The notes beneath the pieces are model-generated. The model was not told the origin of the DNA and searched no databases. It worked only from the letters and a program-made list of their open reading frames with translations. From Halorhabdus sp. BNX81 (lineage in GTDB: Archaea; Halobacteriota; Halobacteria; Halobacteriales; Haloarculaceae): a stretch of 64,000 bases of DNA. Each line of letters opens with the position of its first letter. Within the stretch, counting starts at the first letter, position 1. Position numbers and translations under genes: made by a program. The stretch spans positions 930,001-994,000 of the forward strand of contig NZ_CP107254.1 of the NCBI RefSeq assembly GCF_029229925.1. Reading direction: 5' to 3'. Below are positions 1-64,000 of the stretch, in pieces.

Positions 1-473
1 TCCGCACGGAGGTGCTCCTCGAAGGTCGTGAAGAACTCCTGGGGCAGATAGACGTTGTAGATGCGATCGACGCCCTCGTCGCGCAGCTGCTCGTCGTGCT
101 CGCGGGGCGTCGCGTCCTCGGCGACGGCCTCGCCGTGGTGGTGTTTGCCGCCGATCGCCTCGATGGTGTCGTGCGTGAGGTTCGCGCCCGTCGTCACCAG
201 CGCGTCGACGTGGCCGTCCCGGATGAGGTCGGCGACGATCCGGCGCATCCCGGCGGGTACCATCGCACCGGCCAGTCCGAGGAAGTTCGTCACCTCGTCG
301 TCGAGCATCTCGCTGTAGATGTCGACGGCCTCGTGGAGCGTACTCGCGCCGAAGCCCCCGTTGCCGTACTCGTCGGCGAGTTCGTCGACGGTCATGCCGG
401 CTCGCACCTCGGCGTGGCCGATCGGATCGTGATGGAACGTCTCCCGGTGATCGTCCGCGTGGTCGTCAGTCAT
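1..473 (-). CDS. dys: Deoxyhypusine synthase, N-terminal part (3' end outside window)
   Basis: Deoxyhypusine synthase transfers an aminobutyl group to one lysine of aIF5A. The first 157 residues are present; the rest lies beyond the left edge. Visible family features are the FLGLAGAMVPAGMRR stretch near residue 64 and the NAD-binding TTGANLTHD block near residue 94, followed by GGKHHHG. The start is the ATG whose complement is at 471-473; no in-frame ATG upstream looks better. It runs in the same direction as the SprT-like gene 66 bp upstream. Agmatinase and aIF5A lie 7-8 kb away, so the modification pathway is loosely clustered. The family is clear from sequence; the donor used in haloarchaea (spermidine or agmatine) is not settled. 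Confidence 0.93.
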   Translation of the reverse strand, partial: MTDDHADDHRETFHHDPIGHAEVRAGMTVDELADEYGNGGFGASTLHEAVDIYSEMLDDEVTNFLGLAGAMVPAGMRRIVADLIRDGHVDALVTTGANLTHDTIEAIGGKHHHGEAVAEDATPREHDEQLRDEGVDRIYNVYLPQEFFTTFEEHLRA

Positions 474-539
474 GCTCGACTCTCGGCGGGCGAGGCGCTT
501 GAAGCGTACGATCGCGCCCTGAGTCAGAAGTGTCCCCCT

Positions 540-1109
540 CTACTCGGGCTGGCTTCGAACCAGCCCCGCTCCACAACAGTCCGAGCGATACGCCTCGTAC
601 TCTCGAACGAACGCACAATCGCGATATCGCCGGGCGACTTCCGTGCCACAATCGCCACACCGGAACAGCCACTCTGGGGTGGCGAACGTTCGACACCGCA
701 CGTCGGTCTCGACCTCCCGCGCCCGGCGCTTGAACGCCGCGCCGTGGTCGGTCGTCCCGTCGCGCTGGAACTGCTCGACGTGCAGCAGTTCGTGCCGGAG
801 CGTCGACTCCCACTCTGCCCGCGAGAAGGCCTCGAAGGCCTCCCAGGAAAGCGAGACCGTACAGGGAAGCGGTCGCCCGTCGCTGTCCGGGACCCGGTTC
901 CAGTCGATCGGCTCGCCGATCGTCGCGTCCGGCACTCGCGGTCGCTTGACCGCAGCCGCGCGTCGGCGCGCTCGCGTCGAAACGTCCCACTCGACGAGGT
1001 CGAGACGCACGTCCAGCAGCCACTCTCGACGCGCCTCACGGGCGTACTGCCGCGAGAAGGCGACCAGGTCGTCGTGGCTCTCGATCGCGTCGTATGCCAA
1101 TCCCGCCAT
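540..1109 (-). CDS. SprT-like zinc metalloprotease
   Basis: A 189-residue SprT/Spartan-type protein. The zinc metalloprotease motif HELLH is at residues 106-110 and a C-terminal zinc ribbon is suggested by C151, C154, C178 and C179. Eukaryotic Spartan relatives cut DNA-protein crosslinks; the substrate of haloarchaeal members is unknown. The chosen start begins MAGLAYDA; an in-frame ATG at 1190 would add 27 residues with no recognisable domain and cannot be excluded. It may be cotranscribed with the deoxyhypusine synthase gene downstream. Confidence 0.8.
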   Translation of the reverse strand: MAGLAYDAIESHDDLVAFSRQYAREARREWLLDVRLDLVEWDVSTRARRRAAAVKRPRVPDATIGEPIDWNRVPDSDGRPLPCTVSLSWEAFEAFSRAEWESTLRHELLHVEQFQRDGTTDHGAAFKRRAREVETDVRCRTFATPEWLFRCGDCGTEVARRYRDCAFVREYEAYRSDCCGAGLVRSQPE

Positions 1110-1215
1110 CGACGGCTGCTCGGGTGCGCTCCCTTTGAGAGATGCGATCCACTGCTCACGATACGGCCTGTCTCGATGGGACGGAAACAACGAAAACGGC
1201 GGGCGGATGGGCCGA

Positions 1216-4200
1216 TCAGAACTCGTGGGTCCGGCGCTCGCTGACGTATTGGCCGTCGCCGCCGTCGTCCCAGACGAACCGGAAGTCGATCGTCGGTCCG
1301 TCGTCCGCCGTCTCGCGCGTGTGCACGTGGATGTCGTCGCCGTCCCGGTGATCCATCCGGTAGCCGACCCAGCTGTCGGTGCCGGGGTCAGTGAACTGGA
1401 TGTCTGCCCAGTCTGCCGCGTTGGCGGGCTCGAAGGACCACTCGTGACGCTCCGCGTCGACCCGTGTCACCGTCGCTGACCAGCCGTCGCCCGCAGTACC
1501 TGCGTACTCACCGTCCCCACTCTCGCCACCGCCGTCGTCCTCGAGAGTGAACTCGACCCAGTTGACGTTGAACTCGCTGTCGTCCATCGACAGCCGCAGG
1601 ACCTGCTCGCCGGCGGTGAGTTCGACGCCACTGATCGTCACCGTCGTCCAGGATTGCCAGCCACCCGTCGCCTCGAAGCTGACGGCCCCGGTCACGTCGC
1701 TGCCGCCGACCTCGGCGTGGAGTGTGCCGCCGCCGACCTGCGAGGCAACCCGGAAGTCCACGTCGTAGGTTCCGGCCTCCTCGACGTTGACAGTGTACTC
1801 AAGCCACTCGCCGTCGGCGATCCAGCCGACGTTGTACTCGCCGCCAGTGGCGTCACTGACTGTCTCAATATCGACGGACTCGCCAGTGCGGACGGCACCG
1901 CCCTGGTTGGTCTCGGTCGTGTCGTTGTAGGCCACGTCCTGGCCGCCTTCGTCGTACTCCTGGGCCTGGATTCGACCGGGGATCGCGTGGGGAGCGCCGC
2001 CGTAGGGCGACTGATCGGCCGGTTCCTCGCCGCCATTGTCGTCGCCATCGCCCGTGGTCGTCGCCATCGAATCGGCCGGCACGTCCAGCGTCGTGCCGTC
2101 GCTGAACGTCACCGTCGTCGCGGAGTCGTCGGCGTTGTAGGCGACGTAGGTCCGCTCGCTGCCGTCGTCGAAGACCGTATACAGCGGCGTGTCGGCGGTC
2201 ACGGTCGGATCGGGCGATCCGAGTTCCCGGAGGGTGTACAGCCAGTAGCGCGTGTGTGCCGGCTCCTGGGCATCCTCCGGCGTGTAGCTGTCCGCGCGGG
2301 ATTCGAAGCGGTCGATGGCGTCCTGGGGGTCCGAGAACGCGCGGTACATCCAGAGGATGTCCGGCCAGTAGGTGAACTCGCCACCTTTGAGCGCCGCGAT
2401 CTGCTCGAAGTTCCGCTCGGCCAGTGTCTCGTCCCACCCCAGGTGCATCGAGAAGCCCGACAGCGGCAGCATGTTAATCCCGTAGACGGCCTCGCTGTCA
2501 GCCGTCCACCATGTCGAGTGTGCCGCGCCCATCCCCCAGACGATGCCGGCGAAGTTCGCCTCCCAGTCGTCCGGGAAGTGTTGTTGATCGCGGTCCATCC
2601 AGTACTCCTGGATCGCCCGGGCCTGCATCGCGTACAGCGCCATCCCGAGGTCTCTGATCTCCGTGTTGCCCGTGTATTCGCCCCACTCGATCATCGCCGC
2701 GTAGGCCATCATGGCCTCCGACGAGGATTCCTGGTTGTTCCCGAGGCCGAAGCTGCCCGAGCCGTGGGCCCAGGAGTGGCCCTCGTAAACGCTGAAATTC
2801 CGGTTGAACGGGTAGCGGTCGTCGGTCCGATCCGGATTGGCGTAGTCGCGGATCAGCTCCTCGACCATGCCGCCCCAGTTCGATCGCTCGGCCCAGGCCG
2901 GATCGTGCCGGGCGACGCGTGCCGCCGCCCAGACGTAGTGGCCGAAGTGGAAGTGGTGGTCGCTGAGGTCCGCGATCGACCCGTGACTTCCCGGGTATCC
3001 CTGGAGGGCCCCGACGGAATCGTCGTAGTAGAACGTCGCCTCGTCGCTGGGGGTGAACCACTCCTCGAGGCCGTCCTTGACCGTCTCCAGGAGCGCGTCC
3101 CGCTTGCCGGTCATCCCGACCTGATCGGCGACCGCGGCACACTTCGCCATCCGACTCGCGGTGTCCTTCCCGAAGCGGTAGGTGTCCTGGGTGATGCCGC
3201 CGTTGATCGACTCGCTCACCTCGTTCAGGCGCGTCTCCAGGCGCGCTCGATCATAACTCCCCTCATCCGGGAGGAACGGGAGCATGCCGTTCCACCCGTA
3301 CTCGACCGAGAAGGAGTCACCGGTGAGGATTTGCATTTCGCCCCGTGCCGACGGATACGTGGCATCGAGCGTGGGCTCGGCGGCATACTTCCACTGGTGG
3401 GGAAAGAGGCCGGCAACTGTTCCCGATGTCGGGCTGTCCGGGAGCTCTTCGACCTCGAAGTTGAAGGTGGTCGTGATCGTCGCGTCGCTCTCGCTGTACT
3501 CCCACTCAAAGCGCGTGTCCCGGAGGACGTTGTACGCATAGTCCTCGTACGTCTCGAGGAAGCTACGGTCCGGCAGTACGGCGATCGAGCAGTACTCGGC
3601 TCCAGTCGTCATCGTCGTGGACCCGACGCCACCCCAGTCTGTGCCATCCGGGGCGTACAGCCCGTAGTCGTTGCCGTTGACCGTGAGCCCGACGACGTTT
3701 TGCTCGTGGGCCCAGACGTCGACGGCGGCACCGAACTCGATCTCGACCCCGCCGCTCGCGGGTTCGCAGTAGACGAACGGTGAGCCCTGTGCCATCGTGA
3801 CCCGGAGGGCACTGCCGGTCCCCTCGCCGAAGACGGCACTGACCGACCAGTCGCCGTGATCGGAAAGCGCCAGGTCGGTGTAGCCGTCGCTGTCGGCGTG
3901 GCTGATCGTCATGTCCATGACGTCGTCGATCACCACGTCACCGACCTGGTCGGCACTGTCCCAGCTTGTCGTCCAGTCGGTCGGATGCCCTACCTGGAGG
4001 CCCGCTTGCTGGGTCTTGTACGCGAGCGGATGGGCGGCGATCGTGACGTCCTCTCCGGTGATCCCTTCGAGACCAATCACCGAGTACCAGTCGTTCGTTG
4101 GAATGGGCCCGTCCCCGAAGTCTGTTGTCGTATGGCGCGTGAACTCGTGGGTATCAGCACCCGCCGGTGGTCCATCGTGATACCCACCTGTACCCACGAT

Positions 4201-4308
4201 TGTTTCGGCACTGGCCACCCCTGCTGGCATGGTCCCAAGCGTCCCGGCCACCCCGAGGGCTTTCAACCAGTTCCGCCGTGAGAGGTCGAGGTCGGGATCT
4301 TCAGCCAT
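1216..4308 (-). CDS. Secreted GH81 endo-1,3-beta-glucanase with CBM6 and a CBM56-like module
   Basis: A 1030-residue Tat-exported enzyme predicted to cut beta-1,3-glucan (laminarin, curdlan, fungal or algal wall). The N-terminus has a twin-arginine signal (SRRNWLKAL, residues 10-18) ending near AGVASA. The GH81 catalytic domain shows the family blocks DHHFHFGHYVWAAA, EGHSWAHG and GNNQESSSEAM, the last carrying the expected catalytic glutamates. After an Asp/Gly-rich linker, a CBM6 spans about residues 766-922 (GRIQAQEYDEGG, GEWLEYTV, NVNWVEF). A further module of about 105 residues at the C-terminus resembles the glucan-binding CBM56 (WADIQF, YRMDH, FRFVWDDGG); that call is less sure. The start at 4308 puts the Tat motif near the N-terminus; an in-frame ATG at 4461 would bury it. 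Confidence 0.88.
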   Translation of the reverse strand: MAEDPDLDLSRRNWLKALGVAGTLGTMPAGVASAETIVGTGGYHDGPPAGADTHEFTRHTTTDFGDGPIPTNDWYSVIGLEGITGEDVTIAAHPLAYKTQQAGLQVGHPTDWTTSWDSADQVGDVVIDDVMDMTISHADSDGYTDLALSDHGDWSVSAVFGEGTGSALRVTMAQGSPFVYCEPASGGVEIEFGAAVDVWAHEQNVVGLTVNGNDYGLYAPDGTDWGGVGSTTMTTGAEYCSIAVLPDRSFLETYEDYAYNVLRDTRFEWEYSESDATITTTFNFEVEELPDSPTSGTVAGLFPHQWKYAAEPTLDATYPSARGEMQILTGDSFSVEYGWNGMLPFLPDEGSYDRARLETRLNEVSESINGGITQDTYRFGKDTASRMAKCAAVADQVGMTGKRDALLETVKDGLEEWFTPSDEATFYYDDSVGALQGYPGSHGSIADLSDHHFHFGHYVWAAARVARHDPAWAERSNWGGMVEELIRDYANPDRTDDRYPFNRNFSVYEGHSWAHGSGSFGLGNNQESSSEAMMAYAAMIEWGEYTGNTEIRDLGMALYAMQARAIQEYWMDRDQQHFPDDWEANFAGIVWGMGAAHSTWWTADSEAVYGINMLPLSGFSMHLGWDETLAERNFEQIAALKGGEFTYWPDILWMYRAFSDPQDAIDRFESRADSYTPEDAQEPAHTRYWLYTLRELGSPDPTVTADTPLYTVFDDGSERTYVAYNADDSATTVTFSDGTTLDVPADSMATTTGDGDDNGGEEPADQSPYGGAPHAIPGRIQAQEYDEGGQDVAYNDTTETNQGGAVRTGESVDIETVSDATGGEYNVGWIADGEWLEYTVNVEEAGTYDVDFRVASQVGGGTLHAEVGGSDVTGAVSFEATGGWQSWTTVTISGVELTAGEQVLRLSMDDSEFNVNWVEFTLEDDGGGESGDGEYAGTAGDGWSATVTRVDAERHEWSFEPANAADWADIQFTDPGTDSWVGYRMDHRDGDDIHVHTRETADDGPTIDFRFVWDDGGDGQYVSERRTHEF

Positions 4309-4749
4309 CAGCGGTTCCCCCCGATCGATCCCAATCGGACATCTAGCCGCGATGTGTTTCGGTTTGGTCTGGCTCTCCGTCCGTGGTTCGCTTTCCGCAC
4401 CCTCGCCGTTCGGCAGTTGCGTATTGTCATTGTCTGCTCCGGTAGGCATCGACGGCCACACTACGACATTCGTCTTCAGTGAGGGGCCAGACCGAGAGGC
4501 CGCTACTCGGTCGTACTGCTATTAATGTCTCTCCCACGGCCGTCGACTCACCCCCCGACTGTGCCCCACGTCGTGGATCTCGCTCAGCGGTATCGGTGCC
4601 GTATCAAGCGCTACCGTGTTGTGTTAGTTCATAGCAATAAATAAACGTACTTGTTTTCGTCCGTGTCCCCACACCCATCTGGGCATTGGCCGGACAACGC
4701 TTTCTCGCCTGCTATCGGCCTGCCGTCCATCGGGCAGCGCTTGACTCGG

Positions 4750-5517
4750 CTACAGGCCGGTCGGATGGTCGACGAACGTCGTCGCTACGCCCCACTCCTC
4801 GGCGAGGCCGGCCAGCGCGCGCACGCCGAAGGTTTCGGTCGCGTAGTGACCCGCCAGGAAGACGTGGAGGCCGTGCTCGCGCGCCCGGTGGTAGACCTGC
4901 TGTTTGCCCTCGCCGGTCACCAGTGCGTCGACGTCCTTCGCCGCGGCCTCGTCGATCCAGTCCGTCCCGCTGCCGGTCACGACTGCCACGTCCCGTATTT
5001 CGTCGGGGCCGAAATCCAGCACCTGCACGCTTTCACCGCCGGTGTCGAGTTCGCTCGACAGTAGCTCGCGGAGCTCTCCCACCGTAACCGGCTCCCGTGC
5101 CCGGCCGCGCTGGCCGATGTACTCGCCGTCGATCTCGCCGAAGGGGGCTCGATTCCCCAGGTCGAGGACGTCGGCGACCCCGGCGGCGTTACCGAGATCC
5201 TGGTGGCCGTCTAGCGGGAGGTGGACGGCATACAGGGCCATGTCGGCGTCGAGGAGCCGCTCGATGCGACGGTACCGCAGGTCGGTCACCCGGCCGCCGC
5301 CACCCCACAGCAGTCCGTGATGGACGACCAGCAGATCAGCGCCCGCCTCGGCTGCCCCCTCGATCGTCTCGACGGCCGCGTCGACGGCGAACGCGACCCG
5401 CTCGACGTCCCGTTCTTCGGGTCCCACCTGGAGGCCGTTCTCGCTGGCGTCGATCCCGGCGTAGGCGGCGACGTCGAGTCGGTCGTCGAAGCGCGAACAC
5501 AGTTCTTGACAGTCCAT
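4750..5517 (-). CDS. Nif3-like dinuclear metal protein (DUF34 family)
   Basis: A 255-residue member of the Nif3/YbgI family, often annotated as GTP cyclohydrolase I type 2-like. The metal-site motif VVHHGLLWGG is at about residues 64-73, with a second conserved block GHYATETFG near the C-terminus. Family members bind two metal ions as toroidal hexamers; their physiological role is uncertain. The start at 5517 (MDCQEL) matches the usual N-terminus of the family. The long open frame further upstream overlaps the divergent PQQ gene and looks non-coding. Confidence 0.88.
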   Translation of the reverse strand: MDCQELCSRFDDRLDVAAYAGIDASENGLQVGPEERDVERVAFAVDAAVETIEGAAEAGADLLVVHHGLLWGGGGRVTDLRYRRIERLLDADMALYAVHLPLDGHQDLGNAAGVADVLDLGNRAPFGEIDGEYIGQRGRAREPVTVGELRELLSSELDTGGESVQVLDFGPDEIRDVAVVTGSGTDWIDEAAAKDVDALVTGEGKQQVYHRAREHGLHVFLAGHYATETFGVRALAGLAEEWGVATTFVDHPTGL

Positions 5518-5694
5518 ACGTCGGCTTCGACGGGGCCGGCCGTAGTGATTGTGGTCGACTGGCGGACGGTCGACACTCGCGTCGGTGGCCGGTCTAACAT
5601 TATCCCGTGGTCGATCTCCGCGTGCGAGGCCGGGGTTGATCGGTGCGACTCGAAACCCCCGAATTTTATCACTCATCGAGAAGAATTCGGGACG

Positions 5695-6801
5695 ATGCCC
5701 TCCCGCCGTTCGTACCTTGCAGGCCTTGGCGCAGCCGCCATTTCGGTCGCGGGATGTGCCTCGCTTCCGTTCGTCTCGCCGGTCAGCGGACGCTGGCGAG
5801 CCATGCTCGGGTCCGAATCCACGGCGCTGAACGCACCGTTGGCCGTCGGTGACGGGGCGATTTATGCCACCGACGACGACGGCACCCTGTGGGCAATCGA
5901 CGCCGAGAATGGCGATGTCCGCTGGGCCGAGCGAATCGTTGATTCCGGCAGCCACGTTTCCACTGGCCCGGGTGCCGGTCCGGGTCTCGTCTGTGCGGGT
6001 CGGCCACCCGTCGCGTTCGATCCCGACGGCGAGCGGCTGTGGTCCGCGCCGACGGACGCGCTGGCGGAGTCGTTGCACGCGGCCCAGCCGGTCGTCGGGT
6101 CGGACGCGGTGTTCGTGCGGACGACTGACGGGATCACTGCTGCATTCGATCGGTCCGACGGGGATCGACGCTTTCGCGTCGACCTCAATGCAGGCGAATT
6201 CGGGGTCCTGGCAGCGGCGGACGGTCGCGTGTTCACGGATGCGGACGACTCGCTGGTCGCGCTCGATGCGGACGACGGAGACCGTCTGTGGGAGCAAGCG
6301 GTGAATGCCCCCGATGGTCTTGCTGTCACGGACGAGTTGATTCTCGTCGCTGACTCGCAGGACGGTATCCGAGCGTTCGACGTCGCGAGTGGCGAGCAGC
6401 GGTGGCAGTACGATCTTCCGGAGGCGAACGCGGTGGCTGTGGCGGATGAAAGGGCCGTTGCGGTGGGCGGTTCCCCTGCCGGTGGTGGATCGTCCGGGCC
6501 GACGTCCAGCGATGTTTCCGGACCGCTCGTGGCTCTCGACATCGAGTCCGGTGACAAAGAGTGGCAGGTCACGCTCGACCGCTTTGCTTGGTTTCCGCCC
6601 GCGATCGGATCAGATCGGGTGTACGTCTCGCGGGTGGCCGGCGGTGTCGTGGCGTACTCGACGTCGGGAGAACACGTCTGGACGCACGAGTTCGGCGAGG
6701 ACGCCAACCTGGCTACCGGTCCGGTGCTCCACGACGAGCGGCTCTACGTCGGAGTGGAGGATAGCAGTGAGGCGTACGTGGCTGCGCTGGCGGTAGCGTA
6801 A
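5695..6801 (+). CDS. Tat-exported lipoprotein with PQQ-type beta-propeller
   Basis: A 368-residue protein. The N-terminus carries RR at residues 4-5 and a lipobox ending at Cys21 (SVAGC), so it is probably a Tat-exported lipoprotein on the outer face of the membrane. The body has repeated W-containing blades (GTLWAIDAENGDVRW, DRLWEQAV, GEQRWQYD, KEWQVTLD, GEHVWTHEF) typical of PQQ_2/BamB-like propellers. No enzyme active site is visible, so a scaffold or binding role is more likely than PQQ dehydrogenase. It is divergent from the Nif3-like gene. Confidence 0.85.
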   Translation: MPSRRSYLAGLGAAAISVAGCASLPFVSPVSGRWRAMLGSESTALNAPLAVGDGAIYATDDDGTLWAIDAENGDVRWAERIVDSGSHVSTGPGAGPGLVCAGRPPVAFDPDGERLWSAPTDALAESLHAAQPVVGSDAVFVRTTDGITAAFDRSDGDRRFRVDLNAGEFGVLAAADGRVFTDADDSLVALDADDGDRLWEQAVNAPDGLAVTDELILVADSQDGIRAFDVASGEQRWQYDLPEANAVAVADERAVAVGGSPAGGGSSGPTSSDVSGPLVALDIESGDKEWQVTLDRFAWFPPAIGSDRVYVSRVAGGVVAYSTSGEHVWTHEFGEDANLATGPVLHDERLYVGVEDSSEAYVAALAVA

Positions 6802-6847
6802 CCCGGCTGTCGGCGTTCTATTTCAGGTTTTCCGTTGTGGAGGTCTG

Positions 6848-7609
6848 TTACTTCTCGCTGCTGTCCGGCCGGAACAGCTGACTCCCGTCGCGGTCGATCA
6901 CACCGCGATCAACCAGCGCGTCGATGATCGCCTCGGTTTCGCGGCGCTCGATCTCGTAGGCACTGCCGGCGATCGTCGTGATCTCCTCGATTTCGAGCGG
7001 GAAGTCGCGGTTCTGGAGCAGTCGGACGACGCGGTTGTACGACGACCGGTCGAAGTCCTGAGCGGATGTCTCTCCAGTAGCGTCCCCAGTATCTGCAGCG
7101 TCTTCGTCATCTGTATCCTCTCTCTCTCCTGTATCGGTCGTGTCGTCGTCTCCGCTTTTGCTGTCATCAGCGTCCGGCGTCTCCTCTCGCTGATCCTCGT
7201 TGCTCACGACGTCACCTGCTGTCGGCTCGTCGTCTTCAGGTGTCCCTTCCACCTCGATGAGCGACGGCTCGTCGTCGTGGCCGAAGCCTTCGATCAGCGA
7301 GCTATCCGCTGGACGGTCATCAGTCGACTCGATTGCTTCCGTTGGTTGCTCAATATCATCGGCGGCGTCGGCGCTCTCGGACGTGACGGCATCCGGACTG
7401 CTCCCCGCGAGCGTCGTCTGGTCAGGGTCCGTCGCCGCCGCGGCCACGCTGTCGACGATCGTCGAGAGCTTGCGCCGACACTCCGGGCACAGGACAACAG
7501 TCTGCTGGTTTTCGACGGACGGACGCAGATCGCGGGGCACGACGGGGTACTCTTCGAGCGGTGCGTCGACCGCGACGCCACAGAAGTAACACGACGCCAG
7601 TCGATCCAT
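6848..7609 (-). CDS. Haloarchaeal protein: N-terminal zinc finger, acidic linker, C-terminal winged helix
   Basis: 253 residues with no recognised function. Residues 7-44 hold a C-x2-C ... C-x2-C zinc finger (CYFC, CPEC). A low-complexity Asp/Glu/Ser/Thr linker of roughly 120 residues follows, then about 60 residues resembling a small winged-helix domain (YNRVVRLLQNRDFP, ETEAIIDALVDRGVI). The layout suggests a nucleic-acid-associated or regulatory protein. The start at 7609 (MDRLASCYFC) is preferred to an in-frame ATG nine codons upstream because the zinc finger then lies at the N-terminus. It is followed by agmatinase and aIF5A transcribed in the same direction upstream of it. Confidence 0.75.
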   Translation of the reverse strand: MDRLASCYFCGVAVDAPLEEYPVVPRDLRPSVENQQTVVLCPECRRKLSTIVDSVAAAATDPDQTTLAGSSPDAVTSESADAADDIEQPTEAIESTDDRPADSSLIEGFGHDDEPSLIEVEGTPEDDEPTAGDVVSNEDQREETPDADDSKSGDDDTTDTGEREDTDDEDAADTGDATGETSAQDFDRSSYNRVVRLLQNRDFPLEIEEITTIAGSAYEIERRETEAIIDALVDRGVIDRDGSQLFRPDSSEK

Positions 7610-7668
7610 GTGATCTACTCGCGGCCGCGGTGGCAAAAAGCTACGCAGTTTCGACGCTGGCCGAGCAC

Positions 7669-8490
7669 TTACTCACTGTCGTTCGCCGCGTGCTCGTAAA
7701 CGAATGCTCGCAGGAGCTTCGCCGCCAGCGTGGCGGCCTGGCCCTCGTCGCGGTCGTTGACCTCGACCACGTCGAAGCCGTCAGCGTGGGGTGCGACCGA
7801 CCGAACCACGTCGTGGATCTCCCGTGGCGTCAGGCCGAACGGCTCCATCGTCCCGGTGCCGGGCGCGAATCCGGGGTCGGCGGCGTCGACGTCGACGCTG
7901 AGATAGACCGATTCGTCCGCGAAATCGGGTGTCCATTCGCTCACTTCCTCGGGCGGGACGACCGTCACGTCCGCGGCGTCGGCGCGCTCCCACTCGGCTT
8001 TGCTGCCGGCTCGTGCCCCGAGGATTACCGCGCGATCGGCGACCTCCAGGGCGTGGCGGGTGACCGTCGAGTGACTCAACGGGTTGCCGGCGTAGCCCTC
8101 CCGGAGGTCTAGATGTGCGTCGAGACAGACGAAGACATCCGGCTCGACGCTTCGGACGCCCGCGACGCTGACGGTGTGCTCGCCGCCGATCAGGACGGGA
8201 ACGATTCCGTCGGCCCGCAGGTCGTCGAGTTCGCCTTCCAGAAAGGTGAGATACTCGGCAGCGTCGTCGACAGCCCCGGCGGCCCCGACGTCGCCGTGAT
8301 CGCTGACGGCGCAGTCGGTGAAGTGACTGTCAGTGTGGTGGTCGTAGTCCTCGAAGGTGGCCGCGAGTTCCCGGACGCGAGCGGGGCCAAACCGGGTGCC
8401 GGGCCGGAACGTCGTCGAGACGTCCAGTGGCGCACCGACGACCGCGTAGTCGGCCGTCTCCCGGTCGGCACTCACGCCGGGGAAGGCCAT
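7669..8490 (-). CDS. speB: Agmatinase-like ureohydrolase
   Basis: 273 residues of the arginase/agmatinase family, which hydrolyses the guanidino group of agmatine to give putrescine and urea. Mn-binding motifs are present: GGEHT (102-106), DAHLD (124-128) and SVDVDAADP (198-206), giving ligands H105, D124, H126, D128, D200 and D202. The start codon directly follows the stop codon of aIF5A, so the two are almost certainly cotranscribed. In haloarchaea this neighbour of aIF5A has been proposed to act in deoxyhypusine formation from agmatine, possibly on an agmatine-lysine intermediate of aIF5A rather than on free agmatine. The sequence alone does not decide between those substrates. Confidence 0.9.
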   Translation of the reverse strand: MAFPGVSADRETADYAVVGAPLDVSTTFRPGTRFGPARVRELAATFEDYDHHTDSHFTDCAVSDHGDVGAAGAVDDAAEYLTFLEGELDDLRADGIVPVLIGGEHTVSVAGVRSVEPDVFVCLDAHLDLREGYAGNPLSHSTVTRHALEVADRAVILGARAGSKAEWERADAADVTVVPPEEVSEWTPDFADESVYLSVDVDAADPGFAPGTGTMEPFGLTPREIHDVVRSVAPHADGFDVVEVNDRDEGQAATLAAKLLRAFVYEHAANDSE

Positions 8491-8865
8491 CTATACGATC
8501 TTTCGCTGCTCTTCGAGTTCGAGGTACTCGATCTCGTCGTCGGGCGAGAGACTCTCGTCTTCGGGGACGCGCATCGTGAACGTCTCGTAGGTTTCCAGAT
8601 CCATGACCTGGGCGTCGTTGCCCGAGACCGAGACGACCTGGCCCTGTTTGCGCTCGATGATCGGGACCCAGATCTTCGCGTCGACCGGCTGGGAGAGGCT
8701 GCGCTTTTTCCCGTCGAAGACGCCCTTGCCGTCGATGCGGGCCTTCGCACTGCCGTGTTTGCCGGGTTTGGCCGTACTGTAGGACGTGATCTTACACGGC
8801 TCGTCGTCCATCATCACGTAACTCCCCTCGTCGAGTTCCCGAACCTCGGTCTGCTGTTTTGCCAT
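8491..8865 (-). CDS. eif5a: Translation factor aIF5A
   Basis: 124 residues with the complete aIF5A fold. The modification loop [12 protein letters not shown] places the deoxyhypusine lysine at K36, followed by the OB-fold domain. aIF5A relieves ribosome stalling at difficult peptide junctions and needs the lysine modification for activity. It is first gene of the aIF5A-agmatinase pair, with no intergenic base between them. The partner deoxyhypusine synthase is at the left edge of the window and a pyruvoyl arginine decarboxylase lies at about 26 kb. Confidence 0.97.
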
Positions 8866-8940
8866 GTGGCGGGATTATCCGGGGACGAGTATAAACGGTT
8901 TGGAACGCGTCGGGGTGCGTTTCGGTCGGTTTCGATCGCG

Positions 8941-10683
8941 TCAGGTCCAACGATCTTCCTCGGCCACTTTCGCGTCCGCCTCGTCGATCGGTCCGTCGGC
9001 CCCGATCGGTGGTGACTCTGTCTGCTCATTCGACTCTCGCTGTCGCATCTTCTGGCGGGTGAACTGCGGCGTTGCCCGGATCGACCGGCGCTTGCGGAAC
9101 GACCGATAGAGCGCAAACAGCGACACCGTCGTCACGAGGGCGGCGAGCAGTGTGGCTCGCACTGTCGAAAGTGAGTACAGCACTGACGTCGAGACGAGTC
9201 CGCCGGCCGCGATCATCCCCAGGATCAGCCGAGTCGCCAGAATATCCAGGAGATTGTCCGAGTCCTCGATGTCCGCCCGGACGTAGAAGTCGTCGCGGTC
9301 GATCCGATCGAGCGTGGTTTCGAGCTTCGGTGGCACCCTGACGGCTGACCGACCGGCGTCCCGAACCTCGGTGACGCGATCGGAGACGAACTGTCGGGCG
9401 CTCTCTTCGAGGTACCCCTCCTCGCGCAGGAAGTCAGTCGCGACCGAGATGAAGTCGAAGTCGGGGTCAAGCGTGACGGCGACCCCCTCGACGACAGTTG
9501 CGACTCGGAGGACCAGTGCCAGGTTCTCCGGCAGCCGAAGCGGGAACTCGTAGATCGTGTCCTCGACGCTCTGGATGATCTGCTGGACGCGGTACTGCTC
9601 GATTTCCTCCCCGCGGGCGTCCGCGATGGCGAGTTCCATCACGTCGGCCATGACCTGCCGATCGACCTCCGGGCTGAGCGTCCCCATCTCGATGAGCGCA
9701 TCCAGGATGGCGTCGATGTCCTGCTCGGCGACGGCCATGTAGAAGTCGATGATCCGGTCCTGGAGGAACGAATCGACTCTGCCGCTCATCCCGAAGTCGT
9801 AGAATACGAGCGTCCCATCGTCTTGCACGGCGAGGTTTCCGGGATGGGGATCGGCGTGATAGACGCCGTCCTCGACGATCATCTGGAAGTACGCCCGTTC
9901 GAGCGTTTCCGCGAGTTGCGTCCGGTCGATGCCCTTCTCGTCGAGTTCCTCGACGTCGTTGATCTTCGTGCCCTCGACGTACTCCATCGTGAGCACGCGC
10001 TCGGTCGAATGGGATTCAACCACCGGGGGAATACGAACTCGGTCATCGCCGGCGAAGTTCTCCCGGATCTCGGTCAGCATCCGGGCCTCGCGTTCGTAGT
10101 CCATCTCCTGGCGGATCGTCTGGTCGAATTCGTCCGCGAGCGTCTCCAGGGAGAACGACCGGGCGTCATCGACGAAGTAAAGCAAGATCGGGAGGAGCCA
10201 CCGCAGCACCCGGAGGTCGGCCTGGACTAACTCCTCGACACCCGGGCGTCGGACTTTGACGGCGGCCGGATCGCCATCGATTTCGGCGTAGTAAACCTGT
10301 CCCAGGCTCGCCCCGCTGATCGCCTCGGTGTCGAAGTCGCTGAAGCGCTCCTCAACGGGACCGAGCTCATCCTCGAGGACGACCCTCGCGTCGTCCCAGT
10401 CGGCCGGCGGAACCCGATCCTGGAGTTTCGAGAACTCGGTGACGTACTCCGGGGGCAGGACGTCCGGCCGGGTCGAGAGCATCTGCCCGAGTTTGATGAA
10501 CGTCGGCCCCAGCGTCAGCAACGACTGCAACAACGTCGATGCGCGCTCGTGGCGCTGGGCCGACGACACCGACCGGCTCGATCCGAACAGGAGGAACCGG
10601 CGGCGGTCGCGGGCGTACGTCAGCGCCAGCGGCAGGAACTCGACGAAGACGGTGAGGAACCGTCGATAGGAGCGAAGGGACAC
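8941..10683 (-). CDS. ABC1/UbiB-family atypical kinase
   Basis: About 580 residues. The kinase-like ABC1/ADCK/UbiB domain is marked by TFIKLGQMLSTRPDVLP, VKVRRPGVEELV (nucleotide-binding lysine), DPHPGNLAV and YDFGMSG. Two hydrophobic helices near the C-terminus suggest membrane attachment. UbiB proteins support quinone and isoprenoid lipid metabolism as ATPases; the haloarchaeal substrate is unknown. A GTG start at 10683 (VSLRSYRR) is proposed because it lies just past the end of hsp20; the longer in-frame ATG at 10785 would overlap hsp20 by 86 bp with an unconvincing Ser/Arg-rich N-terminus. Confidence 0.85.
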   Translation of the reverse strand: MSLRSYRRFLTVFVEFLPLALTYARDRRRFLLFGSSRSVSSAQRHERASTLLQSLLTLGPTFIKLGQMLSTRPDVLPPEYVTEFSKLQDRVPPADWDDARVVLEDELGPVEERFSDFDTEAISGASLGQVYYAEIDGDPAAVKVRRPGVEELVQADLRVLRWLLPILLYFVDDARSFSLETLADEFDQTIRQEMDYEREARMLTEIRENFAGDDRVRIPPVVESHSTERVLTMEYVEGTKINDVEELDEKGIDRTQLAETLERAYFQMIVEDGVYHADPHPGNLAVQDDGTLVFYDFGMSGRVDSFLQDRIIDFYMAVAEQDIDAILDALIEMGTLSPEVDRQVMADVMELAIADARGEEIEQYRVQQIIQSVEDTIYEFPLRLPENLALVLRVATVVEGVAVTLDPDFDFISVATDFLREEGYLEESARQFVSDRVTEVRDAGRSAVRVPPKLETTLDRIDRDDFYVRADIEDSDNLLDILATRLILGMIAAGGLVSTSVLYSLSTVRATLLAALVTTVSLFALYRSFRKRRSIRATPQFTRQKMRQRESNEQTESPPIGADGPIDEADAKVAEEDRWT

Positions 10684-10699
10684 CGACTCGACACCCGCC

Positions 10700-11056
10700 T
10701 CAGGCGTCCTCGATCGGGATCGGCTCGGTTTCGGCCTCGGACATCTTCGGGAGAGTGATCTCGAGGACGCCACGGTCGACTGCACCCGAGATCCCGTCGG
10801 CCGCCACGTCCGGCGGCAACGGAAGCTCCACGTCCAGGAACAGCGATCGATCTTCGGCGACGTACTCGAAGTCGGTCGGGACGTCCTTGGCTCGGCGCGC
10901 CTCGATGCTGAGCCGGTGGCCTTCGGTCTGTGCGTCGACCGTGTCGGCGGTCGCCCCGGGCAGGTCGATCACCAACAGGTAGGCCGACTCCGACTCCAGG
11001 AGGTCGGCAAAGACGGCGTCCGGAAGGTCCGACAGTGCATCGCGGAGTGCTGACAT
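10700..11056 (-). CDS. Hsp20/alpha-crystallin family small heat shock protein
   Basis: 118 residues, short for the family. The alpha-crystallin domain spans about residues 24-105, beginning at ESAYLLVIDLPGA and ending with the GVLEITLPK strand motif; the C-terminal tail is acidic and contains IPIE, which can serve as the I-x-I dimer-packing motif. The role is ATP-independent holding of unfolded protein. The start MSALRDAL at 11056 is chosen over an in-frame ATG 23 codons upstream. The gap to the downstream UbiB-like gene is 16 bp, suggesting one operon. Confidence 0.85.
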   Translation of the reverse strand: MSALRDALSDLPDAVFADLLESESAYLLVIDLPGATADTVDAQTEGHRLSIEARRAKDVPTDFEYVAEDRSLFLDVELPLPPDVAADGISGAVDRGVLEITLPKMSEAETEPIPIEDA

Positions 11057-11257
11057 ACCAACCCCTTTGGACGGTAGGGCCAAAAACACGGTGGTCCCGT
11101 CACTCTCGTCGATCACCACTCGCACTTTCGGCTGTCACATGTCCCCTGGGCGATACAGGGGGGTTCGGGCGGAATCGCCACGAGACAGATCGGGGAGAGC
11201 ATCGAACGGTCGACATCACAAAGGTTAGAAGTCCACGCACGAAAAATCAGCCCAGTA

Positions 11258-12169
11258 ATGACAGCCGACGCCACGGGAGACGTCGAGACCCTCGTCGAGC
11301 GCGCCGAGGAGGAGCCGACGTCTGTGACGGTCGCGGACATCCGCCCGTACCTGGAGGCCGACGAGGATATCACGCGCAAGCGGGCACTGGACGTCTGCCA
11401 AGCAGTCGCCTACGTCGACTCCGAGCGGATCGCTCCGCTGATCCCGGACCTGCTCGACTTTGTCGAGGACGACTTTCTCGCGGTCAAACACTCGGCGCTC
11501 GGTGCCATCGGCCATCTCGTCCCGGACGAGCCGGACGCCGTCGCCGAGGGGGCCGAGAAGCTCACCCGCGAACTCACCGGAGAAACGCCGCTGACACGGT
11601 TTCTCGCGGCGAAATCCGTCGCATTGCTTGCCTTCGAGCGCCCCGGTGCTCTCGTCGACCACGTCGAGGAACTCGTTGCGGCCTTGGGTCAGGAGGGGCC
11701 AAGACTTCCGGACGAATCCACGGAGTCTCAGTTTACGGCCTCGGACGATCCTGTCCGCGAGGAGATCGGGAAAAACGTCGCTCAAAACGAGAACGCCCGA
11801 GAGCTCGCCGCTAAAGCACTTGTCGCGGTGGCCGAAACCGATCCCGACGCGATCGTCCCCCACCTCGGGGCCCTTCAACCGTACGTGGACGACCGAAACG
11901 AGATCGTCTCCGGCCCCCTCATCGAGATCGTCTCGACGCTGGCGGCTGATGACTACACGATCCCAGACGGCATCGCCGAGCGTGTCGAATCCACGCTCCC
12001 CGACGGCTCGACGCAACTCCGGGCGCGATCACTTCGAGCGCTTGGCTATCTCAGCGCGACTGACGCCGCCGATACCGTTCGGACAGTCGCCGAGGAAGCC
12101 GATGATGAGGAACTGGCCGCCTTCGCAGCGGACACCGCGGAGTGGCTCGAATCGGCCGACGACGGGTGA
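11258..12169 (+). CDS. HEAT-repeat protein
   Basis: 303 residues made of helical repeats of about 30-40 residues (for example ERIAPLIPDLLDFVEDDFLAV, LGAIGHLVPDEPDAV, LAAKSVALLAFERPGAL, ARSLRALGYLSATDAADTV), typical of HEAT or armadillo solenoids used for protein-protein contact. It is acidic throughout and has no signal peptide, so it is cytoplasmic. Nothing nearby names its partner. The ATG lies 27 bp into an AT-richer stretch; the divergent hsp20 gene starts 200 bp upstream. Confidence 0.8.
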   Translation: MTADATGDVETLVERAEEEPTSVTVADIRPYLEADEDITRKRALDVCQAVAYVDSERIAPLIPDLLDFVEDDFLAVKHSALGAIGHLVPDEPDAVAEGAEKLTRELTGETPLTRFLAAKSVALLAFERPGALVDHVEELVAALGQEGPRLPDESTESQFTASDDPVREEIGKNVAQNENARELAAKALVAVAETDPDAIVPHLGALQPYVDDRNEIVSGPLIEIVSTLAADDYTIPDGIAERVESTLPDGSTQLRARSLRALGYLSATDAADTVRTVAEEADDEELAAFAADTAEWLESADDG

Positions 12170-12346
12170 CCGGTGACTGACTCGGAAAACCGATCACCGC
12201 CGATATGTCGATATAATGTTTCCGATATTATATGCATCTCACGTCACAGTCGATTAGTCGACCCGTCATGTCTATGACGGATCAATTCCCAGGTATAATT
12301 CATATAGGCCGGTAAATAAACTCTCCCTTGACATGGATAGATAACA

Positions 12347-12357
12347 ATATTTATTAT
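12347..12357 (+). promoter_or_regulatory. TATA box of the Dpp/Opp-type operon
   Basis: The sequence aatatttatta lies about 28-38 bp before the ATG at 12385, inside an AT-rich block (12220-12365) that stands out from high-GC surroundings. The distance fits an archaeal TATA box with a leaderless or very short-leader transcript. A second AT-rich patch (gatattatatgcatc, about 12224-12239) could be an activator site or an alternative TATA box. Confidence 0.55.
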
Positions 12358-12384
12358 GATGCGGTATCGACTTTTCCCCGGACA

Positions 12385-14247
12385 ATGGCTACAGAGGACT
12401 CTCCCGATAAGTTCGAGGATGTGGTGAACCGCCGTAACTTCATGCGGATAGCGGGTGTGACGGGCACCGCCATGCTCGCCGGGTGTGGTGACGGCGAAAC
12501 CGACACAGATACTGGAACAGAGAACGGTGGGACCGAGAACGGTGGCACCGAAAACGGTGGGACCGAGAACGGTGGCACCGAAAACGGTGGGACCGAGAAC
12601 GGTGGCGAAACGGACGTCCAAGACGTCACGGTCAAATCCGTCGCCGCCCGTTCGATGGACCTACTCGACTGGAACGCCCAGTATGCCGGGTGGCCGAACA
12701 TCTGGGGGCGCTGGCTCGTCTACGAGCGCTATGCCCAGTACAACATGGTGGAAAACGAGTGGATCCCGCGGCTCATTGAAGACTGGTCAATCGACGGGAC
12801 GACCGTCACGATCAACATTCGGGACCCGCACAACTACGCCGACGGCGACCCGGTGACCGCCGAGGACATCAAAGTCAACACCGTGATGAACCTCGCGACC
12901 GGGGCCGCGTTCGCGGACGTCTTCGAGTCGTTCAACGAACCCGACGAAAAGACCCTCGAGATCGAGACCAACAAGGAAGTCAACCCGTCGATCCTCGAGT
13001 TCACGATCCTCTCGCAGTTGCAGCAGGCGAAGATGGCCGAGCCCTACGACGAACTCTACCAGCGCTACTGGGAGGACAACGAGGACGGCGTCTCCAGTGA
13101 CATTCAGGGTCGAGAGCCCCAGGAGCCCGACTTCGTCTCCGGGATCTTCGGACAGCAGAGCAAGGACTCGGAGCAGTACATTCTGGAGCGCAACCCCGAG
13201 CACCCTGACGCTGGCAACGTCAACTTCGAGCGCTACCGTTTCCCGACCTACTCGGGCAACCAGAGCAAGTGGGAGGCGATGATCGGCGACAGCGTGGATA
13301 CCGTGATGAGTATCTTCACCCCGTCGAACATTCGGACCCAACTCGCCGACCACTGGCAGGAGTACAACTTCCCCGGCTACTGGGGCGTCGGCTACGTCTT
13401 CAACTTCGACGAGGATGTCGCGCCGCACCTCTCGCAGCGACCGGTTCGGCAGGCCATCACGCACGCCATCAACCGGGAAGAGGTCGTCACCGCCGCGGGC
13501 GCACAGGTCAAAGAGGCTTTCCCGACCCCGGCTGCCATCTCCGCGAACGTCCAGGACGAGTGGATCGACGTGGGTGGCCAGTTCTCAGCGATGCAGGGTG
13601 GCGCAGAGAAGGCTGCCGAGATCATGCAGGACGCCGGCTACGAGAAGAACGGCAACGGGAACTGGGCCATGGACGGCGAGACCGTCACGTTCCAGGTCGT
13701 CGTCCCGAGTAGCTGGAGTGACTGGGTCACCGCGACCCAGGCTGTGGTCCCACAGCTCCAGGACGCCGGATTCGACGCGGAGATCAACCGTGTCAACAAC
13801 ATCAACACGGTCGTCTCGAATGGCGACTTCAAGATGGCGGCGCGTCCGTGGTCGCCCGGCAACGCGCGCTCCTCCTTCCCGTACTTCCCGCTGAACTGGG
13901 TCTTCGGTCGTGCCTACAACAACGCCCACAGCTACCCAGGTGGCGAGGAAGGCAACGAGATCGAGGTTCCGGCGATGGACGGCGACGGCACCATGTCGGT
14001 CAACGTCCAGCAGCGACTCAGCGACCTCTCGACGGCAACCGGCGACGAAGTCGGGGAAATCGTCGAGGAACTCGCGTGGGTTTCCCACCAGGACATCCCG
14101 TACCTGCCGGTCATCAACAAGCGAGAGCAGTCGTTCATCAGCACGCGGCGGCTGTCGGCCCCCGAGAACGATGAACCGGCGGGCAACGTCAAGTGGCCGC
14201 CGTTCTACGCCCCGCGTATCGGAAAGATGCAGTGGCAAGGCGAGTAA
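12385..14247 (+). CDS. ABC transporter substrate-binding lipoprotein, SBP_bac_5 (Dpp/Opp) family
   Basis: 620 residues. The N-terminus carries a Tat signal (NRRNFMRIAGVTG) and a lipobox ending in Cys (AMLAGC), so it is an exported lipoprotein tethered to the membrane. A flexible linker of six TENGG repeats follows, then a family-5 binding fold (WEAMIGDSVDTVMSIF, RPVRQAITHAINREEVV, ITHAINRE). Such proteins bind peptides, but in thermophiles and haloarchaea many bind beta-linked oligosaccharides. With a GH81 glucanase 8 kb away, an oligosaccharide ligand is plausible but unproven. It heads the four-gene importer operon. Confidence 0.9.
   Translation: MATEDSPDKFEDVVNRRNFMRIAGVTGTAMLAGCGDGETDTDTGTENGGTENGGTENGGTENGGTENGGTENGGETDVQDVTVKSVAARSMDLLDWNAQYAGWPNIWGRWLVYERYAQYNMVENEWIPRLIEDWSIDGTTVTINIRDPHNYADGDPVTAEDIKVNTVMNLATGAAFADVFESFNEPDEKTLEIETNKEVNPSILEFTILSQLQQAKMAEPYDELYQRYWEDNEDGVSSDIQGREPQEPDFVSGIFGQQSKDSEQYILERNPEHPDAGNVNFERYRFPTYSGNQSKWEAMIGDSVDTVMSIFTPSNIRTQLADHWQEYNFPGYWGVGYVFNFDEDVAPHLSQRPVRQAITHAINREEVVTAAGAQVKEAFPTPAAISANVQDEWIDVGGQFSAMQGGAEKAAEIMQDAGYEKNGNGNWAMDGETVTFQVVVPSSWSDWVTATQAVVPQLQDAGFDAEINRVNNINTVVSNGDFKMAARPWSPGNARSSFPYFPLNWVFGRAYNNAHSYPGGEEGNEIEVPAMDGDGTMSVNVQQRLSDLSTATGDEVGEIVEELAWVSHQDIPYLPVINKREQSFISTRRLSAPENDEPAGNVKWPPFYAPRIGKMQWQGE
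12517..12606 (+). repeat. Six 15-bp tandem repeats encoding (TENGG)6
   Basis: Six in-frame copies of a 15-bp unit encode Thr-Glu-Asn-Gly-Gly. Two codon variants alternate (acc gag aac / acc gaa aac), giving a higher-order 30-bp period. The array lies between the lipid-anchor Cys and the binding domain, where linker length can vary without loss of function; copy number is likely unstable. Confidence 0.95.
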
Positions 14248-14306
14248 GGCGCGCCCCTGTCGTATCGGCCTGATCGAACAATAATTTATCAAATTTAGAA
14301 TACCCG

Positions 14307-15317
14307 ATGGTAAACTACTACCTCAAACGGACGGCGAAGGCGATAGTGACGATCTATATCGTCATCACCCTGAGCTTCGGCCTCACCCGAATGCTTCCGG
14401 GTAATCCGGCAAGCAGAATCAGAGGACGCCTCTCATCGATAGGGTATACCGAAGAACAGATCCAAGTCGTCCTCTCGAACCTTGGATACAATCCGAACGT
14501 ACCGCTTCAAGAAAAGTTCGTCGAATACATCGCTGGGCTCCACCAGGGTAGCATGGGGTCGTCTATTCAGGTTTCGGGTGGTGGTGTTCCCGTCACGGAA
14601 ATTATCGCGTCCCACCTCCCGTGGACGATCCTGATCACCGTGGTTTCGATCGTCCTCTTTTTCGCGATATCGATCACGCTCGGCGCGGTCATGGCCTACC
14701 GGGAAGGGTCTCGCTTCGACTCGGCCAATTCGGCGCTCGCGATCTTCGCCAGTGGGATCCCCTTCTTCGTCATGGCGATCCTCCTGGTGTTCTTCTTCGG
14801 GCAGATCCTCGGGTGGTTCCCGACCGGACGGCGCTACTCGCTTGATGTGGATCCCGGATTTAATCTCGCGTTCCTTCACAGTGTTCTCTATCACGCGACG
14901 CTTCCGATCGCGGCGATCGTCCTCTCGCGATACGGCGTTCGCGCGCTCGCGATGCGTGGGAACAGTATCTCCATTCTCGGGAAGGGCTACGTCGAGGTCG
15001 CAAAGCTCAGGGGCCTTCCCGAACGCGTCATCGCGCTCCGGTACGTCGGCCGCAACGCCGTCTTGCCGATGTACACCGGGATGTTGCTGTCGTTCGGGTG
15101 GGTCCTCGGCGGGACGATCGTCCTCGAGGACGTCTTCCAGTACCAGGGACTCGGCTATCTGTTGTTCCAGGCGTACGACTACCGTGATTACCCCGTCCTG
15201 ATGGGGGCGTTCCTGGTAATCACACTGTCGCTGGTGGTCGGCATCTTCCTGGCTGACCTCTCGTATGGGTTCGTCGATCCGCGGATCAAGACGGGTGATG
15301 AAAGTGAGTCATTCTGA
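14307..15317 (+). CDS. ABC transporter permease, DppB/OppB type
   Basis: 336 residues with about six membrane helices. The N-terminal helix and periplasmic segment (LSFGLTRMLPGNPA) are typical of DppB, and the ATPase-contact EAA loop is seen at about residues 229-252 (AKLRGLPERVIALRYVGRNA). The gene begins 59 bp after the binding-protein stop and overlaps the following permease by 20 bp. It forms the membrane pore with the DppC-type partner. Confidence 0.93.
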   Translation: MVNYYLKRTAKAIVTIYIVITLSFGLTRMLPGNPASRIRGRLSSIGYTEEQIQVVLSNLGYNPNVPLQEKFVEYIAGLHQGSMGSSIQVSGGGVPVTEIIASHLPWTILITVVSIVLFFAISITLGAVMAYREGSRFDSANSALAIFASGIPFFVMAILLVFFFGQILGWFPTGRRYSLDVDPGFNLAFLHSVLYHATLPIAAIVLSRYGVRALAMRGNSISILGKGYVEVAKLRGLPERVIALRYVGRNAVLPMYTGMLLSFGWVLGGTIVLEDVFQYQGLGYLLFQAYDYRDYPVLMGAFLVITLSLVVGIFLADLSYGFVDPRIKTGDESESF

Positions 15318-16455
15318 ATCGGAGACGTCGACAGACGAACTGCAATGGACCTACGACGCCGAGGACGCCGTCGAGGTGACGCTTCGCGATCGGATGCAGG
15401 AGTTCTATCGGAACCGCATCTACGAACCGGGCGTCGTGGTGTTCGACGACTGGCGGTTCATCGTCGGGGGATTTATTCTCCTCATGTACGTCCTCGTCGC
15501 GACGATCGGCGTCTGGCTGGTCCCCTATCCGGACCAGCCTAGTCCGTTCACGCCGGATCTGCGACTGATGCCCGCCTTTGACTGGCACAGCCTTCTGAAC
15601 ATCGGTGGGTTCAACCTCGCGTATCCGACGTTCCACGACATCGCGTACCCGCTCGGAACGACCAAGACCGGTCGATCCATCTTCGGGCTCGTCATCCACT
15701 CGACGCCGAAGATGCTGATCATGGTCATCTCGGGCGGTGTCTTCGCAACCGTCATCGCGACGGTCCTCGGGACGGTCGCCGGGTACAAGGGTGGCCGCGT
15801 CGACGGCGCGATCTCGATGTTCATCGACATCGCGATGACGATCCCCGGCCTGCCGCTCGTGATGGTCCTCGCGCTCGCGCTCCAGGATCTGGAACTCTTC
15901 GGGATCGGCCTCGGCTTCGAGCAGCTCGGTTCGCTTCCGGAGCCGCTGAACATCCTCCGGCCGGCGACCATCGGGATGATCATCATGATCAACTACTGGG
16001 GCGGGCTCGGACGGGCGATCCGCTCGCAGGTGTTGACGCTGCGCCAGGAGAACTACGTCGAGGCGTCCCGGACGATGGGCGTCAGCTCCTGGAAGATCAT
16101 CTTGAAGGACGTGATCCCGAATCTGATGCCGTACATCCTGATCAACTTCGTCAACGCGGCCCGGTTCGTGGTCTTCTCGGCCGTCGGGCTGTACTACCTG
16201 GGCGTCCTGCCGACGGACGTCGCCAACTGGGGCGTCATGATCAACGACTCCTACGAGCAAGGCGCGATCGCCGGGCTCAGCATCTGGAACTGGCTGTTCC
16301 CGCCTGTCATCGCCATGTTGATCCTGGCGCTTGGGCTGATCTTGCTCTCCCAATCGCTGGACCGCGTCTTCAACCCGCGGGTCCGGACGAAACTGTCGTC
16401 GTTCGACGAAATTGATTCTGATGACGACGATATCGAGGAGGTTATGAACGAATGA
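15298..16455 (+). CDS. ABC transporter permease, DppC/OppC type
   Basis: 385 residues. An N-terminal cytoplasmic extension of about 60 charged residues precedes the first helix (FIVGGFILLMYVLVATIGVW), which is followed by a long external loop and five more helices. The EAA loop reads ASRTMGVSSWKIILKDVIPN. The ATG at 15298 lies inside the end of the DppB-type gene, and its own stop overlaps the ATPase start (ATGA), so translation is probably coupled. Confidence 0.92.
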   Translation: MKVSHSESETSTDELQWTYDAEDAVEVTLRDRMQEFYRNRIYEPGVVVFDDWRFIVGGFILLMYVLVATIGVWLVPYPDQPSPFTPDLRLMPAFDWHSLLNIGGFNLAYPTFHDIAYPLGTTKTGRSIFGLVIHSTPKMLIMVISGGVFATVIATVLGTVAGYKGGRVDGAISMFIDIAMTIPGLPLVMVLALALQDLELFGIGLGFEQLGSLPEPLNILRPATIGMIIMINYWGGLGRAIRSQVLTLRQENYVEASRTMGVSSWKIILKDVIPNLMPYILINFVNAARFVVFSAVGLYYLGVLPTDVANWGVMINDSYEQGAIAGLSIWNWLFPPVIAMLILALGLILLSQSLDRVFNPRVRTKLSSFDEIDSDDDDIEEVMNE

Positions 16456-18665
16456 GTATTGATAACGCGACTGCGGAGTCTGACGAACAGCCACTCGAAG
16501 TCGAGAAAGTCGAGAAGCCCGACCCGATCATGCGCCTCAACGACGTTCGGGTCACCTTCGAGATGGATCGGGGTATCTCGCGGGTCCTCGACGACATCAA
16601 CCTGGACATCGGTCGCGGCGAAATCCTCGGCATTGTCGGCGAGAGCGGTGCGGGCAAGTCCACGTTGGTCTCGGCGATGATGGACTCCGTCGAGGAACCC
16701 GGCGTGCTCGAAGGGTCGATCGAGTACCGTCCTTCGGAGGGCGAAGCAGTCGACATCCTCGATTTCAACGACGAACAACTTCGCCAGTGGCGCTGGGAAG
16801 AGGTCGCGATGGTCTTCCAGGGGGCGATGTCTTCGTTCAACCCTGTCAAACGGGTCAAGGCTCACTTCGTCGAGACGCTGAAGGCCCACGATCAATCGGT
16901 CGAAGCGGGCATGGAGCGGGCGCGCGATCTCATCGCCGACCTCTACATGCAACCCGACCGCGTGTTGAACGCCTACCCGCACGAACTCTCGGGTGGGATG
17001 CGCCAGCGCACGCTGTTGGCCCTGGCGATGGTGCTCGATCCCGAGATGTTGATCATGGACGAGCCGACCGCCGCGCTGGACCTGCTGATGCAGCGGTCGA
17101 TCCTCCAGCTCCTCCGGGAGCTGCAACAGGAGCACGACATTTCGATGGTGTTCATCACCCACGACCTGGCGCTGGTGGCCAGCCTGGCCGATCGCCTCGC
17201 GGTGATGTACGCCTTCCGGATGGCCGAGGTCGGACCCAAAGAGCAGATGCTCAGAAACCCCGGCCACCCCTACACGCGGATGCTGTTGAACTCGACGCCG
17301 GACATCGACGCGCCGATCGATCAGAACCGCTCGATCGAAGGGTCGAGTCCGGACCCGTTGAACGTCCCCCAGGGGTGTTCGTTTCATCCCCGGTGTCCGC
17401 TGGCTGAGGAGGCCTGTCTCGAGGCCGAACCCAACCAGTTCCTGCTCGAGGACGACCACGGGGCCGCGTGTTTCCGCTGGCAGGAAGCCCAGGAATCGAT
17501 GCCGCTGGTGTACGAGCAGGACCTCGAAAGCGTCGAAACCAGCGAGGGGGCGGAAACTTCGACCAGCGCCAGGCGCTCGTCGGACGAGGAACCCCTGATT
17601 TCCGTCAACGATCTCGAGGTCCACTTCGAGCAGTCAGAAGGGCTCATCGAGTCGCTGTTCGGTGACGAACCGGATGTCGTCCGCGCAGTCGATGGGGTCA
17701 ACCTCGACATCTACGAACAGGACGTAGTCGCGCTGGTCGGCGAGTCGGGTTGCGGGAAGACGACGCTGGGGAAGTCGATCCTCGGCCTGCAGGAACCCAC
17801 CGGTGGGTCAATCGAGTACCGGGGGGTCGATCTCTGGGAGGCAAAACGGGGCAACGCCGATGTCTCCTGGGACGAGATCCGGAAATCCCTGCAGATCATC
17901 CATCAGGACCCGGGGAGTTCGCTCAATCCCAATCGTCGGCTGAAATCGATCCTGTCGGTTCCGCTCAAGCAGATCCACCCCGAGATGTCCACCGGGGAAC
18001 GGCTGGATCGCATCTACACCCTGATGGAATACGTCGGGTTGACGCCGGCAGAGGAGTACGGCGAACGGTATCCCCACCAACTCAGCGGCGGAGAGAAACA
18101 GCGCGTCGCGCTGTGTCGGGCGCTGTTGATGAACCCGGACCTGATCCTTGCCGACGAGGCCATCTCGGCGCTGGACGTCTCCCTGCGCGTCGAGATGATG
18201 GATCTGATGCTCGAACTCCAGGAGGAGTTCGACACCTCGTTCCTGTTTATCTCCCATGACCTCTCGAACGCCCGGTATCTTGCCCAGAAGTCCGGCGGCC
18301 GCATCGCCGGGATGTATCTGGGTGAGTTCGTCGAGATCGGGCCGGCCGAGGCGATCACGCAAAACCCCTCCCACCCCTACACGGACGTCCTGCGGTGGGG
18401 GACGCCCAATATCGATCCCGAGAAGGCTGAGATCGGCGAGATGCCGATGCGGAAGATCGACATCCCAGATCCGATCAATCCGCCCTCGGGCTGTCGGTTC
18501 CATACCCGCTGTCCGGAGGCCCGCGAAGCGTGCATCAAGGAGAAACCCGCCGACCAGCAGATCGACGCCGACGGGTTCCACACCGCGAGTTGCTTCCGGG
18601 AGTACGGTGAGGACCACCCTTACTGGGATAGCGATCCGGTCACCGACGAGATGATCGACGACTGA
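16452..18665 (+). CDS. Fused DppD-DppF double ABC ATPase
   Basis: 737 residues carrying both import ATPases in one chain. The first half has Walker A GESGAGKS (63-70), signature LSGGMRQR and Walker B LIMDEPTAALD; the second has Walker A GESGCGKTT (about 430), signature LSGGEKQR and LILADEAISALD. Each half ends in the Opp/Dpp C-terminal FeS-like Cys motif (CSFHPRCPLAEEAC; CRFHTRCPEAREAC). The join is an acidic Ser/Thr-rich linker near residues 355-380. A fused pair is common in haloarchaea. The start overlaps the DppC-type stop by 4 bp. Confidence 0.93.
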   Translation: MSIDNATAESDEQPLEVEKVEKPDPIMRLNDVRVTFEMDRGISRVLDDINLDIGRGEILGIVGESGAGKSTLVSAMMDSVEEPGVLEGSIEYRPSEGEAVDILDFNDEQLRQWRWEEVAMVFQGAMSSFNPVKRVKAHFVETLKAHDQSVEAGMERARDLIADLYMQPDRVLNAYPHELSGGMRQRTLLALAMVLDPEMLIMDEPTAALDLLMQRSILQLLRELQQEHDISMVFITHDLALVASLADRLAVMYAFRMAEVGPKEQMLRNPGHPYTRMLLNSTPDIDAPIDQNRSIEGSSPDPLNVPQGCSFHPRCPLAEEACLEAEPNQFLLEDDHGAACFRWQEAQESMPLVYEQDLESVETSEGAETSTSARRSSDEEPLISVNDLEVHFEQSEGLIESLFGDEPDVVRAVDGVNLDIYEQDVVALVGESGCGKTTLGKSILGLQEPTGGSIEYRGVDLWEAKRGNADVSWDEIRKSLQIIHQDPGSSLNPNRRLKSILSVPLKQIHPEMSTGERLDRIYTLMEYVGLTPAEEYGERYPHQLSGGEKQRVALCRALLMNPDLILADEAISALDVSLRVEMMDLMLELQEEFDTSFLFISHDLSNARYLAQKSGGRIAGMYLGEFVEIGPAEAITQNPSHPYTDVLRWGTPNIDPEKAEIGEMPMRKIDIPDPINPPSGCRFHTRCPEAREACIKEKPADQQIDADGFHTASCFREYGEDHPYWDSDPVTDEMIDD

Positions 18666-18768
18666 TCGGCCGCCAATCTTCCGCTTTTCGCCCGTCCCGT
18701 TGGTTGTCCGGACAACCGGTTTCCAGTACCCGTTGCGCTGGAGCGTGATATCTCGATAAGACGCTTGG

Positions 18769-19029
18769 TTATTCGTCTGGACGGTCTTCCGGCCGCCACT
18801 CGCCACGTCGCCGTTTGTTTTTCGCACAGCGCCACTGGAGGAATACCGTAATCGAAGTTGCTACCAGTACGAGGATCAGGTCGATCAGCGCGATGTAGTA
18901 CGACGGCGATCCCACAGTCGTGAACGCCAGCGAGAAGACTGTGAGGACCAGCAGGACAAACAGGGCAGCGAACAGGAACCGGAGACGAGGCATGTAATCA
19001 CAGACGGTGGTCCAGAATTCCTCTTTCAT
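18769..19029 (-). CDS. Small two-helix membrane protein
   Basis: 86 residues of unknown function. Two hydrophobic helices are visible (about 16-38 and 45-65: LFAALFVLLVLTVFSLAF and IALIDLILVLVATSITVFL), followed by a basic then acidic cytoplasmic tail (KNKRRRGEWRPEDRPDE). The start at 19029 (MKEEFW) is preferred over the ATG 22 codons upstream because the added stretch is unlike a coding N-terminus. It faces the end of the importer operon. Confidence 0.65.
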   Translation of the reverse strand: MKEEFWTTVCDYMPRLRFLFAALFVLLVLTVFSLAFTTVGSPSYYIALIDLILVLVATSITVFLQWRCAKNKRRRGEWRPEDRPDE

Positions 19030-19157
19030 ACACCTACCGAGTACAGGGTCAGCGGCATAACTATTGGCTATCCCTTTCGACGGGCCCGGTGGCACGGAGG
19101 GCCACGCTCACACGCGACCACTGGCCGGCCCGGCCCGTCTCGTGGGACGATCTCACG

Positions 19158-19946
19158 TTATACGACCACCACTGCCAGTGCCAGCAGGCCCACCCCGATG
19201 ACGACCGGAACGCTGCCGATCTTTGCCACGTCCCAGGCGACGCCGCGTTCGCGGCCGTCCGCAATGAGAAACCGGCGGACACCGTCCCCGTTGATGACGA
19301 CGTTTACTTCGCCACCACGATGGCCCGCCCCGGCGTCGTAGTGGGCACGGCCATAGACGTAACACTTCTCGCCAGGGTCGAGCCGTCGTTCGACGAACCG
19401 CTGGTCGTTCCCGATCTTGAGTTCCGTTACGCCGAGATCGATCGTGCCGTCCTGGGCGGCGACGTCCGGATTCCCGGCGACGAACTCGGCAAGTCGATCG
19501 GGCAACGGCGTCCCGCCGGGGACCGTGACCGTCTGTTCCTCGAGGTGACGAACCGAGCCGGCGGGTTCGACGCGACAGCTGGCCGTGTCGTCGGCAAGCC
19601 GGAACGGCCCGCCCACAAGCCCCTCGTCCAGGGTTTTCCAGTGGGTGTTCGTTCCCTCGCCTGCGTTGGTCGTCCGGTGTTCCTGTACTTCCCATTCACA
19701 GACGAGGCTCGGTGAGCCGGAGATCGGTGATTCGACCGTTCCCCCATCCGGCTTCGCGATTCCCTGGACTTCGACCGGGCCGAGTTCGTTCGGCAGCTCG
19801 AAGACGGCAAGGGGCTCACCGCGATGGATCTGCCACGCGAACCACAGTTCTCGTGCCCCAAGCGCGATCAGCGCCAGGCCGGCGACGCCGAGGAGGCCCA
19901 CAAACAGGAGGGCGAGTGATGCCATCCCTTCTGACTTCTTGCGCAT
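19158..19946 (-). CDS. Membrane protein with GIDE/MUL1-like domain
   Basis: 262 residues. A membrane helix lies at about residues 8-30 and another at the extreme C-terminus (VPVVIGVGLLALAVVVV). The soluble part between them has the pattern of the GIDE domain of eukaryotic MUL1-type E3 ligases (SGSPSLVCEWEVQEH, HWKTLDEG, CYVYGRAHYD), but no RING finger is present. Prokaryotic members have no known function; a link to ubiquitin is not implied. The family call rests on motif similarity seen by eye. Confidence 0.6.
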   Translation of the reverse strand: MRKKSEGMASLALLFVGLLGVAGLALIALGARELWFAWQIHRGEPLAVFELPNELGPVEVQGIAKPDGGTVESPISGSPSLVCEWEVQEHRTTNAGEGTNTHWKTLDEGLVGGPFRLADDTASCRVEPAGSVRHLEEQTVTVPGGTPLPDRLAEFVAGNPDVAAQDGTIDLGVTELKIGNDQRFVERRLDPGEKCYVYGRAHYDAGAGHRGGEVNVVINGDGVRRFLIADGRERGVAWDVAKIGSVPVVIGVGLLALAVVVV

Positions 19947-20050
19947 CTGGAATCAACGTTGTGCTCCTGTAGACTGATCGATGATTGGCGGGGAACCGGC
20001 CCCTATGCGACCGGGTGAATCTTATTGTTCAGGCCGCCGCGAGGTTTCGT

Positions 20051-20224
20051 ATGGAAGACGAAGCCTGGCGCTCGATCGACGTGATCCACGACAACAAGGG
20101 CGAGCCACACGTCCTCCAGCAGAAGGTAAAGGTGTTTACGGCTGGTGTTACCGAGGAGTCAAGCGGCTACACGAAGCCGACCGTAGACCATCGACTGGTC
20201 CCGCTGGCCGACGTCACGAAGTGA
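20051..20224 (+). CDS. Small conserved-looking hypothetical protein
   Basis: 57 residues (MEDEAWRSIDVIHDNKG ...). No known domain is recognised. Codon use is haloarchaeal and the ATG follows an AT-rich stretch (cttattgttcagg), suggesting a real, nearly leaderless gene. It lies between the GIDE-like gene and the convergent cspA gene. Confidence 0.55.
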   Translation: MEDEAWRSIDVIHDNKGEPHVLQQKVKVFTAGVTEESSGYTKPTVDHRLVPLADVTK

Positions 20225-20293
20225 CCCTCGCGACGAGCCAGGGGCTCAGTGGGATAAATAGTGTATTAGGAAATCGCGAGTCGCGTCGAAGCC

Positions 20294-20488
20294 TTACTGG
20301 CGGACGACGTTGGTCGCGCGGGGGCCCTTCTCGGCCTGTTCAATGTCGAATTCGACTTCCTGTCCTTCCTCGAGGTCCGGGCCGCCGACGTCTTCCATGT
20401 GGAAGAATACGTCTTCGTCCGCATCCTCAGTCTCGATGAAACCGTAACCGCCAGTGTCGTTGAAGAAATCGACCGTACCAGTTGCCAT
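20294..20488 (-). CDS. cspA: Cold shock protein CspA
   Basis: 64 residues forming a complete cold-shock OB fold. The RNA-binding motifs are GGYGFIET (RNP1-like, residues 13-20) and DVFFHMED (RNP2-like, residues 26-33). It is acidic as expected for a halophile. CspA proteins act as RNA chaperones. The AT-rich region upstream is only about 100 bp long and is shared with the convergent end of the UbiA-lycopene cyclase gene. Confidence 0.97.
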   Translation of the reverse strand: MATGTVDFFNDTGGYGFIETEDADEDVFFHMEDVGGPDLEEGQEVEFDIEQAEKGPRATNVVRQ

Positions 20489-20597
20489 TGCAATTCTACC
20501 AATGGGAGCCCGATGTATAAGGCTTCCGAGAGATGGCGTACCACGGGTTATCGGGACACGACCCGTGGGTGTGCAAGCCATCCACGCACGGCGATTA

Positions 20598-21770
20598 TCA
20601 CTCGTCACTTTCGCGGAGCGATTCGTGGATGCCGAGTACCAGTGCGGGGACGACGAGCATGAACAAGTGTTCCTCGATTGGGATCGCCAGCAGGTCGATC
20701 CCGGTCCGTAATTCGATGGCGAACACGCCCACTTCGAGCGTGTACCAGTCCCAGACGTACGCCAGCGGATAGACGACTGCGATTGTCCGGCCGGCCCGCG
20801 CGAGAGCGTCGGCCCGGACGAGCAACGCCAGTCCGAACGCGCCAAAGGCGATCTCGGTCGCGAGGTAGGTGTACGGGCCGAGGACGCCGATGTCGATGGG
20901 CAATGGACCGGTCATGGGCCGATACCACAGCGCGACCAGCAACAGCGCGAGGAAGACGTACGCACCACGGACGAGCAGCATCGTCGCCAGACGTGGCTCG
21001 GCGCGACGCGCGATAGCGGCCACGGCCCCGAACGCGAAGACTGCGAGAATCGTTCCCGTCGGGAACACACCTACGGCAGCGAACACGGCCACACCGAGCA
21101 ATCCAGCCGCCAATAGCCCTTCCGCCAGTCGGCGTGCGCGCGTCGGACCGAGGACGACGGCTACAGTTCGTTTGTCGATAGAGCGGTCGTACCCCAGATC
21201 CTGGGCGTCGTCGATGATCTTGATCCCCAGGAGGACAGCAAGCAACACGCCAGCCAGTCCGAGGACGGTCGGGGTCACTGTGCCGGCCCCGGCGGCGTAG
21301 GCACCCACGAGCGACAGCGCGATCCCGGCCGGGTAGCCCCCGGTCGCCGTGACCGGGTTCGTGTCCAGTTGCGGCGCGTGAAAGTACCCCAGTGCCCACG
21401 TCGGCGCGGTCAGCGCGGCGGCCGCTACTCCCGCGGTCAGGAAGACGCCTGCCAGCGCCACCGCGAAGAGGATGCCGGCACCGACCAGCGCCAGTCGACA
21501 CCCGCCGACCGATAGCGGGTGGTCGTCGTCCTCGCCGCGGACGAAGAAGTCGACGTAGCCATCCTTGACGTGGGCGGTGTAGACCGCTGCGAAGATCGCT
21601 ATTGCGTGGGCCGCGACGACTGTCGGCGTGAACGTCCCCGTGGCTCGGGCAGCGAGTAGTGAGCCCGTCAACGAGACGGCCACCGGCGGCAGCATGAACA
21701 CCGGATGGACCTGTGACGCCAGCGCACGGACTGCCGCCGCTGGACCGGGACGGTGACGGGCGATCGACAT
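20598..21770 (-). CDS. UbiA-type prenyltransferase fused to a lycopene-cyclase domain
   Basis: 390 residues, hydrophobic throughout. The N-terminal part (about 1-270) has the UbiA prenyltransferase layout, with the second Asp-rich motif IIDDAQDLGYDRSIDKRT clearly visible and a weaker first motif (HVKDGYVDFF). The C-terminal part (about 280-390) matches a single repeat of the heterodimeric-type lycopene cyclase (CrtYc/d), ending with WDWYTLEVGVFAIE and the PIEEHLF signature. This suggests a role in C40/C50 carotenoid synthesis, but the exact reaction cannot be read from sequence. It is divergent from the photolyase gene, with 137 bp between starts. Confidence 0.72.
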   Translation of the reverse strand: MSIARHRPGPAAAVRALASQVHPVFMLPPVAVSLTGSLLAARATGTFTPTVVAAHAIAIFAAVYTAHVKDGYVDFFVRGEDDDHPLSVGGCRLALVGAGILFAVALAGVFLTAGVAAAALTAPTWALGYFHAPQLDTNPVTATGGYPAGIALSLVGAYAAGAGTVTPTVLGLAGVLLAVLLGIKIIDDAQDLGYDRSIDKRTVAVVLGPTRARRLAEGLLAAGLLGVAVFAAVGVFPTGTILAVFAFGAVAAIARRAEPRLATMLLVRGAYVFLALLLVALWYRPMTGPLPIDIGVLGPYTYLATEIAFGAFGLALLVRADALARAGRTIAVVYPLAYVWDWYTLEVGVFAIELRTGIDLLAIPIEEHLFMLVVPALVLGIHESLRESDE

Positions 21771-21907
21771 ACCTGTTCCTCGGTATCGATCCGCAAAGAC
21801 GTGTCGCCGCGTTCAAATGTTGCTGCGGAACCGATGGTTCACCCACCGTCGGCCCCGACACTGGTCTCGGCCCCGGTGTCCAAGTAGATCCGGCCCGATG
21901 GACGGCC

Positions 21908-23344
21908 ATGCCCGAGACTGCCGTCGTCTGGCTACGTCGCGACCTGCGAACGCGGGACAACCCGACGCTCGCGGCTGCCTGCGCTGCCGATCGCGTCCTG
22001 CCCGTCTACTGTTTCGAGCCGCGCCGGTACGGCCAGCGTGCCTTCGGCGGAGCAGCGTCGTTCGAATACGACGGGATCGGGGCCGGTCGCGCACAGTTCG
22101 AACGCGAGGCCGTCAGGGACCTCCGTGACCGACTTCGAGAGACCGGCAGCGATCTGTTCGTCCGCCACGGCCGCCCCGACGCGGTGCTGCCAGCGATCAT
22201 TGATCGCATCGACGCCGACCGCCTGCACTGCCAGACCCTCGCTATCCCGGAAGAGCGCACTAGCGAACAGCAGGTCCGGGCGGCGCTACCGGAGGCGGTC
22301 ACTGTCGAACGCCACTGGACGCACACGCTCCACCACGTCGAGGACCTGCCGACCCCCTACGACGAGATGCCCGACACCTTCACCCCCTGGCGACAGTCAG
22401 TCGAGGCCGAGAGTCGCGTCCGGGAGCCGATCGAGGCACCCGCGGTGCCGCCGGTTCCAGCGGACGCGCCACATCCGGGGCCGATCCCGAAACTCGCCGA
22501 TCTCGGCGTCGTCGGCGACGTCCCCGACGACGACCGAATGCCCCTCGACTTCGAGGGCGGGGAGACCCCGGGGCAGCGTCGGCTGGAACAGTACGTCTGG
22601 GAGACGGACTCCCTCCGGGCGTACAAGCAGACGCGCAACGGGCTGGTCGGGCGGGATTTCTCCTCGAAGTTCTCGCCCTGGTTGAACCTCGGCTGTCTCT
22701 CGCCACGGGACGTTCATCAGACCGTCCAGGACTACGAGCGCGAGCGCGTCAGCAACGACTCGACGTACTGGCTGAACTTCGAGTTGCGCTGGCGGGACTT
22801 CTTCCAGTTTCAGTTCGCCAAGTACGGCGGGAAATTCTTCACGCCGGGTGGGATCCGCGAACGAACGGACCTGGACTGGCGGCGCGACGAGAGCGACTTT
22901 CGGCGCTGGCAGGAGGGCCGGACTGGGGTACCGTTCGTCGACGCCGCGATGCGGGAACTCGCGGCGACGGGCTACGTGAGCAATCGCGCCCGCCAGAACG
23001 CCGCCTCCTTCCTGGTCCACGATCTCGGGATCGACTGGCGGTGGGGCGGGGCCCACTACGAGCACCACTTGCTCGACTTCGATCCCGCCTCGAACTACGG
23101 CAACTGGGCGTACGTCGCCAAGGTCGGCAACGACAGCCGCGAGGGTGGCTTCGACGTGCTCAGCCAGGCCGAACGCTACGATCCCGGGGCGGAGTACGTG
23201 CAGCGCTGGTGCCCGGAACTGGACGGGCTTGTGGACGCGTACGCCCGCGAGCCTTGGCGGATGGACGACCGCGAGCAACGCGATCGTGGGGTCGTGCTCG
23301 GCGAGGACTACCCCGAACCGATGGTGGATCCAGCGCGATTGTGA
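21908..23344 (+). CDS. DASH-type cryptochrome/photolyase
   Basis: 478 residues. The N-terminal antenna domain starts with AVVWLRRDLRTRDNP. The FAD-binding domain shows SSKFSPWLNLGCLSPR, FELRWRDFFQF, GVPFVDAAMRELAATGY, SNRARQNAASFLVHDLGIDWR and DFDPASNYGNWAYVAKVGND, which are DASH-family blocks. DASH proteins repair cyclobutane pyrimidine dimers mainly in single-stranded DNA, using light. The ATG at 21908 is chosen because an upstream in-frame ATG would overlap the divergent carotenoid gene. A shared, light-responsive promoter region is possible. Confidence 0.92.
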   Translation: MPETAVVWLRRDLRTRDNPTLAAACAADRVLPVYCFEPRRYGQRAFGGAASFEYDGIGAGRAQFEREAVRDLRDRLRETGSDLFVRHGRPDAVLPAIIDRIDADRLHCQTLAIPEERTSEQQVRAALPEAVTVERHWTHTLHHVEDLPTPYDEMPDTFTPWRQSVEAESRVREPIEAPAVPPVPADAPHPGPIPKLADLGVVGDVPDDDRMPLDFEGGETPGQRRLEQYVWETDSLRAYKQTRNGLVGRDFSSKFSPWLNLGCLSPRDVHQTVQDYERERVSNDSTYWLNFELRWRDFFQFQFAKYGGKFFTPGGIRERTDLDWRRDESDFRRWQEGRTGVPFVDAAMRELAATGYVSNRARQNAASFLVHDLGIDWRWGGAHYEHHLLDFDPASNYGNWAYVAKVGNDSREGGFDVLSQAERYDPGAEYVQRWCPELDGLVDAYAREPWRMDDREQRDRGVVLGEDYPEPMVDPARL

Positions 23345-23455
23345 GGAGGGCGACCTGACTCAGATCCGTTCGGGCCTTTGTCACTTACTTGCGGCTGTTC
23401 GCCCAGCGCCGGGGCCTCACAACGAATTTATTGCTCCGCCTCAAATACTGACAGC

Positions 23456-23671
23456 ATGGAACAAAATCCGGTTGAGGATAATTTCATTACCCGCATCATC
23501 CTCGGTTTCGTCGTCCTCTATGCGATGCTTATTGTGGGTAGTTCGGTTGGAAACATGTTTTCGACGGATAATGGATATGTAGCATTGATCGGCTTTGTCA
23601 TCGGGGCTCTCTTCGTTTTCGTGATTTTTGCGGCCCTGTACAGCAGGTACGATCAATCATACAATAGTTAA
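23456..23671 (+). CDS. Small two-helix membrane protein, AT-rich
   Basis: 71 residues with two hydrophobic helices (IILGFVVLYAMLIVGSSVG and VALIGFVIGALFVFVIFAAL) and short polar ends. Base composition is clearly more AT-rich than the neighbours, which fits a recently acquired or rapidly evolving gene. The ATG follows an AT-rich promoter-like stretch (cgaatttattgctcc). Function unknown. Confidence 0.6.
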   Translation: MEQNPVEDNFITRIILGFVVLYAMLIVGSSVGNMFSTDNGYVALIGFVIGALFVFVIFAALYSRYDQSYNS

Positions 23672-23796
23672 TTATGGGAGTACTGTCCTCTGTTGTGCAT
23701 TTTTGCAACTACTGTTCGGGCCGTCACTGGAAACGGTGACTGACTGGGGGGCCGGGCGTCGAAAGCGATTACTGACGGCTGCCCGAAGACGAAAAT

Positions 23797-24102
23797 ATGA
23801 CCGCACGCTTCCCCGAGAACCGCAAGCACAACCTGGCAATCGAGTTCTCCCGGTACGCCGAGTTCGGCGTTGGCGACGTCCTCGAAACCGACGAGGGTGA
23901 GGAAGTCACCGTCACGGACTTTGCCTTTCGGTTCGAGACCGACGACTTCGTCTACTGGTTCGAGCAACTCGATGGCTCCTACACCGAGAGCGAGATCGAG
24001 GAGTGGGCGCTGGTGTCGGAGGGGGAGCGCGAGGAGTACGTCGACCCCGGGTTCGAGAGCCAGCAGATCCCAGATCCGGACGGCGCTGACGGATCGTCAT
24101 GA
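23797..24102 (+). CDS. Haloarchaeal hypothetical protein
   Basis: 101 acidic residues (MTARFPENRKHNLAIEF ...). A small beta-rich domain with many aromatic residues (FAFRFETDDFVYWFEQLD) is followed by an acidic tail. No family is recognised. The stop overlaps the next start by 4 bp (ATGA), so it is translationally coupled to the small zinc-binding protein downstream. Confidence 0.7.
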   Translation: MTARFPENRKHNLAIEFSRYAEFGVGDVLETDEGEEVTVTDFAFRFETDDFVYWFEQLDGSYTESEIEEWALVSEGEREEYVDPGFESQQIPDPDGADGSS

Positions 24103-24317
24103 CGACCGACCCTTGCGACGGGTGTGGCGACGAGGTGCGGATCGCCGGCGGGATCGGCGACATGTGGAGTTCGTCGCAGTCAGCTACCGGCGGGATGACA
24201 CTCGAACTAGCCGACGGGACCGAACACTTCCTGTGTTCGGATTGCATCGAGGCGCTGCCCGACGACCGCGAGGTCGAGGCGGCAGACGTGGCCGGCCTCG
24301 AAGGTCGAGACGATTGA
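24099..24317 (+). CDS. Small zinc-finger protein
   Basis: 72 residues with two C-x2-C knuckles: CDGC near residue 6 and CSDC near residue 47, suggesting one structural zinc site. The rest is acidic. It follows the previous gene with a 4-bp overlap and probably acts with it. Function unknown. Confidence 0.7.
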   Translation: MTTDPCDGCGDEVRIAGGIGDMWSSSQSATGGMTLELADGTEHFLCSDCIEALPDDREVEAADVAGLEGRDD

Positions 24318-24559
24318 GCCCTGGTGTCGGGTTTTGGCGGCTGGTCTGTGCCGAACGTAGTGCTCCGGAGGCCAATTACCGGGTATATGGGTCCGTTTCA
24401 CGAGGGTATCAGGCGGTGTCTGACGCCCTCCTGTGTGATGGATTTCCACACGAACGAATGGGGTTCGAATCAAACACGCTCCCGCCGGTCTGTCCGGCCT
24501 GTTTCCCACGGGAGCCTTCGCATCACGCTTATGTCATCGCCGGTTCAAATCTGCGCCTA

Positions 24560-25501
24560 ATGCGAGCTGACGACATACATCCCCAGGCACAGGCCGTCGT
24601 CGACCGACAACGGCGGCTCGGTATCTCGCCGATCTCCGATCACGATCGCCGCGTGTTGCGCTTTTTGCAACGGGTGGGTACCTGGTTCGGGAATCGCGAT
24701 CCGCCGGCAGTCGGCTCGACGACCGACGGCTCGATCCCGGGGCCCGACGGTGACCTTCCCGTCCGCCTATACCGGCCGGACGCGCCCGGTCCCTACCCGA
24801 CGATCGTGTTCTTCCACGGCGGTGGGTTCGTCCTCGGAAGCATCGGAACCCACGACTGGCTGTGTCGACAACTGACTCGGGAGACGGGCGCGGTCGTCGT
24901 CTCGGTCGAGTATCGCCTCGCCCCGGAACACCCGTTCCCGGCGGCTGTCGAGGACGCCTACGCGGCCACCCAGTGGGCCGCGGACAACCCCGACAGGCTC
25001 GCGTCGGACGGGACGCTCGCGGTGGCCGGCGACAGTGCCGGCGGAAATCTCGCAGCCGTCGTCTCGCTGATGGCCAGGGACCGAGGCGAACCGACCATTG
25101 ATTACCAGACGCTGCTCTACCCTGGGATCGGCATCAGCGACGACCAGGAGTCCGTCCGGGAGAACGACGGGATCGTTCTCTCGATCGCGGACCTCGAATG
25201 GTTCGAAAACTGCTATTACGACGGCGAGATCCACCAGCGCAACCCCTACGCCGATCCGGCGGCGGCGTGTGATCTCGCGGGCGTCGCGCCCGCGACGGTC
25301 GTGACTGCGGGGTTCGATCCGCTTCGGGACGGCGGCGTTGCCTACGCTGACCAACTCGACGCCGACGGCGTCGAGGTCACGCATCGCCACTATCCGGGGA
25401 TGATCCACGGGTTTGCCACGTCCCCGGGAATCGACCGTGCCGAGACGGTCGTCAGTGACGTCGCAACCGATTTCGCTGATACGATCGGCGAAACGTCCTG
25501 A
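24560..25501 (+). CDS. Alpha/beta hydrolase, HSL-type carboxylesterase
   Basis: 313 residues of the hormone-sensitive-lipase branch. The oxyanion-hole motif HGGGFV, the nucleophile motif GDSAGGN (Ser of GDSAG), a catalytic Asp in GFDPLRD and a His in HGFA are all present. Such enzymes hydrolyse short-chain esters. No signal peptide is seen, so it is cytoplasmic. The 240 bp before it hold no convincing gene. Length is normal for the family. Confidence 0.93.
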   Translation: MRADDIHPQAQAVVDRQRRLGISPISDHDRRVLRFLQRVGTWFGNRDPPAVGSTTDGSIPGPDGDLPVRLYRPDAPGPYPTIVFFHGGGFVLGSIGTHDWLCRQLTRETGAVVVSVEYRLAPEHPFPAAVEDAYAATQWAADNPDRLASDGTLAVAGDSAGGNLAAVVSLMARDRGEPTIDYQTLLYPGIGISDDQESVRENDGIVLSIADLEWFENCYYDGEIHQRNPYADPAAACDLAGVAPATVVTAGFDPLRDGGVAYADQLDADGVEVTHRHYPGMIHGFATSPGIDRAETVVSDVATDFADTIGETS

Positions 25502-25531
25502 ACGACGGGATGACGGAGCGAGAAAGAATCC

Positions 25532-25888
25532 TTACTGCGCCGTCGGCGTGTCGTCGTCGCTCATCGCTTGCTTGACCTGAAGAGCCGCGCTGGCGGCGAG
25601 TCCCTGGGCGAGATCTTCACATTCCTGGTCGTCGATCCGAAGGTTCGTATCCGGTTCGGGGGTATATCCGGCACTGACCGGTGAGCCGATCGGTGGCTGA
25701 ACGGCGATCATCGCTTCGGGACCGCTGGCCCCGCTTGACAGCTCCGAGCCGACCACGAACTCGCCAGGCAGCAACTCCCGCGTCTTGGAGGCGACGCGGG
25801 ACAGATCGCTCCGGAGCGATCGACGCTCCTCCGGCGTGAGCTCGACCGTCGTCTCAGCGGCCCCGGAATGCGACGTATTTCCATACAT
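25532..25888 (-). CDS. Conserved haloarchaeal hypothetical (possibly DUF5811)
   Basis: 118 residues (MYGNTSHSGAAETTVEL ...). The pattern LLPGEFVVGSEL, VQPPIGSPVSAGY and LAQGLAASAALQVKQAM resembles what I recall as the haloarchaeal DUF5811 family; the assignment is from memory. It lies 93 bp downstream of the arginine decarboxylase gene in the same direction. Function unknown. Confidence 0.65.
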   Translation of the reverse strand: MYGNTSHSGAAETTVELTPEERRSLRSDLSRVASKTRELLPGEFVVGSELSSGASGPEAMIAVQPPIGSPVSAGYTPEPDTNLRIDDQECEDLAQGLAASAALQVKQAMSDDDTPTAQ

Positions 25889-25981
25889 GAATCGTCTCCG
25901 GATGTACGCGAGGGCCCGTTATAAACTCGCCGACTCGTGTCTTCGAGACGACGTGTCGGCCCCGCGGCTTCCGGCCGTGTG

Positions 25982-26455
25982 TCACTGCTCGATTAGCGTG
26001 TGGCTTTCGCCGTAGACCGCCAGGACGATCGCACAGGCGTACTCCTCGGCTGCCGTCGCCGTTGTGACTTCGACGTGCTTCTCGCCAAAGTCCCACTCCC
26101 GGAGCTCGCGACCGGCCGAAAGCCCTGCCCGGACGTCTTCCCGGACCCGTCGTTCACTCGACCCGGAGACTTCATAGAAGATGCCCGGGCCATCGGGCTC
26201 GCGCGTCCAGCCGATCGCCGCCGCCGCCTCGCCTTCGTCGGTCGTCTCCGCCGCCTGGACGACGTACAGCCCGCGGCCTGCCGGACCGAGATCCGGGGCC
26301 GTCCCGACGCGTTCGATCCTCGCGTCGGCGGGGATGACCGACGACAGTGTCACGAGGTTATAGTTGTGGACGCCGGCCTCGGCCAGGGCGGCGTCGTAGG
26401 CGGCCGTCGGCGTCGGCCCGTGACCCGAGCCCATGACGATCCGAATCGCTCCCAT
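25982..26455 (-). CDS. pdaD: Pyruvoyl-dependent arginine decarboxylase
   Basis: 157 residues of the PvlArgDC family, which decarboxylates arginine to agmatine. The self-cleavage site is in NLVTLSSVIPADA: cleavage between S38 and S39 would produce the pyruvoyl group on S39. The N-terminal GSGHGPTPTAAYDAAL and C-terminal EKHVEVTTATAAEEYACA blocks fit the family. It supplies agmatine, the substrate of the agmatinase at 7.7 kb and a proposed donor for aIF5A modification. The divergent hydrogenase operon begins 194 bp away. Confidence 0.92.
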   Translation of the reverse strand: MGAIRIVMGSGHGPTPTAAYDAALAEAGVHNYNLVTLSSVIPADARIERVGTAPDLGPAGRGLYVVQAAETTDEGEAAAAIGWTREPDGPGIFYEVSGSSERRVREDVRAGLSAGRELREWDFGEKHVEVTTATAAEEYACAIVLAVYGESHTLIEQ

Positions 26456-26534
26456 TACCGGAAAATCGGGCGAGCGGCAAGTAAAGTCCGTCGTTCGGGA
26501 CCTGCGAACGCCGTCCCGATATATTCACAACGAC

Positions 26535-26547
26535 CATTATAATGATA
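26535..26547 (+). promoter_or_regulatory. Putative promoter of the cytoplasmic hydrogenase operon
   Basis: An AT-rich block contains the perfect 10-bp palindrome cattataatg followed by ata. It could be the TATA box, leaving a leader of about 75-80 nt before the ATG at 26650, or a small operator. It lies between the divergent arginine decarboxylase gene and hydB, so direction is not certain. Confidence 0.4.
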
Positions 26548-26649
26548 GTTTCTCACGAACTGGGAATCCTCGGTGGGACTTACTCCGGCACTGACACTCC
26601 TGTGCGCTAAGAGACGAGTGCGCGACGAGCAATCACCGTCTCCCAGAGC

Positions 26650-27687
26650 ATGAAAGTCATTGATCGATCGGACTTCACGGCGTTGATCGAGGAGTTGATC
26701 GCATCCGATCCGCGGGAGGTAGTCGGGGTACAGGAGAGCGGCGAGCAGTACGTTTTCGATCGGCTGGAGTCGGCCGAGCAACTCGCGCTGGAACATGACC
26801 TGACGGCACTATCGCCGAAGAAGTACGTCATGCCACAGCGTGAGACGCTGTTGACCTACGAACAGACGGACGACGACTACGAGATGCGGGCCGAGGCTGA
26901 TCCGACGGGGCATATCGTCGTCGGCGTCCATCCGTACGATCTCGCAGCGATCAATCAACTCGATAAGATCTTCATCGACACGCTGCAGGACGAACCGTAC
27001 CGCCGCAAGCGCGAGCATTCCGTTCTCATCGGGGTGACAATGCAGGACGTCGCCGACACCTGCTTCGCCGCGAGCATGGGCACCGCGACGATCGACTCGG
27101 GGTATGATCTCATGGTGACTGACCTTGGCGATCGTTTCGCCGTCGACATCGGGACCTTCGAGGGTGATCAGTTGCTGGAGTCGGTTCCGACCCGGAACGC
27201 GAGCGCCGAGGAGGTAGAGCGCGTCGCGGAGATCAAAGCGGACCTCGAAGACGCCTTCGATCGGGAACTCGCCTTTCCGCCGGCTGCACTCCCTACATTG
27301 CTTGAAGCCAGCTACGACGACATGGACTTCTGGGAGGACTATGCCGAGCAGTGTCTCTCGTGTGGCACCTGTAACGTGGTCTGTCCGACCTGCTTCTGTT
27401 TCAGTGTCGATATGATCCGCGACCTTGAGGGCGACAGCGGTCGCCAGGAGCGCCGCTGGGACGGCTGTCTGCTGGAGGACTTCGCGACGGTCGCCCAGGG
27501 CGAGAACTTCCGTGAGGAGGTCGCTCAGCGCCATCGCCACCGGTTCATGCGCAAGGGGTGGTACATCTACGAGCGCTACGGCGACATCGCCTGCGTCGGG
27601 TGTGGCCGGTGTACGCGCCACTGCGTCGCCGGTGTGGCCGATCCCTGTGAGGTCTACAACGAACTCAGGGAGGGACAGCATGCGTAG
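26650..27687 (+). CDS. hydB: [NiFe] hydrogenase beta subunit, 2x[4Fe-4S] (HydB/HyhB-like)
   Basis: 345 residues. The C-terminal third holds two ferredoxin-type clusters: C235, C238, C241, C245 and C315, C318, C321, C325. The N-terminal domain matches the sulfhydrogenase beta subunit, with VGVHPYDLAAI as a conserved block. It passes electrons between the small subunit and the flavoprotein gamma subunit. First gene of a compact beta-gamma-delta-alpha operon typical of group 3b (NADP-linked, bidirectional) hydrogenases. It overlaps the next gene by 8 bp. Confidence 0.9.
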   Translation: MKVIDRSDFTALIEELIASDPREVVGVQESGEQYVFDRLESAEQLALEHDLTALSPKKYVMPQRETLLTYEQTDDDYEMRAEADPTGHIVVGVHPYDLAAINQLDKIFIDTLQDEPYRRKREHSVLIGVTMQDVADTCFAASMGTATIDSGYDLMVTDLGDRFAVDIGTFEGDQLLESVPTRNASAEEVERVAEIKADLEDAFDRELAFPPAALPTLLEASYDDMDFWEDYAEQCLSCGTCNVVCPTCFCFSVDMIRDLEGDSGRQERRWDGCLLEDFATVAQGENFREEVAQRHRHRFMRKGWYIYERYGDIACVGCGRCTRHCVAGVADPCEVYNELREGQHA

Positions 27688-28540
27688 CCAGACGCGAAAA
27701 CGCTTCGAACACGGGGAAAGCGAGTACCAGCCGATCGAGGGCCAGATCGTCTGGATCGACGACCATACTGACGACGACAAGCTGTTCGTGATCGACCTGC
27801 CCGACGGCGTTGCCCTGGATCACGAGCCCGGCCAGTTCGTCCAGCTGTTCGTCCCCGGCGTCGGCGAGGCACCGTTCTCGATCGCCTCGTCACCGACTAA
27901 TGAGGGCCCCTTCGAGTTATGCATCCGCGCGGTTGGCAACGTGACCAACGCGATCCACGACATGGAAGCGGGGGACGTTGTCGGCATCCGCGGTCCCTAC
28001 GGCCAGGGCTTCGACGTCGACGCCATCGCCGGCGAGGACCTCCTCTTTATCGCCGGCGGGATCGGCCTCGCACCGCTGCGCTCGGTGATCAACTACGCCC
28101 TGGATCGCCCCGGGGAGTTCGGCGAGTTGACGACGCTGTACGGCTGTACCGAACCCGCCGAACAGCTGTTTCCGGAGGAACTCGACTCGTGGGCTGGCTC
28201 GGACGTGATGGACTATCGCGAGACCGTCGACGAGGTGCCCGAAGATCAGGCGTGGGACGGCAACATCGGTGTCATTACCTCGCTGATCCCGCCCCTGGAG
28301 TTCGATCCCGAATCCACGGTTGCGCTAGTCTGTGGCCCGCCTGTGATGTACCGTTTTGTCATCAAGGCCCTGCGGGAGAAGGGGCTCGCCGACGACCGCA
28401 TCTACCTCTCCTTAGAGCGCAACATGCACTGTGGCCGCGGGCTCTGTGGGCATTGCCAACTCAACGAACTGTACGTCTGTCTCGACGGGCCCGTGTTTCA
28501 TTATCCGACCGTCCGCGACAAGGAGGAGGCCGAAGTATGA
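27680..28540 (+). CDS. hydG: [NiFe] hydrogenase gamma subunit, FAD/NAD(P)-binding (HydG/HyhG-like)
   Basis: 286 residues of the ferredoxin-NADP reductase fold. An FAD-binding barrel (GQFVQLF, APFSIAS) is followed by an NAD(P)-binding domain (FIAGGIGLAPLRS, ALVCGPPVM). Near the C-terminus a [2Fe-2S] site is formed by C251, C256, C259 and C267. It exchanges electrons with NAD(P)H. Overlaps both neighbours (8 bp upstream, 4 bp downstream). Confidence 0.93.
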   Translation: MRSQTRKRFEHGESEYQPIEGQIVWIDDHTDDDKLFVIDLPDGVALDHEPGQFVQLFVPGVGEAPFSIASSPTNEGPFELCIRAVGNVTNAIHDMEAGDVVGIRGPYGQGFDVDAIAGEDLLFIAGGIGLAPLRSVINYALDRPGEFGELTTLYGCTEPAEQLFPEELDSWAGSDVMDYRETVDEVPEDQAWDGNIGVITSLIPPLEFDPESTVALVCGPPVMYRFVIKALREKGLADDRIYLSLERNMHCGRGLCGHCQLNELYVCLDGPVFHYPTVRDKEEAEV

Positions 28541-29337
28541 CGGGAGAGGCGAAACCGCGTGTCGCCTTCTTCGATTTCACGGGCTGTGAGGGCGATCAGC
28601 TGCAGGTCATCAACCTCGAGGACCGACTGCTGGATCTCGTCGAGGTCGTCGAGGTCGTCAGCTTCCGCGAGGCGATGACCGAACACGGAGACGACTACGA
28701 GATCGCCTTCGTCGAGGGCGGCGTCGCGACGGCCCACGACGAGCGCCGGCTGACCGATGTCCGTGACAACGCCGATGTCGTCGTCGCGCTAGGCTCGTGT
28801 GCCGCCTTTGGGGGCATCAACGCCCTCCGCAACCACCAGGACTTCGAGACGGTCAAAGAGCGGGTGTACGGCGATGACGCCGATTCGATCTCGTCCTATC
28901 CCGTGGCTCGCCCGATCGACGACGTCATCGACGTCGACTACGAGATCCCGGGCTGTCCGATCGATCGCGAGGAGTTCGTCGGGGCGGTCACGGCCCTGGT
29001 CAACGGTGCCGAACCGTCGATCCCAAACTACCCCGTCTGCCTGGAGTGCAAGTTCGAGGAGAACACCTGCGCCTTCGAGCGCGGCGAGACCTGCCTTGGG
29101 CCGATCACTCGCGGCGGCTGTTCGGCGACCTGCGTCTCGGCGGGCACCCACTGCTGGGGCTGTCGGGGCATGGTCGACCATCCGAACGAGGACGCCTACA
29201 CGGACGTTCTCGAAGCCAACGGGCTGACGACCGAGGAAGTGATCGAGGAGTATCAACTCTACTGGGGCTGGCAACGTGATCAGGTGGCAGTCGCTGACGG
29301 CGACTCCCAGCCCGTCGCCGACGGGGGTGAGCGATGA
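28537..29337 (+). CDS. hydD: [NiFe] hydrogenase delta (small) subunit with CxxD proximal site (HydD/HyhS-like)
   Basis: 266 residues, cytoplasmic (no signal peptide). The proximal-cluster region reads TGCEGDQLQ: C17 is present but the usual second Cys of C-x2-C is Asp20 (codon gat at 28594). The other two expected proximal ligands are present in ALGSCAAFGG and PGCPID. The C-terminal half has the many cysteines for the two further clusters (VCLECKFEENTC, TCLGPITRGGC, HCWGCRG). Operon neighbours and overlap are as for the other subunits. Asp can ligate a [4Fe-4S] cluster, so this may be functional rather than a defect. Confidence 0.92.
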   Translation: MTGEAKPRVAFFDFTGCEGDQLQVINLEDRLLDLVEVVEVVSFREAMTEHGDDYEIAFVEGGVATAHDERRLTDVRDNADVVVALGSCAAFGGINALRNHQDFETVKERVYGDDADSISSYPVARPIDDVIDVDYEIPGCPIDREEFVGAVTALVNGAEPSIPNYPVCLECKFEENTCAFERGETCLGPITRGGCSATCVSAGTHCWGCRGMVDHPNEDAYTDVLEANGLTTEEVIEEYQLYWGWQRDQVAVADGDSQPVADGGER

Positions 29338-30653
29338 GTCACACGATCGACGTCGAGGGCGACCTCGTCACCCGCGTCGAGGGCCACGGCTCGATCGTGG
29401 TCAACGCCGAGGACGGCGAACTCGAAACCTGCGAGTGGCAGGTCGTCGAATCTCCGCGGTATTTCGAATCGATGCTGGTCGGTCGCTCCTTCGAGGAATC
29501 CCATCATATCACCTCGCGGATCTGTGCCATCTGCTCGGTCAGTCACACGATCGCCTCGCTGCAGGCAACTGAGGCGGCCCTCGGGATCTCCGTCTCCGAG
29601 CAGGACCGCCGGCTGCGAAAGCTTGCGCTCTACGGCGAGACGCTTCAGAGCCACGTCCTGCACCTGGGCTATCTCGCGTTGCCGGATCTGGTCGGCGAGA
29701 AATCCGTCCTGCCGCTTGCGGACACACACGAGGACGAACTGGAGACTGTGATCGATCTCCACCGGCTGGGCAACGAGTTGACCGAAGTCGTCACCGGCCG
29801 ATCGGTCCACGCTCAGCGCCTGCTCCCTGGCGGTTTCTCCCAGCTTCCCGACGAGAGCGAACTCCAAGCGCTGCTCGATCGGCTCCTCAACAGCTGGGAT
29901 GCCGTCGCGGAACTCGCCGACCTGCTGGCCGTTCTGGCCGATGAACTCCCCGCTTTCGAGCGTGAGACCGAGTATATCTCGCTCACCCATCCCGAGGAGT
30001 ACGCTTTCGCCGAGGGCACGATCTACTCATCGGATGTCGGGGAGATCCCCGTCTCCGACTATCGGGACGTCGCCAACGAGTACGTCGTCGAGCACTCGAC
30101 GGCCAAATTCGCGCGGCACGAGCGCGATTCGTATATGGTCGGCGCGCTGGCCCGCTTCAACAACAACGCCGACCAGCTTGCCCCGCGGGCCCAGGAGGTC
30201 GCCGATCGCTTCGGTCTGGACGCGCCCGCCCACAATCCGTATCTGAACAACGTCGCCCAACTTGTCGAGGTCGCCCACCTCCTCGGGGAGTCCGTCCGGC
30301 TGATCGAGGCGTTGCTGGACGATGGCCTCACCCCGCAGTCGAACTACCACGTCCCCGAGATCGACCCGACCGCGGGCCAGGGGATCGGGGCCATCGAGGT
30401 GCCCCGCGGCGTGCTCTTCCACGAGTACGCCTACGACGACACCGGCGAGGTGACCGAGGCCAACTGCGTCATCCCCACCAACCAGAACCACGGCAACATC
30501 CAACGGGACATGGAGACGCTGGTGCCGACGATCGTCGACCACCCCGAGGACGAAATCAAGCACACCCTGGAGATGCTCGTCCGGGCCTACGACCCCTGTA
30601 TCTCCTGTTCGACGCACTATCTCGACGTCGAGTTCGTCGGTCCCAACGGATGA
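29334..30653 (+). CDS. hydA: [NiFe] hydrogenase alpha (large, catalytic) subunit (HydA/HyhL-like)
   Basis: 439 residues. The active-site motifs are L1 RICAICSVSH (C64, C67) and L2 DPCISCSTH (C422, C425, H428), which together supply the four Ni-Fe cysteines. Eleven residues follow H428; these are expected to be removed by the maturation protease encoded just downstream. Together with HydB, HydG and HydD it forms a soluble NAD(P)-linked hydrogenase, able to evolve H2 to dispose of reductant or take it up. The hyp genes for Fe(CN)2CO assembly are not in the window. Confidence 0.93.
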   Translation: MSHTIDVEGDLVTRVEGHGSIVVNAEDGELETCEWQVVESPRYFESMLVGRSFEESHHITSRICAICSVSHTIASLQATEAALGISVSEQDRRLRKLALYGETLQSHVLHLGYLALPDLVGEKSVLPLADTHEDELETVIDLHRLGNELTEVVTGRSVHAQRLLPGGFSQLPDESELQALLDRLLNSWDAVAELADLLAVLADELPAFERETEYISLTHPEEYAFAEGTIYSSDVGEIPVSDYRDVANEYVVEHSTAKFARHERDSYMVGALARFNNNADQLAPRAQEVADRFGLDAPAHNPYLNNVAQLVEVAHLLGESVRLIEALLDDGLTPQSNYHVPEIDPTAGQGIGAIEVPRGVLFHEYAYDDTGEVTEANCVIPTNQNHGNIQRDMETLVPTIVDHPEDEIKHTLEMLVRAYDPCISCSTHYLDVEFVGPNG

Positions 30654-30687
30654 CAGGTATCGCGAACCCGGCTCGTGGAAATCACGC

Positions 30688-31140
30688 ATGACCGCCGATC
30701 GCGCCATCGTCGCACTCGGCAATCCCTATCGTCGGGACGACGGAATCGGGCCCGCGCTGGTTGATCGGCTCCGCGAAGAGGGACTGTCGTCGGTGGACTG
30801 TCTCGACCTCGGCGACGCGGGGTTTGAGTTAGTGCACGTCGTCGCCGATTACGACGCCGTCGTGATCGTCGACGCGGTAGATTTCGGCGGTGATCCGGGT
30901 GAGATTGTGGTGTTCGATCCGGCTGACCCTGAAACCGCAACCGGCCGAAGGGGCACCCACGGCACTGACCCGTTCGAACTCCTGGAGGTGGCATCGCGGG
31001 TGGCGGATACGAACCCGTCGATCCGCGTCGTCGGTATCCAGCCCGCAGAGACCGGCTACGGGGACGGGCTGAGTCAACCGGTTTCTGATTCCCTTCCGGC
31101 TGGGTGCCGGACACTGCGTGCGACGGTTCGATCGCTGTAG
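30688..31140 (+). CDS. [NiFe] hydrogenase maturation protease
   Basis: 150 residues of the HycI/HyaD/FrcD peptidase M52 family. It shows GNPYRRDDGIGPAL at the N-terminus, DLGDAGFELVHV, VIVDAVDFG and VVGIQPAETGYG. Acidic residues in the first and third blocks bind the Ni of the precursor. It is expected to trim the C-terminus of HydA. It starts 34 bp after hydA and closes the operon. Confidence 0.9.
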   Translation: MTADRAIVALGNPYRRDDGIGPALVDRLREEGLSSVDCLDLGDAGFELVHVVADYDAVVIVDAVDFGGDPGEIVVFDPADPETATGRRGTHGTDPFELLEVASRVADTNPSIRVVGIQPAETGYGDGLSQPVSDSLPAGCRTLRATVRSL

Positions 31141-31228
31141 GCCGATGGGACTGTCCCGATCGACGTGCCACGTCATGTGTATTCAAACCAAGATTGATAA
31201 TCCCTGCCGACGAAGTACAGATGGTACG

Positions 31229-32371
31229 ATGGATATTGCTGATATAGCCACCCGCGACTACATCGAAGTCGATGCGGACGAACGCCTGGGCAAAGTCCGC
31301 TCGATCTTTGAGCGCGAAAATCCCAAAGGAATCATTGTCACTGAGGCGGGTGAGTACGCCGGCGTCATCACGCAAAAGGAACTGGTACAGTCTCACGTCG
31401 AGGATCAGGCAAAGGCCCGCGCGCTGATGCAACACGCGCCGAAGATCGAGCGGACGGGCGACGTCCGTGAGACGGCCCGGGTCCTGGTCGAGAGTGGGAA
31501 CAAAGTCGCGCCGGTGTTCGAGGCCAACAAGCTCTGGGGAGTCATCACCGACGACGACATTCTTTCGGCGGTCATCGACAACTTGGACGCCCTCACTGTC
31601 GAGCAGATCTTCACCGGTGACGTCGTCACTGCCACTGAGGACACAGAGGTCGGCCAGGTGATCAACAAGCTTCGCGAGCACGGGATCTCCCGGGTTCCCG
31701 TCCTGAACGACGACGGGAAGCTGACGGGGATGGTGACCCGTCACGATATCGTCGATGTCGTCGTCCGGGACATGGACAAGGCGACGACCGGCGAGCGCGC
31801 CGGCGATGTCGACCGGGTCCTCGATCTGCCTGTCTACGACGTGATGAGTAGCCCCGTCGCGACGACGACGATCGACGAGTCGGTCGAGGACGCCGTTCGA
31901 CGAATGCTCGAGAACGACTACGCCGGACTCGTCGTCACGCCGGAACGCGACGACTCGCTGGTCGCCGGTATCATCACGAAGACGGACGTCCTCCGGGCGC
32001 TGTCGTTCACCGAGGAGGAACACATGGACGTCCAGATTACCAACATCAAGCTCCTTGATACGATCTCCCGCCAGGACGTTCGCGTCGGGATCGAGGACGT
32101 CGCCGACAAGTACCAGGCCATGCAGGTGCAACACGCCCACGTTCGGTTTCAGGAACACAAGGAGAAACTCCGTGGGACGCCCCTGATCAACTGCCAGATC
32201 CGCCTCCGAACCAACAAGGGCCAGGTCGCGGGCACCGGCGAGGGCTACGGGGCGAAAACCGCGTTCAACGTCGCGCTCGACAAACTCCAGCGCAACGTCC
32301 TCGAACGCAAGGGCGTCCGTAGCGACGAGGAGTACCGCGGGCAGTTGCTGCGGAAACTCGGCGAGCTGTAA
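31229..32371 (+). CDS. CBS-domain protein with C-terminal HPF/S30AE-like ribosome-association domain
   Basis: 380 residues. Residues 1-265 contain four CBS motifs in two Bateman pairs (for example VFEANKLWGVITDDDIL, VPVLNDDGKLTGMVTRHDI). Residues about 266-380 look like the ribosome hibernation factor fold, with ISRQDVRVGIEDVADKYQAM, HAHVRFQEHKE, a beta strand of basic residues and FNVALDKLQRNVLERK. CBS domains usually sense adenosine nucleotides, so ribosome hibernation linked to energy state is a fair inference. The ATG at 31229 lies about 30 bp after a TATA-like gattgataa, consistent with a leaderless mRNA. Its last codons are duplicated downstream. Confidence 0.85.
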   Translation: MDIADIATRDYIEVDADERLGKVRSIFERENPKGIIVTEAGEYAGVITQKELVQSHVEDQAKARALMQHAPKIERTGDVRETARVLVESGNKVAPVFEANKLWGVITDDDILSAVIDNLDALTVEQIFTGDVVTATEDTEVGQVINKLREHGISRVPVLNDDGKLTGMVTRHDIVDVVVRDMDKATTGERAGDVDRVLDLPVYDVMSSPVATTTIDESVEDAVRRMLENDYAGLVVTPERDDSLVAGIITKTDVLRALSFTEEEHMDVQITNIKLLDTISRQDVRVGIEDVADKYQAMQVQHAHVRFQEHKEKLRGTPLINCQIRLRTNKGQVAGTGEGYGAKTAFNVALDKLQRNVLERKGVRSDEEYRGQLLRKLGEL

Positions 32372-32567
32372 GGCTCTCATCTCGGACTCGACCGAACGGA
32401 GGGCTCGACCCTTTTTCATCCATGTTTTTGCGCAAGTGGTGAGCGCCGTGCGCTCACCCGCAGCGGAAAAAGATGGAGGAGTACCGCGGGCAGTTGCTGC
32501 GGAAACTCGGCGAGCTGTAAGGCTCTCATCTCGGACTCGACCGAACGGAGGGCTCGACCCTTTTTCA
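32327..32567 (+). repeat. 92-bp direct repeat: 3' end of the CBS-HPF gene plus its T-rich tail
   Basis: Copy 1 (32327-32418) and copy 2 (32476-32567) are identical over 92 bp, offset 149 bp. Copy 1 covers the last codons of the CBS-HPF gene (EEYRGQLLRKLGEL and stop) and the following ctttttc. Copy 2 repeats all of it, leaving a gene fragment of 14 codons and a second T-run. Between the copies is a 9-bp inverted repeat at 32438-32458 (ggtgagcgc cgt gcgctcacc). Confidence 0.95.
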
Positions 32568-32671
32568 CCACCGGGAGAGCAAGCTCTCCCGAGCCCACAC
32601 TCGCTTGCTCGCGTGGACCATGTTTTTGCGTTCGTGGTGTCCCCCCGCGTTGCGTTCGATCGGCTGTTCGG
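32372..32671. other. Intergenic stretch with T-runs and hairpins, no gene
   Basis: Holds two T-rich tails (32411-32416, 32560-32565), the hairpin at 32438-32458 and another at 32573-32590 (gggagagc aa gctctccc). The phrase ccatgtttttgcg occurs twice (about 32419 and 32628). Archaeal terminators are usually T-runs, so the region probably ends the CBS-HPF transcript twice over. Confidence 0.6.
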
Positions 32672-32869
32672 TCACAGGACGTTCGTTATCAGCTCGACGA
32701 TGTCGACCTGTAGGTTCAACCACTCGACACCCTTGTATCCAAGCAGGATCCCGGCGATGCCGAGGACACCTGCGAGATTGGGCGGCGCGGGTATCGGTAC
32801 TTGAATGATACCGAACAGCGCACCGACGAAGATGCCTGCCAGCAGCGCCAGAGCGATCTGAACGACCAT
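32672..32869 (-). CDS. XapX-domain small membrane protein
   Basis: 65 residues. Two hydrophobic helices enclose the XapX family signature: GIFVGALFGIIQVPIPAPP followed by LAGVLGIAGILLGYKGVEW. The family is named after a gene in a xanthosine-uptake locus but its function is unknown. The start MVVQIALALL at 32869 gives the normal family length; the open frame extends upstream without resemblance. Confidence 0.82.
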   Translation of the reverse strand: MVVQIALALLAGIFVGALFGIIQVPIPAPPNLAGVLGIAGILLGYKGVEWLNLQVDIVELITNVL

Positions 32870-32954
32870 TACACCGGCGATTGACGAGGGCCGATATTGT
32901 GTCTTCCGCTCGGCATGGCCTGCGCTCGCGATTTCTCCCCTGGATCGAGGGATG

Positions 32955-33668
32955 TTACCCCGAATTCGTCGCGTCGATCCGCTTTCGCTGTACATCTTTC
33001 ACGACCGCGAGGAAATTATCGAACAGCGTCTTTGCGTGCTGTGCTGCGGCGTAATTTTCCTCGTGAATACCCGCCAGAACGCTCTCTATTCGCTCTTTCG
33101 GGATCTCGTCTGCTTTCCCCCGCGTGATCAGTTCGGCGGTCTCCATGTCATATTCCGGATGGAACTGCACAGCGAAGACGCGCCCTTTTCGGAAGCTTTG
33201 GATGCCGTACTCGTTCTCGGCGAACACCGTCGCTCCGGGCGGCTCGTCGGTGACGTGATCGGAGTGACTCATGAACACCGTCATCGTCTCATCGATCCCA
33301 TCGAGCAGGCGATTTTCCCCGTCGTGGGTGACTGTTCGGTACCCGAGTTCGTACTCACCCATGCTCTTGACGTTGCCGCCCATGACGTCCGCCAGGAGCT
33401 GGTGGCCGAAACAGACGCCCAGCGCGGGCAGGCCCGCCCGGATCGCATCGCCGACCCAGATTTTCAATTCGCCGATCCATTCCCGGTCCCAGTATACCGA
33501 CGCGCTCGACCCCGTGATCACGAACCCGTCGTACTGGAATCCGTCGGGTAACTCCCCGGATGGACAGTGAAATACATCGAGATCGGCGTCCAGCTCCCGC
33601 TCGAAATTTCGGCGCGTGTCCGCTGCTTCCTGAGCCGCGTTCAACAGAGCGAGACGTGGACGATCCAT
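32955..33668 (-). CDS. Class I glutamine amidotransferase-like protein
   Basis: 237 residues of the GATase1 (GMP synthase-like) fold. The catalytic triad is seen as C86 in GVCFGHQ and His/Glu in QFHPEYD. Stand-alone members supply ammonia to unidentified partners or act as peptidase-like hydrolases on gamma-glutamyl compounds. It runs in the same direction as gshA, whose end is 71 bp upstream; a role with gamma-glutamyl compounds is possible but only contextual. Confidence 0.87.
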   Translation of the reverse strand: MDRPRLALLNAAQEAADTRRNFERELDADLDVFHCPSGELPDGFQYDGFVITGSSASVYWDREWIGELKIWVGDAIRAGLPALGVCFGHQLLADVMGGNVKSMGEYELGYRTVTHDGENRLLDGIDETMTVFMSHSDHVTDEPPGATVFAENEYGIQSFRKGRVFAVQFHPEYDMETAELITRGKADEIPKERIESVLAGIHEENYAAAQHAKTLFDNFLAVVKDVQRKRIDATNSG

Positions 33669-33739
33669 TTATGCTCATCTTCGCTTCCCCAGGGAAATAC
33701 GGTTTCGTCTCGTCATCTTTTGCCAGTGCTGGTCGACGG

Positions 33740-34903
33740 TCAGTCGGCAGCGACCGAACTGACACGACGGACGTCAGCTTCCAGGCGATCGGCGCACGTC
33801 AGCCGGAGCTCTCTGGCTCGTGATTCGGTAATCTCCTGTTCCGGGTCTATTTCGTGGGTCAATGGCTCGTAGGCCGCGACGCCAAATCCCATCCGGTCGA
33901 GGTAGTCCCGAACGGCGTTCGAGTCGAGGCCCTCGTTGATCGCGGCGTCGACGTACTCGGAAACAGCATCGAATTCCGGCAGGACGATTTCCCCCGACGT
34001 GATCCGCCCTCGCTCGCCCTCGATCCGGACAGGTACCTTCGGCACCCGGCTGACGATAGTGGCGAGCTCGTCAGCCAGCCGAAGGATCTGGCTCGGAAGC
34101 GCGGCATCGGGAGATCGCCACTCGACGGTCGAAAACCGCTCGCGGAGCTGGACCGGCGTCCAGACGGCACTCTCCGGCCCGAAATACGACTCCACCCGCT
34201 CGCGATCGAACCCGGTGATGATCGACTGGGTGACGAACTCGCCGTAGCGGTGTTCGAGCCGCTTGGCCCATGATTCCAGATCGTCTGCATACGACCACAG
34301 TCGACCCTGATGTGGCAGCGTTTCGTAGGCCATCCGCCGGTAGAGTTGCGAGCGCGCACCGGTCGTCAGGCGCTCCCGACCGAAATACGGCGAGGAATTG
34401 ACCAGCGCCAGGGCCGGGTCGAGCGCGATCAGCGTGTTCAACTGATCGATGACGTGGCCCGGCTGTTGTTCGACGTGGATGTGGGTCCCCGCACAGTGAC
34501 GGACGTACTCGAAGTTCGACCCGACGACCCGATCCTGGATTCTTGTCCGCTCGCCGGGACGGTCCGGGATCTCACCGTCGTGGATTGGCGTTCCGAGCGG
34601 GACGAGGTGCTTGTCCAACTCTTGGGCCTGCTGGAGTACCATCTGTAGCCGCTCGTAGAACTCCGTTTGCAGTTCCGCCGTGGACTCACAGGGCGTGGTC
34701 TTGATCTCGAGCAGTGGCTCGATGAACTCCCGTTCGACGCCCTCGCCCGCGTCGGTGAGATCGCCCGGATCGGTCAACCGCCCCTCGTCGTCGATTACCC
34801 AGTACTCCACCTCGATGCTGCGACGGAGTGGGACCGAACTCCCGTCCGTTTCGAGTGTTGGATCCTGATTCGAAGCGACACTGGAATCGATGTGGTCAGA
34901 CAT
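33740..34903 (-). CDS. gshA: Glutamate-cysteine ligase, archaeal GshA (YbdK-type)
   Basis: 387 residues of the GCS2 carboxylate-amine ligase family. Typical blocks are the N-terminal IEVEYWVID, FEYVRHCAGTHIHVEQQPG, ALVNSSPYFG and VEWRSPDAALP. Haloarchaea keep gamma-glutamylcysteine as the main low-molecular thiol, so this is probably the key thiol biosynthetic enzyme. The ATG at 34903 (MSDHIDSS) is used; an in-frame ATG 9 codons upstream is possible. Confidence 0.88.
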   Translation of the reverse strand: MSDHIDSSVASNQDPTLETDGSSVPLRRSIEVEYWVIDDEGRLTDPGDLTDAGEGVEREFIEPLLEIKTTPCESTAELQTEFYERLQMVLQQAQELDKHLVPLGTPIHDGEIPDRPGERTRIQDRVVGSNFEYVRHCAGTHIHVEQQPGHVIDQLNTLIALDPALALVNSSPYFGRERLTTGARSQLYRRMAYETLPHQGRLWSYADDLESWAKRLEHRYGEFVTQSIITGFDRERVESYFGPESAVWTPVQLRERFSTVEWRSPDAALPSQILRLADELATIVSRVPKVPVRIEGERGRITSGEIVLPEFDAVSEYVDAAINEGLDSNAVRDYLDRMGFGVAAYEPLTHEIDPEQEITESRARELRLTCADRLEADVRRVSSVAAD

Positions 34904-35485
34904 TCTTGAAGGTGCGACTACGGCGGCCACGCATTCGCCGGTCGAGTTCCGGTGTCTCGCTTCGGCTCGATAGGCGTCCTGCGGGAACCACTCCGTCGGC
35001 TGTCGGATGCCCGCTTTTGAGCCGAGCCGGCCGATCTCTCGCCGAAACCGTCTGTCGAGTCGCGTTTATCGTGTCCATTGTTCACATACACTGGGTACCG
35101 AATACTATAGATATGTTAACGCTTTTGGGTATATCCGTCAATACTCCTTATACGATATTATCAAATGGCTCCGCCGCTCCACCCGACACAATTCTCAATC
35201 GAATGTGCCAATTTTCGGCGAGTGTATCCACCAGCGATTCGGGGAGGGGTCAATGGAATTCGGGACGTTCGCGCAGCGACCCGACGCGCGAGCGAAGCGA
35301 GACGGGACCGACAGGAGCGCCTTGGAGGCGAAATCATGATATTCACTGTACAACCGACGATCGTCATGATCCACAACGAGTGCCCCGCCCGTTGCAGTGA
35401 GGGTCACCTGGACGGCCAGCACACAATGACTTTGATTGGCTGATGCCACACGAGAATCTCCGCGACGAGGGCATGCGATTGTTCC
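34904..35485. other. 582-bp intergenic region, no convincing gene
   Basis: The part next to gshA is GC-rich and ends in an AT-rich block (about 35060-35165) with TATA-like strings such as actatagatatg, suited to the gshA promoter with a long leader or another transcript. From 35165 to 35450 GC content rises again and several short open frames exist on both strands, but none has a recognisable product or codon pattern. No palindrome pair or mobile-element signature was found. Confidence 0.5.
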
Positions 35486-35857
35486 TCACGCATCACGATG
35501 TCCGGCTGGACGGTATCGATAAAATATCGCCCCGGACACAACCCCGACCAATATAATCACTAAATTGTATTTGAAGGATACATAAACGTCTGGTTCCGTT
35601 AGTATCGATTTCGCTACCAGCAGGGCAGACACAACGATAGTAAAAGCCACAACACCGGATCGAAGCCTATCCCTGCTTTTCATCAATCTCATATATGGTT
35701 GAAATGAATACCATATAAATATAATTGCGAAGAGCGCACCGATGTATACTGGTCTGCCATTATACAAAACCAGTACCCAATTCATCAGAAACAGCGTTAC
35801 GGAGATGAATATAAGTGGCAGGACGATTTTTGAAATTAAATTAATTTCTTTTGCCAT
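35486..35857 (-). CDS. Four-helix membrane protein, AT-rich
   Basis: 123 residues with four predicted membrane helices (VLPLIFISVTLFLMNWVLVLY, VYIGALFAIIFIWYSF, VVAFTIVVSALLVAKSI, LVIILVGVVSGAIFY). Base composition is much more AT-rich than the surrounding chromosome. The start MAKEINLI at 35857 lies just inside the AT-rich part; the frame upstream of it resembles shadow sequence. Function unknown; recent acquisition is possible. Confidence 0.65.
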   Translation of the reverse strand: MAKEINLISKIVLPLIFISVTLFLMNWVLVLYNGRPVYIGALFAIIFIWYSFQPYMRLMKSRDRLRSGVVAFTIVVSALLVAKSILTEPDVYVSFKYNLVIILVGVVSGAIFYRYRPAGHRDA

Positions 35858-35977
35858 ATCTTGACCTGTCGTTCGGGATGAACAACAATAAAACCAGACT
35901 TCCGGTTTGCCGCTTACCGAAACACCGCCCTCGGGGACCGCCGAATAGTCTTCAGCCAGCCGTTCGTTTATCATCAC

Positions 35978-36397
35978 ATGAACCCTCCAAACCGAGAACT
36001 CTCGAGTGCGCTCGTTGTCGGTGCGGTGATCGGGGTCGGGATCCACTGGCTCGTCGGACAGATCCTTCTCGCGGTCGTGACGGCTGTCACCTGGGTGACA
36101 GCGTTCGGACTCACACTCCACATCCGGCGTGCGTACCCAGCTTTCTCGTCCGGCGAATCATGGGCCGACAAGCGATGGACTGGGCTCGCTGTCGCTGTCG
36201 TCACGCTCGCTGCGCTCATCGGAGCGGGACCGGCGCTTCCCGTTTCGGCGGACGTTCGGTTCGTACTCGGCCTCCTGGTTCTCGGTGCGTCCGTTACCGC
36301 GTATTCGGCAGGAACGCTCGCCGTGCTGGACCGCGTCGAACTTGACTCGAACACGACGGAGTCACCACGTGTTTCAGACGTAGCGGATGACGATTGA
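35978..36397 (+). CDS. Four-helix membrane protein
   Basis: 139 residues with about four hydrophobic helices (ALVVGAVIGVGIHWLVGQILL, VVTAVTWVTAFGLTL, GLAVAVVTLAALIGAGPAL, FVLGLLVLGASVTAYSAG) and a short acidic tail. High GC3 and haloarchaeal codon use distinguish it from the AT-rich membrane gene lying divergent to it. Function unknown. Confidence 0.65.
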   Translation: MNPPNRELSSALVVGAVIGVGIHWLVGQILLAVVTAVTWVTAFGLTLHIRRAYPAFSSGESWADKRWTGLAVAVVTLAALIGAGPALPVSADVRFVLGLLVLGASVTAYSAGTLAVLDRVELDSNTTESPRVSDVADDD

Positions 36398-36540
36398 AGG
36401 AGGGAAGCTGGGACGGTTCTTGGGCAAGCGCCGCTTCAGATGAACCGTCAGCGTATTTTGTTGATTCTTCGTCACGTTTCCCCGTATATTGCTAATTAGT
36501 AAATAAATTTACAGATGATGATTTGACCCAAAATGAAGAT

Positions 36541-36668
36541 GTCCGGCGCGCTACGCGCGCCGGTTCACCGCCGGAGCGGGACGCAGTCCCGCGACGGCGG
36601 CCTTTTTGGCCGAGCTTTTTGGAGTGAGCGGTGGACGAACGAAGTGAGTCCACCCGAACTCGAAAAAG
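36541..36668. repeat. Palindrome cluster and terminator region after cdc48
   Basis: Contains stems ccggcgcgc tac gcgcgccgg (36543-36563), gcgggac gca gtcccgc (36576-36592) and ggtggac ... gtccacc. On the minus strand the run cctttttcgag directly follows the cdc48 stop and is a likely terminator. The string ttttggccgagctttttggagtgagc (36604-36629) is one of three related copies in the window. Confidence 0.7.
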
Positions 36669-36676
36669 GTCGTCTC

Positions 36677-38905
36677 CTACTGGAAGCCGATCCGGTCGGA
36701 GCCCTGGCGCTGGCGCGAGTCGGGGCCGCCGCCCTTGAACTGGTCTTCCATCTGCTCGAAGTACTCGCGGATGTCGTCGGTAACGGTCGGCCGGACGCCT
36801 TCCAGCGCCGACCGGAAGTGAGCCATCCCGATCGAATCGGCGTCCTCGTTCTCCCGGAGAGACTGAATGGCCGCCTCGCGGGCGATACTCTCTAGGTCGC
36901 TGCCGACGTAGCCTTCGGTGATCTCGGCGAGTTCGCGCAGCGAGACGTCGGGTGAGAGCGGCGACTCGTCAGTGTGGATCCGGAGGATCTCCTCGCGGCC
37001 GTCGACATCGGGTTCGCCGATGTAAACGAGGCGGTCGAACCGACCAGAGCGGATGAGTGCGGGGTCGATCATGTCCGGGCGGTTGGTCGCGCCGATGACC
37101 ATGACGTCCTCCATGTCCTCTAAGCCGTCCATCTCGGTCAGCAACTGGTTGACGACGCGTTCGGAGACGTTCGACCCCGAGCCCTGGCCGCCACGGCCGG
37201 GGGCCAGCGAGTCGAGTTCGTCGAAGAACACGACCGTCGGCGCGACCTGGCGGGCCTTCCGGAAGGTCTGGCGGATGGCCTTCTCGCTTTCGCCGACCCA
37301 CTTGCTCAGTAGCTGTGGCCCGCGCACCGAGATGAAGTTGGCGTCGGTCTCGTTGGCGACGGCTTTGGCCATCAGCGTCTTGCCGGTCCCCGGTGGCCCA
37401 TAGAGCAACACTCCAGATGGCGGTTCGACGCCCATCCGGTGGAACTTTTCCGGGCTGGTCATCGGCCACTCGATCGACTCCTGGACCTCGTCTTTCGCCG
37501 ATTCGAGCCCGCCGACGTCGTCCCAGCTGATTTTGGGTAACTCGACGAGCACTTCCCGCATCGCCGACGGTGAGACCTCGTTGAGGGCTCCCTTGAAGTC
37601 GTCACGCTTGATGATCATCCGGTCGATAAGGCTCGGCGGGATGTCTTCCTCGTCCAGATCGATCTCGGGGAGGTACCGCCGAAGGGCCTTCATCGCGGCC
37701 TCCTTCGTCAGGCTCTCGATGTCCGCGCCGACGAACCCGTGGGTGTCCTCGGCCAGCCCCGGGAGGTCGACATCGTCTGAGAGTGGCATCCCGCGGGTGT
37801 GGATCTTGAGGATCTCCTCGCGGCCGGTTTCGTCGGGCACGCCGATCTCGATCTCGCGGTCGAAGCGACCGGGGCGCCGGAGCGCGGGATCGACCGAGTC
37901 GACACGGTTGGTCGCGGCGATGACGACGACCTGCCCCCGGGATTCCAGGCCGTCCATCATCGTCAGGAGTTGGGCGACGACGCGGCGCTCGACCTCGCCG
38001 GTGACGTCCTCGCGTTTGGGCGCGATCGAGTCGAGTTCGTCGATGAAGATGATCGACGGGGACTCCTCGGTGGCGTCCTCGAAGATCTCCCGGAGTTGCT
38101 GTTCGCTCTCCCCGTAGTACTTCGAGATGATTTCCGGGCCGGCGATCGAGAAGAAACTCGCCGAGGTCTCGTTGGCGACGGCTTTCGCCAGCAACGTCTT
38201 GCCCGTCCCGGGCGGGCCGTGCAGGAGCACGCCGCTGGGCGGTTCGATTCCCAGTTTCTTGAAGATCTGGGGGTGTTTCATCGGCAGTTCGACCATCTCG
38301 CGGACGCGCTGGATCTCGTTCTCCAGGCCGCCGATGTCCTCGTAGGTGATCCCGCCCCCGGTCTTGTCGTACCCGGAGATGGGCTCCTCCCGAAGTTCGA
38401 CGTCGGTGTCCTCGGTGATGAGGACGACGCCTTCGGGTTCGGTCTCGACGGCGATCAGCGGGATGGCCTGGCCCGGCGAGCGCATGAATGGGTGGTTCGT
38501 GCTCGACATCACGGGGACGATGTCGCGCTCGACGACCGGCCGTTTGAGGATCTGCCGTTTGACCATACCGGCCGCGTCCGAGCCGAATTGGACGCTCGCT
38601 TCCTCGGGCGGGGCAAGCACGAGCGAGTCGGCTTTCTCGGCTTCGGCCTTGCGGATCTCGACGCGCTCGCCGATACCCGCGTCGGCATTTTGCCGGGTGA
38701 AGCCGTCGATGCGGACCGTGTCGGTGTTCCAGTCCTGGCGGTCCGCCCGCCAGACCTTCGCAGCGGTGGTCTCGGCCCCTTCGATCTCGATGATGTCGCC
38801 GGGGGAGAGCTTCAGGTGCAGCAGCGTATCGGGATCGAGGCGCGCGATGCCCCGGCCCGAGTCGTTCGGGTAGGCCTTCGCGACCTCAAGTTGAACTTCG
38901 TTCAT
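36677..38905 (-). CDS. cdc48: CDC48/p97-family AAA+ ATPase
   Basis: 742 residues with the full CDC48 plan: an N domain (about 1-190, double-psi barrel [14 protein letters not shown]) and two AAA modules. Each has Walker A GPPGTGKT and Walker B FIDELDS or FFDELDS, and second-region-of-homology arginines (TNR). The C-terminus ends with an acidic/Gly tail. Archaeal CDC48 unfolds proteins, feeding the proteasome. The start MNEVQLEV at 38905 is the usual N-terminus; an ATG seven codons upstream is less likely. High GC and long, conserved. Confidence 0.96.
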
Positions 38906-39052
38906 GATGGGGATGCAGTATGTCACAGTCAGGCATCCCGGGAGATATGCTTTTTGCTACCACCGGTTGTTCAGTCGGGAAGATAGTTGGACATGCCGAC
39001 CGGCGGACAGTCACCTCGGTCTCTATCGTGTTGTTAGCGGTTCGAGACGGCG

Positions 39053-39340
39053 TTAGTCTTCCTGCCAGTAATAGATATCCTCTTTGGGCGCCCCGCACGC
39101 TGGACATTCATCGGGGAGCTTCTCGATATCACCCATCTCGCCACAGGACCAACACCGCCACATGAGTTCAGCCTCTCCCGCAATCCCGCTGGCGAGGTGC
39201 TCACTCGACAGCGCGGCGATTCCGCCGTCTGTCGAGACATAAAAGCCATGTTCGTCGAACCCCCGTACTGTCCCGAGTCTGGTACCGGCCTCGTCGTAGA
39301 TCTCCGTCCCGAACGTGACGTCTGTCGGATCGGGCGCCAT
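39053..39340 (-). CDS. Rubredoxin-like zinc-ribbon protein with PRC-barrel-like N-terminus
   Basis: 95 residues. The N-terminal part (VTFGTEIYDEAGTRLGTVRGFDEHGFYV) resembles a small beta-barrel of the PRC kind. The C-terminal part has a rubredoxin-type metal site: CWSC and CPAC, followed by GAPKEDIYYWQED. It could carry Fe or Zn. The pattern is like the haloarchaeal rubredoxin-like DUF7130, from memory. Function unknown. Confidence 0.75.
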   Translation of the reverse strand: MAPDPTDVTFGTEIYDEAGTRLGTVRGFDEHGFYVSTDGGIAALSSEHLASGIAGEAELMWRCWSCGEMGDIEKLPDECPACGAPKEDIYYWQED

Positions 39341-39470
39341 CGTGGCTAGTCAAACGGTACCACGTCTCAAAAAGTTTTGCCTCTCTGTCAGGTCTGCCGG
39401 GAGTCACTCGGCGGACGACATTCACCAGTCGGCGAATGGACCTACTGCCGTCGATTTCCACCGTCGCACG

Positions 39471-40697
39471 TCACTGCGAAAACAGGCTCGTATGGACGGG
39501 CGCGAAGTCGCTGTCGGCCGGTTCGTCAGCGTCATCGTTGGTGTCCGTCACGGCCGACCCGGAGACGCCCTCGCCGAGGAAGTCCGCAAGCGGTGGGCCG
39601 ACGTTTTCGGGTTCGACGAGGAACGCGTCGTGGCCGTGGTCGGATTCGACGACGTGGTGGGCCGTCTTCACGTCGGCGTCTCTGAGCGATTCGGCCAGTG
39701 ACTCGGCCTGGGCGACAGTGAAGTGCCAGTCCGACGTGAAAGACATCACCAGCGCTTCTCCGTCGAAGGCCGCGAGTGCGTCGGCGTCGGATTCGAAGCC
39801 GGCGGCGAGGTCGTAGTTCTCCGTCGCCCGGGTCATCGTCAGGAAGGCGTTGGCGTCGAAGCGGCCGACGAACTTCTCGGCCTGGTAGTCGAGGTAGGAC
39901 TCGACATCACGGTAGGGGAAAAACGCGGCTGCGGGCTCCTCGGGGAAGGCCCGATGGGCCTCCCGGCCCGCTGACCGGCGGCCGAACTTCCGGTCCATCG
40001 AGGCCTTCGAGAGGTACATCACGTGGCCGATCTGGCGAGCCAATGCCATGCCGTTGGTCGGTTCTGGGTGATCGTCGCCGTAGTAGTCGCCGCCGTCCCA
40101 GGCGGGATCGCCGGTGATCGCCCGGCGCTTGATGCCGTGCAGCGCCAGCGACTGGGTATCGAGTCGTGCAGAGGTCGCGATCGGGGCGATCCGATCGACG
40201 TGGTCCGGGTGGCGCTTGGCCCATGCGAGAACGTTCATGCCGCCGACGCTGCCGCCGACGACGGCGTGGAGGTGCGGGATCCCGAGTTCGTCCAACAGGG
40301 CGCGTTGGGCCTCCGTCCAGTCGCTGACCGTCACCGGCGGGAAGTCCGTCCCGTATGGCTCGCCGGTCTCGGGGTTCGTGCTCGCGGGACCGGTCGTCCC
40401 GTAACACGAGCCGGGGACGTTCGCACAGACGACGTAGTACTCGGTGGTGTCGATGGCCTTGCCCGGGCCGACGATGTCGTCCCACCACGCGCGGGCCTGG
40501 CCGCTGGTGGCGTCGTCGGCGTCGGGATGGGAGGCGACGTGGGCAGAACCAGTCAGGGCGTGACAGATCAGCACCGCGTTGTCGCCGTCGAAGTCGCCGT
40601 AGGCCTCGTAGGCGATCTCGAGTTCGGGGATCGACTCCCCACACTCGAACTCGAATTCGCCTACCGAAACCGTCTCGTGTTCGGCGGTGACCGTCAT
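39471..40697 (-). CDS. metX: Homoserine O-acetyltransferase
   Basis: 408 residues, alpha/beta-hydrolase fold. It acetylates homoserine, activating it for sulfhydrylation. The nucleophile is S150 in [10 protein letters not shown]; other family blocks are [26 protein letters not shown] and the C-terminal SDHGHDAFL catalytic His. The start overlaps the stop of metY by 4 bp, giving a coupled metY-metX operon for direct sulfhydrylation. The C-terminal acidic tail is typical of haloarchaea. Confidence 0.94.
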
Positions 40698-41989
40698 GTA
40701 GCTGTCTCGATTCCCTCTTTGAGGTCCCCAATGATGTCTCTGACGTCTTCGATCCCGACCGACAGCCGGACCATGTCCGGCGCGACGCCGCTGGCCCGCT
40801 GTTCTTCCGGTGAGAGCTTCGCGTGTGTCGTCGAGGCGGGATGGATGACCAGTGTCTTGGCGTCGCCGACGTTCGCGAGGAACTGTGCGAGGTCGGTCTC
40901 CTCACAGAGTCGCTGACCGGCTTCGTAGCCGCCCGAGAGGCCGAACGTGACCATGCCGCCGTATCCACCCTGCAGATACTCGCTGGCTTGCTCGTGGGTC
41001 TCGTGGGCTTCGAGGCCCGGATACGATACCCATTCGACATCGGGATGGTCGGTGAGGAATTCCGCGACGCGGGTGGCGTTCTCGCAGTGCCGTTCCATGC
41101 GCACGGCAAGGGTTTCGGCTCCCTGCAGCGTCGTCCAGGCGTCGAAGGGCTTCTGGCCGTCGCCGACGTTTCGGACGGCCCGCTGGCGAGTTGCGACCGC
41201 GAACGCTCGCTTGCCGAAGCGATCGACGAAGCTCTCCCCGTCCAGTGTGCTGGCGCTGTCCCCCAGCGCGGGATACGTTTCGGGATGGTCCGCCCAGGGG
41301 AAGCTTCCGCCGTCGATCACCACGCCGCCGACGGTCGTCCCGGAGCCGTGGATCCACTTCGTCGTCGACTCCCAGACGACGTCAGCGCCGTGGTCGATCG
41401 GATTGCAGAGATACGGCGTCGCGAAGGTGTTGTCGACGACCAGCGGCGCGCCGTTATCGTGGGCGATCTCGGCGATCCGCTCGATGTCCGGCGTCACGAG
41501 CGAGGGGTTGCCGATGGTTTCGAGGTGGACGTAGGCCGTCCCGTCGTCGATGGTTTCGGCGTAGGCGTCGTAGTCAAGGGTGTCGACGAAGCGCGCTTCG
41601 ATCCCCCGCTCGCGGGCGGTCGTCGTCAGATAGGAGTGGGTCCCGCCGTAAATCGAGGACGCAGAGACGATGTTCTCGCCCGCGCTCGCGAGGACGGTCG
41701 TCGTCGCATCGAGAGCGGCCATTCCCGACGCGGTCCCAACGGCGTCGACGCCATCTTCCAGTGATGCGAGGCGGCGTTCGAGGGTCCGGACCGTCGGGTT
41801 GTCGAAGCGGCTGTAGATGTTGCCCTCGGCCTCCAGTGCGTAGAGATCCGCTGCGCGATCGGCGTCGTCGAAGGCATAGGAGGTCGTCTGGTATATCGGC
41901 GGTGCGACTGCGCCGGTCTCGGGATCGGGTGTCTGGCCGGCGTGCAGACACCGCGTCCCGAAGCGTCGTGGGGGGTCCTGTCCGTTCAT
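40694..41989 (-). CDS. metY: O-acetylhomoserine sulfhydrylase (Cys/Met metabolism PLP enzyme)
   Basis: 431 residues. The PLP lysine lies in [11 protein letters not shown] and the family blocks [27 protein letters not shown] and [10 protein letters not shown] are present. It makes homocysteine from O-acetylhomoserine and sulfide. First gene of the metY-metX pair, the order and 4-bp overlap supporting a joint role. It is divergent from the aminotransferase gene; the 190-bp spacer has an AT-rich block (cgtataactaagagttacgg) suited to promoters. Confidence 0.93.
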
Positions 41990-42182
41990 GTTTCGTATGC
42001 ATATACCTCTGGCTTCGTATAACTAAGAGTTACGGCAAATTTGGGGCGGGTGTCGCTTTCACCCGGTGGCTCATCTCGGATCATCAGGGGCCGATCAGCG
42101 ACGCGCTTGGACTGGTTGCAGCGTCGTATCAAAAATACCATGCCGCCCGACTCCGAGAAACGAGATACGAACGGTGGTATCC

Positions 42183-43295
42183 GTGACCGAAAAACGCGAA
42201 TATACCGACGACTATCCCGAAAAGACGCTGTACATCCCCGGTCCGACCGAAGTCCGCGAAGACGTCATCGCGGAGATGGCCCAGCCGATGTTCGGCCATC
42301 GGATGGACCGGATGACCGACCTCTACACCACGATCGTCGAGGACACGAAGGAGTTCCTCGACACTGACAACGAGGTCATCATTTTGACGGGGTCGGGGAC
42401 GGAGTTCTGGGAGGCGTCGACGCTGAACCTCGTCGACGAGAAGATTCTCGTGCCGACCTGCGGGAGCTTCAGCGAGCGCCACGCCAACGTCGCCGAGCGC
42501 CTGGGCAAGGACGTTGACCGCCTCGAATACGACTGGGGTGAGGCCATCAAACCCGAGGACGTTCGGGAAGCCATCGAGGCTAGTGATAACGAATACGACG
42601 TGGTCGCAAGCGTCATGAACGAGTCCTCGACGGGCGTCCGCAACCCAATCGAGGAGATCGGCGATGTCGTCGCTGAATACGAGGACACCTACTTCGTCGT
42701 CGACGCAGTGAGCGCACTGGGCGGCGATTACGTCGACATCGACGAACACAACATCGACGTGATTTTCACCTCGACCCAGAAGGCCTTCGCGATGCCGCCG
42801 GGGCTGGCGATCTGTGTCGTCAGCGACGAGGCTTACGAGCGCGAAGTCGAGAAGGATTCCGCGTCGTGGTACGGCGGCTTCCAGCGTTGTCTGGACTACT
42901 ACGACCGGAAGGGCCAGACCCACTCGACGCCGGCCATCCCGATCATGCTGGCCTACCGCAAGCAGATGAAACACATGCTCGAAGAGGGCCACCATGCGCG
43001 TGACCAGCGCCACCGCGAGATGACCGAGTACGTCCACGACTGGGCGCGCGAGCACTTCGATCTGTTCGCCGAGGAAGGCTATCGCTCCCGGACGGTTTCG
43101 TGCATCGAGAACACCCAGGGCATCGACGTGGCTGGGACCATCGAGGAAGTCTCGGCGGAGTACGACATGGTCTTCTCGAACGGGTATGGCTCGCAACTCG
43201 GCGAGACGACCTTCCGGATCGGCCATATGGGCGAACACGACGTCGAGAGCATCAAAGCGCTGACCGACGCGATCGAGGACGTCGCCGATCTCTGA
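42183..43295 (+). CDS. Class V aminotransferase (alanine-glyoxylate / serine-pyruvate type)
   Basis: About 370 residues. Typical motifs are YIPGPTEVREDV, GHRMDRM, LTGSGTEFWEAS, VDAVSALGGDYVDID and the PLP lysine in TSTQKAFAMPPGLA. The family moves amino groups between alanine or serine and glyoxylate or pyruvate. The start is a judgement: a GTG at 42183 (VTEKREYTDDYPEKT) gives a normal N-terminus, GTG at 42174 is close, and an in-frame ATG at 42066 would add unrelated sequence. Confidence 0.88.
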   Translation: MTEKREYTDDYPEKTLYIPGPTEVREDVIAEMAQPMFGHRMDRMTDLYTTIVEDTKEFLDTDNEVIILTGSGTEFWEASTLNLVDEKILVPTCGSFSERHANVAERLGKDVDRLEYDWGEAIKPEDVREAIEASDNEYDVVASVMNESSTGVRNPIEEIGDVVAEYEDTYFVVDAVSALGGDYVDIDEHNIDVIFTSTQKAFAMPPGLAICVVSDEAYEREVEKDSASWYGGFQRCLDYYDRKGQTHSTPAIPIMLAYRKQMKHMLEEGHHARDQRHREMTEYVHDWAREHFDLFAEEGYRSRTVSCIENTQGIDVAGTIEEVSAEYDMVFSNGYGSQLGETTFRIGHMGEHDVESIKALTDAIEDVADL

Positions 43296-43422
43296 GGGCG
43301 GTCTCCGCGATCCGAACACCCGACGGGCATCCAACACGGGTCTATTAAGGCGCAACTGGCGTTACCGGAGATTGGGAACCGATCGACCTGTTATGCCTGC
43401 CTGCGTGTAACGCTGGGAGTGT

Positions 43423-44487
43423 ATGGACGCAGCCAGATATCACGGTCGAGAAGATATTCGCGTCGAAGATGTCGAACCGGAGTCGGTCGGCCCCGACCAG
43501 GTCCGAATAGACATCGAAGCGTGTGGCATCTGTGGGTCGGACCTCCACGAATACACTGCCGGTCCGATCTTCATCCCGGGGGACGCCCCCCATCCGGTCT
43601 CGGGGGCCCAGGCACCGCTCACAATGGGCCACGAGTTCAGCGGGACAGTCTCGGAGGTCGGCGCTGACGTCACCGACTTCTCGGAAGGAGACGCCGTCAC
43701 GGCCAATCCGATCATCTACTGTGGCACGTGTTCACGGTGTGAGGCCGGGGAGTACCACCGCTGTGAATCGCTCGGGTTCACCGGACTGGCATCGAACGGC
43801 GGATTCGCCGAGAACGTCGTCGTCGACGCCGAACAGGTCGTTGCGCTCGGTGACGTCCCGGTCGAACACGGCGCACTCGTCGAACCGCTGACGGTGGCAC
43901 TCCACGCGGCCCGCGTTGCCGACGTTTCGGCTGGCGATTCGGTCGCGGTCTTCGGGAGCGGCCCGATCGGCCTCTGTCAGATTCAGGCGCTGCGGGCGGC
44001 CGGTGCCGATCCCATCATCGTCTCGGAACCGCGTGACGAGCGACGGGCGCGCGCCGATGCGTCCGGGGCGGACGTACTGATCGACCCGACCGAGGATGAC
44101 GCTCTCGATGTCATCCGGGCAGAAACCGGTGAGGGTGTCGACATCGCCTTCGACGTCGCCGGCGTCGAGGCGACGTACAACCAGGCGATCAACAGCACCC
44201 GGCCCGGTGGGCGCGTCGCGGAGGTCAGCATCTTCGAGGAACCCCTCGAAACCCAGCCGAACGACCTCGTCATTCCCGAACGCTCGATCGTTGGCTCGAT
44301 CGCCTACCAGGGCGGCCCCCGATCCGGCGAGGAGTTCGGCATGGTCATCGACATGCTCGAGGACGGCCGACTCGACCCCGAACCGCTCATCACCGACCGG
44401 ATCGGCCTCGAGGACATCGTCGAGGACGGATTCGAACAGTTACTCGATCCGGAGAGCGATCAAGTGAAGATTCTCGTGAAACCGTAG
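43423..44487 (+). CDS. Zinc-dependent medium-chain alcohol dehydrogenase, butanediol/polyol type
   Basis: 354 residues. Catalytic zinc ligands are in CGICGSDLHEY and GHEFSG; the structural zinc loop is CGTCSRCEAGEYHRC. The Rossmann motif is VFGSGPIGLCQIQA. Insert IFIPGDAPHPVSG is typical of 2,3-butanediol dehydrogenase-like enzymes. The exact alcohol is not readable; a fermentation or polyol role is plausible in a saccharolytic host. Confidence 0.88.
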   Translation: MDAARYHGREDIRVEDVEPESVGPDQVRIDIEACGICGSDLHEYTAGPIFIPGDAPHPVSGAQAPLTMGHEFSGTVSEVGADVTDFSEGDAVTANPIIYCGTCSRCEAGEYHRCESLGFTGLASNGGFAENVVVDAEQVVALGDVPVEHGALVEPLTVALHAARVADVSAGDSVAVFGSGPIGLCQIQALRAAGADPIIVSEPRDERRARADASGADVLIDPTEDDALDVIRAETGEGVDIAFDVAGVEATYNQAINSTRPGGRVAEVSIFEEPLETQPNDLVIPERSIVGSIAYQGGPRSGEEFGMVIDMLEDGRLDPEPLITDRIGLEDIVEDGFEQLLDPESDQVKILVKP

Positions 44488-44502
44488 CCCGCTGTTCGAT
44501 CT

Positions 44503-44714
44503 CGTCGGACTACTCGACGATGTGAAGCCGAGCGTGTCCGTGAGCGGGCGGAGAAGTTTCGCGAGAACGTCGACGAACGAGTAGGCGGGGTCGACCAGTG
44601 ATACTCGATTCGTGTTTCCTGATCGCCGCGATCGCGCTGGCCCGGGACGAACCTGTCGTGACGCCCAATGCCGAGGAGTTCGCCCGGACGCCGGTTCGGG
44701 TGAGTTCGTACTGA
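44503..44714 (+). pseudogene. Remnant of a VapBC-like toxin-antitoxin locus
   Basis: Plus-strand codons 44542-44600 read ERAEKFRENVDERVGGVDQ and stop, like the end of a small antitoxin. The overlapping GTG at 44598 opens VILDSCFLIAAIALARDE followed by PVVTPNAEEF and stop, which looks like the first strand of a PIN-domain toxin joined directly to its C-terminal part. The middle of about 80 residues, with most catalytic acids, is missing. This fits internal deletion between the two similar FLI segments. Moderate confidence: it is inferred from short fragments. Confidence 0.5.
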
Positions 44715-44744
44715 ACGCGCTGGAACGCTACTGCACACACGCCA

Positions 44745-44838
44745 TTTGAGTTAGCTCCCGTTGCTTCGACTGATTCGTCATATCTGTTGTGGTCTCTCCC
44801 TTCTCTAAATCCAAATATAGGGAAGATATTTGAGTTAA
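44745..44838 (+). promoter_or_regulatory. Promoter of fic with two tttgagtta boxes
   Basis: Direct repeats tttgagttag (44745-44754) and tttgagttaa (44829-44838) lie 84 bp apart. The second is just downstream of the TATA-like aaatatag, near the expected transcription start, where a repressor would block transcription. A third copy lies just after the fic stop. Confidence 0.5.
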
Positions 44839-44863
44839 GGGAACAATTGCCTTCCTGATTCCA

Positions 44864-46018
44864 ATGGCCAGAGACGGACTTCCAGATGAGGCACCGGGGA
44901 AATACGTCCCGTTCGGACAGCGGTCGTACTACCTCCCGGACGAACTGCCGCCAGCGGATGGGATCGAATTCAGTTCCGGGTTTCAGGAGACGCTTCAGGA
45001 TGCGATCTACCAACTGGGTCGTCTGGAGGGGATCAGTGAACAAACGGACGCGAGCCCGATCGTCTATACGTCACTCGTGCGACGCGAGGCCGTCGAATCG
45101 GTCCTCATTGAGGGGGCAGATATCGAACTCGAGGACCTCTTTCGGCCCGAAGACATCGACCACGGCGAGACGACCAAAGACATCCGTGAGGGGATCAACT
45201 ACGAGACGGCCGTTCGAGAGGGAGCCACTCGCGTCTCCGAGACCGGAGAGATCACGGTCGACTTGCTCCACGACCTGCACGGGACGCTCATGGCGGGTGT
45301 CCGTGACGAGGGGGATGGCGCGGGTGCATTCCGGACGGCACCGGTCCACATCCCCCCGCCCGAGCCACACCTGACGCCGTTCGTGCCACCCGCCGCCACG
45401 AAGGTCCCCAGTCTCGTCGACAACCTCGTGGCGTACATCCAGGACGGTGGTGCCTATCACGACCTCGTCGACCTGGGCCTCGTTCACTACCAGTTCGAGA
45501 CGATCCACCCGTACGGCGACGGGAACGGCCGCCTGGGTCGATTGTTGATCACGCTCCAGCTCATCAAGCAGGGCTATCTGAGCGATCCGTACCTCTCCCC
45601 GAGCGCGTACTTCAACGAGCACAAGATCGAGTACGTCAATCGAATGCGAGCGGTAAGCGAGGAAGGTGCCTGGGAGCCGTGGCTCCAGTTCTTCGTCGAC
45701 GGCATCCGACAGCAGGCGGCCGACGCAGTCACGCGAACGGACGAATTGCGCGACCTCCGACGGGAGTACGAGGTCCGCTATGGCCACGAGAAGACTGCCA
45801 GGGATCGGCTGGCGATGCGACTCTTCCAGTATCCATACGTCACGACAAAGGAGGTCCAGAAGCTGCTCGATGTGTCCCACCAGACCGCCCGGAATGCGAT
45901 CACGGCCCTGGAGGACGAGGATGTACTCCAGGAGACCACCGGGAAAGAGCGCTACCAGGAATTCAAAGCAGTGGACATTTTCGACATTCTAACTCGGTCG
46001 TTCGATGGATCGGCGTGA
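44864..46018 (+). CDS. fic: Fic-domain AMP-transferase with N-terminal inhibitory helix and C-terminal winged HTH
   Basis: 384 residues. The Fic catalytic motif HPYGDGNGRLGR is at about residue 216. An N-terminal inhibitory motif SVLIEG (S79, E83, G84) fits class II Fic proteins, in which the Glu blocks ATP. The last 60 residues look like a winged helix-turn-helix (VTTKEVQKLLDVSHQTARNAITALEDEDVLQE). Such proteins AMPylate targets; the HTH suggests it may bind its own promoter. It is a solo gene beside a decayed toxin-antitoxin locus, suggesting a stress or defence-type module. Start at ATG 44864 follows a purine-rich leader. Confidence 0.93.
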   Translation: MARDGLPDEAPGKYVPFGQRSYYLPDELPPADGIEFSSGFQETLQDAIYQLGRLEGISEQTDASPIVYTSLVRREAVESVLIEGADIELEDLFRPEDIDHGETTKDIREGINYETAVREGATRVSETGEITVDLLHDLHGTLMAGVRDEGDGAGAFRTAPVHIPPPEPHLTPFVPPAATKVPSLVDNLVAYIQDGGAYHDLVDLGLVHYQFETIHPYGDGNGRLGRLLITLQLIKQGYLSDPYLSPSAYFNEHKIEYVNRMRAVSEEGAWEPWLQFFVDGIRQQAADAVTRTDELRDLRREYEVRYGHEKTARDRLAMRLFQYPYVTTKEVQKLLDVSHQTARNAITALEDEDVLQETTGKERYQEFKAVDIFDILTRSFDGSA

Positions 46019-46025
46019 ATCTCGA

Positions 46026-46035
46026 TTTGAGTTAG
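46026..46035 (+). promoter_or_regulatory. Third tttgagttag box, immediately after fic
   Basis: The 10-mer tttgagttag lies 8 bp after the fic stop, same orientation as the two copies upstream. One more chance match occurs inside a hydrogenase protease codon run at 30823, so the significance rests on the clustering around fic. Confidence 0.4.
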
Positions 46036-46147
46036 ATTCGATGGTACTGACAATAACATATAAAACTACTGAATGAGTGGACACGTAACTAAATTTTTCC
46101 AAGATAATTTTGAGTCAATACAGGTGTACGGTACGCAATTCAAATGA

Positions 46148-48376
<2,229 letters not shown>

Positions 48377-48470
48377 GCGGGCGGAAATTCCACGGAGACA
48401 GCCTCACTGCCGCACGACGCACTTTGTCGCATCCCTCGGCCATATGTCCGTCCAGTCCCAATGGTACATA

Positions 48471-49223
48471 ATGAGTCTCGAATCGACGGGCACGCTGTAT
48501 AAAGCGCCACGTACGGACGTTTCCCAGAACCAGGGGAAGTTTCGCACCCATTTCAATTTCCCCGGGAGGAACCTTCCCGATCACGACGACCACGGGTACG
48601 GCCCGCTCGCGACTGTCGTCGAGTCGTTCATGGACCCGGACACACTCATTTCGATGCACCAGCACCGCAACGAGGAGATCATCTCATGGGTCCCTGCGGG
48701 CGTGATGCGTCACGACGACGGCGAGGGGAACAAGCTCGTGACCGATCCCGAGCACATGATGGTAATGAACGCCGGCAGCGGCTTCTGGCACGAAGAGCGC
48801 ACGCTCGCCGACGACCCGCCGCTGCGGATGCTCCAGATCTTCGTCCGCCCGCACAGCCTCGACCTCGAACCGGACATCCAGCACGAGCCCATCCCCGAGC
48901 CCGTCGACAACGAGTGGCGCCATCTCTTCGGCCCCGAAGGGTCCGAGGCGCCGCTTTCCGTGCGCAACGACGTCCACTTCTACGACGTTCACCTCGAAGA
49001 GGGTGCCAGTGTCGATCTGCCGACCGAGTCAGGCTGGGACACGTACTTCTACGTCTTCGACGGGGCGGTCACCACTGGGGATACACACTTCGGAAAGACG
49101 GAGAGCGGACTGCTCGTTGAGGACACCGCGACGACGGTCACGGCCGGGACTGAGACGCTGCTCGTCGCGTTCACCATCGATCCCGACGCGCCGGTCACCC
49201 GGCAGGGGACGATCGGCCGCTGA
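48471..49223 (+). CDS. Pirin-family bicupin protein
   Basis: 250 residues. The N-terminal cupin has the pirin metal motif (FMDPDTLISMHQHRNEEIISWV, MRHDDGEGN, NAGSGFWHEE) with His/Glu ligands, and the C-terminal cupin follows. Some pirins are quercetinases, others transcriptional co-factors. The start MSLESTGTLY at 48471 is preferred; an ATG at 48444 would add nine residues. It lies downstream of ligA with a 94-bp gap. Confidence 0.87.
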   Translation: MSLESTGTLYKAPRTDVSQNQGKFRTHFNFPGRNLPDHDDHGYGPLATVVESFMDPDTLISMHQHRNEEIISWVPAGVMRHDDGEGNKLVTDPEHMMVMNAGSGFWHEERTLADDPPLRMLQIFVRPHSLDLEPDIQHEPIPEPVDNEWRHLFGPEGSEAPLSVRNDVHFYDVHLEEGASVDLPTESGWDTYFYVFDGAVTTGDTHFGKTESGLLVEDTATTVTAGTETLLVAFTIDPDAPVTRQGTIGR

Positions 49224-49261
49224 GCGGCCGATCGGTCCCGATCCGTCCCGTCGCGATGGCC

Positions 49262-50098
49262 CTACAGATCGGTCGTCTGGAAGCGCCAGTACCCAGCGGC
49301 GAGCGGCAGGACGATCCACGCTACCACGACGATCGCGGCGAAGACAGGCTCATGATACCAGGGGAGACTCTCGCCGACTTCGCCGGCCGCGAGCGGGACC
49401 GAACCAACGATCTCACTGAAGACTGGCTCGGCGAGGTTTCGGAGCGCGGCGAACGGCGACAGCTGGATGAAGACGGCCGCCCACTCCGGCTGTGGCCCGC
49501 TCGGCATCGAGAGCCCGTTGAGCAGGTACCGGACGCCGCTGGGGATGACCGTCCACAGTTGCATGACGAACAGGAGGAAGACGCCGAAGGAGCCCCCGGC
49601 CGACAGCGTCGTCGATCTGGTGAACGTCGAGATCCCGAGCGCGATCGCGGTGAACACCACCGACAGGAGCCAGATCATCGCGAAGGCACCGGCCAGCGCG
49701 ACCGGATCGACCGGCGCACCGCGGACGGCCACCACGAGCGGCGCGAGGACGAACACCGCGACGAGGACGACCGTCATGACGGCCATCCGACCGACCAGAC
49801 TCCCGAGGACGATCGTCCGCCGGGAGAAGGGCAGACTCAACAATACGGAGAGTTCGCCGGTCGCCCGCTTGCCGACGATGTCGGCCTGGCTGATCGTCAG
49901 TGCGACGATCGGGGCGAGAATAGCGAACACCGACAGCAGGAACATGGCCGTTTGGCCGGGGGAGACGAACTCGGGATTGTCGCCGACGATGTAGCCGATG
50001 CCGAGGGCGAACAGCGACAGTATCCCGAGCAGGTAGTAGAGCTGTCTATCGCGACGGGCATCGTCGAAGTCCTTGCGGGCGATCTGCAACCACCGCAT
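49262..50098 (-). CDS. ABC-2 type exporter permease (cassette 1)
   Basis: 278 residues with about six membrane helices. N-terminal WLQIARKDFDDARRDR is typical of the cytoplasmic segment before the first helix, and the ending LPLAAGYWRFQTTDL is shared with cassette 2. The ATG lies one base after the stop codon of its ATPase, so the two are coupled. Substrate unknown. It is a paralogue of the permease at 54.5 kb. Confidence 0.9.
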   Translation of the reverse strand: MRWLQIARKDFDDARRDRQLYYLLGILSLFALGIGYIVGDNPEFVSPGQTAMFLLSVFAILAPIVALTISQADIVGKRATGELSVLLSLPFSRRTIVLGSLVGRMAVMTVVLVAVFVLAPLVVAVRGAPVDPVALAGAFAMIWLLSVVFTAIALGISTFTRSTTLSAGGSFGVFLLFVMQLWTVIPSGVRYLLNGLSMPSGPQPEWAAVFIQLSPFAALRNLAEPVFSEIVGSVPLAAGEVGESLPWYHEPVFAAIVVVAWIVLPLAAGYWRFQTTDL

Positions 50099-50099
50099 C

Positions 50100-51005
50100 T
50101 CAGGCACCCCCCGTGTAGGCGGCGAACAGATCCTCTAAGCTCGCCTCGCTGGTCTCGATGTTCTCGACAGTTGCACCTGCTTGTTGGCACGTCCGGACGA
50201 CCTCGGCCTTCGCGGGGTTCTCACACCCCGCGACGAGGGAATCCCCGTCGACGCGGACGGACGTGACTCCCTCGATGGCTTCGATGTCCTTGCCCAATCT
50301 GCCGGGCACGATATCGAGCGTCACGGTCATCTCGCCGGTCGTGCCGGCCGCCTCCCGGAGGCCGTCGATGGAGTCGACGGCCACGAGGTTGCCGTAATCG
50401 AGAATGCCGACCCGATCACAGACCGCCTCGACCTGCTGGAGGATGTGGCTCGAGAAGAATACGGTCGCGCCGCGTTCGGCCTCGGCACGAACGATCTCGC
50501 GCATCTGGCGCGCGCCGTTGGGGTCGAGGCCGGTCGTTGGCTCGTCGAGAATGAGCAGATCGGGCTCGCCGACTAAGGCCATCCCGAGCATGAGCCGCTG
50601 GGTCATCCCCTTCGAGTAGCCGCTTGCGGGTCGATCGGCCGCGTGATCGATGCCGACCCGCTCGACGATCCGGTCCGGGTCGTCGTCGGCGTCCTTGGCC
50701 TCGATCGTGAACTCGACGTGCTGGCGGCCGGTCATCTCGCCGAGCGGACCGAACCGTTCGGGTAACACGCCGGTCCGTTCCCGGACGGCGACGGTCTCGT
50801 CCTGTGCGTCCATACCGAGTACCTCCGCGTGACCGGCCGTCGGGCGGGCGTGATCGAGCAGGATGTCGATCGTGGTCGACTTCCCCGCGCCGTTGGGGCC
50901 GAGAAAGCCGAACACCTCGCCGTCCTCGACGGTCAGGTCGACTGATTGGAGGGCTGTGACGTCACCGTACGTCTTGGTGACGTCAGTAAGGTCGATGGCG
51001 ACCAT
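50100..51005 (-). CDS. ABC exporter ATPase (cassette 1)
   Basis: 301 residues. Walker A GPNGAGKST, signature YSKGMTQRL (a variant of LSGGQ) and Walker B LLILDEPTTGLD with the switch SSHIL. The C-terminal 80 residues form the accessory domain seen in haloarchaeal CcmA-type ATPases and end in LFAAYTGGA. Strong resemblance to the ATPase of cassette 2 implies duplication. The ATG at 51005 is divergent from the hydrogenase operon. Confidence 0.93.
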   Translation of the reverse strand: MVAIDLTDVTKTYGDVTALQSVDLTVEDGEVFGFLGPNGAGKSTTIDILLDHARPTAGHAEVLGMDAQDETVAVRERTGVLPERFGPLGEMTGRQHVEFTIEAKDADDDPDRIVERVGIDHAADRPASGYSKGMTQRLMLGMALVGEPDLLILDEPTTGLDPNGARQMREIVRAEAERGATVFFSSHILQQVEAVCDRVGILDYGNLVAVDSIDGLREAAGTTGEMTVTLDIVPGRLGKDIEAIEGVTSVRVDGDSLVAGCENPAKAEVVRTCQQAGATVENIETSEASLEDLFAAYTGGA

Positions 51006-51189
51006 GGCCGCTCGTTCCAGGGGGCTTGTTATAAATTCCGTGGTGTTGTGGTTGGCTGTTCCCGGTCGGCCCGTGACACCACAACCGGAGACGAACACGA
51101 CGATTGTGGCCCTGTTGTCGTGCAGGCTGGGGCCCGATGCTGGTTTTCTCCGGGATCACAGCGGTAGTGTTTCTTCTTCGACACGAACC

Positions 51190-51208
51190 GTAAGATATAT
51201 TATATTTA
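51190..51208 (+). promoter_or_regulatory. TATA region of the exported hydrogenase operon
   Basis: The AT-rich block taagatatattatatttat lies about 50-70 bp before the ATG at 51259. An SD-like gggggaa (51244-51250) precedes that start by 8 nt. The 253-bp divergent region to the ABC ATPase gene may carry two promoters. Confidence 0.55.
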
Positions 51209-51258
51209 TCTTTGAAATACCATATTGATAGTCAAGATCTATTGGGGGAACTAGACAC

Positions 51259-52308
51259 ATGTCGAATCCGAATCCTGAAACACAAGATGACGCGATTAGT
51301 GGGTCGACAACGCGCCGGGGCTTCCTGCAATTCGCCGGTGGGGCCTCGGCGGGAACGATCATCGCTGAACACGTCGGGGAAGTCCAAGCCGCGCTTCAGC
51401 AGGTGACCGAGGGTGATCGTGAGGTGGTCTGGCTGCAGGGCCAATCCTGCAGTGGGTGTACCATCTCCATGCTTCAGAGTCCACATCCGGCCCTAGAGGA
51501 TGTCATCAGCGAGTTCCGCGTGGCAGTAACGTTCCATCCCACGCTCATGACCGAGGCGGGTGAGGCCGCCCTCGACGCATTGAGCACCGATCCGGACGTG
51601 CTGATCGTCGAGGGGGCGATTCCCGCCGGGATGCCCCAGGCCGCGACCGTCGGTCACACTGACGAGGGCCACCGCAAACCTGTCCTCGATTGGGTCGAAG
51701 AATTGGCCCCGCGGGCCGAGTATGTGATCGCCGTCGGCAACTGCGCTGCCCGTGGCGGCTGGCTAGCGGCCGGCCGCGGACGGGAGCTGTACGACAGGGA
51801 GGACAACGTGACGGATGCCCACGGGCTTCAGTTCCAGGGCCGCAACCGGGAGGGCATCCTCGATCCGGAATTCACTGCCGGAGCCGGGTTGCCGGTCTTG
51901 AACCTGCAGGGGTGCCCACCCAACCCAGACAACATTCTGTTGACCCTAACGATGATTCTTACCGGGAATCCGCCGGAACTCGACGAGTACAACCGGCCGG
52001 TGACGTTCTATGAATCGGACGGTGGCCGTCGACGGCACGGGCGTTCTAACCGCCAGGAGTCAGCCAGCAACGACAGCCGCCCACGGCATGGGCGGTCTGG
52101 ACGCCAGGCGTCAGCCAGTAACGACAGCCGCCCACGGCATGGGCGGTCTGGACGCCAGGCGTCAGCCAGTAACGACAGCCGCCCACGGCATGGGCGGTCT
52201 GGACGCCAGGCGTCAGCCGGCCAGGGAACCCGTCGACGATGCGTGCATTCTGGACGTCAGGAGTCGGCTGAGCGGACAGACAACACCGACGTCACCGAAA
52301 CGAGGTGA
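51259..52308 (+). CDS. hyaA: Tat-exported [NiFe] hydrogenase small subunit lacking the C-terminal FeS domain, with a 17-residue repeat tail
   Basis: 349 residues. The Tat signal TTRRGFLQFAGG has RR at 19-20, so the partner large subunit is carried across the membrane with it. The N-terminal flavodoxin-like domain is complete: C64 and C67 (GQSCSGCTIS), C162 (VGNCAARGG) and C219 (LQGCPPNPD) give the proximal cluster. The protein then reaches the group 1 block PPELDEYNRPVTFY at about 238-251, after which the usual Cys/His-rich domain of medial and distal clusters should follow. Instead, residues 252-349 are a basic Arg/Ser/Gly repeat tail. The stop lies 6 bp before the large-subunit gene. It may be a functional shortened type or a decayed gene. 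Confidence 0.85.
   Translation: MSNPNPETQDDAISGSTTRRGFLQFAGGASAGTIIAEHVGEVQAALQQVTEGDREVVWLQGQSCSGCTISMLQSPHPALEDVISEFRVAVTFHPTLMTEAGEAALDALSTDPDVLIVEGAIPAGMPQAATVGHTDEGHRKPVLDWVEELAPRAEYVIAVGNCAARGGWLAAGRGRELYDREDNVTDAHGLQFQGRNREGILDPEFTAGAGLPVLNLQGCPPNPDNILLTLTMILTGNPPELDEYNRPVTFYESDGGRRRHGRSNRQESASNDSRPRHGRSGRQASASNDSRPRHGRSGRQASASNDSRPRHGRSGRQASAGQGTRRRCVHSGRQESAERTDNTDVTETR
52018..52272 (+). repeat. Five 51-bp tandem units in the hydrogenase small-subunit gene
   Basis: Units at 52018, 52069, 52120, 52171 and 52222. The three central units are nearly identical and encode NDSRPRHGRSGRQASAS; the outer two are diverged but keep length and frame. The period is exactly 17 codons. The encoded Arg-rich tail is unusual in an acidic haloarchaeal proteome. 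High identity of the central units suggests recent slippage or recombination. Confidence 0.95.
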
Positions 52309-52314
52309 CCTCAT

Positions 52315-53934
52315 ATGCCGGAGATAACGATCAATCCGACGACGCGTATCGAGGGCCATCACGCGACGACACTCGATGTCGAGGACGGCGTCGTACAGGA
52401 CGCAAAGAGCCACATGGAAATGTTCCGTGGCATCGAGTCGGTCACGCTCGAACGCCCCCCGTCAGCTGTCCCGGATATCACGGGAAAGGTCTGTGGTGTC
52501 TGTTTTACCTGTCACAGACTGACCTCCTCGCGGGCGGTTGAAGACGCCGCGATGGCGGCCGGCGTCTTCGACGGCGTCCCGCGGAACGCCCATCTCCTCC
52601 GGGATGCGATGGAGGGGATCTTCTACTTGTGGAACCATACGATCCATCTCTACGCGCTGGCCGGGCCGGACTACAGCGATGCCGTCGCAGGAACTGGCCT
52701 GACGCGCCTCGATCCCATGGAAGGCGAGGGCTATCTGGAAGCGATGGACCACCAGCGCACGCTGATGCAGGCTTTCGCCGAGTTCGGCGGTCGCGTTCCG
52801 AATTCGCTGACCTACGTACCGGGGGGGATGTCCGCCAATCCCGACGCCTCGACCATTCAGTCGGTCAAAGACCACGTCGCGTCGGTCAGCGAGTGGATCG
52901 GCCCGACTGACGCTGTCCCCGAGGTGATCGAGAACGTCCGAAACGGGGAGTTCGAGCCATCGGTCGGTGCTGGACTCCATGACCTCGTCGGGCTGTTGTA
53001 TGCTGCCGCCGAGGAAGGTGCGGCGGAGTACGGCGTCGGTCCCCGTCGGTACTATTCAAACGGCGTGTTCCGCCTCCCCGAACGTGAAGAGTTCCTCTTC
53101 AAGCGCGGGATCTACCGCGACGGGTCGATCGAACCACAGACCAAAGCGGAGATCCTCGACGCGATCACCGAAAGTACGGCCCACTCGTGGTACACCGATG
53201 ATTCGGCTGGCCGTCCCGCTTCGGCCAAACCGCCCGAACCCGCCCCCGGGAAGGACGGGGCCTATTCGTGGGGAAAAGCACCGCGCTACGAGGGCCAGCC
53301 CATGGAAGTCGGTCCCCTGGCACGGCTCGTGATCTCGGATATCGATCCCTTCGACTTGCGGGCGGAGTTGGGCGGGGCGAGCGCGGCGAGTAATACGCTC
53401 AACCGTCTTATCGCCCGTACCCAGGAGATCCTGCTCGTTCGGGACAACGTTCTGGGACTGCTTGATGCGATCGAGCCCGGCGACCCCTTCACAGCCGAGT
53501 GGGACGACGACTTTGACGGGCAGGGCGTCAGTCTGTTCGAAGCCTCCCGGGGCGCACTCTCACACTGGGCCGATGTCCGGAACGGACAGATCAATCAGTA
53601 CCAGATCGTCACGCCGACGCTGTGGAACATGGGGCCTCGCGATAGCGACGATACCCCAGGGCCGCTCGAATCGGCGCTGGTCGGCATGGAGGTCGAGGAC
53701 GTGGAGACGCCCCTGGACGTGATGCGGACGATCCGATCGATGGACCCGTGTCTGGCCTGCTCCGTCCACCTTCAGACGCCGACCGGCGAGTACGAGACAG
53801 TCCTCGAACCGGCTACGCCGGGGGCCGTCGGCAAGGAGACAACCAACACGTCTGAGGACACCGACGTGATGGATAAATCCGCGAAATCGGACGCGACGAA
53901 CGAATCTGGTGGCAAAATCACGGACGACCGATGA
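52315..53934 (+). CDS. hyaB: [NiFe] hydrogenase large subunit, group 1-like
   Basis: 539 residues. Group 1 features are the N-terminal INPTTRIEGHH, the RGIESV block, L1 KVCGVCFTCH (C60, C63, H67; the usual Arg before it is Lys58) and L2 DPCLACSVH (C479, C482, H485). A tail of 54 residues follows H485, rich in Ser, Thr, Asp and Glu, far longer than the usual cleaved peptide of about 15. An SD-like gaggtga precedes the ATG. Paired with the Tat small subunit, it should face outside and oxidise H2. No cytochrome b subunit is encoded in the window. Confidence 0.92.
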   Translation: MPEITINPTTRIEGHHATTLDVEDGVVQDAKSHMEMFRGIESVTLERPPSAVPDITGKVCGVCFTCHRLTSSRAVEDAAMAAGVFDGVPRNAHLLRDAMEGIFYLWNHTIHLYALAGPDYSDAVAGTGLTRLDPMEGEGYLEAMDHQRTLMQAFAEFGGRVPNSLTYVPGGMSANPDASTIQSVKDHVASVSEWIGPTDAVPEVIENVRNGEFEPSVGAGLHDLVGLLYAAAEEGAAEYGVGPRRYYSNGVFRLPEREEFLFKRGIYRDGSIEPQTKAEILDAITESTAHSWYTDDSAGRPASAKPPEPAPGKDGAYSWGKAPRYEGQPMEVGPLARLVISDIDPFDLRAELGGASAASNTLNRLIARTQEILLVRDNVLGLLDAIEPGDPFTAEWDDDFDGQGVSLFEASRGALSHWADVRNGQINQYQIVTPTLWNMGPRDSDDTPGPLESALVGMEVEDVETPLDVMRTIRSMDPCLACSVHLQTPTGEYETVLEPATPGAVGKETTNTSEDTDVMDKSAKSDATNESGGKITDDR

Positions 53935-54443
53935 CGTTGTTCGATGAGGACGAGTCGGACGTGGCGGTCGTCGGCGTCGGTAACGCGATCATGGGCGATG
54001 ACGGTGTCGGCGGGCGAGTGATCCGCGCACTACAGGACCGCGCCGACGAACTGACTGATGGAGTTCGCCTGTCTGACGCTGGCACGACTGGCATGCTCGC
54101 CCTTGAAGCGATGAGCGGCTGTGAGCGGGCGATCGTGGTCGACGCTATCAGCGCCGATGGCGAACCGGGCTCGATCTATCGTTATGAGCTCACAGACGGA
54201 AGTTTCGACGGCCAAGCCCCGCCGATTTCGATGCACGATGTTTCCTTCTGTGAGGGCCTCTCAGCCGGCCGGAACGCATACGAATTGCCCGCGGAGATCC
54301 TGGTGATCGGCGTCGAGCCTGCACGCATCGAGCTATCCGTCGAATTGAGCGAGACGGTCGCCGAACGGGTGCCCGAAATCGTCGACCTGATCCTTCGGGA
54401 ACTGGACCGCGAGCCAGTCGACGAATCGGTGGTCCGGGCGTGA
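53931..54443 (+). CDS. hyaD: [NiFe] hydrogenase maturation protease, HyaD-like
   Basis: 170 residues, peptidase M52. Motifs: GVGNAIMGDDGVGGRV, DAGTTGML, AIVVDAISADGEPGS, SMHDVSFCEGL and VIGVEPARIEL. The start overlaps the large-subunit stop by 4 bp (ATGA), so it serves that subunit. It is a distinct sequence from the protease of the cytoplasmic hydrogenase, so each enzyme has its own. Last gene of the operon; the convergent permease gene ends 35 bp away. Confidence 0.92.
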   Translation: MTLFDEDESDVAVVGVGNAIMGDDGVGGRVIRALQDRADELTDGVRLSDAGTTGMLALEAMSGCERAIVVDAISADGEPGSIYRYELTDGSFDGQAPPISMHDVSFCEGLSAGRNAYELPAEILVIGVEPARIELSVELSETVAERVPEIVDLILRELDREPVDESVVRA

Positions 54444-54478
54444 CCGCAAATTGAGCGTATTCGAACACTCCCGGCCGA

Positions 54479-55318
54479 TCAGAGGTCCGCCCGCGAGAAC
54501 TGCCAGTAGCCGATGGCTGCCGGGACGACGAGCCAGAACAACAGGATGAGCAGTGCCGTCACGGGCGTCCCATAGAACGTGTCGATACTGTTTGCCCCCA
54601 CCATTTCCGACGGATAGTCAGTCAGCGTGGCGAGGGCCACGTTGAGAAGCTCACTAAATGCGTTGCTCGGCGGGAGTCGCAGCACGATATACATCCATTC
54701 AGGACTGCCCTCCAGGACGATCTGTTGGATCAGAGAGAATATCAGGCCCCACGTGAGTTCGAAGACAATGAAATATCCAACGGCGACGGCCGTTGCGACT
54801 CCCGCGGAATCGGCCACAGCTGACATCCCAACGATGAGGCTTACGTATGTCACGCTCAACAAGATCATGCCGAGGATCAACACGGCGGCCGGAACGACCG
54901 GTGCCGTCCCGGTCATGACGCCGCCAACCGCGACACCGAGTATCAGCGACGCAATGGCCGGGATGAGCAATACACCGCTTCGGCCCACGATCTTGCCGAA
55001 CACGACATCGCCGCGAGTGTGCGGTAGCGACAACAGGATCCGTAGGCTGCCGCTCTCTCGCTCGCCGATGATCGACTTATGACAAATGATCACACCGACG
55101 AGCGTGACAAACAGCGAAACAGGAGAGGAGACAAACACGACCAGTCCCAGGCCCACGTCCTCTAGCATGGGTAACGTCTCCATCATCCCGTCCGTGTAGT
55201 AGCCGAAGAAACCGGCAACGGCGACGGAGAAGACGCCGAAGATTGCTGCAAGCGCCCAGAACATCCGCGATCGGATCGCGTCATGGAAGTCCTTGCGGGC
55301 GACGACTTGCCAGCTCAT
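54479..55318 (-). CDS. ABC-2 type exporter permease (cassette 2)
   Basis: 279 residues with about six membrane helices. N-terminal SWQVVARKDFHDAIRSR and C-terminal VPAAIGYWQFSRADL mirror the cassette 1 permease. Overlaps its ATPase by 4 bp. The substrate is unknown; related haloarchaeal permeases are annotated as NosY-like. Confidence 0.9.
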   Translation of the reverse strand: MSWQVVARKDFHDAIRSRMFWALAAIFGVFSVAVAGFFGYYTDGMMETLPMLEDVGLGLVVFVSSPVSLFVTLVGVIICHKSIIGERESGSLRILLSLPHTRGDVVFGKIVGRSGVLLIPAIASLILGVAVGGVMTGTAPVVPAAVLILGMILLSVTYVSLIVGMSAVADSAGVATAVAVGYFIVFELTWGLIFSLIQQIVLEGSPEWMYIVLRLPPSNAFSELLNVALATLTDYPSEMVGANSIDTFYGTPVTALLILLFWLVVPAAIGYWQFSRADL

Positions 55319-56229
55319 GCCGTCTCACCTCCCGTGTAGGACATGAACAACTGTTCGAGGTCGGCTTCCTCCGTCGAGAAGTCCGCGACGCTGACGCCCT
55401 CGGATTCGAGAGTGGTGATAACCGACGTCTTCGCACCGTCTGAAACCGACGCGATCAAGGTTTCTCCCTCGACTTGGAGGTCTGAGACGCCTTCAAGCGC
55501 GCGGACTGCTTCCCGTGCATCGTCGGTCAGGCCCTGGACGGTCACCCGGAGCGTCGTCTCGGCACCGACCGAATCGCGCAAACCGTCGACAGTGTCGACG
55601 GCGACCAGTTCTCCCTGCCGGAGAATGCCGACGCGATCACAGACGGCTTCGACCTGGCTCAGAATGTGACTGGAGAAAAACACCGTTGTCCCACGATCCG
55701 CCTCCTCGTGGACGATCTCACGCACGTCTCGAACGCCTGATGGATCGAGCCCCGTCGACGGTTCGTCGAGAATGAGCAGGTCTGGATCACCGACCAGTGC
55801 CATCCCGAGTGTCAGGCGCTGTTGCATCCCTTTGGAGTAGCCGCCGGCCTTTCGATCGGCGGCGTCGGCCAGGCCGACTCGTGAGAGTATCTCGTCGGGA
55901 TTGATATCGACACCTTTCGATTCGGCGACGAACTCGATGTGATATCGTCCGGTCAACCGCTCGTAAATCTGATATCCTTCCGGAAGGACACCCGTCCGGC
56001 GACGGATCTCCTGGGATTGGTCCTGTGCATCCATGCCAAGCACTGTCGCGGATCCGTTCGTCGGCCGGACGAAGTCCAGCAGGATGTTGATCGTGGTGGA
56101 CTTCCCTGCCCCGTTGGGTCCGAGGAAGCCGAATATCTCGCCTTCCTCGATGCGGAGATCGATTCCGTCGAGGGCGAGAATATCGTCTCCATAGCGCTTT
56201 CGTAATCCGTTCGTTTCGATGGCTGTCAT
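55315..56229 (-). CDS. ABC exporter ATPase (cassette 2)
   Basis: 304 residues. Walker A GPNGAGKST, signature YSKGMQQRL, Walker B LLILDEPSTGLD, switch SSHIL, and a C-terminal domain ending in LEQLFMSYTGGETA. It matches the cassette 1 ATPase along its whole length, for example in the string FGFLGPNGAGKST and the phrase GMALVG-DPDLLILDEP. The start MTAIETNGL at 56229 gives the normal N-terminus. Divergent from an HTH regulator 129 bp away. Confidence 0.93.
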   Translation of the reverse strand: MTAIETNGLRKRYGDDILALDGIDLRIEEGEIFGFLGPNGAGKSTTINILLDFVRPTNGSATVLGMDAQDQSQEIRRRTGVLPEGYQIYERLTGRYHIEFVAESKGVDINPDEILSRVGLADAADRKAGGYSKGMQQRLTLGMALVGDPDLLILDEPSTGLDPSGVRDVREIVHEEADRGTTVFFSSHILSQVEAVCDRVGILRQGELVAVDTVDGLRDSVGAETTLRVTVQGLTDDAREAVRALEGVSDLQVEGETLIASVSDGAKTSVITTLESEGVSVADFSTEEADLEQLFMSYTGGETA

Positions 56230-56358
56230 AGCGACCGGCGATACACCGGACATGGTCATATAGGGACACCCCGGACTTCACCGGTTGAAGTCCATCGCAT
56301 GATGAAAGGTGCGTTCAAATGATATTGATTTAAGTAATGATCCGGAGTAGCCGGGAGT

Positions 56359-56703
56359 GTGACCGACGAGGAGGTACTGGAGGACGTCGCATCCCTCCTC
56401 GAGGACGACTGTGCACGCGGGATCCTCGCGGCGACGAGTACGCGGCCCATGACCGCAAAGGAGCTACAGGAACAGTGTTCGGTTTCAGGGCCGACGATCT
56501 ATCGCCGGATCGAGGATCTCACCGAACTGGATCTGATCGAGGCCAGCACTCGGCCCGATACTGACGGAGGTCATCACGAACAGATGTATGTTGCGACTCT
56601 CTCGGAAGTTTCGGTGCGGCTACAGGATGGATCGTACGAGGTCACCGTCGACCGTCGAGAACCGATCGCCGACCGCTTTACGCGACTGGTGGAGGAAATG
56701 TGA
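56359..56703 (+). CDS. ArsR-like winged helix transcription regulator
   Basis: 114 residues with a GTG start at 56359. The wHTH is seen in LLEDDCARGILAATSTRPMTAKELQEQC and SGPTIYRRIEDLTELDLI, followed by a beta hairpin. A TATA-like tttaagta about 25 bp upstream of the GTG suits a leaderless transcript. It overlaps the following membrane gene and is divergent from ABC cassette 2, so those genes are candidate targets. Confidence 0.85.
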   Translation: MTDEEVLEDVASLLEDDCARGILAATSTRPMTAKELQEQCSVSGPTIYRRIEDLTELDLIEASTRPDTDGGHHEQMYVATLSEVSVRLQDGSYEVTVDRREPIADRFTRLVEEM

Positions 56704-57068
56704 CCGTGATCCCCACTTATCCCCCCCGTCAGACTGGCGAAGTTCCACTGCAAAGTGCAACGACGCCGTCCGGCTTGGTGGAGTTGTTACTGCTTGCCGC
56801 AAGCGTTACCACAGTCGTGATCGGTATTGCCATAGCGTACGTCGCGTTCCGTGGCTATCGACGGAACAAAAGCCGCCAGATGCTGTTCCTTGCGATCGGG
56901 TTCGTTCTCGTAATCGCGTTTCCCGGGACGGCAGAGATCCTGCTGTATGTTCTTACGGTTGTCTTGGAATTCCAACTCCCGATCAACAAGCTGTACCTTG
57001 CGGGAATTATGCAAGCTAGTCAGCTTCTCGGCATGGCATCGATCCTCTACGCACTGGTCAAGCGCTGA
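56700..57068 (+). CDS. Three-helix membrane protein paired with the HTH regulator
   Basis: 122 residues. Three helices are seen (LVELLLLAASVTTVVIGIAIAY, MLFLAIGFVLVIAFPGTAEILLYV, LAGIMQASQLLGMASILYALV). GTG start overlaps the regulator stop (GTGA), a coupling often seen in haloarchaea between an HTH protein and such small membrane proteins. It could modulate the regulator from the membrane; this is inference. The final codons end at KR and stop. Confidence 0.75.
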   Translation: MTVIPTYPPRQTGEVPLQSATTPSGLVELLLLAASVTTVVIGIAIAYVAFRGYRRNKSRQMLFLAIGFVLVIAFPGTAEILLYVLTVVLEFQLPINKLYLAGIMQASQLLGMASILYALVKR

Positions 57069-57643
57069 GCGTGTTCCTTGCCTGTGGGACACAGCAAGAC
57101 ATTTTTGCGGTAATTCTGTGGGCGATGTCTCGATCTCGTCGCGCACACTGTCCCATGAACCCAGCTCCCGCCATGACATCGTTTTCGATTCACGCGGAAC
57201 CGCTCCGTTTCCTCGTCTCAACTTATATATAAATTTAACCCATAGGACGGAAGTGAAATCGGCGTGCATCCCGGCATCCACAGGCTGCCCATACGACCAA
57301 GCTTGCCACTGGCAAGCTTGGTGGATAGGGCAGTGGTCTTCGTTCGATGATGGAGCCGTCTCTTGACCAGTCGGTCTCCGGTTCACTCTCAAGAAGCGAG
57401 GCCAGCAAGAGGCGAAGCCCTGACGCAGGCTTTTGGTCGAGCTTTTGCAAGTGAGCAGCGCGGGACGCGGCGCGTCCCGCGGGCTGTACGGGCGACTCGC
57501 GGGTCGCCCGTACAACGCAGCGAACGCTGCAAACAGTCGTAGTGTACGCCCGGAACACTACCGGCTGAGTTTCTACTAGTAGGGTCGCTAAAAGTGTATT
57601 AGGGCGTCTGAGTGACTCGTTCCCACAATATCAATACAATCGG
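57069..57643. other. 575-bp intergenic region with palindromes and an orphan TATA box
   Basis: No convincing gene. A plus-strand TATA-like acttatatataaattt (about 57219-57234) has no coding gene behind it for 400 bp. A perfect 13-bp inverted repeat lies at 57296-57322 (accaagcttgcca c tggcaagcttggt). Stems gcgggacg/cgtcccgc (57460-57480) and tgtacgggcga/tcgcccgtaca (57485-57514) follow within the dispersed element. Confidence 0.6.
57431..57560 (+). repeat. Dispersed intergenic element, copy A
   Basis: Starts with ttttggtcgagcttttgcaa and ends with a 25-nt tag at 57536-57560 (tgtacgcccggaacacta within it). Two hairpins lie between. Copy B at 58436-58511 has the same ends, with a shorter middle. 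The toxin-antitoxin pair lies between the two. Confidence 0.8.
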
Positions 57644-57988
57644 TCAGATCCATGGATCGAGTTCTTCGTGGCCGCCGAACACATCTCGGTTCGGATACGT
57701 ATCGACCATCGAAATAAGACCAGCCGCAACCAGATACGCAGGCATCGTATCGTCGTAGAGCAAAACGATACTAGCGTGAGCCCCTGGCGGTAACCCACCG
57801 AAGTCTTTCACATCACTCGTCACAATAATCAGTTGGTTGTCCCGTGCGTACGGGAGAATATCTTCCTCGTCGTCAGCACCCTGCCAAAGGGCATCGCGGA
57901 CGTGCTCGGCGTGAATCCCTTCCTTTTCCAGATACGTTGCTGTCTTTGGATCGATATTCTCGTCGAGGAGGAACTGCCACCCAGTCAT
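57644..57988 (-). CDS. DUF5615 PIN-like toxin candidate
   Basis: 114 residues. The PIN-like pattern is FLLDENIDPKTATYLEKEGI at the start and DILPYARDNQLIIVTSDVKDF in the middle, with Asp residues suited to metal binding and RNA cleavage. Together with the DUF433-type gene just upstream (1 bp between stop and start) it forms a typical toxin-antitoxin-like pair. The start MTGWQFLL at 57988 is chosen over an upstream ATG that overlaps the antitoxin gene. Confidence 0.85.
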   Translation of the reverse strand: MTGWQFLLDENIDPKTATYLEKEGIHAEHVRDALWQGADDEEDILPYARDNQLIIVTSDVKDFGGLPPGAHASIVLLYDDTMPAYLVAAGLISMVDTYPNRDVFGGHEELDPWI

Positions 57989-57989
57989 C

Positions 57990-58283
57990 TCAGGCAGTGT
58001 CCGGGTCAACACCCTCGGGTCGGACGATCGACTCGCGGAAGTCTTCCATGGCGTCGTCACGTTCCTGCTCTACGGTACGCATTTCTCGCGGGTGGTCGTG
58101 ATAGTACGCCAGCGCGTGATAGATGTCGGCCACATCGAGATCGTACCGATCCGCAATCGCTTCGGGAGCTTCACTGCGTTCTTCGACGAGGCCGTACACC
58201 TGACGGACGCTGATTCGTCTCCCGTGGATATGAGGTTCACTCATGAGATCGCGGGCGACCCGCCGGGTGTCTCTCTCAGCCAT
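57990..58283 (-). CDS. DUF433 antitoxin candidate
   Basis: 97 residues. The DUF433 helix-turn-helix pattern is PHIHGRRISVRQVYGLVEE, then PEAIADRYDLDVADIYHALAYYHDHP. DUF433 proteins commonly neutralise DUF5615/PIN-like toxins and bind their own promoter. First gene of the pair. An AT-rich stretch (aatagtgtgaact) precedes its ATG. Confidence 0.87.
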   Translation of the reverse strand: MAERDTRRVARDLMSEPHIHGRRISVRQVYGLVEERSEAPEAIADRYDLDVADIYHALAYYHDHPREMRTVEQERDDAMEDFRESIVRPEGVDPDTA

Positions 58284-58838
58284 ATCTAATAGTGTGAACT
58301 ACTCCCGCAAAAACGTACTGTTGATTGGAAAGAGTGTGTATCGAGTTGTTACGGACATACCCAATGCGGATTAAGGCATTTCACTACTGGAGCCGTCGAA
58401 AACGTCGGATACGGGACCAAAGAGAGTTCGAAACATTTTGGTCGAGCTTTTGCAAGCGAGCGACGCAGTCGCTCGCGCAGTAAAAGGTCGTAATGTACGC
58501 CCGGAACACTAACGACCGGCCTCATCCCTGGCGGCGTGCCGGGTTGGCCGGGAAACCCTCGTGCCGGGCGGGAGATCCCGCCAGGGATCTCCGAATGCGC
58601 GACCGGCGGTAGCCGGGAGCGCGGGGGACACCGTTCGGTGTCCCCGGATGCCGAGACGGCGAAGCCGTCGAGGCGGGAGATCCCGTCAGGGATCGCCGAG
58701 CGTCATGACGGCGAAGCCGTCGAAATATCACGTGCCCGGGTTCGCCGCGCGGTCATCGCACCCCTGTGGGTACACTCGGGCGGGGACTGAGGCACGTGTA
58801 CTCGACTTACCACCGCATGGAGTAAAGCCCTTCGCGCT
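58284..58838. other. 555-bp intergenic region packed with small palindromes
   Basis: No gene seen. Besides dispersed copy B it has stems gcggga ga tcccgc (58568-58581), ggggacaccg tt cggtgtcccc (58624-58645) and two copies of gacggc gaa gccgtc (58655-58669, 58707-58721). A 26-nt unit of related sequence occurs at 58569 and 58674. The pattern is REP-like. Confidence 0.75.
58436..58511 (+). repeat. Dispersed intergenic element, copy B
   Basis: Begins ttttggtcgagcttttgcaa (58436) and ends in the 25-nt tag (58487-58511), one mismatch from copy A. A single 7-bp hairpin lies between (gagcgac gca gtcgctc). Confidence 0.8.
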
Positions 58839-59399
58839 TTAGACATCTCGGCAGTCATTACAGAGTAGCTGTCCGTTAAACGACACGAGGTCGCTGGTCA
58901 GCGCCCCGCATCGTTCACAGATTCCCTGATTGGAGTAGCCGGCATCCGTTTCGGCAGTCCCTTCGGTTCTTGCGGGTTCGAGATTGCCGTTGTTGGGCTC
59001 TGCATCTCGACTGAGTGCAACGGCGCGTACCAGGTCGTCTTTGGTGATGACCCCGGCGACGTCATCACTTTCGTCGGTGGCGATCAGCAATGAGACGGAA
59101 CTCGAAAGCAACTGATCGGCGGCCGATTCGATGTGATCGTCGATGTCGATACGCGGGACCGTCGCGTCCATCGCGTCCCGAACCGTGGCAGACTCCGGAT
59201 CTTCCGTCTCCAGTAGCTGCTCAAGTACGTCCCCGGTAGACACTGTTCCGACGGGATCGTTCCCCCGCAGTACGACAGCACCGTCGGTGCGTTCCTGTTG
59301 TAGCAAGCGCCCGGTCTCTATTGCCCCATCGGACTCGCTGACGCCGACGTATTCTCTCGTCATCACCTCCCGCACACTGTTCGACCCATTCATACCCAT
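58839..59399 (-). CDS. CBS-pair protein with C-terminal zinc ribbon
   Basis: About 186 residues. Two CBS motifs cover residues 8-130 (VREVMTREYVGVSE, DPVGTVSTGDVLEQ, DDVAGVITKDDLVR). A four-Cys zinc ribbon closes the chain (CERCGAL, CNDC). CBS pairs bind adenosyl ligands; the ribbon suggests protein or nucleic-acid contact. Three close in-frame starts (59402 GTG, 59399, 59393) cannot be separated by eye; 59399 is used. Confidence 0.85.
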   Translation of the reverse strand: MGMNGSNSVREVMTREYVGVSESDGAIETGRLLQQERTDGAVVLRGNDPVGTVSTGDVLEQLLETEDPESATVRDAMDATVPRIDIDDHIESAADQLLSSSVSLLIATDESDDVAGVITKDDLVRAVALSRDAEPNNGNLEPARTEGTAETDAGYSNQGICERCGALTSDLVSFNGQLLCNDCRDV

Positions 59400-59609
59400 C
59401 ACTTTGCTACGTTGACTCTAAAAGATACCTGCGCCACGTTTAAGTCAAGAGAGACCATATGTCAGAGGTTACCACCCATACAACGCCACCGATCTTTCGG
59501 AAGCGGGGTCCTGTTCGGGCTGGATTTCGCGATCTACAATTCGATGTTTAGCGGGCCGTGCGAGGTTACAGAAGGGTACTGACCGGCGCGAATCAACTCC
59601 CTTCCCAAG

Positions 59610-59906
59610 TCAGGCGTGCTCACGTTCAAGGGGCCAGTAGTCGGCCTCGCGCATCGCCTCGCCGACGGCCGTGTGGAACGCGGGGAAGTCCTCGAACTCG
59701 GCGGCCTCGACGTGTTCGAAGATGTCGGCCACACTGACGACCTGTTCGTGATCGATCCGAACAGGGTGGTCGCCGTAGGTTTCGAGGAACGCGTCGGTCG
59801 AGACGGGAAAGTCCTCGGCGTCGAGTTTCTTTGCGATGATCGCCTGTCCGTACTTGCGTCGCCCCTCGCTTCCCGCGTCGCCGTCGGGATCATGCGGCCA
59901 GTCCAT
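59610..59906 (-). CDS. Conserved haloarchaeal hypothetical (possibly DUF5785)
   Basis: 98 residues (MDWPHDPDGDAGSEG ...). The N-terminal block and KYGQAIIAKKLDAEDFPVS look like a widely kept haloarchaeal family that I recall as DUF5785. Acidic and soluble. It is divergent from egsA. Function unknown. The start at 59906 is chosen over an ATG nine codons upstream. Confidence 0.7.
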   Translation of the reverse strand: MDWPHDPDGDAGSEGRRKYGQAIIAKKLDAEDFPVSTDAFLETYGDHPVRIDHEQVVSVADIFEHVEAAEFEDFPAFHTAVGEAMREADYWPLEREHA

Positions 59907-60087
59907 ATGCGAACACTCGACCGGTTCGGACAAAAGGATTGTGTGGGCTCACAGTCCGGCCACAAATGCAGTGTTTACCACGCGGTAGTCCGGGGGAGTC
60001 CTGCGGGGGCGACGTTCAATCTCCGGGCGGTACCGGCATGAAGACCGACCGCAAAAGATTATCAGTCCTGCCGGCGAGGGTGGTGAT

Positions 60088-61146
60088 ATGTTCGAGAAGT
60101 CGACGTGGATCCGATTGCCCCGGAACGTCCTCGTCGGACACGATGTCCTCGATCGGACTGTCGAGGCTGTCGAGGAACTCCACCTTACGGGCAGACCGCT
60201 GATCGTGACCGGCGAGATTCCGCGCGAAGTGGCCGGCAACGCCGTTCGCGAGCAGTTCGCAAACCGCGGCCACGAACCGGCGGAGGTCCTCGTCGACGAG
60301 GCGAGTTTCGCGGCCGTCCAGCGCGTGATCGACGCCGCAGAGGACGCCGACGCGGATTACCTGATCGGCGTCGGCGGGGGCAAACCGATCGACCTCACGA
60401 AGATGGCCGCCGACGAACTGGGCGTGGGCTTCGTCTCGGTTCCGACGGCCGCCAGCCACGACGGCATCGTCAGCGGGCGCGCGTCGGTCCCCGAGGGGAC
60501 CACGCGTCATAGCGTCGCCGCAAACCCGCCGGTCGCCGTCGTCGCTGACACGGGGATCATCGCCGACGCACCCTGGCGACTCACCACGGCCGGGTGTGCC
60601 GACATCATCTCGAATTACACTGCCGTCAAGGACTGGGAGCTCGCGCGTCGACTGCAGGACGTCACCTACTCGGAGTACGGCGGCGCACTCTCTCGGATGA
60701 CCGCCGAACTCCTGGTCGAGCACGCCGGCTCGATCAAGCAGGGTCTCGAGGAGTCGGCCTGGATCGTCGTCAAGGCGCTGGTCTCCTCCGGGGTCGCCAT
60801 GTCGATCGCCGGCAGCTCCCGGCCGGCATCGGGTGCCGAGCACCTCTTCTCCCACCAGCTCGATCGACTGGTTCCGGACGCGGCGCTGCACGGACACCAG
60901 GTCGGCGTCGGCTCGATCATGATCGAGTACCTCCACAGCGGCGAGCACGGCGAGTGGCGGGACATCCGTGACGCGCTGGCGGCGATCGGTGCGCCAACGA
61001 CGGCAGCCGAACTCGGCATCGACGCGGCGACCGTGATCGAGGCGTTGACCACCGCTCACGAGATCCGCGACCGATATACGATCCTCGGCAACGGGATGAG
61101 CGAACCCGCTGCCCGCGAGGCGGCCGAAGTCACTGGCGTCATCTGA
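60088..61146 (+). CDS. egsA: sn-Glycerol-1-phosphate dehydrogenase
   Basis: 352 residues. It reduces dihydroxyacetone phosphate to G1P, the archaeal lipid backbone with defining stereochemistry. The NAD(P) site is GVGGGKPIDLTKMAA and the zinc site lies around ASHDGIVSGRAS, with His ligands in ASGAEHLFSHQLD and ALHGHQVGVG. Length is normal. The ATG follows a short AT patch (aaaagattatcag). Confidence 0.95.
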   Translation: MFEKSTWIRLPRNVLVGHDVLDRTVEAVEELHLTGRPLIVTGEIPREVAGNAVREQFANRGHEPAEVLVDEASFAAVQRVIDAAEDADADYLIGVGGGKPIDLTKMAADELGVGFVSVPTAASHDGIVSGRASVPEGTTRHSVAANPPVAVVADTGIIADAPWRLTTAGCADIISNYTAVKDWELARRLQDVTYSEYGGALSRMTAELLVEHAGSIKQGLEESAWIVVKALVSSGVAMSIAGSSRPASGAEHLFSHQLDRLVPDAALHGHQVGVGSIMIEYLHSGEHGEWRDIRDALAAIGAPTTAAELGIDAATVIEALTTAHEIRDRYTILGNGMSEPAAREAAEVTGVI

Positions 61147-61167
61147 CCCGCCGGTGAAGACGGGGCC

Positions 61168-61172
61168 TTTTT
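61168..61172 (+). terminator. T-run after egsA
   Basis: The string ggcctttttg lies 22 bp after the egsA stop, typical of archaeal U-tract termination. It is followed at once by the start region of the glycosyltransferase, which may still be served by readthrough. Confidence 0.4.
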
Positions 61173-61197
61173 GACACCCCGCGTACTCATCGCGGGT

Positions 61198-62256
61198 ATG
61201 CGGGTCGCCTTTGTCTCGATGCGGACGGTCCGTCATCGGGACACGGATGGGAACCGTCGGCTGGAACGTCTCGCAGGCAGCCTCGCCGACCGCGGCCACG
61301 ACGTGACCGTCTTCTGTGCGGCCTGGTGGGACGACCCGGCCGATCGCCGGGAGGTAGACGGCGTCACCTACCGCGCGGTGACCGTCGCGCCCGCTCGCGC
61401 CTCCTTCGGTGCGCGTCTCCCCGTCTTGCTCGCGCGATATCGCCCGGACGTCATTCACGCTCGCCTGTATCCACTGGCAGGGGTGTTCGCCGCAAGCGCG
61501 GGTGGGACGCTCGCGCGTGCACCGCTGGTGATCGACTATTATGGTGACGAGGGGCTCTCGGAGTCTCGTCCTCTCAGGCAGGCGTTCCGTGAGGCAACGA
61601 CGGTGATCACGCCGTCGGAACTCGTCAGGACCCGCGTCCGGGAGCAGGGAATCCCGGACGAACGAACGACAGTGATCCCGGACGCGATCGACTTCTCGCT
61701 GGTTTCCGAGACGGTACCTGCCGAGGAGACCGACGTCGCCTTCGCCCACCGACTCGACGACTCGGCCAACGTCGAGAGCCTGTTGCTCGCGCTGGCGGAA
61801 TTGCGCAATCGGGACTGGAGCGCGACCATCATCGGTGACGGCCCGCTGCGAGCCGACTACGAACGCCAGGCTGCGGACCTCCGGATCGACGACCGGATCA
61901 CCTTCGCCGGCGAGTGTTCCCGTGCCGAGCGCGTCGCGATCTACCGCGGTGCCCACACCTTCGTCCAGACCGCCTATCGCGAACACTTCGCCCGCGAGTT
62001 GCTCTGGGCGCTCGCGGCAGGGTGCGTCGGCATCGTCGAGTACCAGGCCGAATCGAGCGCCCACGAGTTGATCGAGAACCATCCGCGGAGTTTCCACGTG
62101 ACCGATCCTCAGGAACTCGCCGATGCGATCGTCTCGGCCGGCGACATCGAGCGACGGACGATCGACGACGCCTTCGAATCCTACGACAACGACGCGATCC
62201 TGGAGTCGTATCTCGACCTTTATCGCCGAGTGCAGGAGTCTCACGGGTTGTTCTGA
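61198..62256 (+). CDS. Family 4 glycosyltransferase
   Basis: 352 residues, GT-B fold. The N-terminal half binds acceptor (MRVAFVSMRTVRHRDTDGNRR, VIHARLYPLAGVF) and the C-terminal half binds nucleotide sugar (FAHRLDDSANV, TIIGDGPLRADYE, AHTFVQTAYREHFARELLWALAAGCVGIVEY with the EX7E-like Glu). It probably transfers a sugar onto a lipid or polysaccharide. A small inverted repeat (cccgcg/cgcggg) lies just before the ATG. Confidence 0.88.
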   Translation: MRVAFVSMRTVRHRDTDGNRRLERLAGSLADRGHDVTVFCAAWWDDPADRREVDGVTYRAVTVAPARASFGARLPVLLARYRPDVIHARLYPLAGVFAASAGGTLARAPLVIDYYGDEGLSESRPLRQAFREATTVITPSELVRTRVREQGIPDERTTVIPDAIDFSLVSETVPAEETDVAFAHRLDDSANVESLLLALAELRNRDWSATIIGDGPLRADYERQAADLRIDDRITFAGECSRAERVAIYRGAHTFVQTAYREHFARELLWALAAGCVGIVEYQAESSAHELIENHPRSFHVTDPQELADAIVSAGDIERRTIDDAFESYDNDAILESYLDLYRRVQESHGLF

Positions 62257-62411
62257 CGTCGGTTACGGTTGCTATAGGTCCGATATCGCTTGGAGAACGA
62301 TCGAGCCGTTTGTTTCAGGCCGCATATCTTGTACAGGTGGTTGCTCAGACTTCCCTGGCCGAATCGTCACAGCCAGACAAAGTATTTACCGAAGGCAGAT
62401 TTTGAATCAAT

Positions 62412-62795
62412 ATGGTAGGTCCCCTTTCACGAAGAGAGTACCTCCATTTATCAGGAGTAGCAGCGGTAGCCTTTTCGGGTTGTCTCGGGTTTGAGAATAA
62501 CGATGTACCTGACTTAGCGATTTACAACTACCGGAATCAGGAAAGTACAATTACCACGGTGGTTACTCGACTTTCCGACAACCGGGAGATCCTAAACAAT
62601 ACCATCACGATACCGAAAGATGGCAATCACGCATACGAAAATCCAATCAACAGCGAAGGGCTACATCAAATTCGGGTGTCCATTGAGGACGGCCACGAAG
62701 ACCAGTATGAATGGAACACCCCCTCGGATGAAGCAAATGGCCTTCATATTACGATATATGAGGGAAATATAGAATTTAGTGAGGTTGTGGCGTGA
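62412..62795 (+). CDS. Small Tat-type lipoprotein, AT-rich
   Basis: 127 residues. N-terminal SRREYLHLSGVAAVAFSGC has RR at residues 7-8 and a lipobox ending at Cys24. The rest is a beta-rich domain (IYNYRNQESTITTVVTRL, HQIRVSIEDGHEDQYEW), like other short haloarchaeal Ig-like lipoproteins. Lower GC than its neighbours suggests horizontal gain. Function unknown. Confidence 0.75.
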   Translation: MVGPLSRREYLHLSGVAAVAFSGCLGFENNDVPDLAIYNYRNQESTITTVVTRLSDNREILNNTITIPKDGNHAYENPINSEGLHQIRVSIEDGHEDQYEWNTPSDEANGLHITIYEGNIEFSEVVA

Positions 62796-62979
62796 TTTCA
62801 CAGTCCTGACCGGAAGCTCGGCTTGAGAGTGGACAAATTTGACACCATCCTCAAACTCACTTATTGCTGAGGTAGCCGAGTGGTACGCGAGGCTCTGTAC
62901 CCGCCGATTCATCGACTGTCTGGGTGAGAAAATAATGTAGGGATTTCGATACGTTTCCCTTCACAGATATCTCACCGGA

Positions 62980-64000
62980 TCAATCCTCAAACGATCCGGG
63001 ATCGTCCGCTGCCTCCACGATGTCGACCGCTGCGACGTTCGCCGCCACGTCGTGCACCCGGATCACGTCCGCACCGCGCTCCGCGGCGAGTGCCGTCGCC
63101 GCCACCGTGGGCTCGTAACGCTCATCCGGGCCTCGATCGATCATCTCGAACATCGACTTGTGCGAGTGGCCGACCAGCAGCGGACAGCCGAGCGCTTCGA
63201 ACTCTCCGAGGCGATCGAGAACTTCGAAGTTCTCGGCGTCGGTCTTCCCGAAGCCCAGGCCGGGATCGACGAGGATCTGAGAGCGATCCAGACCGGCCTT
63301 CTCGGCGAGCAGGACACGCTCGGTCAACTCCTCGATGACGTCCTCGACCACGTCGTCGTAGTGGACCTCGTGGTCTGGATCGACCGGCGTGTCGATGGAG
63401 TGCATCACGACGATCGGGACGTCGTGTTCGGCGGCGAGGTGAGCCATCGCCGGGTCGTCGAGCCCGGTGACGTCGTTGAGGATGTCCGCGCCGGCCGCCA
63501 GGGCGGCCTCGGCGACGTCGACCTTCCGGGTGTCGATCGAGATAGTCATGTCCTCGCTTGCGAGGCGCTCGATCACTGGAACGACCCGATCGCGTTCCTC
63601 CTCGACTGGGACTGGGTCGGCTCCGGGGCGGGTGCTCTCGCCGCCGACGTCGACGATGTCGACGCCCGCCGCGATCATCTCCTCGGCGCGCTCGATCGCC
63701 TCGTCGACGGCGTTGTGCTCGCCGCCGTCGTGGAAGCTGTCGGGCGTGACGTTCAGGATGCCCATGACCGCGGTGCCATCCTCCCAGGGGTAGCCGCGCT
63801 CGTCCGGCGCGACGCCGATCTCGAGGGATTCTCTGATCTCGTCGGCAAAGGGCGAGAGGCCGTAGGGCTGGCCGTCGAGCTTCCCGGCGAGGCGCTTGAA
63901 CTGCGCGAGCGTGCCCATCATGACGGCGTCGACGTGCTCGCGATCCTGGTCCCCGAGGCCGGAGACCGCACACTCCCCGCCGAGCGAGAGCAGCTCCTCT
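62980..64000 (-). CDS. folP: Dihydropteroate synthase domain, probably part of a FolC-FolP fusion (5' end outside window)
   Basis: The DHPS domain is clear: VMGILNVTPDSFHDGG, VDVGGESTRPGADP, SIDTRKVDVAEAAL, ADILNDVTG, ILVDPGLGFGK and VLVGHSHKS. The reading frame stays open without a stop from the ATG at 63921 to the right edge (ELLSLGGECAVSGLGDQDRE ...), and that stretch looks coding. In many haloarchaea DHPS is fused behind folylpolyglutamate synthase, so the start is probably beyond the window. It catalyses pterin-pABA condensation for folate. Confidence 0.88.
   Translation of the reverse strand, partial: EELLSLGGECAVSGLGDQDREHVDAVMMGTLAQFKRLAGKLDGQPYGLSPFADEIRESLEIGVAPDERGYPWEDGTAVMGILNVTPDSFHDGGEHNAVDEAIERAEEMIAAGVDIVDVGGESTRPGADPVPVEEERDRVVPVIERLASEDMTISIDTRKVDVAEAALAAGADILNDVTGLDDPAMAHLAAEHDVPIVVMHSIDTPVDPDHEVHYDDVVEDVIEELTERVLLAEKAGLDRSQILVDPGLGFGKTDAENFEVLDRLGEFEALGCPLLVGHSHKSMFEMIDRGPDERYEPTVAATALAAERGADVIRVHDVAANVAAVDIVEAADDPGSFED

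Follow-up and report, generated by a model that had tools for sequence, protein, structure and literature searches.

Respiratory H2-uptake hydrogenases of the haloarchaeal HydABC type, accompanied by HydD, have been described from Halodesulfurarchaeum formicicum (PMC5437934) and from Natrarchaeobaculum sulfurireducens and other AArc strains (PMC6176080), and a HydABC-HydD-Hyp cassette is on record for haloarchaea growing on H2 with sulfur (PMC5437934, PMC6176080). The locus considered here was found in Halorhabdus sp. BNX81 (genome label G000), in a window of 64,000 nucleotides (G000:C1:930001-994000, within one 2.83-Mb contig), and its operon consists of the genes for a small subunit, a large subunit, and a protease, in this order. 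The small subunit is truncated, with the following features.

51259-52308, + strand: truncated [NiFe]-hydrogenase small subunit (HydA type), 349 aa (sequence and Pfam)
51307-51330, + strand: twin-arginine motif TTRRGFLQ, residues 17-24 (alignment with relatives)
51421-52014, + strand: flavodoxin-like domain with the proximal cluster (Pfam Oxidored_q6, alignment, and fold matches)
52015-52305, + strand: C-terminal tail in place of the medial/distal-cluster domain, with none of the 8 ligands and predicted to be disordered
52025-52218, + strand: 51-bp tandem repeat of 3.8 copies, in frame, with a 17-aa unit (repeat search)

Pfam places Oxidored_q6 at residues 64-232 of the small subunit, the proximal-cluster ligands C64, C67, C162, and C219 are all present in the alignment, and the fold matches of the N-terminal domain are solved hydrogenase small subunits. 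Arg19 and Arg20 of the Tat motif are nearly invariant or invariant across the relatives, and a Tat-type small subunit with such an export signal would belong to an exported enzyme. Homology stops at PVTFYE(S), residue 252. The original prediction had described a chain that follows the group 1 pattern and then loses the domain for the medial and distal clusters, with a single Cys in its C-terminal part and no frame encoding the missing Cys-rich domain, and this description was borne out in full: the open reading frame is as described, NiFe_hyd_SSU_C (PF14720) was not found in the small subunit of the window, while full-length relatives have both Oxidored_q6 and NiFe_hyd_SSU_C, residues 253-349 hold one Cys, and the Cys-rich domain is absent from every frame of the tail. 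What had gone unmentioned is that residues 253-349 are mostly made up of the 17-aa (51-bp) tandem repeat. GC content by codon position is 0.69/0.47/0.74 in the N-terminal domain and 0.69/0.71/0.64 in the tail, which thus carries no codon-position signal. In a full-chain model of middling confidence (mean pLDDT 65), residues 254-275 and 277-349 fall below a pLDDT of 50, and the tail is accordingly predicted to be disordered. A further tandem repeat, of 15 bp/30 bp, was observed elsewhere in the window (12520-12606, GAGAACGGTGGGACC).

The search with the N-terminal domain covered two overlapping draws, one of 392 genomes from the order and one of 391 from the class. Within the genus, the gene is present in two of the seven genomes, the second being G316, whose small subunit (331 aa) is also truncated and is 82% identical over 252 aa. 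G316 has an operon of identical gene content and order, with large subunits that are 87% and proteases that are 79% identical, and the genes flanking the operon show no homology between the two genomes. All 27 of the other relatives from which a full protein was extracted possess a complete Cys-rich C-terminal domain. An alignment-based scan of a second collection retrieved 16 loci (13 haloarchaeal ones, overlapping with the first set, and three distant ones), every one of them full-length, and a single-sequence scan of that collection gave no match; in a search of plasmids, the best matches were genes of the full-length family (C-termini read for part of them). In the tree, G000 and G316 form one clade with a support of 100/100, adjoining a full-length clade. 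According to the original prediction, a local deletion or assembly collapse would be indicated if relatives with the same gene order all encoded a full-length small subunit; G316, with its identical three-gene order, turned out to be truncated as well. A tandem repeat is a typical error site, so a local assembly collapse, a sequencing error, or a recent deletion in G000 alone might be suspected from the tail. However, the independent genome of G316 has a different tail with the same loss and a decayed remnant, and the frame is open to a conserved stop; assembly collapse is ruled out by this second genome, and we consider this whole group of explanations hardly credible. The best reading is that the truncation arose once, in the common ancestor of G000 and G316. 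As the tail interiors of the two show no homology above shuffles at the DNA level, shared ancestry of the truncation rests on other evidence, namely the point at which it sets in, the derived residues ES..DG..RRRH, the loss of hydC from both genomes, shared changes in the large subunit, and the clade itself. Among the relatives, a few peculiarities of small subunits were also noted. The full-length small subunit of G155 (L036:9611-10711) has SCSGDS for SCSGCT as its second proximal-cluster Cys motif, with Asp replacing a ligand, which is reminiscent of SGNT in Huc; some other full-length small subunits (L040:9995-11248, L106:9962-11233, and L107:9971-11194) end in an extra Cys-rich tail, e.g., DGCGCGGDCGCR; and three genomes of one genus (G109, G218, and G259) have two hydrogenase small-subunit copies each.

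Compared with a C-domain profile of 27 relatives, the G316 tail scored 17.2 bits, which none of 3000 shuffles reached (maximum 8.8). The main match covers 48 residues, ungapped and colinear, and a general alignment with MAFFT independently paired the same tail residues with the C-terminal domain; for the G000 tail, similarity to this profile was not detectable. The eight ligands of the medial and distal clusters are kept in all 23 full-length relatives, two of them are left in G316 (6/8 gone), and none in G000. Identity to the full-length consensus over the C-terminal domain amounts to 37% in G316 and 16% in G000, compared with 89-97% in the six full-length relatives listed, and over the N-terminal domain to 79-82% in the two truncated species versus 89-97% in those six. 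Judged by these matches, the C-terminal domain is one that decayed in place, with a remnant still recognisable in G316. The remnant is offset by 17 residues (51 nt) from a weaker match of its own start, a distance equal to the repeat unit of the G000 tail, which suggests that the repeat may have begun as a duplication inside the decaying domain. Two other origins were considered for the tails and rejected. For an origin by copying from another genomic site, the matches obtained in seven congeneric genomes were all short and unconvincing, and for the G316 tail as an inverted gene fragment, of which the antisense strand reads hydrophobic, codon-position GC gives no support and the remnant match offers the better explanation.

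Thirteen loci were compared with regard to their neighbouring genes (the window, G316, and 11 full-length loci). In nine of these, a cytochrome b561-type gene (Ni_hydr_CYTB) follows the large subunit, and hyp genes stand behind the protease in most of the full-length loci. A HydC homologue was not detectable anywhere in the genomes of G000 or G316. HydC is likewise missing beside the full-length small subunits of G251 and G345, so that its absence alone does not imply truncation. The original prediction had offered, as one of two options, a gene that decayed while its operon stayed intact. Decay in place of the C-terminal domain agrees with the former part, as the G316 remnant attests, but the operon is not wholly intact, the cytochrome b gene being gone. 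The missing domain could alternatively be supplied in trans by a separate gene. We found no point in support of this, and besides the lack of HydC, no copy of the C-terminal domain was present elsewhere in either genome except the G316 remnant itself (one relative's domain served as the query, which a very divergent replacement would escape); such an arrangement therefore appears very doubtful.

The upstream region and the remaining genes of the operon show the following features.

51156-51183, + strand: 28-nt block, putative promoter/regulatory region, conserved in G316 (local alignment)
52302-52320, + strand: Shine-Dalgarno sequence GAGGTGA containing the small-subunit stop codon, and the large-subunit ATG (conserved in G316)
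52315-53934, + strand: [NiFe]-hydrogenase large subunit, 539 aa (Pfam NiFeSe_Hases, E=1.4e-84)
52801-52803, + strand: N163 in place of an otherwise invariant His, adjoining the proximal cluster (alignment)
53931-54443, + strand: hydrogenase maturation protease (HydD/HycI family), with a 4-nt overlap with the large-subunit stop (Pfam)

The upstream block lies about 100 bp 5' of the operon and is conserved with G316 though the flanking genes differ; the local alignment of G000 with G316 scored 31, and none of 500 shuffles scored as high. The repeat-filled open tail of the small subunit would be a neutral leftover, and its frame may persist since the small-subunit stop sits inside the ribosome-binding site of the large subunit, which would couple their translation. 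A candidate electron partner was not found adjoining the operon, nor were diaphorase genes (HoxFU-like) evident next to it. The hypD gene is located elsewhere in the G000 genome, within a cluster of hyp-like genes. About 21 kb upstream of the operon, the window also holds a cluster of group 3b-type sulfhydrogenase/NAD(P) hydrogenase genes (ShyB-, ShyC-, and ShyA-like, 26650-30653), which may account for the retention of hyp genes throughout the congeners.

In the large subunit, the Ni-Fe ligands C60, C63, C479, and C482 as well as the DPCxxCxxH processing site are intact. Among 183 positions that are invariant in 23 full-length relatives, 173 are kept in both truncated species and eight have changed jointly in G000 and G316. 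Site 163 is His in all 23 full-length relatives and Asn in both truncated species (H163N). In the alignment it falls on the PH motif of solved hydrogenases, Huc among them, and on His229 of Hyd-1 and Hyd-5, the offset to the Hyd-1 chain (139 to 205) giving residue 229. This histidine is described as completely conserved in [NiFe]-hydrogenases and as a neighbour of the proximal cluster (PMC3940037). The same stem branch has thus seen changes in the electron relay, the membrane acceptor, and the His beside the remaining cluster. As a further observation, the C-terminal extension after DPCLACSVH (window 53770-53931) is about 25 residues longer in both truncated species than in the full-length relatives compared.

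Between G000 and G316, dN/dS is 0.16 for the small-subunit N-terminal domain (0.092/0.580), 0.17 for the large subunit (0.070/0.412), and 0.26 for the protease (0.120/0.463), and full-length pairs at similar divergence gave 0.10-0.20 for the N-terminal domain and 0.06-0.15 for the large subunit. Purifying selection acts on the three remaining genes in both species, and if the truncation is older than the species split, as its position, the shared derived residues, and the shared losses indicate, they have been constrained without the C-terminal domain. The large subunit may be mildly relaxed, with a value about twice that of close full-length pairs of genus g7 (0.06-0.09) and similar to that of G301/G275 (0.14). 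These values bear on the possibility that the operon is dying; its role would have been lost in the ancestor, with a slow decay of all three genes that began with the C-terminal domain. The decayed domain, the lost hydC, and the exchange of the invariant His163 for Asn would fit such a course, as would a large-subunit dN/dS at the upper end of the full-length pairs, and the Hyp genes may persist only for other [NiFe] enzymes of the genome. However, the comparison of two species that already lacked the domain gives a dN/dS of 0.16-0.26 for every one of the three genes, all six genes compared are free of stops and frameshifts, the invariant large-subunit positions are largely kept, including all Ni-Fe ligands, and the upstream region is conserved, which makes a dying operon unlikely, if far from negligible. 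Purifying selection in two species favours a retained proximal-cluster-only enzyme over a dead gene. Alternatively, the dimer might be kept for a role without electron export, e.g., as an H2-binding sensor or scavenger, which would suit a conserved Ni-Fe site that has lost its relay and membrane acceptor, and also the His-to-Asn exchange adjoining the proximal cluster. Yet no kinase, regulator, or receptor gene is evident adjoining the operon, the protein has an export signal, and the known regulatory hydrogenase HoxBC retains a full relay, so that we hold such a role to be improbable.

We favour, with a probability of roughly 55%, a derived haloarchaeal respiratory H2-uptake hydrogenase whose relay was lost once in the ancestor and which survives as an exported, proximal-cluster-only enzyme. 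Its forebear would have been a quinone-reducing member of the haloarchaeal HydABC plus HydD family. In the common ancestor of the two species, the C-terminal domain of the small subunit, with the medial and distal clusters and a membrane-anchor-like end, would have become dispensable and decayed where it stood, and hydC, the gene for cytochrome b, would have been lost. The product would be a Tat-exported dimer, matured by Hyp proteins and the protease, that holds the Ni-Fe site together with a single proximal cluster; quinone would no longer be reduced by it, and electrons may enter or leave at the proximal-cluster face that loss of the domain has exposed. They would be exchanged with a soluble partner or small acceptor, much as in HoxHY, where a different subunit receives the electrons. 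Direct exit of electrons from the proximal cluster to a partner was the other option of the original prediction, and elements of both options come together here, a domain that decayed and a retained enzyme from which electrons may exit in this way; no partner was found. Besides this, several points count against the retained enzyme: the exchange of the invariant His may reflect damage to the surroundings of the proximal cluster instead of tuning, the large-subunit dN/dS is raised relative to genus g7, and the operon occurs in only two of seven congeners. More tentatively, at somewhat below even odds, we propose that an exported enzyme of respiratory descent has lost its relay and membrane partner, has had its proximal cluster tuned by the His-to-Asn exchange, and exchanges electrons directly with an extracellular partner. 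If true, this would constitute a natural experiment on why the invariant histidine and the medial and distal clusters are needed, with a decaying remnant visible in a sister species, and would hint at an H2-linked electron route outside haloarchaeal cells that has so far gone unrecognised. A dying operon would instead provide a clear case of domain-by-domain decay while the rest stays constrained.

The family itself is known, as are single-cluster small subunits elsewhere, and our literature search found no exported respiratory enzyme with such a secondary loss that also lacks HydC and the invariant His. The window enzyme resembles HydABC plus HydD in the Tat-type N-terminal domain of its small subunit (about 60% identical), with the Tat motif and four proximal Cys residues, in its large subunit with two CxxC Ni-Fe motifs (55-68% identical), in its maturation protease, and in the gene order, and it is nested adjoining HydABC members in the tree. 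As in HydABC, the protease is adjacent, but the hyp genes stand elsewhere in the genome rather than adjoining. Unlike HydABC, the window enzyme does without the medial/distal-cluster domain, the hydrophobic C-terminus, and HydC, and its large subunit has Asn where an otherwise invariant His lies close to the proximal cluster. In group 4 hydrogenases and complex I (EchC, HycG, and NuoB-type), the small subunit carries the proximal (N2-type) cluster alone, a feature that the window enzyme shares; those systems, however, are large membrane complexes with other FeS subunits, are not exported, and belong to a different lineage. Proximal-cluster-only small subunits are also known in cytoplasmic hydrogenases with partner subunits. 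The likeness to HoxHY (group 3d), a small subunit with a single FeS cluster, is drawn from sequence and concerns how the enzymes would work rather than kinship. HoxY has one cluster, which corresponds to N2 of complex I, the small subunit corresponding to Nqo6, and HoxHY, isolated as a dimer, both oxidises H2 and reduces protons (PMC3189943), which by analogy suggests that a dimer with one small-subunit cluster could work. HoxHY is cytoplasmic and ancestrally short, with HoxFU as partners and FMN in HoxY, whereas the short form in the window, with no partner gene adjacent, would be secondary and carries a Tat motif for export.

Follow-up and report, generated by a model that had tools for sequence, protein, structure and literature searches.

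Loss of the C-terminal Fe-S domain beneath a basic tandem-repeat tail in a haloarchaeal [NiFe] hydrogenase small subunit

In descriptions of exported Group 1 [NiFe] hydrogenases, three Fe-S clusters form a chain that links the active site with the surface. Small subunits that carry the proximal cluster alone can also function, as in HoxY and EchC, which belong to cytoplasmic or membrane [NiFe] enzymes and have electron-carrying partner subunits. Among haloarchaea, the HydABC enzyme of Natrarchaeobaculum sulfurireducens was assigned to Group 1a by its authors, according to the accessible text of that study (PMC6176080). The closest working parallel that we found for the locus described here appears to be FohAB, the MIC hydrogenase of corrosive methanogens, which is an exported two-subunit [NiFe] enzyme with its own protease (PMC12667266). 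In the accessible sections of that account, the MIC core names no cytochrome b, FohB binds three Fe-S clusters, and FohAB comes with TatAC and FohE. The same sections describe a replaced small-subunit C-terminus, proposed to be N-glycosylated, that a 37-bp duplication alters in some strains (PMC12667266). A literature search with little coverage of subscription journals returned no natural small subunit without the medial and distal clusters.

The window analysed here, a 64,000-nucleotide stretch of the Halorhabdus sp. BNX81 genome, holds a hydABD operon on the forward strand. The first gene, hydA (51259..52308, +), encodes by its open reading frame, Pfam matches and homology a predicted exported [NiFe] hydrogenase small subunit of 349 aa that is without the C-terminal Fe-S domain. 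HydA carries a PF01058 (Oxidored_q6) match at residues 64-232 (E 4e-27), and its residues 1-252 are 60% identical to N. sulfurireducens HydA. Export is suggested by a Tat-like N-terminus, comparable to that of N. sulfurireducens HydA, with the twin-arginine motif RRGFLQF (residues 19-25; 51313..51333, +) and a hydrophobic stretch, and R19, R20, F22 and L23 are invariant among the HydA sequences of an 8-row alignment. The Pfam TAT model gave no match on this protein and a weak match, below the cut-off, on the N. sulfurireducens homologue. The N-terminal domain (51448..51954, +), delimited by Pfam, alignment and model, contains the four predicted proximal-cluster cysteines C64, C67, C162 and C219 expected of a Group 1 small subunit. 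BNX81 and the relative G005 discussed below both retain them, as do 45 or 46 of the 46 other aligned rows. The second gene, hydB (52315..53934, +), appears to supply the paired catalytic large subunit (PF00374, E 1.4e-84; about 66% identical to that of N. sulfurireducens), with the motifs RIEGH, CGVCFTCH and DPCLACSVH intact. The third, hydD (53931..54443, +), encodes a predicted hydrogenase maturation protease (PF01750, E 6.2e-22; TIGR00072 above cut-off), and a maturation protease is likewise part of the N. sulfurireducens system.

Similarity to full-length homologues stops at HydA residue 252. In N. sulfurireducens HydA, the domain that holds the medial and distal clusters (PF14720) spans residues 257-334, and its start at residue 257 lies one residue before the equivalent of residue 252 in BNX81. 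The initial annotation had proposed that a repeat sits exactly where the Fe-S domain should begin, and this placement is correct. Pfam found no PF14720 in the HydA protein, and the domain is absent from both the BNX81 and the G005 genome (0/2) at E <= 0.1, which led us to reject a split gene with the domain encoded elsewhere. All seven medial and distal ligand positions (7/7) are absent in BNX81. The same sites are kept almost without exception in the 46 other rows, six of them in 46/46 and the seventh in 45/46. By these results, BNX81 HydA is without the C-terminal domain for the medial and distal clusters that a Group 1 small subunit is expected to have. A tail that is simply the frameshifted C-terminal domain was also rejected, as the five remaining frames of the BNX81 tail and of the G005 tail all fail to beat shuffled sequences convincingly; the best of them, BNX81 frame 1, scores 40, a value reached by 11/300 shuffles. 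One further row (L077) was picked up by a pattern test as a third sequence without C-domain ligands, but its ligands are present and just one flanking residue is changed. The ligand loss also sets this enzyme apart from FohAB as described in the accessible text. The two are alike, by description only, as exported two-subunit [NiFe] hydrogenases with their own protease and a replaced, duplication-bearing small-subunit C-terminus. FohB, however, keeps three clusters, so that BNX81 HydAB would not be a member of the FohAB group (PMC12667266). In addition, the duplication is frameshifting in FohAB and in frame in BNX81, and the BNX81 operon is flanked by ABC transporter genes, with TatAC and FohE not adjacent.

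The history of the loss can be read from a relative. Among six other Halorhabdus genomes, hydA is present in one, G005, and its HydA is 82% identical to that of BNX81 over residues 1-250 and is without the array. The G005 tail of 79 residues aligns to functional C-terminal domains with a Smith-Waterman score of 91 (shuffled mean 32.7, sd 5.1; 0/300 shuffles as high), and does so in frame only, the other frames showing no such homology. Six of its seven ligands are lost or substituted (H to Q, C to P, C to R, C to R, and two by truncation). The G005 tail, judged by these alignments, is a recognisable, non-repetitive C-terminal domain in decay. Ligands were compared in an alignment of 48 rows (BNX81, G005 and 46 others), of which 40 different ones entered the tree; weak or locus-less matches (G054, G106, G345, G258, G306, G312 and G390) and the weak second matches of G045, G062 and G182 were left out. 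In this tree, BNX81 and G005 form one clade (100/100) inside the full-length haloarchaeal HydA clade, with deeper forks partly open, which places BNX81 HydA by descent within the Group 1 small-subunit family. The simplest reading of the tree is that the domain losses in the two species are one ancestral loss. Divergence supports an early date: over 47 codons, the G005 tail differs from five functional domains by a dN of 0.51-0.56, compared with 0.04-0.12 among those domains. The dS between BNX81 and G005 is 0.54 for the HydA body and 0.40 for HydB, or 0.20-0.27 per lineage. Because the excess dN of about 0.45 in the G005 tail exceeds the 0.20-0.27 of neutral change available to each lineage, decay would have begun before the species split, a timing that rests on decay at the neutral rate and on dS measuring that rate. 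Because G005 is also without a working domain and yet has no array, the domain would have been lost first and the array would have grown later.

The rest of the enzyme does not appear to have decayed with the domain. Between BNX81 and G005, dN/dS is 0.18 for the HydA body, 0.18 for HydB and 0.25 for HydD, compared with 0.08-0.23 for five control genes; as averages over the time since the two species separated, these values would overlook a function lost very recently. At core columns that are invariant elsewhere, 3/48 are changed in the BNX81/G005 pair, compared with 0-4 in ten comparison sets. The HydA core and HydB look to be under ordinary purifying selection, which is the surprising part. 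A dying enzyme, stripped of its wire, its cytochrome and the hyp cluster next to it, with a tail that marks a gene becoming a pseudogene, would accommodate an operon reduced to hydABD in both species, the absence of hydA from five of the six other genus genomes searched, and the transposase-like ORF adjoining the G005 genes. We regard it as unlikely, given that the HydA core, HydB and HydD frames are intact in both species, the catalytic motifs are preserved, dN/dS lies within or near the range of the controls, and the number of altered core columns falls within the range of the comparison sets.

Synonymous divergence bears on how the two species came to hold the operon. The hyd genes differ by a dS of 0.40-0.54, compared with 0.40-0.55 in the five control genes of both genomes, and this equality fits vertical descent despite the different neighbourhoods of the operon. 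In BNX81, ABC-2 transporter genes flank it on both sides, and in G005 its neighbours are a TYW1-like gene on one side and, on the other, nreA together with a transposase-like ORF (PF01609, E 1e-5; L034, 10967-11314) that stands beside the hydABD genes. No hydC cytochrome b gene is present in the BNX81 operon, and neither the BNX81 nor the G005 genome has a PF01292 match over the cut-off, so that the hydrogenase cytochrome b is absent from both at the threshold used. BNX81 would accordingly lack the HydC subunit of a respiratory HydABC enzyme. A contig search gave 18 other hydA loci, none from the genus itself, and hydC was found at 12 of these and not found nearby at the remaining six. Four of those six (G118, G066, G067 and G167) have, in the protein alignment, a hydrophobic C-terminal HydA stretch that we read as a membrane helix. 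Also unlike N. sulfurireducens, BNX81 has no hyp genes adjacent to hydABD; they lie at another genome site. Together with a second hydrogenase operon, these hyp genes show that a predicted maturation machinery exists in the genome. As evidence for maturation of HydAB itself, we rejected them: HypD occurs in 9/9 genomes tested, including all seven genus genomes and thus members without hydA, and other [NiFe] large-subunit genes are likewise present in all seven. The second operon (window 26650-31140, +) encodes, by appearance, a small and a large hydrogenase subunit (the large one at 29334-30653) together with an Fe-S protein, a reductase of the FAD/NAD type and a maturation protease. It has the appearance of a cytoplasmic-type hydrogenase and is presumably Group 3b.

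In place of the domain, the hydA frame of BNX81 contains five in-frame 51-bp units in the register 52018-52272. Tandem Repeats Finder reports 52025-52218 with period 51, 3.8 copies, 93% matches and a score of 325. By unit comparison, all on the + strand, unit 2 (52069..52119) serves as reference and unit 3 (52120..52170) is identical to it. Unit 4 (52171..52221) has two differences, and the outer units 1 (52018..52068; 13/51 bases different) and 5 (52222..52272; 21 differences) are degenerate, which bears out the earlier description of five in-frame units, three of them nearly identical. Fresh inner copies between worn outer ones are the pattern expected from repeated slippage or unequal recombination. 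A search for the unit elsewhere in the genome, suggested by the initial annotation, found the array once only: in the 2.83-Mb genome it was its own sole match at E <= 0.001. The best non-self match in a search at E <= 1 had an E of 0.008, which we read as background. Plasmid and phage collections gave no match either, and a dispersed repeat was rejected on these grounds. Rickettsia palindromic elements, which are inserted in frame in genes, offer a comparison, as the BNX81 array also lies in frame within a gene and contains inverted repeats, but it has no dispersed copies. That the array length is an assembly error is the least credible of the explanations considered. Two units match at all 51 bases and a third is two bases off, but the genome is a single contig, 99.93% complete, units 1, 4 and 5 are distinct, and the domain loss is independent of copy number. 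A role of the array as DNA or RNA, for example through hairpins that tune the hydA/hydB expression ratio, is very improbable. Two inverted repeats lie within units 2-4, and folding is more stable than expected for unit 2 (z -2.40) and the whole array (z -2.23), but units 1 and 5 fold unremarkably (z 0.72 and -0.32), as does the G005 tail (z -0.75), and the genome holds no further array copies.

The replacement tail as a whole (residues 253-349; 52015..52305, +) is, by composition, comparison and model, basic, predicted to be disordered and without C-domain homology. It has 23 R/K and 10 D/E and a pI of 12.0, compared with 14 R/K, 36 D/E and a pI of 4.4 for the HydA body, in agreement with the earlier claim of a basic segment. 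A first AlphaFold2 model was poor (mean pLDDT 42.5); the second (mean 62.8), taken solely for the distinction between folded body and disordered tail, gives a folded body with an N-terminal domain that reaches a pLDDT of 94, values of about 28-49 from residue 251, and no secondary structure from residue 252. The charge of the tail is close to what its own bases predict, with a net charge per residue of 0.13 compared with 0.11 +- 0.05 in base shuffles; the mildly basic G005 tail (pI 9.5) has 0.04 compared with 0.11 +- 0.05. Across codon positions 1, 2 and 3, the GC content of the tail is 0.70/0.71/0.65, compared with 0.69/0.47/0.74 for the body, and the tail signature is not coding-like. Arg content is about 2 sd higher than expected (0.24 compared with 0.16 +- 0.04), which counts against an unconstrained tail. 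The stop-free frames of the two tails are unremarkable (P 0.28 and 0.19), so that the openness of the frame is weak evidence. On balance, the basic tail is probably ordinary rather than adaptive.

The two tails share little. Neither as protein (217/2000 shuffles reach the score) nor as DNA, the last 13 bases excepted (213/500 codon shuffles), do they align above chance, and homology between them as wholes was rejected at the protein figure. When the comparison is anchored at the tail start, the first 12 residues give a slight hint of similarity, with 77/3000 shuffles as good, but at 16-24 residues 276 to 751/3000 are as good, and given this fading we do not claim that the array originated from the start of the old domain. 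One 7-residue motif common to both, RHGRSGR, differs at 6 synonymous and 0 non-synonymous sites, a pattern that might point to a basic motif maintained by purifying selection and that would carry weight if the sequence around it could be aligned. We discount it because its third positions differ at 6/7 compared with 77/250 in the body and because the similarity of the whole tails is not significant. By contrast with the non-alignable remainder, the last 13 bases of hydA (52296..52308, +; CGAAACGAGGTGA) are identical in BNX81 and G005; they comprise the stop codon and a stretch that probably serves as the ribosome-binding site of hydB.

Could the tail nonetheless be an adaptation, a possibly N-glycosylated basic anchor to the acidic cell wall or a dock for an acidic electron carrier? 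Three NDS sequons, one per amplified unit, and the shared RHGRSGR would suit such a role, and the accessible text on the exported FohAB of methanogens proposes that a variable hydrophilic small-subunit C-terminus places that enzyme (PMC12667266). The G005 tail, however, has 0 sequons, at least 3 arise in 115/2000 shuffles of the BNX81 tail even when their origin as copies of one is ignored, the charge is what base composition predicts, GC content across codon positions does not resemble that of coding sequence, and no alignment of the two tails stands above chance. As copies of a single sequon, the three might keep the anchoring idea alive with little support, and we consider an adaptive tail distinctly improbable. 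Two of the roles offered by the initial annotation, binding of the S-layer and docking of an acidic partner, find no support, as the charge is as predicted, the G005 tail has a pI of only 9.5 and the tails are not detectably similar. Its third suggestion, replacement of the domain by a slippage array, agrees best of the three with the data in mechanism but not in order, as the domain was apparently lost before the array grew. The array is best read as the product of recent expansion by slippage within an unconstrained tail.

The finding is the domain loss beneath the tail, rather than the basic tail itself. That a second species shares this loss, with purifying selection still acting on the core, went unremarked in the initial annotation. 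Our preferred explanation, to which we assign a probability of about 0.6, is that this hydrogenase lost its electron wire before the species split, retains the proximal cluster alone and remains subject to purifying selection, with the array a later product of slippage. The C-terminal domain would have been lost in the common ancestor, while purifying selection continued to act on the HydA N-terminal domain, with its proximal cluster, and on HydB. A decayed stretch without ligands would be what is left of the domain in G005. In BNX81, an unconstrained stretch would have taken its place, and within that stretch a single 51-bp unit would recently have been copied in tandem, in steps of 17 codons, through slippage or unequal recombination. 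The abundance of Arg in the tail would stem mainly from GC-rich DNA that, once free of selection for an acidic protein, encodes Arg, Gly and Ser. Overlap between the hydA stop and the probable ribosome-binding site of hydB may be what holds the tail in frame. The tail would presumably be translated and exported, and the array would have no function of its own. The enzyme would work with the proximal cluster alone, now nearer the surface, where electrons would leave or enter via a soluble or surface partner. HoxY and EchC differ in this respect, as BNX81 HydA has no electron-carrying partner subunit encoded adjacent to it and bears a Tat-like leader. A bolder version, which we consider quite unlikely, is a minimal exported [NiFe] hydrogenase of active site and proximal cluster only. 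The cluster, laid bare by the missing C-domain, would exchange electrons directly with an extracellular partner, soluble or mineral, and a fast-evolving tail bearing N-glycosylation sequons would hold the enzyme at the wall.

If the enzyme works, it would provide a natural test of how long a wire is needed and of which acceptors can serve an exposed proximal cluster. Two haloarchaea appear to keep a selected catalytic core after discarding two of three clusters. The locus also suggests that a striking basic module can arise through domain decay in the GC-rich DNA of an organism with an acidic proteome.

Other HydA C-termini vary as well. The HydA of G060 (L047, 7671-8720) keeps its Fe-S domain in an open frame of only 350 aa that ends right after the domain, and no hydC was found near this locus. 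In one haloarchaeal group (L041, L042, L044, L080, L081, L082 and L083), the membrane-helix region is followed by a Cys-rich end, for example DGCGCGSGCDCKSDE, which is possibly metal-binding. In G245, a short run of acidic residues is directly repeated at the end of HydA (L077, about 2575-2640; EEMKEEATAEMKEEATAE), a small duplication that keeps the frame and lies at the same gene end as the BNX81 array. Elsewhere in the window, another in-register tandem repeat lies at 12520-12606, with periods of 15 and 30, the unit GAGAACGGTGGGACC and 100% matches at period 30.
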